From positions 1 to 35,779 of the forward strand of contig JAPLKF010000092.1 in NCBI GenBank assembly GCA_026388215.1: DNA of 35,779 bases, given 5' to 3'. This document shows, piece by piece, positions 1 to 35,779 of this stretch (position 1 is the stretch's first letter; every line of letters starts with the position of its first letter). This DNA comes from Pseudomonadota bacterium. Its GTDB lineage: Bacteria; Desulfobacterota; Syntrophorhabdia; Syntrophorhabdales; Syntrophorhabdaceae. The translations under genes were made by a program, and so were the position numbers. The notes beneath the pieces are model-generated. The model had not been told where the DNA came from and made no database searches. It saw only the letters and a program-made list of their open reading frames with translations.

Positions 1-501
1 AAGGGTAAAAAGATTCTCTTTATAGGTGGCGGGATTGGACTGGCACCGCTTAGAACACTCATCCTCTTTATGCTGGATAACAGAGCTGACTATAAGGACA
101 TTACAATCATCTATGGAGCAAGGACACCGCCGGACCTTTGCTACAAAGATGATTTGAAAGAATGGGAATCACGTTCCGGTGTTGAGCTGATCCTTACGGT
201 TGATAATGAATATCCGGGGTGGGAAAAGCGGATTGGATTCGTTCCAACCGTGCTTAATGAAATTGCGCCATCACCCGATGATACGGTGGCAATAACCTGC
301 GGACCTCCCATTATGATTAAATTCGTCCTTCAGAATCTGGCTAAGCTGAATTTCAGGGATGAAGATGTCATTACAACGCTGGAGAGGCGTATGAAATGTG
401 GTATAGGCCTGTGTGGTCGTTGCAATCTCGGCTCGAAGTACGTATGTAAGGACGGACCTGTATTTTCCCTTGCCCAGCTCAAAGAACTACCAGAAGAGTA
501 A
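1..501 (+). CDS. Hydrogenase/sulfhydrogenase gamma-type FAD/NAD(P)- and [2Fe-2S]-binding subunit (3' part)
   Basis: The gene enters from the left edge in frame 1, so only its last 166 codons are seen. It begins in the NAD(P)-binding half with GGGIGLAPLRTLI, the usual glycine-rich turn of ferredoxin-NADP reductase-like folds. It continues through YGARTPPDL and CGPPIMIKFV and ends in the cysteine cluster CGIGLCGRCNLGSKYVC, a C-x4-C-x2-C-x7-C pattern that binds [2Fe-2S] in the PyrK / dihydroorotate-dehydrogenase electron-transfer family. The following KDGPVF is typical of hydrogenase and sulfhydrogenase gamma subunits. In that family the protein moves electrons between NAD(P)H and a partner hydrogenase or heterodisulfide-reductase-like complex in the cytoplasm. 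The partner genes would lie upstream, outside the window. PyrK or an anaerobic sulfite reductase B subunit is a less likely alternative. Confidence 0.85.
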   Translation, partial: KGKKILFIGGGIGLAPLRTLILFMLDNRADYKDITIIYGARTPPDLCYKDDLKEWESRSGVELILTVDNEYPGWEKRIGFVPTVLNEIAPSPDDTVAITCGPPIMIKFVLQNLAKLNFRDEDVITTLERRMKCGIGLCGRCNLGSKYVCKDGPVFSLAQLKELPEE

Positions 502-519
502 CAAAAAAACAGGGTTCAG

Positions 520-546
520 GGATTCAAGGGTTTAAGGATTCAAGGG
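520..546. repeat. Direct repeat GGATTCAAGGG, 16-bp period
   Basis: GGATTCAAGGG occurs at 520-530 and again at 536-546, embedded in further GGGTT/AAGGG words. It sits directly behind the stop codon of the flavoprotein gene. Similar self-similar word patches occur in other gaps of this window (6723-6806, 6815-6858, 15761-15800, 17042-17104), so it looks like one of a family of simple intergenic patches rather than an operator. Confidence 0.5.
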
Positions 547-772
547 GTTAGGGTCACAATGCCTATTTTTTTAACCCCCATGGACCTCCAGCACGCCAGT
601 GAAGATTGAATGGTTCTCCTTTTGCTCATAAAGCTCTTTCTTTGAGGACGTGGGAGGTTTCGCCGGAGAAGTTTGGGCCGTAGATTGCTTTTCGGTAAGG
701 AATGATTGATAAAAAAGTGATTTTTCAAGACCTGACCCCAAATTCCCTACCAAATTCCCTAAGCCTGAATTC

Positions 773-985
773 TTACCCATCCGAACTCAATTGTCCAAAA
801 TGGTAACTTATGTTTTCAGGTTTTAATTCAATTAACCAGCGATAACTTTCTGCAATGGAGTTTTTTATAAATAAGTGATTTATACCGTGTTTCAATTGGT
901 AATCTTCAACGCCAAAGATAATGATCCTTCCGTTCAAGGGGTCAATATATTTTGTTGCATATAGTAAACCGTATTCAACAATTCT
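773..985 (-). pseudogene. Remnant of an unrecognised gene (C-terminal fragment)
   Basis: On the minus strand an open frame of about 70 codons reads through 985-773 with protein-like composition, for example GRIIIFGVEDYQLKHGINH and ESYRWLIELKPENISYHFGQ, ending in a TAA at 773-775. It has no ATG, GTG or TTG start near its 5' end. A TGA lies just upstream at 986-988, and the sequence before that (NPFEELLN) continues in another frame. This is what a frameshifted, truncated gene end looks like. I do not recognise the family. The call rests on composition only. Confidence 0.35.
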
Positions 986-1141
986 TCAAAAGGATTTTAA
1001 CTTGCAAATTAATTAAAATTATAGGAGAACTAAGAAAAGGAGGATAGGGATCAACGTTAAATGTTATATTGCAGCTCCCTGACACCCCTTTTTTTTCTTT
1101 CCTGACAATTTTTAAACGACGCCGCACGAAGGAGGCAACAA

Positions 1142-3088
1142 ATGAACTACGCAAAAAAGGCAGTTTTAGCCATGATGATTCTGGCTGTAATACTTGTCGG
1201 TCCATCGATACCGGCCCATGCCGGCCAAAGCGCAGTACCCGATCCTCGGCTGGACACGCTTTTCCTCGGAACTAAAGGCGAAACCAGCGATTTCTTTCTC
1301 GATATGCTGAACATGATGATGAAAGAGCATGTAACTTGGCGACAAAGCTTCCATCCCGAAGATTCACAGGCAATAAGCAATAAAAACCTCGCCTCACCGG
1401 AAGCGGCCGATGCCCGGAAAAAACTGAAGGAAGTCCTGTCAACGCTCTCCACAAGACTGCAAAAAGGTTCAAACCCCTGGTTCTCCCCCAGATACCTGGG
1501 ACACATGAACGCGGATCTGCTTCTCCCAGGCGTCATCGGTTACATGGCCGCCATTCTCTACAATTCGAACAACGTCGTTTATGAAGGTGGGCCAGCCACT
1601 ACCGAAATGGAGCTTGAGGTGGGATTGCAGTTAGCCCGATTACTTGGCTATAATCCCGAGAAAGCATGGGGGAACATCACGTCTGGCGGTACGAATGCCA
1701 ACTTCCAGGCCCTCTGGTATGCCAGAAATCTGAAATCCTTCCCCCTGGCTGTTAAAGCCGTTATGCCGGAGCTGGTCAAGGGCCAGAGCGGGCAACACCT
1801 CTTGAACATGCCGGTCAGCGAGGCTCTGGACCTCCTCGATAAAGTCAAAAACAGCCCCCAATATGAAGCCGTCCTCAAACATACCGTCAAAGGAAAAGGG
1901 GTTGATCCCAAAAAGCTCGGGAAACTTCTTGTTCCGCAATCCAGACACTATTCCTGGGACAAGGCGGCTGATGTTTTCGGCATCGGCAGCCAGAACATGA
2001 TTGCCATCCCCGTAGACAAAAATTACCGCATGGATATTTCCGCCTTAGATCGGACAATTGCAGACCTGGTTAAGAAAAAGATCCCCATTCTGGCCGTAGT
2101 TTCGGTCCTTGGTAGCACAGAGGAAGGGGCGGTGGACGAAACACATCGGATCGCCGCTTTGCAGAAAAAATATGCCGCTCGCGGGGTGGGCTTCTACTAT
2201 CACGTGGACGCCGCCTATGGAGGCTACGCGCGAAGCCTTTTCATCGATGGGTCAGGGGTATTCATGGGACTGGACCAGGTCAGAAAAACAGCACTTGATT
2301 ATTATCATATTTCAGAATCAGCCGCGTGGCCCACGGAGAGCGTCTATGAATCTTACAAGGCCGTACCGGAAGCAGATTCCGTGACCATCGACTCTCATAA
2401 GCTGGGTTATGTTCCCTACCCGGCCGGGGCGGTTGTCTTCAAAGATAAGCGGATACTGGCAGTGCAGACCTTCCACGCCGCCTACGTCCAGGATTTGCGC
2501 GCGAAAGCCCCGGTGAGTATTGGCCACTATGTCCTTGAGGGCTCAAAGCCGGGGGCTGCTGCAGCCGCAGTCTGGACCGCGCATCAGGTGTCACCGTTAA
2601 ACGTGGACGGCTATGGGCAGTTGCTCGGCCGTACGATCAAGACTGCAAACATGTTATACGAATCAATGGTCAAGGCAGCGCCTTTCAAGGCGCAAAACGG
2701 CCGGACATATAAGTTCGTGCCACTGGTTAAACCAGATCTGAACATTGTAGATTACGTGCTCAAGGAAGTCGGAAACCCCAGCTTGGAATCCATGAACAAG
2801 CTAAACCAGGCCATTTACGATGAGTGCTCCTACGTATCCGGAGACTTGATGAAAAAGGATTTCATCACCTCCAAGACCGTCTTCTCTCCGGTGGAATACG
2901 GGAACACGCCGCTTGATCTCGTCCGGAAGTGTGGGTTAAATGATGCCGAATGGAAAAAGACGCCATCAGTTCTGGTGCTGAGATCAACCATCATGACGCC
3001 GTATCTGGCCGATGAAGCCGAATTCAGGGCCTATTTTGATAGGTTGGTTGAGATTTTGAAAAAAGTAATCACCAAGGTTGAAGGGTAG
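1142..3088 (+). CDS. Tyrosine-decarboxylase-family PLP enzyme with an N-terminal signal peptide
   Basis: 648 residues. From about residue 35 the protein follows the group II PLP decarboxylase family and, from memory, the long bacterial tyrosine decarboxylases (TyrDC, about 620 aa) rather than glutamate decarboxylase: HVTWRQSF, SPRYLGHMNADLLLP, SNNVVYEGGPATTEMELEVG, LLVPQSRHYSWDKAADVFGI, VLGSTEEGAVDE. The pyridine-binding Asp is D356 in HVDAAYGGYAR and the Schiff-base Lys is K420 in TIDSHKLGYVPYPAG, so the active site looks intact. Expected chemistry is decarboxylation of L-tyrosine (perhaps phenylalanine or DOPA) to the amine and CO2. The oddity is the start: MNYAKKAV, a hydrophobic core, then PAHA before GQS, a Sec signal peptide with cleavage after A27, which the family normally lacks. 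The start is supported by GGAGG eight bases upstream. Codons look more G/C-ending than in the housekeeping genes, which suggests transfer. Confidence 0.88.
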   Translation: MNYAKKAVLAMMILAVILVGPSIPAHAGQSAVPDPRLDTLFLGTKGETSDFFLDMLNMMMKEHVTWRQSFHPEDSQAISNKNLASPEAADARKKLKEVLSTLSTRLQKGSNPWFSPRYLGHMNADLLLPGVIGYMAAILYNSNNVVYEGGPATTEMELEVGLQLARLLGYNPEKAWGNITSGGTNANFQALWYARNLKSFPLAVKAVMPELVKGQSGQHLLNMPVSEALDLLDKVKNSPQYEAVLKHTVKGKGVDPKKLGKLLVPQSRHYSWDKAADVFGIGSQNMIAIPVDKNYRMDISALDRTIADLVKKKIPILAVVSVLGSTEEGAVDETHRIAALQKKYAARGVGFYYHVDAAYGGYARSLFIDGSGVFMGLDQVRKTALDYYHISESAAWPTESVYESYKAVPEADSVTIDSHKLGYVPYPAGAVVFKDKRILAVQTFHAAYVQDLRAKAPVSIGHYVLEGSKPGAAAAAVWTAHQVSPLNVDGYGQLLGRTIKTANMLYESMVKAAPFKAQNGRTYKFVPLVKPDLNIVDYVLKEVGNPSLESMNKLNQAIYDECSYVSGDLMKKDFITSKTVFSPVEYGNTPLDLVRKCGLNDAEWKKTPSVLVLRSTIMTPYLADEAEFRAYFDRLVEILKKVITKVEG

Positions 3089-3230
3089 GTCAAAGGGCTG
3101 AAATTGCTGTCCCTGAACATTTAGGACATCAAAATCGACATTTCGACTTCTTCCTGAAAAATGTTGTTCTTACTCCTGCCCCTTGATATGCAATACTTCA
3201 AGCGGTAATGGTCAATACTATAGAATCTTA

Positions 3231-3259
3231 TTGACATTTATTGAGTACAATATCACAAT
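3231..3259 (+). promoter_or_regulatory. Candidate promoter for the small secreted repeat protein
   Basis: TTGACA at 3231-3236, a 17-bp spacer and CACAAT at 3254-3259, 35 bp upstream of the ATG at 3294. The -35 is perfect and the -10 matches four of six. The downstream gene also has its own GGGAGG ribosome-binding site, which fits an independent transcript. Confidence 0.35.
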
Positions 3260-3293
3260 AGAATAAAAGAGTTACATAGAAAGGGAGGATACC

Positions 3294-3677
3294 ATGCGTT
3301 TTATAATCTTGTTCGTTGTTTTTTTATTCGTGCTTGTCTCGTTCCTATTTTCGGGTATGGTTGCTTTTGCGGCGCAAGCAACGGCTGATCTGAAGAAGCC
3401 CGTAGAACAGTGTGTGAAAGGCGGTAAGGCCCTTCCGACCGTGAAGACAAAGGACAACTGCATCAAAGAAGGAGGAACTTGGGTGAAAATGGGGGCGCCG
3501 GAGCCACCCGATCCACTCGGGAAAAGCAAAGCAAGGCCACCCGATCCCCTCGAGAAAAGCAAAGCGAAGTTGCCGGATGATCCTTTCAATAAAAGCAAGG
3601 CAATGCCAATTGATCCGCTCGAGAAAAGCAAAGCAATGCCGTCCGGAGGACAGATAGCGCCGTCCGGCGGACAGTGA
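3294..3677 (+). CDS. Small secreted protein with a two-cysteine motif and a Pro-Asp-Leu/Lys-Ser-Lys-Ala repeat tail
   Basis: 127 residues, family not recognised. It starts with a clear Sec signal peptide (MRFIILFVVF, a long hydrophobic core, cleavage near FAA/Q at residues 26-27). The mature part has a short segment with two cysteines, C40 and C56, in a CVKGGKA...NCIKEGGTW arrangement; a disulfide or ligand-binding hairpin is possible. From residue 71 there are four imperfect 11-12-residue units of the form P-x-D-P-L-E-K-S-K-A-x, then two copies of PSGGQ at the C-terminus. The tail is Pro/Lys-rich and low-complexity, like cell-wall or surface linker tails. GGGAGG precedes the ATG. It probably acts in the periplasm or outside; function unknown. 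Confidence 0.7.
   Translation: MRFIILFVVFLFVLVSFLFSGMVAFAAQATADLKKPVEQCVKGGKALPTVKTKDNCIKEGGTWVKMGAPEPPDPLGKSKARPPDPLEKSKAKLPDDPFNKSKAMPIDPLEKSKAMPSGGQIAPSGGQ
3504..3638 (+). repeat. In-frame tandem repeats coding the P-x-DPLEKSKA units
   Basis: Four direct repeats of 33, 33, 36 and 33 bp, all multiples of three, each carrying a GATCC..CTCGAGAAAAGCAAAGC-like core. They are followed by two shorter copies of CCGTCCGG(A/C)GGACAG. The DNA identity is higher than the protein needs, which points to recent duplication and possible length variation between strains. Confidence 0.75.
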
Positions 3678-3819
3678 CCACTCGAAGGAACCCCGCGGAG
3701 TTTAACCGGACATGCTATATCCCTTCGGAGAAAGTTTAATTTTTTAACTGGTCATTTTCAAACTGACCCACTATCAGGACAAGGGCACAGCACACCTTCT
3801 ATGTTTCTGCCAAGCAAGT

Positions 3820-4143
3820 TCAATCTACCAGCGTTTCTCTTATTACTGCTTTCACTTTTTGCATTGTGCTTTCATTGAGTTTACCCAGTTTTTTAACAAG
3901 CCTGATTTTGTCAACTGTTCTTATCTGGTCAAGTACAATCCATCCTAATTTCCCTTGGAGCGTGACTCGTACTCTCGTGGGGTAAGAGTGTGATTTTGTT
4001 GTCATGGGAACAATAATGATTGTCTGGATATGCCTGTTCATTTCATCCGGAGATACCACTACGCATGGCCTCGTCTTTTTTATTTCTGAACCAACGGCAG
4101 GATCAAGGTTAACAAGGTATATCTCGTACTGTTTTATTTCCAT
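3820..4143 (-). CDS. mazF: MazF/PemK-type endoribonuclease toxin
   Basis: 107 residues from the ATG at 4143. An in-frame TTG two codons earlier is possible, but AAGGA sits six bases before the ATG. The N-terminal GEIYLV-like strand (YEIYLVNLDPAVGSEIKKTR), the PCVVVSPDEMN segment and IIIVPMTTKSHSYPTRV are hallmarks of the MazF/PemK fold, whose members cleave mRNA at short sequences. The family's conserved Arg-Pro (TRPCVVVS) and Thr-Ser-like (MTTKS) active-site region are present. It overlaps the antitoxin gene by 10 bp, so translation is likely coupled. The product should be neutralised by the upstream-encoded AbrB/MazE protein. Confidence 0.9.
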   Translation of the reverse strand: MEIKQYEIYLVNLDPAVGSEIKKTRPCVVVSPDEMNRHIQTIIIVPMTTKSHSYPTRVRVTLQGKLGWIVLDQIRTVDKIRLVKKLGKLNESTMQKVKAVIRETLVD

Positions 4144-4385
4144 TCCCAATCCTTCTCGAAACTGTCAGTAATTCCATCTATGAGCAGAGAATCATCCCCG
4201 TTTGCGTGCATTGTATTGAATGCCTTATCCCATCCTTCTCGAGGTCTTTTTTTAACAGGGTTTATAATAATCCTTTGTCCCTTTATGTCGATATCGATTA
4301 TATTGTCAATACCACATTGTTTTAAGAAGGAAGAAGGGATACGTATTCCTTTCGAATTTCCTATAGATACAAGCTTAGTTCTCAT
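4134..4385 (-). CDS. mazE: MazE-type AbrB-fold antitoxin
   Basis: 83 residues. The N-terminal half is a SpoVT/AbrB swapped-hairpin DNA-binding domain: TKLVSIGNSKGIRIPSSFL and IDIDIKGQRIIINPVKK. The C-terminal part (HANGDDSLLIDGITDSFEKD) is acidic and presumably the flexible segment that blocks MazF. An AAGGAG ribosome-binding site precedes the ATG. The gene is first in the two-gene operon, as usual for MazEF. The promoter region carries an inverted repeat over the -10 box, consistent with autorepression. Confidence 0.9.
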   Translation of the reverse strand: MRTKLVSIGNSKGIRIPSSFLKQCGIDNIIDIDIKGQRIIINPVKKRPREGWDKAFNTMHANGDDSLLIDGITDSFEKDWEWK

Positions 4386-4404
4386 AATCAGACTCCTTAA
4401 TATT

Positions 4405-4452
4405 ATTAATTATGTAATTATATTGTAATTCCATTAATAAAGCAAGTGTCAA
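4405..4452 (-). promoter_or_regulatory. mazEF promoter with inverted-repeat operator
   Basis: On the minus strand TTGACA (4447-4452), a 19-bp spacer and TACAAT (4422-4427) lie about 37 bp before the mazE start. The -10 region is flanked by ATTAAT arms at 4405-4410 and 4433-4438 and contains inner AATTA/TAATT repeats, so a bound MazE-MazF complex would cover the -10. The site is inferred from symmetry and position. Confidence 0.5.
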
Positions 4453-4497
4453 TTATCATCGGGAGAGGAGGAGAGGGACACTCATTAAATTATGAAA

Positions 4498-4531
4498 TTC
4501 CTGAAAAGACATAAGGTCAAGAACTCAGGAA
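4498..4531 (-). terminator. Hairpin at the end of the DUF1846 gene
   Basis: TTCCTGA (4498-4504) and TCAGGAA (4525-4531) form a perfect 7-bp stem with a 20-base loop. The stem includes the stop codon of the minus-strand gene and is followed on that strand by an A/T-rich stretch. The loop is long and the T-run poor, so termination is uncertain. Confidence 0.3.
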
Positions 4532-6042
4532 ATGAAGAGATTTTTTGTGGAAAAATTTGGGTCGCTGGTCAGGTTAACCCCGAGGCGTCTCAACCCTGCC
4601 TCATCTCCCGGTGTGGGGATATGGGTTATATGTACCTCACAGTCCCGGAGCTCCTTTAATGTTTCCATGGCTAATTGGGCTGCGGGATTGGTTATAGCGC
4701 TGACAGCAAGAGCGATGAGAGCTTCCTCCAGATCCAGACTGACTGTTTTCTCATTCAGAATTTCCGTTTTGAGTTTGTGCACAGACCCGGTGATATAATC
4801 AGGCAACAACTTCAATTTATCTGGAATGCCCGCTAAATGTTTGATGGCATGCATAATCAAGCTGGTAGCCGCATGCATGAGCGGAGAATTATTCCCTGTA
4901 ATGATAGTGCCGTCCTTCAACTCAATAGCAGCCCCGCAGTAAATTCCCTCATTTCCCTTATTTTCCTCCTGTCCAGCCCTGGCCGCTTCACGGGCCGGTG
5001 CCACAACCCTGCGGTATTCCGGCTTAAGGTTGCAGTCCTCGATAAAAAGCTCTACCCTTTGTACGGTATCTTTGTCTGCAAAACCCATGGCGTACTCACA
5101 CCGGTAACGGAAATACCTGCGGATGATTTCCTGCATGGCAGCTTCCTTTGTGCCTTCATCGACCGTGATGGCAAAACCGGCCCGGTTTACCCCCATGTCT
5201 GTCGGTGATTTGTAAAGTGATTCACCCCCCGTTATTTTTTCCAATATCCTTTTTAAAACAGGAAATACTTCCACATCCCGATTGTAATTCACCACAATCT
5301 GTCCGTAGGCATCCAGATGAAACGGGTCAATCAGGTTAAAATCTTTGATGTCCGCAGTGGCCGCTTCATAGGCAACATTTACCGGATGTTTGAGCGGCAG
5401 GTTCCAGATAGGAAAAGTTTCAAACTTGGCGTATCCGGATTTTATTCCCCGCCGATAGTCGTGGTAGAGTTGAGATAGGCAGGTAGCCAACTTACCACTT
5501 CCCGGGCCAGGGCCTGTCACTATGACTAATGGTTTTTCTGTTTCGATATACCCATTCGCCCCATAGCCTTCATCGCTGACGATCAATTCGACATCTGTTG
5601 GATATCCCCTGGTATAACTGTGGGTATAAACCTTTATCCCCCGTCTCTCCAACTTATTTTTAAACAATGTGGCTGCTGGTTGGTTTTCAAAACGGGTAAT
5701 GTTCACACCCAGCACATTGATCCCCAAGCCCCTCAAGTCATCGATGAGTTTGAGGGCATCCGAATCGTAAGTAATACCAAAATCAGCCCTTATCTTCTTC
5801 CTTTCAATATCCCCGGCGTAGATGCATAGCAGAATATCGGCCTTATCTTTCAATTCCGAGAGCAGCCTCATTTTGATATTTGGATCATAGCCGGGTAGAA
5901 CCCTTGCAGCATGGTAATCATATAAAATTTTTCCGCCAAACTCGAGATATAATTTATTATCAAACATTTTCACTCTTTCAAGAATTTCCGATGTTTGTTC
6001 TTTCAGGTACTTTTCGTTATCAAAACAGATCTTTTGGATCAT
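4525..6042 (-). CDS. DUF1846 family protein
   Basis: 505 residues, the usual full length for the DUF1846 family (Pfam name recalled from the sequence pattern). Recognisable segments are CFDNEKYL at the start, LYLEFGGKILYDYHAARVLP (about 32-51), a glycine-rich loop VIVTGPGPGSGKLATCLSQL near 170-190 that resembles a P-loop, and DPFHLDAYGQIVVNYNRD. Members are widespread in anaerobes and Firmicutes and have been solved structurally, but I know of no established reaction. The P-loop-like GSGK suggests nucleotide or phosphate binding. GGAAGGAG precedes the ATG. Neighbours do not point to a pathway. Confidence 0.85.
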   Translation of the reverse strand: MIQKICFDNEKYLKEQTSEILERVKMFDNKLYLEFGGKILYDYHAARVLPGYDPNIKMRLLSELKDKADILLCIYAGDIERKKIRADFGITYDSDALKLIDDLRGLGINVLGVNITRFENQPAATLFKNKLERRGIKVYTHSYTRGYPTDVELIVSDEGYGANGYIETEKPLVIVTGPGPGSGKLATCLSQLYHDYRRGIKSGYAKFETFPIWNLPLKHPVNVAYEAATADIKDFNLIDPFHLDAYGQIVVNYNRDVEVFPVLKRILEKITGGESLYKSPTDMGVNRAGFAITVDEGTKEAAMQEIIRRYFRYRCEYAMGFADKDTVQRVELFIEDCNLKPEYRRVVAPAREAARAGQEENKGNEGIYCGAAIELKDGTIITGNNSPLMHAATSLIMHAIKHLAGIPDKLKLLPDYITGSVHKLKTEILNEKTVSLDLEEALIALAVSAITNPAAQLAMETLKELRDCEVHITHIPTPGDEAGLRRLGVNLTSDPNFSTKNLFIS

Positions 6043-6495
6043 TTCTCCTTCCCCGAACCTCCATACATGAAATTTTTGTTAGAACAATTATAATAATGCA
6101 TTCCGAAAAGATTGGATAGTAAAAAAAAATAAATATTATCCCAAAAACCTTACCATGAAATATTTTTCCTTTAAAATGTGGGACAGTTCTCCCCGGTGGT
6201 TCATATTTCCCCGGAAGCATTTGTCACTTTAATGATGTGTTCGCTGTTCCGTCCTGTTTTGCACAAAAGTTTCTATCATACTAAACCATATGATTTTATT
6301 AGGCAATTTCTAAAATAGTGAGTGGGTATAGTCAATCTGTCCATGTACTGGGACTATGGCAAGCAGATTGCATCCTATGAACAGAACAGGAAATTATTAG
6401 CACAATAAATAGCTGAAAGGGGGCGCGTATGAAAAATATGGCCCGGATGAATAGGGATTTACTGAGGTAGGAATCAGGCTTTTGAGGCTCAATGC

Positions 6496-6693
6496 CTACC
6501 ATTCACGCTCATTATCTTCATCGTCACCACCCCCCCCCTCTGTGCCTTCTCGCGATTGATACCTGCACGTTTTATTTTTGAAATAGGATGTACACGTTGA
6601 CAATGGAATACAGGGCACATTGTTCAGGATACACCACCTTCCGCCTGATCCAAAGAAGGACATGCCAAGGATATCAAAAAGGTCGTCTTCCAT
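6496..6693 (-). CDS. Possible small cysteine-rich protein with a G9 tract
   Basis: 65 codons, not recognised. The N-terminus, MEDDLFDILGMSFFGSGG, could form an amphipathic helix. It is followed by four cysteines (C21, C28, C34, C42) in WCILNNVPCIPLSTC and NKTCRYQ, then a Gly/acidic tail (EGTEGGGGDDEDNEREW). GGGGA lies seven bases before the ATG. The glycines are coded partly by an uninterrupted run of nine Gs (C run at 6530-6538 on the plus strand), a place where slippage would alter the last residues. It lies downstream of, and on the same strand as, an O-methyltransferase gene. It could be a genuine small metal-binding or modified peptide, or a chance frame. Confidence 0.35.
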   Translation of the reverse strand: MEDDLFDILGMSFFGSGGRWCILNNVPCIPLSTCTSYFKNKTCRYQSREGTEGGGGDDEDNEREW

Positions 6694-6722
6694 AATGGAT
6701 TCCCCGAACGTTAGCTAAGGAC

Positions 6723-6806
6723 AGAGAGCACAGAGCAATGAGTCTCGTGGATCGTACCCCCCACATGAGCGAAGTGCTGAGAGCATAGAGCTAAGAACTC
6801 AGAGCA
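6723..6806. repeat. AGAGCA/CAGAG word-repeat patch
   Basis: Repeated words GAGAGCACAGAGCAATGAG, GAGAGCATAGAGC and ACTCAGAGCAAT lie within about 85 bp, between the small ORF and the methyltransferase gene. There is no coding potential. It resembles the other self-similar intergenic patches of this window. Confidence 0.45.
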
Positions 6807-6886
6807 ATATCGTGATTCACCCCTTTACCCCTAAAAGATTCTAAACCCTTAAAACTAAAAATACAATTATTTTCAGTGTAGTTTGC

Positions 6887-7870
6887 TTAAGCTGGTTTTT
6901 TGGCTTCTACGAGGCAGTCCATTCTCTCGCCTGTCCTTAAGAGCTTCACGTTGATGAAACCTGCCTGTGTCAGGGCATCTTTAACCTCACGAAACGTGTA
7001 GGTGTCACCACCTAAAGTATTTACGAGCATGTTAAGGGCGAATAATGTTCCAGCGGGTGGTTTTGTGCGGGATTCATCCATGATGTGGTCCCTGATGAGT
7101 ATAGGACCTCCGGGCATAAGTGCCCGATAGACCTTAGTAAAAAGTTCAATGTTCTGTTTAATGCTATTCTGGTGGATAATTGCAGAAATAAGTGCCAGGT
7201 CGTACCCTCTCGGAAGCTCATCTTTGTGAAAGTTACCGGCAACACATTTCACGCGGTCGTAAAGCCCTTCTGCCTTAAGCCTCTTTTTAGCCATAGGAAT
7301 GACGCTTCTAAAATCAAAAATGACTGCCGTCATTTCCGGATTCTTCCTGAGAAAAGCAATTGTATATGTACCTGACGCCCCTCCGACATCCAGAAGCCTT
7401 TTGAACCGGCTTACATCATAGTCATTAGCAATCTCTATGGATAGACTACGGCCTATCGCATGCATAGCTCCTATAAAGGCCTCCCTGTTTGTCTCATCAA
7501 TTTCGGCCTGTTGTTGTTTGCGCCTGTTTCCTTTTCTTACTGCGTCTGTGAGATGACTCCAGCCATCCCAGAGCCTGCTCATATGAAGCACTATAGGGAG
7601 AACCGTCTCCGGATGATGTGAAGAGAGAAATACACCCTTCTCTGTGTTTTTGTATCGGTTATTTTGTTTTTCAAGAAGTCCAAGAGCGACAAGACTGTCA
7701 AGGATTCTGGTTGTTGCTCTTGTATCAAGCCCCATCATTTCTGCCAGTTCATCTGCCGTAGCAGGTTTTTCGTCGAGACGGGTAAAAAAATCTAATTCAG
7801 CCGCAGTAATGATTACCCGGCTTTTCATGAAGCCAAATGCATCGGCTATAATAGTATCGTACTGTACCAT
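6887..7870 (-). CDS. SAM-dependent O-methyltransferase with winged-helix dimerisation domain
   Basis: 327 residues, standard for the plant/bacterial type 2 O-methyltransferase fold (acetylserotonin O-methyltransferase-like). Residues 15-90 form the winged-helix dimerisation domain (ATADELAEMMGLDTRATTRI, LVALGLLEK). The SAM-binding motif I is LLDVGGASGTYTIAFL (159-174), with the acidic strand VIFDF at 183-187 and GNFHKDELP at 212-220. H233 in SAIIHQNS occupies the place of the family's catalytic His. AAGGGG precedes the ATG. The acceptor cannot be predicted; bacterial relatives methylate small phenols, polyketides or tetrapyrrole-like compounds. It is the first gene of a possible minus-strand unit that includes the small Cys-rich frame downstream. 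Confidence 0.85.
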   Translation of the reverse strand: MVQYDTIIADAFGFMKSRVIITAAELDFFTRLDEKPATADELAEMMGLDTRATTRILDSLVALGLLEKQNNRYKNTEKGVFLSSHHPETVLPIVLHMSRLWDGWSHLTDAVRKGNRRKQQQAEIDETNREAFIGAMHAIGRSLSIEIANDYDVSRFKRLLDVGGASGTYTIAFLRKNPEMTAVIFDFRSVIPMAKKRLKAEGLYDRVKCVAGNFHKDELPRGYDLALISAIIHQNSIKQNIELFTKVYRALMPGGPILIRDHIMDESRTKPPAGTLFALNMLVNTLGGDTYTFREVKDALTQAGFINVKLLRTGERMDCLVEAKKPA

Positions 7871-7986
7871 TGTTATCCCCTTATTAATTATAGAAACTCT
7901 TTTTTCTCACTTTACTATCTTAATTAATCTTCCATTTTCTTACAACGGAAAACTGGTTGCAAAACTCCTCACATAGTCACATTTTA

Positions 7987-8014
7987 TTTGATTTCGACGG
8001 ACAAGGTATATAAT
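7987..8014 (+). promoter_or_regulatory. Candidate purA promoter
   Basis: TTTGAT at 7987-7992, a 16-bp spacer and a perfect TATAAT at 8009-8014, with a second overlapping TATAAT at 8014-8019, 40 bp before the purA ATG. The -35 is weak. Confidence 0.4.
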
Positions 8015-8035
8015 ATAATGCTACAGGTCATATAA

Positions 8036-9343
<1,308 letters not shown>

Positions 9344-9433
9344 AATATTAGCCATAAGTAGTTAGTCCCGCAGGGCGGGGTCAGCCTTTATAACCTCATT
9401 AAATTGTTGAAAAATTGTATATCCATAAATGTA

Positions 9434-9463
9434 TTGACTTTGGCTGTCTGTTTGGGTTTTAAT
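9434..9463 (+). promoter_or_regulatory. Candidate promoter of the rpsU-yqeY-mutS2-dnaG-rpoD operon
   Basis: TTGACT at 9434-9439, an 18-bp spacer and TTTAAT at 9458-9463, about 45 bp before the rpsU ATG. It is the best sigma-70-like pair in the 165-bp gap after purA. A CCCGC/GCGGG mini-stem at about 9365-9377 lies upstream of it. Confidence 0.45.
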
Positions 9464-9508
9464 TAATGAATTTAAATATAGATGATAAATGGAGGGAGGG
9501 AAAAATGA

Positions 9509-9718
9509 ATGCCAGCAGTTATTGTAAGAGACGGGGAGTCTTTCGAAAGTGCCCTAAAAAGATTTAAAAAACAGTGCGAGAAGACCGGCATTCTCTCTGA
9601 AATCAAAAAGAGAGAACATTACGAGAAGCCGAGCGTGAAGAAAAAGAAAAAGATGCTCGCTGCAAAGAAAAGGGCATTGAAGAAATTTAAAAGGATAGCA
9701 GACAAAGGCCTTTATTAA
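9509..9718 (+). CDS. rpsU: 30S ribosomal protein S21
   Basis: 69 residues. [20 protein letters not shown] at the N-terminus and the lysine/arginine-rich helix ([16 protein letters not shown]) are diagnostic of bS21, which sits near the anti-Shine-Dalgarno region of the 30S subunit and aids initiation. GGAGGGAGGG precedes the ATG. The stop codon TAA overlaps the next ATG by one base (TAATG), so the yqeY gene is translationally coupled. It opens the classic macromolecular-synthesis operon. Confidence 0.97.
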
Positions 9719-10167
9719 TGGAATACAGACCCAGAATTGAAGAAGGGCTGAAAGAGGCATTAAAACAGAGGGACAGTCTAAGGGTGTCCATATTAAGGAT
9801 GCTCCTTGCTTCTATAAAGAATAAAGAAGTTGAAAAGATCAGGGCCTTATTTGAAGATGAGTTTTACGCCCTCGTGAAAACATCGATAAAACAGCACCTC
9901 GAATCCATAGATGGTTTCAAAAAAGGGCAGAGGCCTGACCTTGTTGAAAAGGAAGAAAAGGAACTCGAGATATTAAAGGAGTTTTTACCCGCCCAATTGT
10001 CGGAAGAAGAGATATCAAAGGAAATAGGTGAAGCGATAAAGACACTCGAAGCGAAAGGCAAACAGGATATGGGAAAGGTTATAAAATTTCTTATGGGGAA
10101 ATACCCAGGGAGGCTTGACGGAAAAGTGCTAAGCGAAATGGTGCTTCAAAGACTATCTTCACAGTAA
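9718..10167 (+). CDS. yqeY: YqeY / GatB-like domain protein
   Basis: 149 residues, normal for YqeY. It has the all-helical fold related to the C-terminal tail of the GatB amidotransferase subunit: LKEALKQRDSLRVSILRMLL, LEILKEFLPAQLSEEEI and DMGKVIKFLMGKYPGRLDGK. In GatB this domain contacts tRNA, and the free-standing protein is suspected to act in tRNA-dependent amidation or translation. It lies directly behind rpsU, a common arrangement in many phyla. It starts inside the rpsU stop codon with no ribosome-binding site of its own, so reinitiation is likely. Confidence 0.93.
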   Translation: MEYRPRIEEGLKEALKQRDSLRVSILRMLLASIKNKEVEKIRALFEDEFYALVKTSIKQHLESIDGFKKGQRPDLVEKEEKELEILKEFLPAQLSEEEISKEIGEAIKTLEAKGKQDMGKVIKFLMGKYPGRLDGKVLSEMVLQRLSSQ

Positions 10168-10184
10168 GTAGTCAAAAGCCCTCT

Positions 10185-12476
10185 ATGGTAGATAAGACCT
10201 TATCATACCTCGATTACTTAAAACTCCTTAGTATTTTCAAAAATTACTCTTTAACCCCCTTCGTTGATGAATCAATATCAGCCCTCAGACCATCCAATAA
10301 CATTGAAGAAATAGAAGACAGACAGGAAAGGATTGAAGCGACCCTGGAAATTATAAAATGGGATGGAAAGATCCCGCTTACTGATGTCCCTGACATAAGG
10401 GATATTATAAAAAGGGTTTTTATAAAGGATTCTGTTCTTGAGGCGCAGGAATTTATACTGATTGCAGGATTTTTAAAGGCCTGCGAAGATATATCAAATT
10501 TTTTAAAAAGGGCTCACAACAAGAAGCCGTTTATTGAAGAAGTTATCATAAAGATCAAACCCCTCAAGCACGTTTATTCAAGAATTTCAAAGACTATCAA
10601 TATAGAAGGTTTCATTGAGGACACAGCGTCTTATGAGCTGTCCAAGATCAGGGCTGATTTATTCATGTTGAGGGAGAGGATAAGAAAGCAGCTAGAAAAG
10701 ATTATGGAGAGGGATGTAATTCGTCCAGTACTCCAGGATTTTTATATATCCCTCAGGAACAGTAGATATGTAATCCCTTTAAAGCCAAATTTCAATCAGG
10801 TTTTTCAGGGTATTGTCCATGATTATTCTCATTCATTAAAGACATCCTTTGTGGAGCCGATTGAATGCGTGGAGCTGAATAACAGCATAAACATACTGGA
10901 GAGAGAGGGGAAAGAGGAGGAGAAAAGGATTTTAAAGGAGCTGACAGATTATATAAGGGATTTTGCAAAAGAAATAGAGGTAAATCTTGATGCCGTGAAA
11001 GGGTTAGATTTTTACCATTCAATTGCACTTTTCAGTACTGAGTTTGGTTGTGTAAAGCCCCAGATCAGCAAAGATGGATTGATTGATATAAAGCATGCGG
11101 TGAATCCTTTTATCTTAATGTCTAAAAAGAACCAGACAGTCCCTATCGATATATTTATGGACAAAGACAAAAAGGCAATGATAATAAGCGGTCCAAATGC
11201 AGGCGGGAAGACTGCGGCATTGAAAACAATAGGGCTCCTGTCAGTTATGGCTCAGACAGGTCTATTTATTCCGGCCAAAGGGACTCCGGGGATTCCTTTG
11301 TTTTCAAATATATTTGCCATCATAGGTGATGAACAGGATATTTCCATGGAGCTCTCGAGTTTTACCGCCCACATGAAGACTATAAAAGAACTATATGAAC
11401 GTTCAGATGGTAAGGAGCTTGTCCTCATCGACGAAATCGGGGGTAATACGGAACCGCAGGAGGCATCAGCCCTCTCTATGGGTATTATGGATGCCTTTGT
11501 AGAAAAGGGGTGCAAGGTAATCGTAACAACCCATCTTAACCTTTTAAAGGCTTATGGATATACGAAACCATTTGCTATCAACGTAGCCACTGCCTTTGAC
11601 TCTGAAAGTATCAAACCGATGTATAGGCTTCTGTATGGAGTAGCTGGCTATAGTAATGCGATTAATGTGGCAAAAAATATTGAAATCCCTTCGATAATTA
11701 TTGAGAAAAGTTATGAATACTTAGGCAAACAGGAATACATGCTTAATGACCTTATCAGTGCCCTGGAGCTTGGTAAAAAGGAAGTGGATGAAGAAAAAAA
11801 CGAATTGAGAAGGCTAAAAGAAGAGGTAAAGAAGAGGCTTTCTTTTCTGAAGGAAAAAAAGGATGAGTATATAAGAAAATTTGAAGAGAAATGCAACACC
11901 AAACTCCTGGAATTTGAGAGGGAATTGGAAAAAATTAAAAAAGAGGTTGCAAAAAAGGAAAGAGCGTCTATAAAGATAGGTAAAGAACAATTAAGTGGTT
12001 TGAGGAAAAGATTCATCAGGCATTTAGCGGTTAAGCAGGATGATATTAACGTGGGTGATTATGTAAAGGTGAGGACGCTGGGTAACAGGGGATATGTGGT
12101 TGATATTGATAAGGAAGGAAATACCTGCGAGGTTGTCATAGGAAATGTAAGGACAAAGATAGATAGAGGGTACGTGGAAAAGGTAGCCCTTGAACAAAAA
12201 TCTTTGAGTGGTAGCAGAGTTCAGGTAAATGTCCAGCATATCGAAAAGCCAGAGATAAATGTAATGGGTATGGGGGTTGAAGAGGCGATAACGGAATTAG
12301 ACAGGTTTATAGACAGGGCAATTATTCAGGGCATGCCAAAGATAAAGGTGCTTCACGGAATTGGAACAGGAAGGTTGATGAATGCAATCAAAGACCATCT
12401 TACAGAGGTTGATTATGTGAAGAGCCTTAAAAGGGACGACAAGAATTCGGGGGTAACAATAATAGAGCTCTTATGA
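10185..12476 (+). CDS. mutS2: MutS2 ATPase with C-terminal Smr domain
   Basis: 763 residues, full length. MutS2 lacks the mismatch-recognition domain of MutS. Members suppress homologous recombination and, in Bacillus, rescue collided ribosomes. The lever/clamp region covers about residues 1-320. Walker A is GPNAGGKT (336-343), Walker B is LVLIDEIGG, followed by TEPQEASAL. A Lys/Glu-rich coiled coil spans roughly 510-600, a KOW-like strand segment (VGDYVKVRTLGNRGYVVDID) follows, and a Smr domain forms the end with HGIGTGRL and SGVTIIELL. The Smr LDLRG-type motif reads INVMG here, so the acidic residue linked to nuclease activity is absent. The stop overlaps dnaG (ATGA). No clear ribosome-binding site precedes the ATG. 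Confidence 0.96.
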   Translation: MVDKTLSYLDYLKLLSIFKNYSLTPFVDESISALRPSNNIEEIEDRQERIEATLEIIKWDGKIPLTDVPDIRDIIKRVFIKDSVLEAQEFILIAGFLKACEDISNFLKRAHNKKPFIEEVIIKIKPLKHVYSRISKTINIEGFIEDTASYELSKIRADLFMLRERIRKQLEKIMERDVIRPVLQDFYISLRNSRYVIPLKPNFNQVFQGIVHDYSHSLKTSFVEPIECVELNNSINILEREGKEEEKRILKELTDYIRDFAKEIEVNLDAVKGLDFYHSIALFSTEFGCVKPQISKDGLIDIKHAVNPFILMSKKNQTVPIDIFMDKDKKAMIISGPNAGGKTAALKTIGLLSVMAQTGLFIPAKGTPGIPLFSNIFAIIGDEQDISMELSSFTAHMKTIKELYERSDGKELVLIDEIGGNTEPQEASALSMGIMDAFVEKGCKVIVTTHLNLLKAYGYTKPFAINVATAFDSESIKPMYRLLYGVAGYSNAINVAKNIEIPSIIIEKSYEYLGKQEYMLNDLISALELGKKEVDEEKNELRRLKEEVKKRLSFLKEKKDEYIRKFEEKCNTKLLEFERELEKIKKEVAKKERASIKIGKEQLSGLRKRFIRHLAVKQDDINVGDYVKVRTLGNRGYVVDIDKEGNTCEVVIGNVRTKIDRGYVEKVALEQKSLSGSRVQVNVQHIEKPEINVMGMGVEEAITELDRFIDRAIIQGMPKIKVLHGIGTGRLMNAIKDHLTEVDYVKSLKRDDKNSGVTIIELL

Positions 12477-14185
12477 AATCTACAGTAGATACATTACTCG
12501 AGAGGATAAACATCCTCGATGTGGTTTCCCAATATGTCAAATTAAGAAGAACTGGTAAGAATTTTGTTGGCTTATGCCCATTTCATAAAGAAAAAACTCC
12601 ATCTTTCAGTGTAAGTACTGAAAAACAAATATATTATTGTTTTGGATGTCGTGAAGGAGGCAATGTAATCAATTTCTTGATGAAATACGAAAGCTTAAGC
12701 TTTCAAGAAGCCATTGAAAATCTTGGACGTCAATATGGAGTTGAAATAGTCAGGAGAGGAAGTACAAAAAGGTCTAATTCTTATGATGCTTTATCAAAGC
12801 TAACTGATTTTTATCATCAGAGCCTGAAAGAGTCCAAGATTGCCATGCAGTATCTTTCAAATAGGGGTATTGATGCTGATGCAATTGATGAGTTTAAGAT
12901 AGGTTTTAGTGAAGGGCAGAGGCATAAGATAAAGGATTTTTTAAAGCATGCAGGTATTCCAAACGACATTTTTTTAAGTACAGGTATACTGAGGATTAAA
13001 GATGCTGTCATATATGACATGTTCAGGGGCAGAATAGTAATCCCCATCCTTGATGTAAACAAAAAGGTAATAGGGTTTGGTGGAAGAACAATAGAGAAGG
13101 ATGGATTTCCAAAATATATCAACTCACCGGAATCTTCTGTATTCTCCAAGAGGTATTCACTATTCGGGATAGACAAAACAAGGAAGCATATTGCGGAAAA
13201 GAATGAGATTTTCATTGTAGAAGGTTACTTTGATTTTATTTCCCTTTATATGTATGGTCTTAACAATATTGTATCTACCCTCGGCACATCGGTGACTGAA
13301 GGACAGCTTTCTAAATTGAGGAATTATACGGATAACATTACGTTAATGCTCGATGGAGATGAGGCAGGCATAAAAAGCGCCTTGAGGCTGATAGGGCTAC
13401 TTTCTGAGATGGATATCAACGGCAACATGGTTGTTCTGCCTGAAGGGCATGACCCGGATAGCTTTGTGAGGAAGGAAGGCATAGAGGGTATTAATAAGAT
13501 TATCAATACAAAAAAGCCCATACTGGACTATTTTTTTGATTACTCTATGAACAAATGCGGCATTAAAAAGCTTGAAGGCAAGATGGCATTTATCAAATCT
13601 GTTATGCCGTACATTGGGGGCATAAGAGATGGTATAAAAAAGAGGCTTTACATTAAAAGGTTATCAGAACTCACGAATGTTGAAGAGCACCATTTCTGGG
13701 ATGGTTTGAAAGAAAGGGGGATTGAACCATCCTCTAAGGAAGATGAACCAACAAGTATTATTGGGAAAAAGGTAATCGGTGTTTTAGTTAGCAACCCGAA
13801 CCTGTTAAAACTCTTAAAAGGAAAGGAGGTGATAAAGTACATTAAGGATGAAGCTATAAAGGAAATATTGTCCAAAATGTTTGACTACTTTGAGGAAAAA
13901 AAACATTTAGAGGTAAATAGTTTCATAAATATATTGGAGAAAGAAGCCCTAAGGGATTTTGTAATCAATGCAGCCTTTGATACAGCAGAATACAATGAGG
14001 ATGATTTAGAAAGGGTTTTATGGGATTATTTTAAACATGTTGAAAAGAAATTCATGAGAGAAGAGTCAAAAAAGATTACAGAGAGGTTATCAGAAGCTGA
14101 AAAAAGGGGTGATGAAGAGGAAATTATGGAGCTTCTCCAGAAGAAGAGGCAGGTTTTAGCACTTATAAAATCAAATTTTATATAG
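12473..14185 (+). CDS. dnaG: DNA primase
   Basis: 570 residues. It synthesises RNA primers at the replication fork. The CHC2 zinc ribbon is C35-x2-H38-x17-C56-x2-C59 ([11 protein letters not shown] ... CFGC). The TOPRIM catalytic core has E250 in IVEGYFD and DGDEAG at 294-299. The RNA-polymerase-like RGRIVIPI and the [20 protein letters not shown] segment are also present. The C-terminal helicase-binding part (from about 430) is divergent and rich in Lys/Glu, as is normal. It overlaps mutS2 by four bases (ATGA), so translation is coupled, and rpoD follows after 10 bp. Confidence 0.98.
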
Positions 14186-14195
14186 CGAGGTAACC

Positions 14196-15743
14196 ATGCC
14201 TGATAAAGTAAAAGTGTTTTTTCCTTACGAAGAAAATAGAGAAGAAAAAGAACTCTATGTGTTGATTTCCACCAGTGATAAACAGGAGAGTATATTTGAT
14301 AATATTGAACTTTTCGATATAGAGGGTGGAAGCGAGATAGGTCTGGCGGATGGCGAAGGTGTTGAAGAGGTATTTGATGAAAATTTAGAATGTGTTTACG
14401 AAGAGGAACCAACAAACCCTATAAGGCATTACATCAGAGAAATGGGGGGTATGGCATTGCTCACAAGGGAAGGAGAAAAAGAAATTGCTATAAGAATGGA
14501 AGAGGCGAAGAATGAGATCAAAAAGATTATTCTCTCTTTCCCGGGTACTGTCACAGAACTACTAAACGCACTTTTGGCTTTAAAAACATCGAAGACAACC
14601 GTGAAAGATATAACATTTGAGGTTGACGAAGAAGAAGATGTGGATACAGAATTAGAATTTCATAAAGAAAGGGTGATATCACTCCTGGAAAGATTAAAAG
14701 GTGCTTATGCAAGATTCAAAGGGGACAACAATGGAAAAAGGAGTAAGTACTGGAAAAAGATAAAAACGATCATTACCGAGATAAATCTTGGCAGGAAGAT
14801 CATCGAAAGAATAATCCTGAGGATGAGAAGGTATGTAGAAAGGATTGAAAGGATAGAAAGAGAGATAAAAAAATATAAGAAGCTAAAGAGCAGGGAAGGC
14901 AGGAAAAATCTGGCCGTGTTTTATAAGAAATTAGAAAGAATTGAACAGGAAATAGGAACCTCTGCCCGTGAACTTAAAACCTATTTGAAAAGAATTGAAA
15001 ATGCTGAAAAAAGTTGCGTAAGTGCTAAGAATGAGTTAGTCAAGGCTAATTTGAGACTCGTTGTAAGCATATCAAAGAGATATATAAACAGAGGGCTCTC
15101 TCTCCTGGATCTCGTCCAGGAGGGCAACATCGGATTGATGAAAGCGGTGGACAGGTTTGAGTATAAGAGAGGTTACAAATTCAGCACCTATGCTACCTGG
15201 TGGATAAGGCAGGCCATTACAAGGGCAATAGCTGATCAGTCAAGAACGATAAGGATACCTGTCCATATGATAGAAACTATTAACAAGATTGTCAGGGTTT
15301 CAAGAGGGCTTGTACAGGAATTAGGACGGGAACCCTTCCCTGATGAAATCGCAGAGAAGATAGGATTCCCTGTAGACAAGGTGAGAAAAATATTGAGAAT
15401 TACAAAAGAACCTATTTCTTTAGAAACACCGCTAAATGATGATGAAGATACACACCTGGCTGATTTTATAGAGGATAAGAATACACCTACACCACAGGAT
15501 ACTGCCATATTTGGTGACCTTATAGAAAATCTGGATAAGGTACTCGCGACGCTCACGCCAAGAGAGGAAAGGGTGGTAAGGATGAGATTTGGTCTTGGAG
15601 AGAAACATGACCATACATTAGAGGAGGTAGGGCAGGTTTTTGAAGTAACAAGGGAAAGGATAAGACAGATAGAAGTAAAGGCACTGAAAAAACTGAAACA
15701 CCCTACAAGGGCACAAAAGTTAAAGTGTTTTATAGATACTTAA
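14196..15743 (+). CDS. rpoD: Primary sigma factor (sigma-70)
   Basis: 515 residues. Region 1.2 starts at [20 protein letters not shown] (about 75-94). A Lys/Glu-rich non-conserved insert spans about 105-270. Region 2 contains [37 protein letters not shown] and the -10-melting [16 protein letters not shown]. Region 3 is [14 protein letters not shown], and region 4 ends in the -35-binding helix [19 protein letters not shown] (474-492). Region 1.1 is short and acidic. The complete set of regions and the operon position identify the housekeeping sigma factor. GAGG precedes the ATG. A possible terminator hairpin follows 20 bp after the stop. Confidence 0.97.
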
Positions 15744-15763
15744 AATAGGTCCTGTCTTTTATT

Positions 15764-15794
15764 CAGGATTCGCTTTTCTGGATGCTGAATTCTG
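15764..15794 (+). terminator. Possible terminator hairpin after rpoD
   Basis: CAGGATTC (15764-15771) pairs with GAATTCTG (15787-15794), eight pairs including one G-U, around a 15-base loop. It is followed by GCTATTTTTC. The run of T is short. The same patch also reads as one of the window's self-similar intergenic word repeats (attcaggatt / ctgaattctgg). Confidence 0.35.
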
Positions 15795-15818
15795 GCTATT
15801 TTTCAATATAATTTTTGC

Positions 15819-15847
15819 TTGACAAATATCAGCCATTAAAATATTGT
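15819..15847 (+). promoter_or_regulatory. Candidate promoter of the acyl-CoA dehydrogenase-etf-fixCX operon
   Basis: TTGACA at 15819-15824, 17-bp spacer, TATTGT at 15842-15847, 43 bp upstream of the ATG. The -35 is perfect and the -10 agrees at four of six positions. Confidence 0.45.
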
Positions 15848-15889
15848 ATACAAAATTTTCTTTTATATTCTCCCAAGGAGGAATCAATT

Positions 15890-17038
15890 ATGAATTTTAC
15901 AATGACAGAGGAGCAAGAATTTTTTAAAAAGACCATTGCCGACACTGTGGATAGATTGGTTGTTCCAAAGGCTCAGGAGATTGACGAAAAAGATGAATTT
16001 CCGTGGGAAGTATGGAAGGAGTTTACAAAGCTCGGCTATCTTGGACTGCGTTATCCTGAAGAGATAGGTGGGATGAATGCAGATAAAATCATGTGTATGA
16101 CCTTTTACGAAGAAATTACGAGGGGTTCTGTTGGTTTTGCCCAGAGCGTCATAATGAATGTCTTAATGGGAACATATTTCATATATAAATTCGGAAGCGA
16201 TGCAATCAAGGAACGATGTCTCTATCCAGCAATGGGGGGCAAGAAGATTGCCACAATGTGTTTTACTGAAGACCAGTCGGGTTCTGACCTTGGGGCAACA
16301 AGGACAACCGCAGTAAAAGACGGGGATGGCTGGAGGATTAACGGAACAAAGATGTGGATTACAAATGGGCCTATATGTGATTTTTGTACAGTCCTTGCCA
16401 CCACGGATCCATCAAAGGGGCTTAAAGGATTAAACTTTTTTTTAGTGGAAAAAGGAACACCAGGTTTTTCAAGCGGTCAGGTTATCCATAAAATTGGATG
16501 TAGAGGAACTGTTACCGGGGAACTGGTATTTGATAATGTATGGGTACCTTATGAAAATTTTCTTGGAGAAGAGCTTGGAAAAGGTGTCTTTTATGTTAGT
16601 GATATCCTTGACGAAGTAAGGTTAATGACAGGGGCAATGGCCCTTGGTATAGCAAGAGGTGCTTATAGCGAAGCGCTGGAGTATTCAAAGAAAAGGGTGG
16701 CCTTTGGCCAACCAATAGGCAACTTTCAGTTGATAAGAGAGAAGTTTGCCGAGATGGATACATTTATGAATGCAGCAAGGCTTATGGTTTACTATGGTGC
16801 ATGGCTCTTGGAAAATAGTATGGAAAGCAGAATAATAGCGGCAGAGGCAAAGATGTATGCTACAGAGGTGTGCCTTAAGGTAGTTGATGAATTGACCAGG
16901 ATTTACGGTGCAAATGGCTTTGCCTACGAATATACCCCGCAGAGGTACTTTAGGGATGCAAGGTTTCTCTTATACGGCGGGGGTACACAAGAGGTGTTAA
17001 AGGACTTTATAGGCAGGACTATTATAGGCAAGTTGTAA
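15890..17038 (+). CDS. Acyl-CoA dehydrogenase family protein
   Basis: 382 residues, normal for the family, which oxidises acyl-CoA thioesters at the alpha-beta bond using FAD and passes electrons to ETF. MTEEQEFFKK and LRYPEEIGG mark the N-terminal helical domain. CFTEDQSGSDLGATRTTA and NGTKMWITNG form the beta domain and flavin-binding region. RVAFGQPIGNFQLIREKFAEM and RIYGANGFAYEYTPQRYFRD form the C-terminal domain. In the C-terminal motif, where many members have Tyr-Glu-Gly-Thr, this protein has LLYGGGTQEVLKD, so the usual catalytic Glu is replaced by Gly. A Glu does occur in DILDEVRLMTG, near the alternative base position. The substrate is unknown. AAGGAGG supports the ATG at 15890; an upstream in-frame extension to 15815 overlaps the promoter and is rejected. 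Confidence 0.93.
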   Translation: MNFTMTEEQEFFKKTIADTVDRLVVPKAQEIDEKDEFPWEVWKEFTKLGYLGLRYPEEIGGMNADKIMCMTFYEEITRGSVGFAQSVIMNVLMGTYFIYKFGSDAIKERCLYPAMGGKKIATMCFTEDQSGSDLGATRTTAVKDGDGWRINGTKMWITNGPICDFCTVLATTDPSKGLKGLNFFLVEKGTPGFSSGQVIHKIGCRGTVTGELVFDNVWVPYENFLGEELGKGVFYVSDILDEVRLMTGAMALGIARGAYSEALEYSKKRVAFGQPIGNFQLIREKFAEMDTFMNAARLMVYYGAWLLENSMESRIIAAEAKMYATEVCLKVVDELTRIYGANGFAYEYTPQRYFRDARFLLYGGGTQEVLKDFIGRTIIGKL

Positions 17039-17041
17039 AAG

Positions 17042-17104
17042 AGCTATCAGCTGTTAGTTTTCAGCCATTAGAAGCTTAGCATTTTGTTTTTAAAGCTGAT
17101 AGCT
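17042..17104. repeat. Inverted repeat AGCTATCAGCT / AGCTGATAGCT
   Basis: Perfect 11-bp arms at 17042-17052 and 17094-17104 enclose 41 bp with further near copies (TTAGTTTTCAGCCATTAG). It sits between the dehydrogenase stop and the etfB ribosome-binding site. In RNA it would make a hairpin upstream of etfB, possibly protecting or tuning the distal part of the operon. It also fits the family of self-similar intergenic patches seen elsewhere in the window. Confidence 0.6.
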
Positions 17105-17138
17105 GAATGCCAATAGCTTGAAAAAGGAGGTTGGTTAA

Positions 17139-17930
17139 GTGCATATTTTAGTCTTCATAAAGCAGGTGGCTGATACAGAAGCGAGAATTATAATAAAGGG
17201 TGATCAAAAGTCTCTGGAGATAGAGAATAAATATAACATAAACTTTTTTGATGAGGTTGCAATTGAAGAGGCGATAAGAATAAAGGAAAGGATTAAAGAT
17301 AGTCAGGTCACGGTATGCACCTATGGGACAAAAAAGGCAGTTGAGGCACTGAGGACAGCTATAGCAATGGGTGCAGACCGAGCCTTTTTGCTGGACAATA
17401 CTAATTTAGAGAATCATGACCCTTTAATAATAGCAAAAATACTTTCGAGCTTTGCAAAAAGGGAAGGTTTTGATTTGATTCTGTGTGGAAGGCAGGCAAT
17501 TGATGATGAGAATGCGAATATTGGGGCTATAACCGCAGAATTTTTAGGGATACCGCATGTAAGTGCAATCTTAAAATTAGAAATTATGGATGAAAAAAAG
17601 GTAAGGGTGGAGAGTGAGCTGGAAGGCGGCAGAGAGGTGGTGGAGGTACAGTTGCCTGCGCTTCTCACAACTCAAAAGGGTTTAAATGAGCCGAGGGTTC
17701 CACTCATTACCGGTGTTATGAAGGCCATGAAGGCTGCCATACCTTCAATAGACCCTTGTTCCCTGGGAATAGCAAAAGAAGATATAAATACAGATGCATC
17801 AAGGGTAATTGTCCTCTCCTATGAACCTCCAAAAAAAAGACCACCTGTGAAGATAATAGAGGGAGAAACACCCGAAGAAAAGGTTGAGAATCTGATGAAG
17901 GTCTTAAAAGAAGAAGCAAAGGCAATATAG
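17139..17930 (+). CDS. etfB: Electron transfer flavoprotein beta subunit (FixA-like)
   Basis: 263 residues, translated from a GTG start with AAAGGAGG nine bases upstream. It has the ETF-beta fold: MHILVFIKQVADTEA, FFDEVAIEEAIRIKE, ALRTAIAMGADRAFLL, LILCGRQAIDDENANIGAIT and LPALLTTQKGLNEPR. With EtfA it accepts electrons from the dehydrogenase encoded upstream. The following FixC and FixX genes suggest the FixABCX-type arrangement. Whether this subunit binds AMP or a second, bifurcating FAD cannot be decided by eye. Confidence 0.95.
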   Translation: MHILVFIKQVADTEARIIIKGDQKSLEIENKYNINFFDEVAIEEAIRIKERIKDSQVTVCTYGTKKAVEALRTAIAMGADRAFLLDNTNLENHDPLIIAKILSSFAKREGFDLILCGRQAIDDENANIGAITAEFLGIPHVSAILKLEIMDEKKVRVESELEGGREVVEVQLPALLTTQKGLNEPRVPLITGVMKAMKAAIPSIDPCSLGIAKEDINTDASRVIVLSYEPPKKRPPVKIIEGETPEEKVENLMKVLKEEAKAI

Positions 17931-17944
17931 AAGGGAGAAAAGTC

Positions 17945-18925
17945 ATGTCTAAAGATATACTCATATTTGTGGAATGCAAAGAAGGTACTGTGAGAAAGGT
18001 ATCACTTGAGTTGCTAACTAAGGGCAAGGAATTTACAGAGAGATTCTCCTCCAATTTATATGCAGTTCTTATCGGTTACCAGGTTAAAGGAATTGCTGAA
18101 GAATTAAAGGCGTTTTCGGACAAGGTACTTGTTGTGGATAATGAAATATTAAAGAATTATAGATGGGATACCTATGCGGCTGTATTAGAACAGCTCGTAA
18201 AGAAATATATACCTTATATGGTGTTTGGTGCATCCACCATAACGGGTAAGGACCTTTTTCCAAGACTTGCTGCAAGATTGAATGTGACGATAGTGTCTGA
18301 TGCAGTTGGGATAGATTTTGGTGGTGAAGGTGTGAGGATTAAAAAACCCATCTTTGGCGGAAAAATTATATCCTGGACAGCATGCAAGGAAGGCTCAACT
18401 CCGCTTGTAACATTCAGACCGAATTCGTTTTCTATCCATAAAAGGTCATTAAACGGTGAGTTAATAGAAGAATCATTGAAGATAGCAAAAGATCCAAGAT
18501 TAAATGTTGTAAATATTGAAAGGGGTGGTTCAAAGAAGGTGGATATACAGGAAGCGGATTTTATTATCTGTGGTGGCAGGGGTATGAAGGGGCCTGAAAA
18601 TTTTCAAGTCCTTGAGGAAATTGCAGATATTATGGGGGGAAGGGTAGGTGCTTCCCGTGCTGTGGTGGATAGCAAGTGGAGAGAATATGGTGACCAGGTT
18701 GGTAAAAGCGGAAAGACAGTATCGCCAAAACTCTATATAGGCTGTGGTGTATCGGGTGCATTACACCATACAATGGGAATGGACACATCAAAAGTAATCG
18801 TTGCGGTGAATAAAGACCCTAATGCCCCTATCTTTCAGTATGCTGATTATGGAATCGTAGATGACCTCTTCAATATATTGCCTATCCTTAAAGATGAATT
18901 AAAAAGGGCAAAGGAAGAAGTTTAG
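17945..18925 (+). CDS. etfA: Electron transfer flavoprotein alpha subunit (FixB-like)
   Basis: 326 residues. The N-terminal half is the divergent Rossmann-like domain (VFGASTITGKDLFPRLAARL). The C-terminal FAD-binding half has the diagnostic run GGRGMKGPENFQ, GGRVGASRAVVDSKW, QVGKSGKTVSPKLYIGCGVS and ADYGIVDDLFNILPIL. It has no extra N-terminal ferredoxin domain, unlike some anaerobe EtfA proteins. GGGAG precedes the ATG. It starts 14 bp behind etfB and ends one base before fixC. Confidence 0.96.
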   Translation: MSKDILIFVECKEGTVRKVSLELLTKGKEFTERFSSNLYAVLIGYQVKGIAEELKAFSDKVLVVDNEILKNYRWDTYAAVLEQLVKKYIPYMVFGASTITGKDLFPRLAARLNVTIVSDAVGIDFGGEGVRIKKPIFGGKIISWTACKEGSTPLVTFRPNSFSIHKRSLNGELIEESLKIAKDPRLNVVNIERGGSKKVDIQEADFIICGGRGMKGPENFQVLEEIADIMGGRVGASRAVVDSKWREYGDQVGKSGKTVSPKLYIGCGVSGALHHTMGMDTSKVIVAVNKDPNAPIFQYADYGIVDDLFNILPILKDELKRAKEEV

Positions 18926-18926
18926 A

Positions 18927-20216
18927 ATGGAAAAGATTGATGTAGTTATAGTAGGGGGAGGACTTTCAGGGCTTTCCTGTGCTTATAAGCTTGCAGAAAA
19001 GGATATGCAGGTAATTGTCCTTGAAAGGGGGGATTTCCCTGGTAGCAAAAATGTAACCGGTGGAAGGCTCTATCTCATGCCCATAAAGGAATTGATTGGA
19101 GATATGTTTGATGATGCACCCTTTGAGAGAAAGGTTGTCCGGGAGAGGTGGAGTCTTTTTGGGGAAGGAAACTCAATCAATATTGACTTTGCAAGTGAAA
19201 AACTTAGAGTAGAAGACCATAGCTATACAGTGCTCCGTGCTAACTTTGATAGATGGTTCTCAGAAAAGCTAATGGAGAAGGGTGTATTTGTGATCCCAAA
19301 ATACAGGGTGGATAACCTTTTGTGGGAGGAAAACAGGATAGTTGGCATAAAGGCCGGAGAAGAAGAGATATATGCAAACGTTGTAGTTGCCTCAGATGGT
19401 GTTCTTTCTTTTATGGCCGAGAAGGCGGGATTGAGAACAAAGATGAAACCCAAAAACTATGCAGTTGGCATAAAAGAGGTAATAGAACTGCCAAAAGAAA
19501 AGATAAATGACAGGTTCAATGTAGATAACGGGGATGGTTGTGCCCATCTGTTTGTGGGGGATGTAACAAAAGGTCTTTTTGGTGGAGGATTCTTATATAC
19601 AAACAGAGAGACTATTTCACTCGGTATAGTAGCAGGTATAAATGCGCTGATGGGAAAAACCCCCTCTATTGAAACCCATGCGTTGATGGATGCATTTAAG
19701 GAAAGGTATGAGATTAAGAGACTTATAGAGGGAGGGGGCCTTGTAGAATACTCGGCCCATATTATTCCAGAAGGTGGTTATGATGGTATCTCGAAACTTT
19801 ATGGCAATGGTATCATAGTAACAGGCGATGCGGCAGGTTTTGCGCTGAATATGGGGGTAACAGTAAGGGGAATGGAATTTGCTATTGCATCAGGAATAAT
19901 TGCCGCAGAAACCGTTATGAAAGCAAAAGAAGCTGGTGACTATTCGGGGAAGACACTTTCATATTATGAAAATAGATTAAAAGAAACCTTTGTCTTGAAG
20001 GACATGGAATCCTGTAGAAAAATGCCCGAGTTTCTCGACAACGAAGATTTTTTTACATATTATCCGAAATATTTTCCTGATTTTTTAGAAAAGGCCATGT
20101 GGTTTGGTAAAGAACCTAAAGAAAGGGTAGGAAAGACCTTGTGGGGGGCATTAAAAACCTCCGGTATGTTGAGTTTTAGAAGATTGAAAGACCTTTATAA
20201 AATTAGGAATATATGA
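18927..20216 (+). CDS. fixC: FixC-type ETF:quinone oxidoreductase-like flavoprotein
   Basis: 429 residues. The FAD-binding loop is VVIVGGGLSGLSCAYKLAEK (residues 5-24), followed by LERGDFPGSKNVTGGRLY. A second FAD contact is YGNGIIVTGDAAGFALNMG. The C-terminal part with GALKTSGML matches FixC / ETF dehydrogenase length and order. In the FixABCX complex FixC relays electrons from ETF to quinone. Here it would receive electrons from the acyl-CoA dehydrogenase through EtfAB at the inner face of the membrane. No membrane helix is visible. It follows etfA after one base and precedes fixX by 11 bp. Confidence 0.95.
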   Translation: MEKIDVVIVGGGLSGLSCAYKLAEKDMQVIVLERGDFPGSKNVTGGRLYLMPIKELIGDMFDDAPFERKVVRERWSLFGEGNSINIDFASEKLRVEDHSYTVLRANFDRWFSEKLMEKGVFVIPKYRVDNLLWEENRIVGIKAGEEEIYANVVVASDGVLSFMAEKAGLRTKMKPKNYAVGIKEVIELPKEKINDRFNVDNGDGCAHLFVGDVTKGLFGGGFLYTNRETISLGIVAGINALMGKTPSIETHALMDAFKERYEIKRLIEGGGLVEYSAHIIPEGGYDGISKLYGNGIIVTGDAAGFALNMGVTVRGMEFAIASGIIAAETVMKAKEAGDYSGKTLSYYENRLKETFVLKDMESCRKMPEFLDNEDFFTYYPKYFPDFLEKAMWFGKEPKERVGKTLWGALKTSGMLSFRRLKDLYKIRNI

Positions 20217-20227
20217 GGTGGTGAGAT

Positions 20228-20506
20228 ATGAGAATTGATGAAAAGCTTGCCATTGATGCATTTAAAACGGACAAAGAAAGTCATATAAAGATAAACCATG
20301 AGATATGCAGGTCAAAATGCAAGGTAAAATATTGTTTGTTTATCTGCCCCGGCCATCTTTATTCCTATAACGAAGAAACAGACGAGGTTGTTGTGGAGTT
20401 TGCAGGATGCCTGGAGTGCGGTACCTGTAAAGTTGCGTGTATCGAAGGTGCCATAGACTGGACATACCCTAAAGGGGAGTTCGGGGTTCAGTACAGATTT
20501 GGCTAA
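20228..20506 (+). CDS. fixX: FixX-type ferredoxin-like protein
   Basis: 92 residues. Eight cysteines fall in two groups: C27, C31, C36, C40 in ICRSKCKVKYCLFICPGHLY, and C61, C64, C67, C71 in GCLECGTCKVAC. The second group is the FixX C-x2-C-x2-C-x3-C pattern. With the Cys of the CPG motif this gives at least one [4Fe-4S] cluster. The end (DWTYPKGEFGVQYRFG) is typical of FixX. It is the electron partner of FixC and the last gene of the operon. GAGGTGG precedes the ATG. The AT-rich gap that follows belongs to the next transcription unit. Confidence 0.94.
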   Translation: MRIDEKLAIDAFKTDKESHIKINHEICRSKCKVKYCLFICPGHLYSYNEETDEVVVEFAGCLECGTCKVACIEGAIDWTYPKGEFGVQYRFG

Positions 20507-20643
20507 GATTATCTGCTAAAAAGTAACCCTTCAGTTTCATTTTTTAGTCTATTCCAAATTAACACTTGATGCTGGTTTTTTACCCTCCATATAGACTGAT
20601 TTTTTGAAATATTTTTACTGTCTACTATGATTTTAACAAAATA

Positions 20644-20748
20644 TATACTGTATAATATAATTTTTATTATTTGTATATTTAGTAATAATTACAATATATT
20701 ATAAATATTACATAATATTCTTAGTGAATCCTTGTTATGTACAGTATA
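20644..20748. promoter_or_regulatory. Palindromes TATAC(A/T)GTATA upstream of the first HTH-cyclase gene
   Basis: TATACTGTATA at 20644-20654 is a perfect palindrome around its central base. TGTACAGTATA at 20738-20748 differs at one position, and a weaker copy TTTACTGTCTA lies at 20614-20624. The same motif recurs five times before the paralogous gene at 32212. The remainder of the 334-bp gap (20507-20840) is AT-rich without coding signals. I infer operators, perhaps for the MerR-like domain coded downstream. Confidence 0.55.
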
Positions 20749-20757
20749 ATTTTTTTC

Positions 20758-20784
20758 TTGACAATTATATTTGGACTTTATAAA
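20758..20784 (+). promoter_or_regulatory. Promoter of the first HTH-cyclase gene
   Basis: TTGACA at 20758-20763, an unusually short 15-bp spacer and TATAAA at 20779-20784. The arrangement, including the upstream AATTTTTTTCTTGACA, is shared with 32113-32139 before the paralogue. A short spacer is typical of MerR-regulated promoters only in the opposite sense (those are long, 19-20 bp), so the mode of control is open. A palindrome TGTTTAAACA lies at 20808-20817 in the leader. Confidence 0.5.
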
Positions 20785-20840
20785 TTATACTATCGTGGTA
20801 AGTAATCTGTTTAAACAATGCTATTTTAAGGGTGTTAACT

Positions 20841-22346
20841 ATGTCTAAAGATACTGCTCAAACGTGGATTAACAGCAAGGAAATATTAAAAAAATGCGGT
20901 ATTTCCAGGGCAACATTAAACAACTATATTAAACTTGGGATTATTCCAAAGCCTATCGTCCAGAAACCACAAGAGGATATGAAAAAGACAAAAAAAATAG
21001 GCTATTTTCCGCAGATGGTTTTAAACAATATAGAAATGGTCAAGCGTTTAAAAAAAGAGGGGAATTCTGTAGAAAATATAGCCCAAAAATTAAAGGTAGT
21101 ACCTATTTCTGAACCTGTTACTGTGGAAGAGAAACAAAAGGTATCTGAAATTTTACACACTGGAAGTAAAGAGCTCAGGTTAACTATCGATAATATCGAG
21201 ACCCCGGCCTACCTTCTTAACTATCAATTTGAAATAGAGTGGATAAACAGGGCAGCAGAGGAAAAAATTTTTAATCAATCGGTCAGATTAATAAAAGACA
21301 CCGAGTTGAGAAATATTTTTAGATTATTCTTTAACTTGAAATTTCATGACAACATTCAGAACTGGGAGAACCTTTTTGACTTCCATGCAGCCTTTTTAAA
21401 ATCAAAAATTTCCAGGGACCTTGTTGAAAAACTATACCAGGGAATTTCTGAAAGTGAGGTCAGTTTTTTAAAAAAGGCATATGACAGGGCTCTCAGTCTG
21501 CCCAAACAAGTAATTAATCAAAATCTTATTACTATTACGAGACAGGATGGATCAAAAGAGCCGTATCGGCTCTATACCACATTTTTCAGGGAAGGTTTAT
21601 TTTTCCTTTATGTACCAAGTGATAGTTTATTTGAAGGAATAACAGAGTTTTTATCAAACCGCGGGCAGGTAATCAACGAATTGCTTCACCAACGTATGTC
21701 AACCCTGGTTTATTTTTGTGTACTTGTCGCTGATTTACAGGATTCAGTCCGTATATGCGCTGAACTGCCACCGGAAGAGTACTTTGAATTGATCAACCTG
21801 ATATGGAAAACGATGGAAGAATCTTTTAAAAAATATTACGGCATCTATGGAAAACATGTTGGTGACGGAATTGTGTATTATTTTTTAAAGGAACGGGGTT
21901 CAAACTATATTATGAATGCCATCAATTGTGCAATGGAAGTAAAAGAAAAAATGGAAAAACTTTCCATCGAGTGGAAAATACGTAAAAAGTGGGCCAATGA
22001 GCTTTATTTGAATATCGGCATAAATGAGGGCCAGGAATATATTAGTGCAATCCACGCCTCAACAAGTATAGAATTCACAGCCCTCGGTGATACTATAAAT
22101 TATGCGGCGAGGTTATCCGATATTGCCCAATATGGTTCCATATTCACTACAAAAAATTTGATGAATAAATTAAAAGAAGAAGACCGTAAAAATATCCGTT
22201 TTGGTATTAAAAGAAAATTACAGGATAGGGAAGTATTTATAGAGAATACATTTTCCCGGGTTATCGACCTTGTAAATGGAGATGATATGAGACGTGGAAA
22301 ATTTATGGATATTACAGCACTTCCTGTCACAGAAATTATTAGGTAG
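20841..22346 (+). CDS. MerR-like HTH - PAS-like - class III nucleotide cyclase fusion (copy A)
   Basis: 501 residues from the ATG at 20841, chosen because AAGGG lies before it; a GTG at 20832 is in frame. Residues about 10-80 are a MerR-type winged helix (ISRATLNNYIKLGIIPKP, VKRLKKEGNSVENIAQKL). Residues about 115-270 hold a PAS-like domain (LTIDNIETPAYLLNY, FEIEWINRAAEE). The C-terminal 210 residues are a class III cyclase: metal Asp D298 (VADLQDSVRI) and D342 (KHVGDGIVYYF) exactly 44 apart, purine-selecting K338 and T413, transition-state N420 and R424 in GDTINYAARL. All catalytic positions are present, and the Lys/Thr pair suggests ATP and class IIIb. It has no membrane segment, so the protein is soluble and could bind DNA. 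A paralogue lies at 32212. I know of no characterised protein with this architecture. Confidence 0.85.
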   Translation: MSKDTAQTWINSKEILKKCGISRATLNNYIKLGIIPKPIVQKPQEDMKKTKKIGYFPQMVLNNIEMVKRLKKEGNSVENIAQKLKVVPISEPVTVEEKQKVSEILHTGSKELRLTIDNIETPAYLLNYQFEIEWINRAAEEKIFNQSVRLIKDTELRNIFRLFFNLKFHDNIQNWENLFDFHAAFLKSKISRDLVEKLYQGISESEVSFLKKAYDRALSLPKQVINQNLITITRQDGSKEPYRLYTTFFREGLFFLYVPSDSLFEGITEFLSNRGQVINELLHQRMSTLVYFCVLVADLQDSVRICAELPPEEYFELINLIWKTMEESFKKYYGIYGKHVGDGIVYYFLKERGSNYIMNAINCAMEVKEKMEKLSIEWKIRKKWANELYLNIGINEGQEYISAIHASTSIEFTALGDTINYAARLSDIAQYGSIFTTKNLMNKLKEEDRKNIRFGIKRKLQDREVFIENTFSRVIDLVNGDDMRRGKFMDITALPVTEIIR

Positions 22347-22459
22347 AATGTTGGTACCTATTTATAAAACTTTTATGTTTGTGGTGTTATAAAACTGCAG
22401 CATGGCTAATCTATGAAAATAATAAGGATAAACAAGACTACATAATGTATAGAAAAGAG

Positions 22460-22488
22460 TTGACAATATCGGTAAAGTTTAGTAATTA
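22460..22488 (+). promoter_or_regulatory. Candidate promoter for the HTH/ExeA gene pair
   Basis: TTGACA at 22460-22465, 17-bp spacer, TAATTA at 22483-22488, about 58 bp before the ATG at 22547. The same -35/-10 pair with the same spacing recurs at 25647-25675. The gap between the cyclase and this gene has no palindrome of the TATACTGTATA type. Confidence 0.4.
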
Positions 22489-22546
22489 TTCTAAAATATA
22501 TAGAAAAAGTTTTGTGGTTCTTGAGAATATTTAAATAAGGAAGATT

Positions 22547-23038
22547 ATGGACAAAATTTGCATCGTAAAAAGAAGGAAAGGTGTAAAACAAGGACAGGAT
22601 TCAGTAGAAAAGGTTGTTGAGGTCACACCTTATACCTTGACAGACACCACCGGTCAGAATAAAGATGAAGGTTCAGTTTTTGAAGAGGTTACCAGCGATA
22701 AAGATGAAATAATCTCTGTTGAACTAACTCCTGAGCAATCTACAATGGTTCAGTCCTTGGAGTATATAAAATCTTTATCCCTGGATAAAGACCACGGTGT
22801 AAAATTGGATATGCTGCGAGATGCTGATGGGAAGGTTCTTTTCAATTTCCATTTTAGGCCTGTATATACGGTAAAGATGCTTAACTCCAAAAATGTATGT
22901 GAGATGTTACAAATAGGAAGAAGTTTTTTGGCAAAACTTGTTAAAACAAAAAAGATCAAGAGTTATAAAATTGGTAGACGGAGACGTTTTTCGTTGGAGG
23001 ATATCCTTGAGTATCTTAGCAAAAGTCTGGAGATATAG
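22547..23038 (+). CDS. Excisionase-like helix-turn-helix protein
   Basis: 163 residues. The first 60 are basic then acidic and look unstructured. Residues 61-105 form a small mixed segment (LTPEQSTMVQSLEYIKSLSL, GVKLDMLRDADGKVLFNFHF). Residues 113-160 match the HTH_17/excisionase winged helix: NSKNVCEMLQIGRSFLAKLV, KIKSYKIGRRRRFSLEDILE. Such domains bind DNA in phage excisionases and in small transcription regulators. No integrase or att site is visible, so a regulator is more likely than a recombination factor. AAGGAAG precedes the ATG. It ends 47 bp before the ExeA-type ATPase and probably shares its transcript. Confidence 0.75.
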   Translation: MDKICIVKRRKGVKQGQDSVEKVVEVTPYTLTDTTGQNKDEGSVFEEVTSDKDEIISVELTPEQSTMVQSLEYIKSLSLDKDHGVKLDMLRDADGKVLFNFHFRPVYTVKMLNSKNVCEMLQIGRSFLAKLVKTKKIKSYKIGRRRRFSLEDILEYLSKSLEI

Positions 23039-23085
23039 GTGGTCCTTGATTAAGTGGTATAACTTTTAAAAAGGAGAGTCTATAT

Positions 23086-24402
23086 ATGTATTACGAATAT
23101 TGGGGTCTTAAGAAACCACCTTTTGACAATGTCCCTGACCCATCAATGTATGTTGAATCCCATATATCGGTGGAGAACACTATAGCAGAAACACTTTTTG
23201 CTATAGAGGAAGGGAATGAATGCATTGCGGTCATTGTTGGAGATGTGGGTTTGGGGAAGACCTTATCGTTGAGAATAATCCTTGATTCCCTGGACCAGGA
23301 AAAATATAAGATAGCTTTTATTACCAATCCCGATATGTCCTTTGTACAGCTTTTGAGAGAAACTATCGGTCAGTTGACCGGGAAACAGTGTGAAACAAAA
23401 GGGAAGATAAACCTTCTGGAGACCTTTAATAAACTTTTATTTGAGACTATAGATGAAGGTAAAAAGGTCCTTATTTTTATCGATGAGGCGAATGCCATTT
23501 CCCCGGCTAATCTGGAAAGTTTAAGATTGCTTACTAACATGCAGGATGACACCAGAAATTTGTTTACTATTGTCCTTTCAGGGCAGATGGAGCTGGCAAG
23601 GAGATTAGAACATCCAAAACGCGCTAATCTGTTTCAGAGAATCGGAACCTATAACAGGATAGACAAAATTCAATCTGAAGAACTTTTAAAAAACTATGTT
23701 GAAACACGCCTGAAACTGGCGGGAGCAACAAAAAAAATATTTACCGAAGATACCTTCCCTTTTTTATGGGAATATTCTGAACATGGTATACCCCGTCTTA
23801 TTAACAAAATTTGTAAATTGTGTTTGAAGGCAGGGGAAACGAATGAGTTTGATAAGATAACTGGGGAGGTTGTAAATCAGATTGGGGAACGTTTTCAAAA
23901 ATTAACTGGACCGGACGTTCAAAAGAGGAAACCTAGAAAAAGGCCTGCAAAAGAACCAGTTCGAGAAGAAAAAGAACCCATACATGAAGAGATTGAAACC
24001 AAAATAGAAAAAGAACCAGAAAAGGTTTTTGTAAAACCGGAAGTAGAGAAGGTTGAGCATATAGAAGAAAGACCTCCTGAAGAAAAAATAAAACCAGTTT
24101 TAGAACCGGAACCCCCCAAGAAAACTGCAGAAATAATGAAAGAGGTTCCGACAGAGGCGCCAGAAGAGACAAAAATTGGTGAGTTTAAGATTAAAATTGA
24201 TATTCCTCCCAATATACTTGAGCAAGCTCAATCATCAAACAGGGAAAGCCGTCTTAAAATAGCCGGAGTTTTAGCTGCCCAGACCCTTGAAAAATATCCT
24301 CAATTGACGTCTTCGTCTTCAGCTGATCCGGTTTCTATATGGAGTGAAATCAGGGATTTAATCTTGAATAAGCTTGAACGAGAAATCGGGCCAACTCAAT
24401 AA
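23086..24402 (+). CDS. ExeA/GspA-type AAA ATPase with charged C-terminal extension
   Basis: 438 residues. MYYEYWGLKKPPFDNVPDPS is the classic start of ExeA-like ATPases. Walker A is GDVGLGKT (52-59), Walker B VLIFIDEAN (128-136), a sensor strand lies in FTIVLSGQMELARRL, and the lid reads HGIPRLINKICKLCL. The domain ends near 285. A Glu/Pro/Lys-rich linker (about 290-360) leads to a small C-terminal domain (KIKIDIPPNILEQ and WSEIRDLILNKLE). ExeA proteins remodel peptidoglycan for secretin assembly or serve transposition (TniB type). The cell-wall LysM/PG-binding domain of true GspA is not seen. GGAGAG precedes the ATG. Confidence 0.85.
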   Translation: MYYEYWGLKKPPFDNVPDPSMYVESHISVENTIAETLFAIEEGNECIAVIVGDVGLGKTLSLRIILDSLDQEKYKIAFITNPDMSFVQLLRETIGQLTGKQCETKGKINLLETFNKLLFETIDEGKKVLIFIDEANAISPANLESLRLLTNMQDDTRNLFTIVLSGQMELARRLEHPKRANLFQRIGTYNRIDKIQSEELLKNYVETRLKLAGATKKIFTEDTFPFLWEYSEHGIPRLINKICKLCLKAGETNEFDKITGEVVNQIGERFQKLTGPDVQKRKPRKRPAKEPVREEKEPIHEEIETKIEKEPEKVFVKPEVEKVEHIEERPPEEKIKPVLEPEPPKKTAEIMKEVPTEAPEETKIGEFKIKIDIPPNILEQAQSSNRESRLKIAGVLAAQTLEKYPQLTSSSSADPVSIWSEIRDLILNKLEREIGPTQ

Positions 24403-24425
24403 TAAACACACTTGCCTTAGTTCTT

Positions 24426-25331
24426 TCAGGATTCTTTGTTTTCCAGTTTTTGTAAAATCTGTTGTGCCTTCCTGTTTTTTGGGTTTATGGATAGCACGAA
24501 ATTGAGCCTTCGGAGAATTTCCTCCCTTTTTGAACCTTCTGGATTTGACCTTTCCCGTATATAATCAAGGTGGACAAGGTTGTAATTGGCCTGTTCATGT
24601 AATGGATTCAATGAGAGGGAAGTTTTATAGGCAGAAACAGCATCTTCATAATTTCCCATCTCTTCGTAAATAGAACCAAGGTTATTCCATACCTCTGGAT
24701 GATTGCGGTCTAATTCTATTACCCGTTTGTATGACTCTATTGCGTTTTTGTAGTCACCCTGCTGTGTATACAGATTACCAAGATGGAAAAGGGCCTTTAT
24801 ATGGTCAGGGTCTATTTCTAAAACCTTTTTATACTGCTCCATTGCTTCATCGAACATATCCTGGCGGTCGTGTAAAACAGCGAGGCAAAAGCGGGGTGAA
24901 ACAGTAAGGGGATCGATTTCTATAGCCTTTTTATATTGTTCAATTGCCCCCTGATAATCACCCTGTAAATCTGCTATCTGGGCAAGATTGATTGTTGCTT
25001 CAACATCTAAAGGGTTTAGTTTAAGCGCCTTTTCATACATCTGTTTTGCGCTACCGAATCGCTCCATTCTTTCGTAGACATAGCCCAGGTTGTTATATGC
25101 CTCAGGATTATCAGGTTCAAGGTCAACCACTTTATTAAAACACTTTAAAGCCTTATCATAATCTTCCTTTTGTAAATAAATAAAACCAAGATTCACGTAT
25201 CCATCTGTAAACTTATTATCGAGTTGTATGCTTTTTTTATAAGCTACAATGGCTTTATCGACATTAGATTCAGTGCTGTCATAGTTGTACCCTTCCATGA
25301 ACCATTCCCTGGCAGTCTTTTTTTTGCTCAT
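24426..25331 (-). CDS. Tetratricopeptide-repeat protein
   Basis: 301 residues, almost entirely TPRs: about seven consecutive 34-residue units from residue 40 to 250, each with the W/Y..LG..Y...G.Y..A...Y.KA....P pattern (for example YNNLGYVYERMERFGSAKQM and WNNLGSIYEEMGNYEDAVSA). There is no signal peptide or catalytic domain, so it is probably a cytoplasmic protein-protein scaffold. AAGGAGG is correctly placed. It is convergent with the ExeA gene (24 bp apart) and divergent from the membrane cyclase gene, which also contains a TPR-like segment. Confidence 0.9.
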   Translation of the reverse strand: MSKKKTAREWFMEGYNYDSTESNVDKAIVAYKKSIQLDNKFTDGYVNLGFIYLQKEDYDKALKCFNKVVDLEPDNPEAYNNLGYVYERMERFGSAKQMYEKALKLNPLDVEATINLAQIADLQGDYQGAIEQYKKAIEIDPLTVSPRFCLAVLHDRQDMFDEAMEQYKKVLEIDPDHIKALFHLGNLYTQQGDYKNAIESYKRVIELDRNHPEVWNNLGSIYEEMGNYEDAVSAYKTSLSLNPLHEQANYNLVHLDYIRERSNPEGSKREEILRRLNFVLSINPKNRKAQQILQKLENKES

Positions 25332-25415
25332 TTACCCTCCTCCTTGAGGTTCTGTCTCAAATTTAAAGGAAACGAATGTGTTCTGAAACGGGATATCTTT
25401 TATAAAATTTTAAAC

Positions 25416-25444
25416 ATGCTATCAAACGAGTAATTCCTTGTCAA
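25416..25444 (-). promoter_or_regulatory. Candidate promoter of the TPR gene
   Basis: On the minus strand TTGACA (25439-25444), 17-bp spacer and TAGCAT (25416-25421), about 85 bp before the ATG at 25331. Confidence 0.45.
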
Positions 25445-25646
25445 GGGTAAAGAGACCAGAATAACCCTTGAAATTTATAACTGAAGCCCATCGACATCTA
25501 TCCAGTGTATGACCTATACAATAAAAAAGTTAAGGGAAGCCTCTAACTACAGGCTAAATCGACTATATTGATGAAATTAAGAAAATAAATAAAATGCCGA
25601 TTATTAAAATTGAAGGGAAGGCGATTAACCGGTTAGTACTTTATCG

Positions 25647-25675
25647 TTGACAAAATTTATAGGTAGTGGTAATTA
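25647..25675 (+). promoter_or_regulatory. Candidate promoter of the leader ORF and membrane cyclase
   Basis: TTGACA at 25647-25652, 17-bp spacer, TAATTA at 25670-25675. It is the same hexamer pair and spacing as the promoter at 22460. It would give a leader of about 80 bases before the leader ORF. Confidence 0.4.
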
Positions 25676-25762
25676 AAAAACAAGTATTATAAGGGATTAA
25701 ACAGAAAATCATTTAGATTTAGAGGGCTATATCGGAAATAATTTGAGTGCAAGGAGTTAGTT

Positions 25763-25837
25763 ATGGTGAAGAATGAGGTCGAGGTTTTTCGTAAAACAAT
25801 AATATTTAAACAGTGTCCAAAGATCAAAAACCGATGA
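25763..25837 (+). CDS. 24-codon leader ORF overlapping the cyclase start
   Basis: MVKNEVEVFRKTIIFKQCPK and four more residues, with a strong AAGGAG six bases before its ATG (25751-25756). Its TGA overlaps the in-frame ATG of the cyclase as ATGA at 25834-25837. The cyclase itself has no ribosome-binding site, so translation of this leader could deliver ribosomes to it. Alternatively the leader is the true N-terminus of the cyclase separated by a one-base indel. Homologues would decide. Confidence 0.45.
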   Translation: MVKNEVEVFRKTIIFKQCPKIKNR

Positions 25838-27792
25838 AAAAAGAGAAAGAATTCACTGAACATGATTATCGGGAAATCACTGGGTCTGAAGTTATTGGAA
25901 GTTGGCCGTTTCGTATCCGGGATTTTATCGTTCATTACCTGGAACTTTTATTTGTTTTGCTAATTGCATGCTTGGTAATAGCTGTTTTCTTTCTTTTTCC
26001 CTTCAAATTTGCATTCTTGAACCTTTTTTATCTCCCTGTACTCACAGCCGCATATTTTTTAGGAAAACGCTATGCTTTCCTGGCATCCATACACATTATC
26101 TTGCTTGTGGTTGTCTCGGCCTTTATTCGACCCGAATGGTTCACAGTAGGAGGAACCCAATTAAGCACCATGGTTATGATTTCTATCTGGGGGGGATTCC
26201 TTGTTATTACCAGTATAGGTATTGGTTCGCTTCAAGAGCGTCTTGCCAAGGGTTTTGCGGAAACCCGCCATCTTTACGAAGAATTAAAAAGAGGCCGCGT
26301 AGTAGAAGAGATGAAGGAAAAAGTTGAAAAAGCGCTCTACGCCACTATGGATCCTGTAGTAGCAAAGCTAGCCACCGAAGATAAATTAAGGTTTGAAAAA
26401 AGAGAAATCAGTATTATGTTCACTGATTTAACGGATTTTACCACATATTCAGATCAACATCCCGCCGATGTGGTTCTCGAGGAACTTAATTCATTCCTTG
26501 GCCAAATGGAACCAATTACAGAGATGTACAAAGGTCACATTGATAAGTACATGGGTGACGGGGTTATGCTTGAGTTTGGTGCCCCCATAGATTATGACCA
26601 GCATGCCCTCATGGCTGTTCTTGCTGGCTGGAAAATGCAAGAAAAGGTTAAAATCTTGAGCCTGCCCTGGCGATTACGGTGTGGCATTGCCACAGGAAAT
26701 GTGATTATAGGTATGTTTGGGGTACGTCGTAAGGCATATAGTGCCCTTGGTGACCGTGTAAATGTTGCCAAGCGTCTGGAAGAAATATGTGAACCTGGAA
26801 AGGTTTTTATTGACGAACCAACATACTTAGCGGTCGAGCCTTTTATAAACGTAAATAAACTCCGAAATAAAGGATATGGACGCCAGACAGATAAAGAATT
26901 GCTTGAACAAGTAAGTGTTCTTGAAGAGAGGTTAGCCCAGGATACTGAAAATCCTGAGATACTATACAAAATTGGTAAAACTTATTACGAACTACGAGAT
27001 GCTTCAGAAGCTATCCGATACTTTGAGCGTGCCTTAGCTTCGGACCCGGAATCGACTGAAATTAGACTCGCATATGCTGATGCAAACCTTAAGAAAGAAG
27101 AGTTTGAAAAAATCCAGCTTAAGGGAATATTGCAGAAGATTACTATTTACGAGGTCACGGGTATTAAAAACCGTTGGGATGACCCTTCAGTAATTCCACT
27201 ATCACTATCTTCAAAATACCGCCAACTTGAAGCTCTTAAGGACATCCCATCTGACTTAGTTCGCTCCGTTGAAGCCCTGGATGGTTCCATAGGTCATGGA
27301 CAGGTTGTAGGATTACTTTCATATGCAATAGCCAATCATATGAATTTGAATGAGGAGTTTAAAAAAACAATCTTACAGGCTGGATATCTTCAGGATCTTG
27401 GGAAGGAAGCTGTACCCCATCACATCTTAAATCGTTCTGCAAGCCTCACAGAACAAGAAGCAAAGTTAGTGGAAAAGTATGTTCTGGAAAGTGTGGCCAT
27501 TTTAAAACGTTTAGGATATGTGGAACCACAACTTCTTGAGATTGTGAAACACCATCACGAAACGTGGAATGGAAATGGTTACCCAGACGGGTTAAAGGGG
27601 GAAGATATTCCCGTCGGGGCACGTATTACATGTGTCGCCGAAGCATACAGCGCTATGACATCATGGCGTCCCTATCATGAACCTTGGGATTCTCGTATGG
27701 CCTTGAGTGAGCTCCGTAAGGCAGTGGAAAGAGGGGTTTATGACCCTCAGGTGGTTGAAGCCCTCATCGAGGTCCTTAAACCGGATTCTTAG
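25834..27792 (+). CDS. Membrane class III cyclase fused to TPR-like and degenerate HD-GYP domains
   Basis: 652 residues from the ATG at 25834; an in-frame GTG at 25813 adds seven. Three to four hydrophobic segments (about residues 30-140: LELLFVLLIACLVIAVFFLF, FLASIHIILLVVVSAF, MVMISIWGGFLVITSIGIG) anchor it in the inner membrane. The cyclase domain has D198 (IMFTDLTDFT), K238 and D242 (DKYMGDGVML), S303 at the second purine-contact position, and GDRVNVAKRL. A TPR-like pair follows (ILYKIGKTYYELRDASEAIR). The C-terminal HD-GYP domain keeps HHE and GYP (HHETWNGNGYPDGLKG), but the HD motif reads Q520-D521 and the usual D..DAM is EAYSAM. It may make a cyclic nucleotide and use the HD domain as a sensor rather than a c-di-GMP phosphodiesterase. 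Confidence 0.85.
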   Translation: MKKEKEFTEHDYREITGSEVIGSWPFRIRDFIVHYLELLFVLLIACLVIAVFFLFPFKFAFLNLFYLPVLTAAYFLGKRYAFLASIHIILLVVVSAFIRPEWFTVGGTQLSTMVMISIWGGFLVITSIGIGSLQERLAKGFAETRHLYEELKRGRVVEEMKEKVEKALYATMDPVVAKLATEDKLRFEKREISIMFTDLTDFTTYSDQHPADVVLEELNSFLGQMEPITEMYKGHIDKYMGDGVMLEFGAPIDYDQHALMAVLAGWKMQEKVKILSLPWRLRCGIATGNVIIGMFGVRRKAYSALGDRVNVAKRLEEICEPGKVFIDEPTYLAVEPFINVNKLRNKGYGRQTDKELLEQVSVLEERLAQDTENPEILYKIGKTYYELRDASEAIRYFERALASDPESTEIRLAYADANLKKEEFEKIQLKGILQKITIYEVTGIKNRWDDPSVIPLSLSSKYRQLEALKDIPSDLVRSVEALDGSIGHGQVVGLLSYAIANHMNLNEEFKKTILQAGYLQDLGKEAVPHHILNRSASLTEQEAKLVEKYVLESVAILKRLGYVEPQLLEIVKHHHETWNGNGYPDGLKGEDIPVGARITCVAEAYSAMTSWRPYHEPWDSRMALSELRKAVERGVYDPQVVEALIEVLKPDS

Positions 27793-27830
27793 GTTTCCTG
27801 TAAGTTTTATTACATAATTGAGCTTTATAA

Positions 27831-29342
27831 TTATCTATCTTCTCTTAAAAAAACAGCAAGTCTCGAACATATTCTTTCATAGAGATCGTCTACATATTGT
27901 GCTGGTGTGATATAGTGGTTGCACATCATGGAGAATACCATCATCTCTCCATCCTTTGTTGTTGCATAACCTGAAAGATTACGTATATGGTTCATTGAAC
28001 CAGTCTTTGCCCGGAGATTATTCTTACAGGGAGCTGCCTTCATTCTATTTTTTAAGGTTCCGTCAATACCAGCAATAGGAAGAGAATTATAATATAAATC
28101 GAAATATCTATGTCTTGCCATAAAACGGAGTAACTCAACTACCTTTTTTGGGGTTACAAGGTTATATCGAGAAAGTCCGGAGCCATCAACCATAAAAAAA
28201 TTATCCGTATTGATACCAATACCTTCTAAAAACTCCCTTATCGCTGAAATGGCGGTCTTTGAATCACCCTTACCCTTAAATTCCCTACCAATAGTAAGAA
28301 GGAGTTGTTCAGCATGGAGATTTTTACTCTTTTTGTTTATCACATATATAATTTCATCAAGCCTTGGGGATCGGTAAAAAGCTAACCTCTTTCTATTTTG
28401 AAAAGGGGGTTGTTCTTTACCTGCAATATACACCTTTCCCGTAAATGTTATCCCCTTTCTCATTAAAGTTTCTCCAAAAACAAAAGCACCATAATGTGCG
28501 GGATTTTTCACAGCAATGGACTTTCCGTATTCTTCACTATTTATTGGGAATATTCCTGATATCTCCAGGTTGTTTGTGTCGTATAACATTTTAAAACTAA
28601 CATCTGCTTCGGAACTCTGATTGCCTGTTATAACTTTATTGACTATGTTTATATATTTAGTTTGCGGCTCTGTCCGTACTTTTGCTGGTGCACCTATGGA
28701 ATCGCCATGGTAGATAAAGATATCTATAGAATTATCGTTGAAAGAAAAGGCATCTTTTCGAGCTGAGTACCAGAATATTTCATCGTCCCAGCTCCAGCCC
28801 TCACCCATAGGAATATCATCAAAATATGAATTATCAACCACTATGTTACCACGAATTTCTTTTATTCCGAGGTATGACAGGGTATCTGCCCAGTTCTCAA
28901 AAACTTTTATTGTGTTACCATCGTTAAAGTAACCCGAAATGGTTGGATCACCCCTTCCAATTATAATTAAATCACCTTTTAAAATACCGGATTCTATGTT
29001 TCCATTTGTAAGGAGTTCTGTTTCGTATGTAAAATTTGGAGATAGGTATATCAGGCCGGCTGCTGTTGTAAAAAGTTTTATGTTAGAGGCAGGAATGAAA
29101 AGTTTATTCTCATTATAATGATACATCACCTCACCTGTATCTAAAGATTCAATATGAATACCGAGATGGGCAGATGATAATTTTTCATCCTTTATAAGGC
29201 AATCTAACTCGGAACGGAGCCTTTCAACTGGCGTGAAGGATTCATGTTTTGGTTTGATCACACATCCAAGTAGCGAGCTTGAAAGAAAGGCAATAAATAT
29301 GAAAAAAATTAAATAAAGGTGGTTATGTTCTTTAGAGCCCAT
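27831..29342 (-). CDS. dacB: PBP4-type D-alanyl-D-alanine carboxypeptidase/endopeptidase, predicted lipoprotein
   Basis: 503 residues from the ATG at 29342. An upstream in-frame ATG at 29414 would bury the signal peptide and has no ribosome-binding site. The N-terminus MGSKEHNHLY, a hydrophobic core and the lipobox LLGC give a lipidated Cys at residue 27. Peptidase S13 motifs are complete: S86-x-x-K89 in FIPASNIKLFTTAA, the S-x-N motif in DGSGLSRYNLVTP, and KTG in RAKTGSMNHIRNLSGYA. It trims or cleaves peptidoglycan peptides in the periplasm. PBP4 is normally a soluble periplasmic enzyme, so lipid anchoring is a variation. It is convergent with the cyclase gene and divergent from the enoate-reductase-like gene. 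Confidence 0.93.
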   Translation of the reverse strand: MGSKEHNHLYLIFFIFIAFLSSSLLGCVIKPKHESFTPVERLRSELDCLIKDEKLSSAHLGIHIESLDTGEVMYHYNENKLFIPASNIKLFTTAAGLIYLSPNFTYETELLTNGNIESGILKGDLIIIGRGDPTISGYFNDGNTIKVFENWADTLSYLGIKEIRGNIVVDNSYFDDIPMGEGWSWDDEIFWYSARKDAFSFNDNSIDIFIYHGDSIGAPAKVRTEPQTKYINIVNKVITGNQSSEADVSFKMLYDTNNLEISGIFPINSEEYGKSIAVKNPAHYGAFVFGETLMRKGITFTGKVYIAGKEQPPFQNRKRLAFYRSPRLDEIIYVINKKSKNLHAEQLLLTIGREFKGKGDSKTAISAIREFLEGIGINTDNFFMVDGSGLSRYNLVTPKKVVELLRFMARHRYFDLYYNSLPIAGIDGTLKNRMKAAPCKNNLRAKTGSMNHIRNLSGYATTKDGEMMVFSMMCNHYITPAQYVDDLYERICSRLAVFLREDR

Positions 29343-29562
29343 ATCCTTTGATCCCTTAAACGCTTTAGTCAACTGGACAAAGTGATTATAACTTATCCAA
29401 TCACTGCTATACAAAGCAAATAAATGATTGAAAAATAATATAGCTGGATTGAATTATTTGCTTTTATTGTCCATGCTTATAATCAGAATAGTATGTCCTT
29501 GACTTCGCCTCTCGGCATGTGTTACCTACTTTTCGAAATAGTCGGGGATAAGGCAATAGTAA

Positions 29563-31533
29563 ATGGGAAAAGAACAATATAAAGAAAGTAATAAAGAAAG
29601 GTACCCCCACATTTTTTCTCCTGGTCAAATTGGTCCTCTTAAGGTGAAGAACCGGATCAAATACGCTGCTACTGAAACGAATTTTCCATTTGGTGATGGA
29701 TTTGTAAGTGATAGAGAGGTTGCATATATGGAAGCCCAGGCAAAGGGTGGTGCCGGGATTGTTACCACGCAAGGCGCTTATCCTGATACAAAAGGAGAGG
29801 GCAAGGGGTTCAAGGGAATGATGAGTATTGCAGAAGATCGTTTTATTCCTGGTCTCGCCCGTATCGCAGAGGCAATAAAACGTAATGGTGCCTTAGCGGC
29901 TTTACAGATTTTGCATTGTGGAAGAGAAGGCGGTGTAGAACTTGATTATTGTCTTATGCCATCAGTCGTGCCGCAGAGACTTTCATATTTCAAACCTCCA
30001 CGGGAGATAACCTCCTATCAGATAAAAGAATCTGTGCAGGACCATATCAGGGCTGCCCGTAGGGCTGTTGATGCTGGCTATGATATCATAGAAATATCAG
30101 GAATTGTAGGGTATCTCCTTTCAACATTCATATCCCGTTATACCAATAAACGCACTGACAAATACGGGGGAGACATCAGGAATAGATGCCGTCTTATGAT
30201 GGAAGTACTCCAGGGTGTAAAAGCAGAAGCAGGGGATTCGATACCTGTGGGTATACGACTCTGCGGTCTTGAATTACTCGATGATCGTGGAGGGAATACC
30301 GTGGAGGAAAGCCTGGAAAGTTTCCTTCTTGCTGAAGAGGCAGGAGCAGATTATGTGAGCGTGACGATAGGTTGGCATGAATCTTCTGTATCAGTTATTA
30401 CACGAGATGTTCCCATGGGACACTGGCTCTATGTTGCAGAAAGGGTAAAAAAAATTGTAAATATTCCGGTTATGATAGCATTTCGACAGTTTATACCCGA
30501 GATACCTGAGAAGGCAATAGGTGACGGCATCATCGATTTCTGGGAAGCGTGTCGTCCAATGATAGCAGACCCGGAACTTCCCTTGAAGATATCTAAAGGG
30601 AGGGAAGAAGAAATCATCCCGTGTATTGCTTGCAACCTTTGTTTTTCACGCCTCTATTATCATCAGCCCATCATGTGTTCTGTAAGGCCAACCCTCGGTC
30701 ATGAGAATGAAGCTGATTGGGGATACTACGGTTTTTCCCAGAGTAAAAGGAAAAAGAAAATAGTAGTCATAGGGGGTGGTCCTGCAGGACTTCAATGCGC
30801 CTCTGTTGCTGCAAAAAGAGGACATAAGGTAACTCTACTGGAGAAGAGAGAATTAGTGGGTGGAAGTATTCTCCTTGCTTCGAAGGTTGATGAGGGCGCA
30901 ATAGAACTTCTGCGCCCAATAAAAATGCTTGAAGGAGAATGCCTGCGTTCAGGCGTAGAGATTCGCTTAGGGATTCAATACACCCCTGAAGCTTTGGTTG
31001 AAGAGGGTACGGATGCAGTAGTTATAGCTACCGGTTCAATAGTTAAAACCTTTCCTTTAGTCACTTCACAAAATATTTTCACGCCAGAAGATATTATAGA
31101 TAAGGGGAAGAACCCTCCAAAGCGTACAGCAATTATTGGAGGAGAGGGTGTAGGGCTTGGGATTGCTGTATTTTTATCTCGCCAAGGAGAATACGATCTT
31201 GTTATTGTGGAAGAGGGTGGCAGACTCGGTCGTGACGTAAATCCATTTTACCTCTGGCAATACCTTAGGTTATTAAAGGAAAAAAAGGTTACCCTATTAA
31301 CACATTCCCGGGTTGTTGGAATTGAAGGAAAGATGCTGTGTATCAACAGGATGGCCGAGAAGGAGTTCATAGAAGTTGATGGGATAATCATTTCACAAAG
31401 AGAACCTGTAAAGGAATGGGATTTGGATTTAGGCCATGTGGCAAAGGAGGTTTATTTTATAGGCGATGCAAAAAGACCAAGGCGTCTACACAACGCGATA
31501 TATGATGGATATCGGCTGGGAATGGTGCTCTGA
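29563..31533 (+). CDS. Old-yellow-enzyme / 2,4-dienoyl-CoA-reductase-type FMN-FeS-FAD oxidoreductase
   Basis: 656 residues, full length for the enoate reductase / 2,4-dienoyl-CoA reductase / BaiCD group. Residues 15-340 form the FMN TIM barrel (IFSPGQIGPLKVKNRI, ALQILHCGREGG, DIIEISG, STFISRYTNKRTDKYGGDIR). C354, C357, C360 and C372 (CIACNLC, then 11 residues, C) bind [4Fe-4S]. From about residue 400 lie the FAD domain (VVIGGGPAGLQCASVAAKRG) and an NAD(P)-binding stretch (TAIIGGEGVGLGIAV). It reduces activated C=C bonds with NAD(P)H or ferredoxin as donor; the substrate is unknown. The ATG has AAGG nine bases upstream. The next gene, a ferredoxin, starts in its stop codon (TGATG). Confidence 0.92.
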   Translation: MGKEQYKESNKERYPHIFSPGQIGPLKVKNRIKYAATETNFPFGDGFVSDREVAYMEAQAKGGAGIVTTQGAYPDTKGEGKGFKGMMSIAEDRFIPGLARIAEAIKRNGALAALQILHCGREGGVELDYCLMPSVVPQRLSYFKPPREITSYQIKESVQDHIRAARRAVDAGYDIIEISGIVGYLLSTFISRYTNKRTDKYGGDIRNRCRLMMEVLQGVKAEAGDSIPVGIRLCGLELLDDRGGNTVEESLESFLLAEEAGADYVSVTIGWHESSVSVITRDVPMGHWLYVAERVKKIVNIPVMIAFRQFIPEIPEKAIGDGIIDFWEACRPMIADPELPLKISKGREEEIIPCIACNLCFSRLYYHQPIMCSVRPTLGHENEADWGYYGFSQSKRKKKIVVIGGGPAGLQCASVAAKRGHKVTLLEKRELVGGSILLASKVDEGAIELLRPIKMLEGECLRSGVEIRLGIQYTPEALVEEGTDAVVIATGSIVKTFPLVTSQNIFTPEDIIDKGKNPPKRTAIIGGEGVGLGIAVFLSRQGEYDLVIVEEGGRLGRDVNPFYLWQYLRLLKEKKVTLLTHSRVVGIEGKMLCINRMAEKEFIEVDGIIISQREPVKEWDLDLGHVAKEVYFIGDAKRPRRLHNAIYDGYRLGMVL

Positions 31534-31733
31534 TGATACCTGTTATCGATAAGGAGTCATGCACAGGATGTGGAAGTTGTATTGATATATGTCCCAATCA
31601 GGCAATCTATATGGAAGGTGAAAAAGCACAGATAGATGCTGAGTTTTGTGAAGAATGCGGTTTTTGTACATCTGAATGTCCTGTCGATTCTATAAAAATA
31701 ATGTTCCCAATTTTTTCCGGTTCAAACCCCTAA
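31533..31733 (+). CDS. 2[4Fe-4S] ferredoxin
   Basis: 66 residues with two complete cluster motifs: C10-x2-C13-x2-C16-x3-C20 (CTGCGSCIDICP) and C39-x2-C42-x2-C45-x3-C49 (CEECGFCTSECP). It is a small low-potential electron carrier. The start overlaps the stop of the enoate-reductase-like gene by one base, so the two are coupled, and this ferredoxin is the likely electron donor or acceptor of that enzyme. Confidence 0.95.
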   Translation: MIPVIDKESCTGCGSCIDICPNQAIYMEGEKAQIDAEFCEECGFCTSECPVDSIKIMFPIFSGSNP

Positions 31734-31923
31734 AACAAATAATCTTACAATGTATCTATTAAATTCATTTTAACGCTTTTTTTATTACTAATGCATATAA
31801 AACCATTTATTTCTCTATAAAATAACGGTTAAAATGAAAACAAAGGCTATATGAAATAGGGTAGTTCCTCTTTTATTGCAGATCCTTTAAAACCACTATT
31901 TTTAAAGTTTAAGATAGACATAT

Positions 31924-31992
31924 TTAGACATTTCAACATTTTTAATTATACAGTACATATTTATTTAAACAGTATAATTATTTAATGTCTAA
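31924..31992. promoter_or_regulatory. Inverted repeat TTAGACATT / AATGTCTAA flanking two palindromes
   Basis: TTAGACATT at 31924-31932 and its exact complement AATGTCTAA at 31984-31992 enclose two copies of the ACAGTATA-type palindrome. The same nonamer pair occurs again at 32151-32196. The word is not seen before the paralogous gene at 20841. Chance in AT-rich DNA cannot be fully excluded. Confidence 0.45.
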
Positions 31993-32137
31993 GTAAAAAA
32001 TAATATTGTCTATATATAATTTTACATATTCTCTTCAAATTTTTAATTTAATCTCTATTTTACAGTATATTTTAAAATATTTAAATTATTTTTAAACAGT
32101 TTAATTTTTTTCTTGACAAATGTATTTATACTGTATA
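31947..32137. promoter_or_regulatory. Five palindromes of the TATAC(A/T)GTATA type
   Basis: Copies: TATACAGTACA (31947-31957), TAAACAGTATA (31966-31976), TTTACAGTATA (32059-32069), TAAACAGTTTA (32093-32103, perfectly symmetric) and TATACTGTATA (32127-32137, perfectly symmetric and identical to 20644-20654). The last covers the -10 box of the promoter at 32113-32139. The 478-bp gap 31734-32211 has no coding signal otherwise. I infer repressor or activator sites shared with the first HTH-cyclase gene. Confidence 0.6.
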
Positions 32138-32139
32138 AA
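32113..32139 (+). promoter_or_regulatory. Promoter of the second HTH-cyclase gene
   Basis: TTGACA at 32113-32118, 15-bp spacer, TATAAA at 32134-32139, preceded by TTAATTTTTTTC. Sequence and spacing match the promoter of the paralogue at 20758-20784. A TATACTGTATA palindrome overlaps the -10 box. Confidence 0.55.
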
Positions 32140-32150
32140 AGATATATATG

Positions 32151-32196
32151 TTAGACATTATTAAAAAAATATTAGGGTTCATATTGAAATGTCTAA
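32151..32196 (+). promoter_or_regulatory. Leader hairpin or operator TTAGACATT - AATGTCTAA
   Basis: A perfect 9-bp inverted repeat (32151-32159 and 32188-32196) with a 28-base loop lies in the untranslated leader, ending 15 bp before the ATG at 32212. In RNA it could form a hairpin that limits ribosome access; in DNA it would be an operator. It is the second pair of this nonamer in the gap. Confidence 0.45.
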
Positions 32197-32211
32197 TTAT
32201 ACAGAGAAGCA

Positions 32212-33732
32212 ATGATAGATAGCAAAGAGCTTTTAAAAAAAACAAGTATATCCAGGGCAACTCTTAATAATTACATACGATTGGGTATTATTCCAAAACC
32301 AATAGTAAAAAAACCTGATAAGGAAAATAAGAAAATAAAAAAAATAGGGTACTTTTCTGAATCAGCACTAGAAGATATCAGAACCGTTAAACGTTTAAAA
32401 AAAGAAGGAAACTCCATTGATAATATAGCTAATATTTTCAGAAATACATTCAATAAAATGAAAGTTGCAGTAGAAGATGATTTGAAAGTTTCCCCTAAAG
32501 ATGAAGATAAAAAAATCACTGAAAAGATGGTTTCAAGAGAGGATGAAAAACTTACACTCACGATTGATAACATAGAAACCCCGGCCTACCTCATAAATTA
32601 CAAATTTGAAATAGAATGGATAAACCACGTAGCAGAAGAAGAGATATTTCAACAGACGGTAAGGCTCATCAAAGATGCAGAATCGAGAAACATCTTCAGA
32701 TTACTTTTTAATATGCTGTACACTGGCAACGTAAAAAATCTCGAAAGCATTGTTGACCTTCACATGACCTTTTTAAAATCGAAATTTTCAAGAGATGAGG
32801 TATTTAAACTATACTCAGGTATTTCGGAGAAAGAAATTAATTATTTTCAAGGGTCTTACGATAGAACCGATAGTATACCAAAAAAGGATTTAATAACTCA
32901 GACCCATATTGATATTGTGGAACAGGATGGAAATACGAGATCCTACAGACTTTACATCACGTTTTTTAGAGAAGGGTTGTTATTTTTCTACGAACCAAGC
33001 GATACGCTTTTAGAAGGGGTGATAGAATTTCTTAAAAACCGCAGTAAAGTGATTAATGAGTTGCTGCAGCGCCGTATGCCTGCCTTGATCGATTTCTGTG
33101 TACTTATGGCAGATTTACAGGATTCTGTCAGGATATGCGCTGAACTGCCACCGGAAGAGTATTTTGAGCTAATTAATCAGATGAGAAAAAACGTTGAAGA
33201 ATCTTTCAGAAACTATTATGGGATTTATGGAAAACATGCCGGTGACGGGTTAGTCTATTATTTCTTAAAAGACCGTGATTCGCATTATATTGTAAACTCG
33301 CTTAATTGTGCCATGGAATTAAAAAATAAGATGGAAAAACTTTCGGCTGAGTGGAAAGTACGCAAAAGATGGGACAATGAGCTCTACCTGAATATAGGCA
33401 TAAATGAAGGGCAGGAATATTTCAGTGCAATTCATGCTTCAAACAACATAGAATTTGCTGCCTCAGGAGACACCATTAATTATGCAAGCAGGCTATCTGA
33501 TCTTGCCTGTTATGGTTCAATTTTGACCACAAAGAATCTTATAAACAGAATGGCTAAAGAAGATCGCCAAAGGTTTATTTTTGGCATAAAGAGGAAGACA
33601 CTGGGTAGAGGAATATTTATCGAAAACATGTTTTCTAGGGTTGTAGATTTTATACATGTGGATGATCCGAGATGTGGAAAATTTATGGATATTGCAGCGT
33701 TACCTATTACCGAAATTATTGGCAGAGCGTGA
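32212..33732 (+). CDS. MerR-like HTH - PAS-like - class III nucleotide cyclase fusion (copy B)
   Basis: 506 residues, paralogous to the protein at 20841 along its whole length. The HTH (ISRATLNNYIRLGIIPKP), the PAS-like start (LTIDNIETPAYLINYKFEIE) and the cyclase core (DLQDSVRICAELPPEEYFEL) are nearly identical. Metal Asp D301 and D345 are 44 apart, K341 is in KHAGDG, and GDTINYASRL retains the catalytic Asn and Arg. The second purine-contact residue, Thr in copy A, is Ala here (A416 in EFAASGD), so substrate choice or activity may differ. The linker after the HTH is longer and more charged. The ribosome-binding site (AGAGAAG) is weak. The GAF-domain gene begins 47 bp downstream and is probably co-transcribed. 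Confidence 0.85.
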   Translation: MIDSKELLKKTSISRATLNNYIRLGIIPKPIVKKPDKENKKIKKIGYFSESALEDIRTVKRLKKEGNSIDNIANIFRNTFNKMKVAVEDDLKVSPKDEDKKITEKMVSREDEKLTLTIDNIETPAYLINYKFEIEWINHVAEEEIFQQTVRLIKDAESRNIFRLLFNMLYTGNVKNLESIVDLHMTFLKSKFSRDEVFKLYSGISEKEINYFQGSYDRTDSIPKKDLITQTHIDIVEQDGNTRSYRLYITFFREGLLFFYEPSDTLLEGVIEFLKNRSKVINELLQRRMPALIDFCVLMADLQDSVRICAELPPEEYFELINQMRKNVEESFRNYYGIYGKHAGDGLVYYFLKDRDSHYIVNSLNCAMELKNKMEKLSAEWKVRKRWDNELYLNIGINEGQEYFSAIHASNNIEFAASGDTINYASRLSDLACYGSILTTKNLINRMAKEDRQRFIFGIKRKTLGRGIFIENMFSRVVDFIHVDDPRCGKFMDIAALPITEIIGRA

Positions 33733-33779
33733 TAATACGAAATGTTGTGGATAGCCACAGTGATTAAGGTAAAAGAAGT

Positions 33780-35779
33780 ATGAGAGCAGCACTTGAGAAT
33801 AAATTGTTAGATGTAATTACGTTAAAGAACAAAGACCTTTACTATAAACTACAAATCATCTTTGGTCTTTTTTTTCCTCTCCCTGCAGCAGCTTTTCTAT
33901 TTTTCATTATAAAATATAATGTTTTAAGAGACGGGTCTCTCCACCTGATACTACTCACAATGCTGATTTTTGCTCTCTGTGGCTTCAGCATGTTAAGGAA
34001 CATATTCAGCAAAATCGTAAATTTATCAAGGGATATCTCCGAAAACATAACGGCACAGGTTGCTGGCGTTCAGTTTCAGAGTGAGAAGGATGAATTAGGA
34101 AATTTAGTAAAATCATTCAATACCATTGCGAAGCAATTTAAAGATACTCATAATCTGTTGGAAAAAAAGATATCAGAAATATCAACACTCAAGGAGCTTT
34201 CGGACCTTTGTTATGTGACCTTTGACAACGATGAGCTTTTGTATATTGCTTTGGAACGTGCTTTGAAGTTAGTAAATGCAGATGTAGGTTCTGTTTTGAT
34301 GCTGGAAAGACCACATAGAAAAGCCTTTATTGTCCAATCAACTATCGGACTTGGAAATAAGCTTACAGTAGGGGAAAAAATTGACTTCAACACAAGCATT
34401 GCCAAATATGCGGTAATTAATAAATCTCCTGTTGTTGTTGAAGACATTGAAAAGGATACCCGTTTTGGAAGAAGTAATCGCTCTAACTATGCAACGAAAT
34501 CCTTCGTGTGTATGCCTATCAAGACGATCAAGGATATTATCGGTGTTGTTACAATTTCCCGGCGAGATGATAAAACACCTTTTACCCAGGAAGATATAGA
34601 GGTTTTGACACCACTTTTAAGTAATGTAGCCTTTACATATGAAAACTTACGCCTTGTTAAACAAAATGAGCTGAAAACTGAGTATATAAAGGTGATTGAG
34701 AAAATTTTAAAGAATATTAATTCAAGTTTTCGTGACAGCGATATTATCAACACATTCTTGCGTGATGTCCAAACACTAGTGTCTTTTGATCTTGCCATGA
34801 TTTTAATAAAAGATGAAAACAGGCCTGATAATCTGGTAATATTTGACCTTTTTACCAAGGAATCTACAAATTTTTCAAAGGGTGGCTATTATCCTTACAA
34901 AGGCTCAATCATTGACAAAGTTATGGAGCAGGGAACTACCCTGATTGTGGATGACTTAAATACCCTTTACGGAGAATTTGGAAAAGAACTGTTTATGAAC
35001 AATAATTACAAATCTTGCACTTTAAGTGAATTAAAGACGGGAGGTGATACGAAAGGGGTGTTGATCTTTTTCGCACATGAACCGGAGATCTTTGACAAAG
35101 TCAAAGGGTTTATAGATATAGTGGCAGATAGCGTTTCCCTTGCTATTGCAAAAAACACACTCTCTGTCTCCATTAAAAAACGAAAACAAGAACTGGATAC
35201 ATTAAAACAGATTGGTAATGTTCTTGCTTCATCGACATTTGATATAGACCAGGTTCTCAAGCATACGATGGATATGGTAAGGGTTATCATGAATGTGGAA
35301 GCGGGCTCACTATTACTTTTACATGAAAATGAACTGGAATTCAGGGTTGCCTTTAATCTTAATATGGAGACCATGCGTAAATCGAGGCTCAAGCTCGGTC
35401 AGGGAATTGCCGGTTATGCTGCTACCTGTGGAAAATCGATAATTGTGAATGATGTTGTTAAATCTCCTCATTTTTCACAAGAAATAGACAGAATTACTGG
35501 TTTCAGAACAAAATCGGCTCTGTGTGTTCCCATTATCTCGCAAGGCAAGGTGCTCGGGGTTATTGAACTGCTGAATAAAATACCCGGTGATTTCAGTTCA
35601 AGTGATGAGCATCTATTACAATCGATTGCTTCATCGGTAAGTATTGCAATGGAGAATGCGCGCCTTTATCAAGAAACGGTTTCTATGACAGAACATGAAC
35701 GTGGGATACGACAGATGTTTCAAAAGTTTGTCCCCAAAGAGGTTGTTGATAAAATCATCCATGGTGAACAATTCGGGAA
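33780..35779 (+). CDS. Membrane HAMP - triple-GAF signalling protein, probably a class III cyclase (cut by window end)
   Basis: An uninterrupted frame runs from the ATG at 33780 to the right edge (666 codons, no stop). Two hydrophobic segments (about 21-47 and 54-76: FGLFFPLPAAAFLFFI, LILLTMLIFALCGFSML) are followed by a HAMP-like linker (77-130). Three GAF domains follow at about 137-295 (GSVLMLERPHRKAF, KSFVCMPIKTIKDIIGVV), 305-460 (more divergent) and 472-630 (AGSLLLLHENELEFRVAFN, KLGQGIAGYAA, SALCVPIISQGKVLGVIELL). The last visible stretch, RQMFQKFVPKEVVDKIIHGE, is the conserved helix that precedes class III cyclase domains in bacterial adenylate cyclases, so a cyclase domain should follow outside the window. 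AAGG and GAAG lie before the ATG. Confidence 0.8.
   Translation, partial: MRAALENKLLDVITLKNKDLYYKLQIIFGLFFPLPAAAFLFFIIKYNVLRDGSLHLILLTMLIFALCGFSMLRNIFSKIVNLSRDISENITAQVAGVQFQSEKDELGNLVKSFNTIAKQFKDTHNLLEKKISEISTLKELSDLCYVTFDNDELLYIALERALKLVNADVGSVLMLERPHRKAFIVQSTIGLGNKLTVGEKIDFNTSIAKYAVINKSPVVVEDIEKDTRFGRSNRSNYATKSFVCMPIKTIKDIIGVVTISRRDDKTPFTQEDIEVLTPLLSNVAFTYENLRLVKQNELKTEYIKVIEKILKNINSSFRDSDIINTFLRDVQTLVSFDLAMILIKDENRPDNLVIFDLFTKESTNFSKGGYYPYKGSIIDKVMEQGTTLIVDDLNTLYGEFGKELFMNNNYKSCTLSELKTGGDTKGVLIFFAHEPEIFDKVKGFIDIVADSVSLAIAKNTLSVSIKKRKQELDTLKQIGNVLASSTFDIDQVLKHTMDMVRVIMNVEAGSLLLLHENELEFRVAFNLNMETMRKSRLKLGQGIAGYAATCGKSIIVNDVVKSPHFSQEIDRITGFRTKSALCVPIISQGKVLGVIELLNKIPGDFSSSDEHLLQSIASSVSIAMENARLYQETVSMTEHERGIRQMFQKFVPKEVVDKIIHGEQFG

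Follow-up and report, generated by a model that had tools for sequence, protein, structure and literature searches.

A cyclase family with a built-in MerR-type DNA-binding domain that probably recognizes operators at its own promoter

Introduction

Second-messenger enzymes are normally under the control of separate regulators. The stretch of DNA analyzed here (35,779 nucleotides, called the window below) carries two genes, P0001 and P0002, whose products join a helix-turn-helix (HTH) domain and a class III cyclase in one chain, and a short palindrome recurs in the gaps upstream of both. The question raised by this locus is whether the palindromes are operators recognized by the cyclases' own HTH domains, and what a protein that is regulator and enzyme at once might do.

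Genes, domains, and relatives

Both proteins are composed of a MerR-type HTH, a PAS-like ligand domain of the MmyB type, and a class III adenylyl cyclase domain (Table 1). They are the only full-length family members encoded in the source genome, the remaining matches having the cyclase domain alone. The ATG of P0001 at 20841, with AAGGG upstream, is a likelier start than the GTG at which its reading frame opens. For P0002, we noticed a nine-codon upstream reading frame (32189-32215) whose TGA overlaps the start codon; in two relatives the corresponding stretch is in frame and forms the N-terminus of the protein. Judging from the sequence, a single-base indel, or an error in sequencing, may have shifted the start of P0002.

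A scan for relatives, with ISR[AS]TLNNY as one search pattern, found 298, of which 80 loci were retained. These belong mainly to the former Deltaproteobacteria and to Beta- and Gammaproteobacteria; a few are from Alphaproteobacteria, and one locus is labelled KSB1. In the tree, P0002 and two Syntrophorhabdus-like relatives cluster together (99/96) and P0001 stands apart, so the duplication that gave rise to the pair seems older than the genera compared. Pfam MerR_1 is matched by 54 of 67 members at E 0.01, while P0001 itself scores 18.2 bits, below the cut-off of 21.6. The preliminary description had called the two HTH domains near-identical; this holds for the recognition stretch ISRATLNNYI, which is the same in both, but not for the domain overall (51/80 residues, with 26/33 in the HTH core). 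Structurally, the middle domain of P0002 is closest to MltR (3pxp; Z 9.0, rmsd 3.5), with 142 of 164 residues aligned as against about 100 for ordinary PAS domains, and PF17765 (MLTR_LBD) is matched by 5 of the 67 members.

The gene neighborhood offers few hints. A fixX gene often precedes P0001-type genes, the P0002-type gene lies behind an old-yellow-enzyme-like gene in the window and in one relative checked, and a rhodanese gene adjoins the cyclase gene in four gammaproteobacterial loci. Apart from the fix operon, no conserved neighborhood that could serve as a functional clue was found in the family.

Operators and promoters in the window

Seven copies of TATAC(A/T)GTATA had been reported upstream of the two genes. 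The palindrome is indeed present at all seven positions, although an exact match to TATACWGTATA occurs at only two (20644 and 32127); there is one mismatch at 20738, 31947, 31966, and 32059, and two at 32093 (TAAACAGTTTA). With up to one mismatch allowed, the window contains six matches where shuffles predict 0.66, and none of 100 shuffles reaches six. Scored with a 13-bp profile derived from the relatives, the upstream gaps of P0001 and P0002 contain 2 and 5 sites against expectations of 0.026 and 0.034, obtained from 1000 dinucleotide shuffles per gap, not one of which equals the observed count. A profile built solely from Beta-, Gamma-, and Alphaproteobacterial relatives also finds all seven sites, and its top four matches in the window are among them.

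Table 1. Features of the two cyclase genes and their upstream regions (window coordinates)
Feature	Position	Strand	Remarks
Weak additional operator-like site TTTTACTGTCTAC	20613-20625		profile score 10.0 bits
Operator ATATACTGTATAA	20643-20655		motif search and profile; exact 11-mer at 20644
Operator ATGTACAGTATAA	20737-20749		immediately 5' of P0001 -35 box; motif search and profile
P0001 promoter, TTGACA-N15-TATAAA	20758-20784	+	preceded by T-rich word AATTTTTTTC
Degenerate -10 operator TTGGACTTTATAA (P0001)	20771-20783		34 bp from preceding operator; by reading, unscored
HTH-cyclase gene P0001	20841-22346	+	reading frame opens at GTG 20832
Operator TTATACAGTACAT	31946-31958		motif search and profile
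Operator TTAAACAGTATAA	31965-31977		motif search and profile
Operator TTTTACAGTATAT	32058-32070		motif search and profile
Operator TTAAACAGTTTAA	32092-32104		5' of P0002 -35 box; profile
P0002 promoter, TTGACA-N15-TATAAA	32113-32139	+	preceded by T-rich word AATTTTTTTC
Operator TTATACTGTATAA	32126-32138		over P0002 -10 box; motif search and profile; exact 11-mer at 32127
HTH-cyclase gene P0002	32212-33732	+	65% identity to P0001
MerR-type HTH of P0002 (residues 1-80)	32212-32451	+	Pfam MerR_1 27.3 bits (cut-off 21.6); model
PAS-like ligand domain of P0002 (residues 113-276)	32548-33039	+	domain modelled alone, pLDDT 91.3
Class III cyclase domain of P0002 (residues 291-506)	33082-33729	+	Pfam Guanylate_cyc; Foldseek CyaC 1wc1, E 1.9e-9

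The common promoter, TTGACA-N15-TATAAA behind the same T-rich word, is found at both genes as first described, and reading the sequence confirms that the last palindrome copy overlaps the -10 box of P0002. As a shared design, though, it is only partly telling: the T-rich word is unspecific, being frequent together with TTGACA but without the operator in the genomes of relatives, and the shared promoter word is just partly specific. The spacer between the -35 and -10 boxes is 15 bp at both window promoters and 14 to 16 bp in relatives. This is short for sigma-70, so the -10 box may lie elsewhere, which makes any sign of regulation read from it tentative.

In most Deltaproteobacterial relatives one operator lies directly 5' of the -35 box and another on the -10 box, about 33 bp apart. 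Over the relatives as a whole, operator spacings fall into classes near 22, 33, 44, and 54 bp, and the operator centers cluster at -15/-14 and +18/+19 counted from the first T of the -35 box; among Betaproteobacteria the position relative to TTGACA varies. One relative (G008:C138, L133) carries the cyclase promoter a second time, at a contig end behind a second copy of fixX, as a duplication or an assembly variant.

Conservation and specificity of the operator

The 13-bp operator consensus across the 80 related loci is TTAKACWGTMTAA, with TTAGACWGTCTAA as the form in Beta- and Gammaproteobacteria. A site is present in 67 of 77 upstream regions, recurring 5' of relatives in the former Deltaproteobacteria and in Beta-, Gamma-, and Alphaproteobacteria, which bears out the conservation expected of an operator. 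The core ACWGT occurs at 10.7 per kb upstream and 1.1 per kb in coding sequence. Profile matches of at least 11 bits number 162 within the 400-bp upstream regions against 31 in 822 kb elsewhere, the profile having been trained on the same upstream regions that it scored, save for the one built from Beta-, Gamma-, and Alphaproteobacteria only. Pattern searches of 44 genomes (155 Mb) gave 73 exact sites, 49 of them at most 600 bp upstream of the cyclase gene, where 0.012 would be expected, so the predicted enrichment at genes with this HTH is borne out as well; several of the genomes lack an exact site.

Lone near-copies of the shorter 11-mer are close to background in the 2.39-Mb source genome (86 against 63 for a reversed control), whereas their clustering and promoter position are unusual. 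A regulon of many genes was considered and rejected: the 24 of 73 exact sites left over are fewer than the 43 found with a reversed-pattern control, and most of them lie inside genes or at unrelated genes. In the source genome, those on contigs C144 and C235 are at the end of and inside coding genes, and that on C41 is inside a gene. A TATACTGTATAC-like motif 5' of CoA-transferase genes in one genus (g5) lacks the flanking design and is probably another regulator's.

These counts bear on one alternative, namely that AT-rich gaps give rise to such palindromes by chance, the shared promoter word being an ordinary strong promoter. The near-background frequency of lone near-copies and the commonness in the family of the T-rich word with TTGACA speak for it, and for the T-rich word this explanation holds. 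For the palindromes it is refuted by the near-restriction of exact sites to the cyclase gene; shuffles of the same gaps oppose it, as does conservation of the palindrome in GC-rich genomes, and as a whole we regard this explanation as extremely improbable.

Which protein binds the operator is suggested by natural variation in the recognition helix. Where ISRATLNNY is intact, 66 loci have a site and 6 do not; where it is altered, 1 has a site and 4 do not (Fisher p = 0.0007, a site being called absent when none reaches 11 bits), a p-value that is indicative since the search pattern ISR[AS]TLNNY tilts the sample to intact helices and related loci are non-independent. Site conservation, enrichment at the cyclase gene, and the tracking of site loss by helix alteration strongly support the proposed autoregulation, and on this comparative sequence evidence the operators are in all likelihood recognized by the HTH-cyclase itself. 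Because ISRATLNNYI is identical and the operators are shared, each paralogue should also regulate both genes, as the preliminary description had it, although control of P0001 may be weaker, its -10 operator being degenerate.

It is quite improbable that the palindrome instead belongs to LexA, a CRP/FNR protein, or an unknown factor controlling the cyclase genes. ACTGT does resemble a LexA half-site, TTATACTGTATAA precedes an imuA-like gene in one genome (G136), and the source genome encodes CRP/FNR-like cNMP-binding proteins. We rejected a LexA box reading, however, as CTGTN8ACAG occurs in the window at chance frequency and no match forms a full LexA site at the operators. The Beta/Gamma form of the operator is unlike LexA, and the loss of operators alongside altered recognition helices argues against any other regulator.

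Cyclase site and product

The cyclase profile PF00211 is matched by all 67 members, and the metal aspartates D301 and D345, K341, and the transition-state residues N423 and R427 are retained in 67 of 67 aligned members. Position 416 is Thr in 48 members including P0001, Ala in 14 including P0002, Val in 4, and Ile in 1; position 418 is Leu in 66 of 67, P0002 having Ser. With these two substitutions in its cyclase site, P0002 may differ in activity. The nearest solved structures to the cyclase domain are adenylyl cyclases, and we infer that the domain would make cAMP. The CRP/FNR-like cNMP-binding proteins encoded in the source genome are in keeping with this reading.

The product might instead be cUMP, cCMP, or cGMP, and the gene might belong to a Pycsar-like defence system. 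The cyclase domain is hit by the PycC models of PADLOC (2.3e-15 for P0001), and a cUMP synthase occurs among its structural matches. We consider this very improbable, as Lys341 of the adenine-specifying pair is invariant in the family and Thr416 is mostly retained, the top structural matches are adenylyl cyclases, which counts against other cyclic nucleotides, and no Pycsar effector was seen among the neighbors examined, where no gene recurs widely in relatives.

Mode of regulation

We propose that P0001 and P0002 would act as one-component regulators and enzymes at the same time. A dimer of the HTH would bind the 13-bp palindrome; operators placed about whole helical turns apart flank the -35 box and cover the -10 box of the protein's own promoter, and the bound dimers would most likely shut the promoter off in negative autoregulation. 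We favor repression as the sign, with reasonable though not high confidence, because the operators cover the -10 box and flank the -35 box in varied positions. Class III cyclases act as dimers and PAS domains are dimeric, and for this reason dimerization through both domains would tie the state of the ligand to cAMP output and to binding of the operators. Each paralogue should also control a third promoter, 5' of a GalT-like gene and pilMNOPQ.

The sign could also be the opposite, the protein recognizing its own operators but activating the promoter by reshaping its poor spacing, as many MerR-type regulators do. The HTH is of the MerR type, a spacer of 14 to 16 bp is non-optimal, and operators directly 5' of the -35 box could serve activation. 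Classical MerR activation involves a spacer of 19 to 20 bp with one operator inside it, unlike the short spacer and the operator over the -10 box seen here, and the varied position relative to TTGACA in Betaproteobacteria fits occlusion better; activation therefore appears unlikely, if considerably less so than a foreign regulator.

The furthest-reaching interpretation is that these proteins are a widespread and undescribed kind of cAMP synthase that brings its own transcription factor, whose only regular conserved target is its own promoter, and in which a ligand would set both the activity and the amount of enzyme through one dimer. We assign this reading as a whole a probability of about 0.5. 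In this family the regulator forms part of the enzyme itself, and the comparison of genomes already yields the operator, the promoter design, and natural variants of the recognition helix, so that how ligand sensing connects with cAMP synthesis and with autogenous control can be tested directly.

Relation to known systems

To our knowledge, no conserved self-operator has been reported for the actinobacterial proteins that combine a cyclase homology domain with a LuxR-type HTH (CHD+LuxR). These proteins, such as Rv0386, carry a class III cyclase and the LuxR-type HTH in one chain (PMC3466318); they share the cyclase/HTH fusion with the present family and differ in the type of HTH, which is MerR here, and in domain order. 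MltR (3pxp; PF17765), which is MmyB-like, likewise combines DNA binding with a PAS-like ligand domain in a one-component protein and has been described as a dimer in which a fatty acid is bound (PMC3406030), but its HTH is of the Xre type and it lacks an enzyme domain, in contrast to the MerR-type HTH and C-terminal cyclase of P0001 and P0002. With the MerR family the two proteins have the N-terminal MerR_1-type HTH in common; they differ in the compact 13-bp operator, the short spacer, and the lack of a typical MerR effector domain, and the MerR-style operator within a 19- to 20-bp spacer is absent, the operators lying over the -10 box and 5' of the -35 box. CyaC (1wc1) and CyaB (3r5g) have the same catalytic domain with the metal aspartates, Lys, Asn, and Arg, whereas in P0001 and P0002 this domain is fused to a DNA-binding domain predicted to target its own promoter.

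HTH-cyclase fusions are thus known already, while the MerR/MmyB-type/cyclase arrangement with a self-operator appears to be new. Neither the arrangement nor the self-operator is described in the papers and family libraries searched, most subscription journals lying outside the search, and literature searches returned no description of a MerR-cyclase fusion or a self-regulating cyclase. As far as its main text goes, a survey of cyclases (PMC2447327) has no passage on HTH domains.

Further operator targets and other features of the window

The source genome contains one further full copy of the operator-plus-TTGACA promoter, a third, at C194:9306-9357 (L162, G000). Identical to the P0001 promoter over a stretch of 31 bases, it sits between wbaP and the GalT-like gene, which is followed by pilMNOPQ; either this promoter is a genuine target or it is what remains of a lost copy. 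An operator also lies near thrH in four gammaproteobacterial genomes (L225:4083, L227:17435, L254:567, and L256:2832), in three of the four between thrH and cysH. The thrH/cysH operator and the pil/GalT promoter are the first leads to the purpose of the signal.

Two other parts of the window drew our attention. At positions 22547-24402, an excisionase-like HTH_17 gene precedes one for an AAA ATPase that resembles, below the cut-off, the XrtA/PEP-CTERM ATPase. Positions 25813-27792 encode a 659-residue protein with hydrophobic N-terminal segments, in which a class III cyclase domain is combined with TPR repeats and an HD-GYP-like HD_5 domain.

Follow-up and report, generated by a model that had tools for sequence, protein, structure and literature searches.

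The window, that is, the whole stretch of 35,779 nucleotides analysed here, carries an HTH-PAS-cyclase gene whose product, P0001, consists of an N-terminal helix-turn-helix (HTH) domain, a linker, a PAS domain and a C-terminal nucleotide cyclase domain, in this order. An earlier note on this DNA had placed the 501-residue frame at 20841-22346, and these coordinates were borne out: the gene extends from an ATG at 20841 to a stop at 22346, with a GTG alternative start at 20832, and the reverse strand of the frame is filled with stops. A paralogue, P0002, which is absent from that note, was also found in the window. Scanning the window with Rfam and for tRNAs gave no hits. The features are listed by position, with a dot where no strand is assigned.

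17139-20506, forward strand: etfB-etfA-fixC-fixX operon, a conserved neighbour, which the HTH-cyclase gene follows in the window's bacterial family
20643-20655, strand (.): operator-like dyad ATATACTGTATAA, 1 mismatch, upstream of P0001
20737-20749, strand (.): operator-like dyad ATGTACAGTATAA, 8 bp upstream of TTGACA (20758-20763) in the P0001 promoter
20771-20783, strand (.): degenerate second operator of the P0001 pair, TTGGACTTTATAA, 34 bp downstream of the 20737 dyad
20841-22346, forward strand: HTH-PAS-cyclase gene P0001, 501 aa
20865-21098, forward strand: MerR-like winged helix-turn-helix domain, residues 9-86
21174-21638, forward strand: PAS-fold middle domain, MmyB/MltR-like, residues 112-266
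21702-22280, forward strand: class III nucleotide cyclase domain, residues 288-480
31965-31977, strand (.): operator-like dyad TTAAACAGTATAA, upstream of P0002
32092-32104, strand (.): operator dyad TTAAACAGTTTAA, upstream of the -35 box of the P0002 promoter
32126-32138, strand (.): perfect operator dyad TTATACTGTATAA, downstream of TTGACA (32113-32118) in the P0002 promoter
32212-33732, forward strand: paralogue P0002, 506 aa, 66% identical to P0001, with equal domain order and Ala at the T413 position
33780-35777, forward strand: GAF-GAF protein, paired with and directly after P0002, running off the window

The usual gene order in the window's family is mutS2-dnaG-rpoD-(acyl-CoA dehydrogenase)-etfB-etfA-fixC-fixX, followed by the HTH-cyclase gene. 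Complete orthologues of the GAF-GAF protein, 866 aa in length, have a class III cyclase domain at their C-terminus. The window encodes another class III cyclase at 25813-27792, joined to TPR and HD-GYP-type (HD_5) domains and hydrophobic in its N-terminal region. An AAA ATPase resembling the XrtA/PEP-CTERM-associated ATPase (under the cut-off) lies at 23086-24402, and is preceded by an excisionase-type HTH gene at 22547-23038.

Domains of P0001

Although P0001 itself matches the Pfam model MerR_1 below threshold (E=0.0027, 18.2 bits against a cut-off of 21.6), this model was matched in 42 of 51 relatives, with a best E of 1.5e-6. A search of the PDB with the family profile picked up, at E=3.7e-4, the chain 4ua1 ('Regulatory protein'), presumably a MerR-type regulator. 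The AlphaFold model confidently shows a winged-helix-like pattern over residues 9-86 (H12-19, H23-32, E39-41, E53-57, H59-72 and H77-86), where a winged helix had been expected in residues 10-80, and, among 60 aligned members, those with an HTH show hardly any variation in the DNA-reading stretch ISRATLNNYIKLGI. The profile matches in relatives together with the AlphaFold model thus point to an N-terminal MerR-like winged helix in P0001 despite its own sub-threshold score. At the place of the MerR-type coiled-coil dimerisation helix, after the wing, residues 86-112 form a linker of about 25 residues that is predicted to be disordered in the AlphaFold monomer model.

A separate AlphaFold model of the middle domain (pLDDT 89) displays the topology of a PAS fold, and Foldseek ranks PAS domains highest among its matches (best E=2.4e-4, modest TM-scores of about 0.3-0.6); the PAS-like middle part claimed before is therefore supported by structure, the P0001 sequence giving no PAS family match. 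Against the MLTR_LBD/MmyB-like ligand-binding domain (PF17765), P0001 scored under the cut-off (E=0.23), and 10 of 47 relatives gave weak matches at E<0.05 (best E=9.5e-5). A heme-PAS reading, considered from the presence of FixL, DOS and FG214 among the best Foldseek matches and of H182 in a long helix, was not adopted, because H182 occurs in only 47 of the 60 members.

The cyclase domain was identified by profile, fold and residues alike, as claimed in the earlier note. Guanylate_cyc matches P0001 at 293-448 over the Pfam cut-off (E=1.6e-10) and is matched by all relatives (51/51), and the best Foldseek match is CyaB of P. aeruginosa (3r5g, E=1.3e-10). The active-site set is complete, comprising the metal-binding D298 and D342, the purine-selecting K338 with T413, and the catalytic N420 and R424; of the 60 aligned relatives, 59 retain D298, all 60 D342, 58 K338, 59 N420 and 58 R424. 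In class IIIb cyclases, ATP is usually selected by the pair that P0001 has in K338 and T413, and cAMP is its predicted product. The T413 position is Ala or Val in 20 of the 60 members, including P0002, so that substrate choice is less certain in these. The genome holds five proteins with a cNMP-binding domain. P0001 had further been described as soluble, and this probably applies insofar as no membrane segment is evident in the model.

Spread of the family and its natural variants

A census showed that P0001 is no lone oddity: beside the paralogue in the window, over 60 relatives were found in Desulfobacterota and in Beta-, Alpha- and Gammaproteobacteria, with the architecture and the catalytic residues conserved at 36-70% identity. 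Among the 60 genomes searched, made up of the window's own and those around it, the gene occurs in 16, all belonging to the same taxonomic family. A scan of one genome per species yielded 63 loci in Desulfobacterota, Betaproteobacteria, Rhodospirillaceae and Cellvibrionales, a lower bound since the scan required exact peptide motifs. No relatives were found in the viral contigs searched. The constant element across lineages is the protein, and its neighbourhood differs. In Polynucleobacter, a GGDEF-EAL gene lies upstream of the HTH-cyclase gene and an HD-GYP gene is convergent with it. A PAS-HD-GYP gene closely follows the HTH-cyclase gene in Desulfobulbaceae and related genomes (L051, L059, L063, L064, L067, L068 and L099), hinting at cross-talk between cAMP and c-di-GMP.

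Each half of the protein is found retained independently of the other. In three loci (L095, L097 and L112, the last in G221), the protein ends after the PAS domain, lacking the cyclase but keeping the HTH and an operator or operator-like site (see below). Conversely, five Rhodocyclaceae members lack the HTH and keep the catalytic residues; the tree nests them among HTH-bearing relatives, suggesting that their HTH was probably lost rather than originally absent. No HTH in another frame was detected near the Rhodocyclaceae genes, nor was a cyclase domain found near the three truncated ones, and frameshifts were rejected as the source of the missing domains. In L041 (6001-7545), a sister of P0001, the cyclase site is dead (K338 to R, N420 to S, R424 to Y) while the HTH is well kept: its identity to P0001 is 83% in the HTH and 64% in the cyclase, compared with 69% and 82%, respectively, for the intact relative L057. 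Since some relatives keep the HTH and operator without the cyclase and others keep catalysis without the HTH, both DNA binding and catalysis appear from these sequences to be selected for. The PAS domain is always kept, whereas each half can persist alone, indicating that it is probably the hub of the family; it may control DNA-binding or cyclase output.

These variants also bear on whether P0001 is primarily a one-component transcription factor, in which the cyclase would serve as an ATP/nucleotide-binding module for dimerisation and sensing and catalysis would be incidental. The HTH, PAS and operator of the cyclase-less members fit this, as does the high conservation of the HTH in L041 without catalytic residues, and two of the three mycobacterial mclx proteins also lack some catalytic residues (PMC4452763). 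Nevertheless, we regard this reading as unlikely, for the catalytic residues are present in 58-60 of 60 members, full catalytic sets occur in the HTH-less Rhodocyclaceae, and the cyclase is the most conserved domain relative to P0001 in the comparisons made, except in L041, where it drifts after the loss of catalysis.

A candidate operator at the gene's own promoter

Comparison of upstream regions in the window's family revealed the dyad TTATACTGTATAA with at most one mismatch in 10 of 13 regions; there are 12 such sites in the 13 regions, against a mean of 0.06 in dinucleotide shuffles. The same search upstream of etfB in this family found none, and control of the upstream fixABCX operon by P0001 was accordingly discarded. 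In its general form across families, the candidate operator is the 13-bp dyad TTAKACWGTMTAA. Outside the window's family, exact TTAKACWGTMTAA is present upstream of 14 of 19 deltaproteobacterial genes but of none of 112 neighbouring genes, and in 16 whole genomes (about 47 Mb) 20 of the 24 exact sites are found in the 450 bp preceding an HTH-PAS(-cyclase) gene, although 14/19 and 20/24 are partly circular because the K and M positions were generalised from these very loci. The reversed-pattern control gave six sites in all in these genomes. A stricter form, TTATACWGTATAA, derived in the window's family, is also present at the gene in L048, L050, L060 and L067.

Frequently the dyads occur as pairs with a spacing of 32-35 bp. 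In the best-preserved promoters (L048, L060, L054, L044, L062 and P0002), the pair flanks CTTGACA, with the second copy lying over the spacer and -10 region, an arrangement suggestive of repression. Classical MerR promoters have a spacer of 19-20 bp; at about 17, that of the paired-dyad promoters does not point to activation through DNA distortion. From the sequence alone, we infer that the HTH of family members binds the dyad and that this binding represses the gene. Two imperfect dyads (20643 and 20737) and a degenerate third are located upstream of P0001, the first two falling within the stretch 20600-20840 that had been proposed for a gel shift and thus offering candidate binding sites there. 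Upstream of P0002, five operator-like dyads were found.

The whole 2.39 Mb genome contains only two exact sites, the one at 32126 before P0002 and one on contig C194. The latter precedes a presumed galT-like gene (our own label; Pfam gives no match) and pilM to pilQ (pilMNOPQ, the type IV pilus operon), and the full paired module is present in this promoter (L136:5211-5356, genome G000). The candidate module thus probably controls the galT-like/pilMNOPQ operon in the window's genome. A conserved pil target was rejected, since the three nearest loci checked (G008, G031 and G009) have no operator before their galT-like orthologues, which makes this target lineage-specific at best.

The operator is not universal, as the dyad is missing from most of the HTH-intact members in Betaproteobacteria, Polynucleobacter among them. 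A betaproteobacterial version was sought and not retained, being seen only at L077 with one mismatch. In genome G017, where the search gave no HTH-cyclase, operator sites lie upstream of a GAF-cyclase gene (L154:1331-1513); the regulator gene may once have stood between these sites and the GAF-cyclase gene and since been lost. In four genomes of one genus, an exact dyad is located between divergent miaA and penicillin-binding protein genes (position 1501 in L152, L153, L156 and L157), three of these genomes being without the HTH-cyclase.

It is also conceivable that the dyad belongs to another regulator or is a mere promoter element, with the HTH binding elsewhere or making protein contacts. 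The dyad has a partial likeness to an extended -10 box; some relatives possess exact sites but no HTH-cyclase protein, and HTH-bearing betaproteobacterial members do without the dyad. On the other hand, across the 16 genomes the dyad is nearly exclusive to the HTH-PAS(-cyclase) gene, it persists with cyclase-less versions, and its second copy upstream of the -35 box is beyond what a -10 element explains. We therefore consider this alternative quite improbable and take the conserved paired dyad as dedicated to the gene.

A proposed self-regulating cyclase and its relation to known systems

With a probability of about 0.7, we propose that P0001 is a PAS-sensing, self-repressing adenylate cyclase that acts as its own transcription regulator. 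A P0001 dimer would bind the paired dyads, one immediately before the -35 box, its partner over the spacer and -10 region, so that its own synthesis would most likely be repressed. A small ligand bound by the PAS domain would act as a switch for DNA binding and cyclase alike, and the signal would thereby alter cAMP output and enzyme amount together. The cAMP would then act via ordinary diffusible receptors, the cNMP-binding-domain proteins, and the operator module would also govern P0002 and probably the galT-like/pilMNOPQ operon. The idea that DNA binding, sensing and messenger synthesis are joined in one protein thus finds good support at the sequence level, with the domain order kept across phyla and the dyad before the gene.

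In bacterial cAMP signalling, synthesis by a cyclase and DNA binding by a CRP-type receptor are normally the tasks of separate proteins. The earlier note had set P0001 against this route, but a wholesale replacement of CRP is not what we find: the operator occurs almost only at the gene's own promoter, and five cNMP-binding-domain proteins remain. For the same reason, the main role of the HTH would seem to be control of the enzyme's own dosage, with a few extra targets. The family would represent a widespread, apparently undescribed type in which a messenger maker is joined to a DNA reader aimed at its own promoter. Its operator is short and precise, variants without either half provide natural controls, and in the window's genome the candidate operator may tie cAMP synthesis to the type IV pilus operon.

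Coupling between DNA binding and catalysis is possible in P0001. Tentatively, a single dimer might read the operator, sense the PAS ligand and make cAMP, with occupancy and catalysis mutually exclusive or mutually dependent; if so, promoter occupancy would directly set cAMP production. A related and rather doubtful reading, compatible with self-repression as an added step, is that DNA controls the enzyme, operator binding activating or silencing the cyclase and the promoter serving as allosteric effector or scaffold. MerR-type regulators and class III cyclases both act as dimers, the linker between them is short, and near-exclusive placement of operators at the own promoter would let occupancy report the enzyme level. 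The predicted disorder of the linker, however, argues against rigid coupling, and HTH-less members do without DNA input.

CyaB of P. aeruginosa (3r5g) and CyaC of Spirulina (1wc0), which resemble P0001 in catalytic fold and residues, are not known to carry a DNA-binding domain. The fusion of a cyclase to a DNA-binding domain is nonetheless not unprecedented, as the mclx proteins Rv0386, Rv1358 and Rv2488c of Mycobacterium, which are soluble, each unite a class III cyclase with a LuxR HTH and have likewise lost catalytic residues in some members (PMC4452763). P0001 falls outside this group: mclx proteins have an N-terminal cyclase, an NB-ARC/AAA middle and a C-terminal LuxR HTH (PMC4452763), while the P0001 family shows the reverse order with a MerR-like HTH and a PAS middle, belongs to different lineages and has a conserved self-operator. 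Among open-access PMC papers, no description of a MerR-PAS-cyclase was found, so that this architecture and its operator appear undescribed in the literature searched, the cyclase-HTH fusion itself being known (PMC4452763).

MltR, an MmyB-like regulator (PDB 3pxp; PMC3406030), similarly combines an HTH with a PAS-like ligand domain. Its highly conserved P110, A111, N124 and N149 (PMC3406030) have plausible, near-invariant counterparts at similar spacing in P122, A123, N136 and N158 of P0001, as compared from the residue list. These shared residues and the weak Pfam matches give a lead, at the level of a guess, towards an MmyB-like ligand of the fatty-acid type for the PAS domain (PMC3406030). 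MltR differs in having an Xre HTH and no cyclase, and its ligand domain is matched in Pfam weakly and by a minority of P0001-family members; MltR was not adopted as the closest solved structure, 3pxp not being found in the PDB by the family profile. The MerR-family photoregulators LitR/CarH share with P0001 a MerR HTH joined to a sensor domain, and they bind near the -35 region as repressors (PMC9758184), as is proposed for P0001. Different from P0001, they recognise TGTACA-N12-TGTACA, carry B12-related C-terminal domains and lack a cyclase (PMC9758184).
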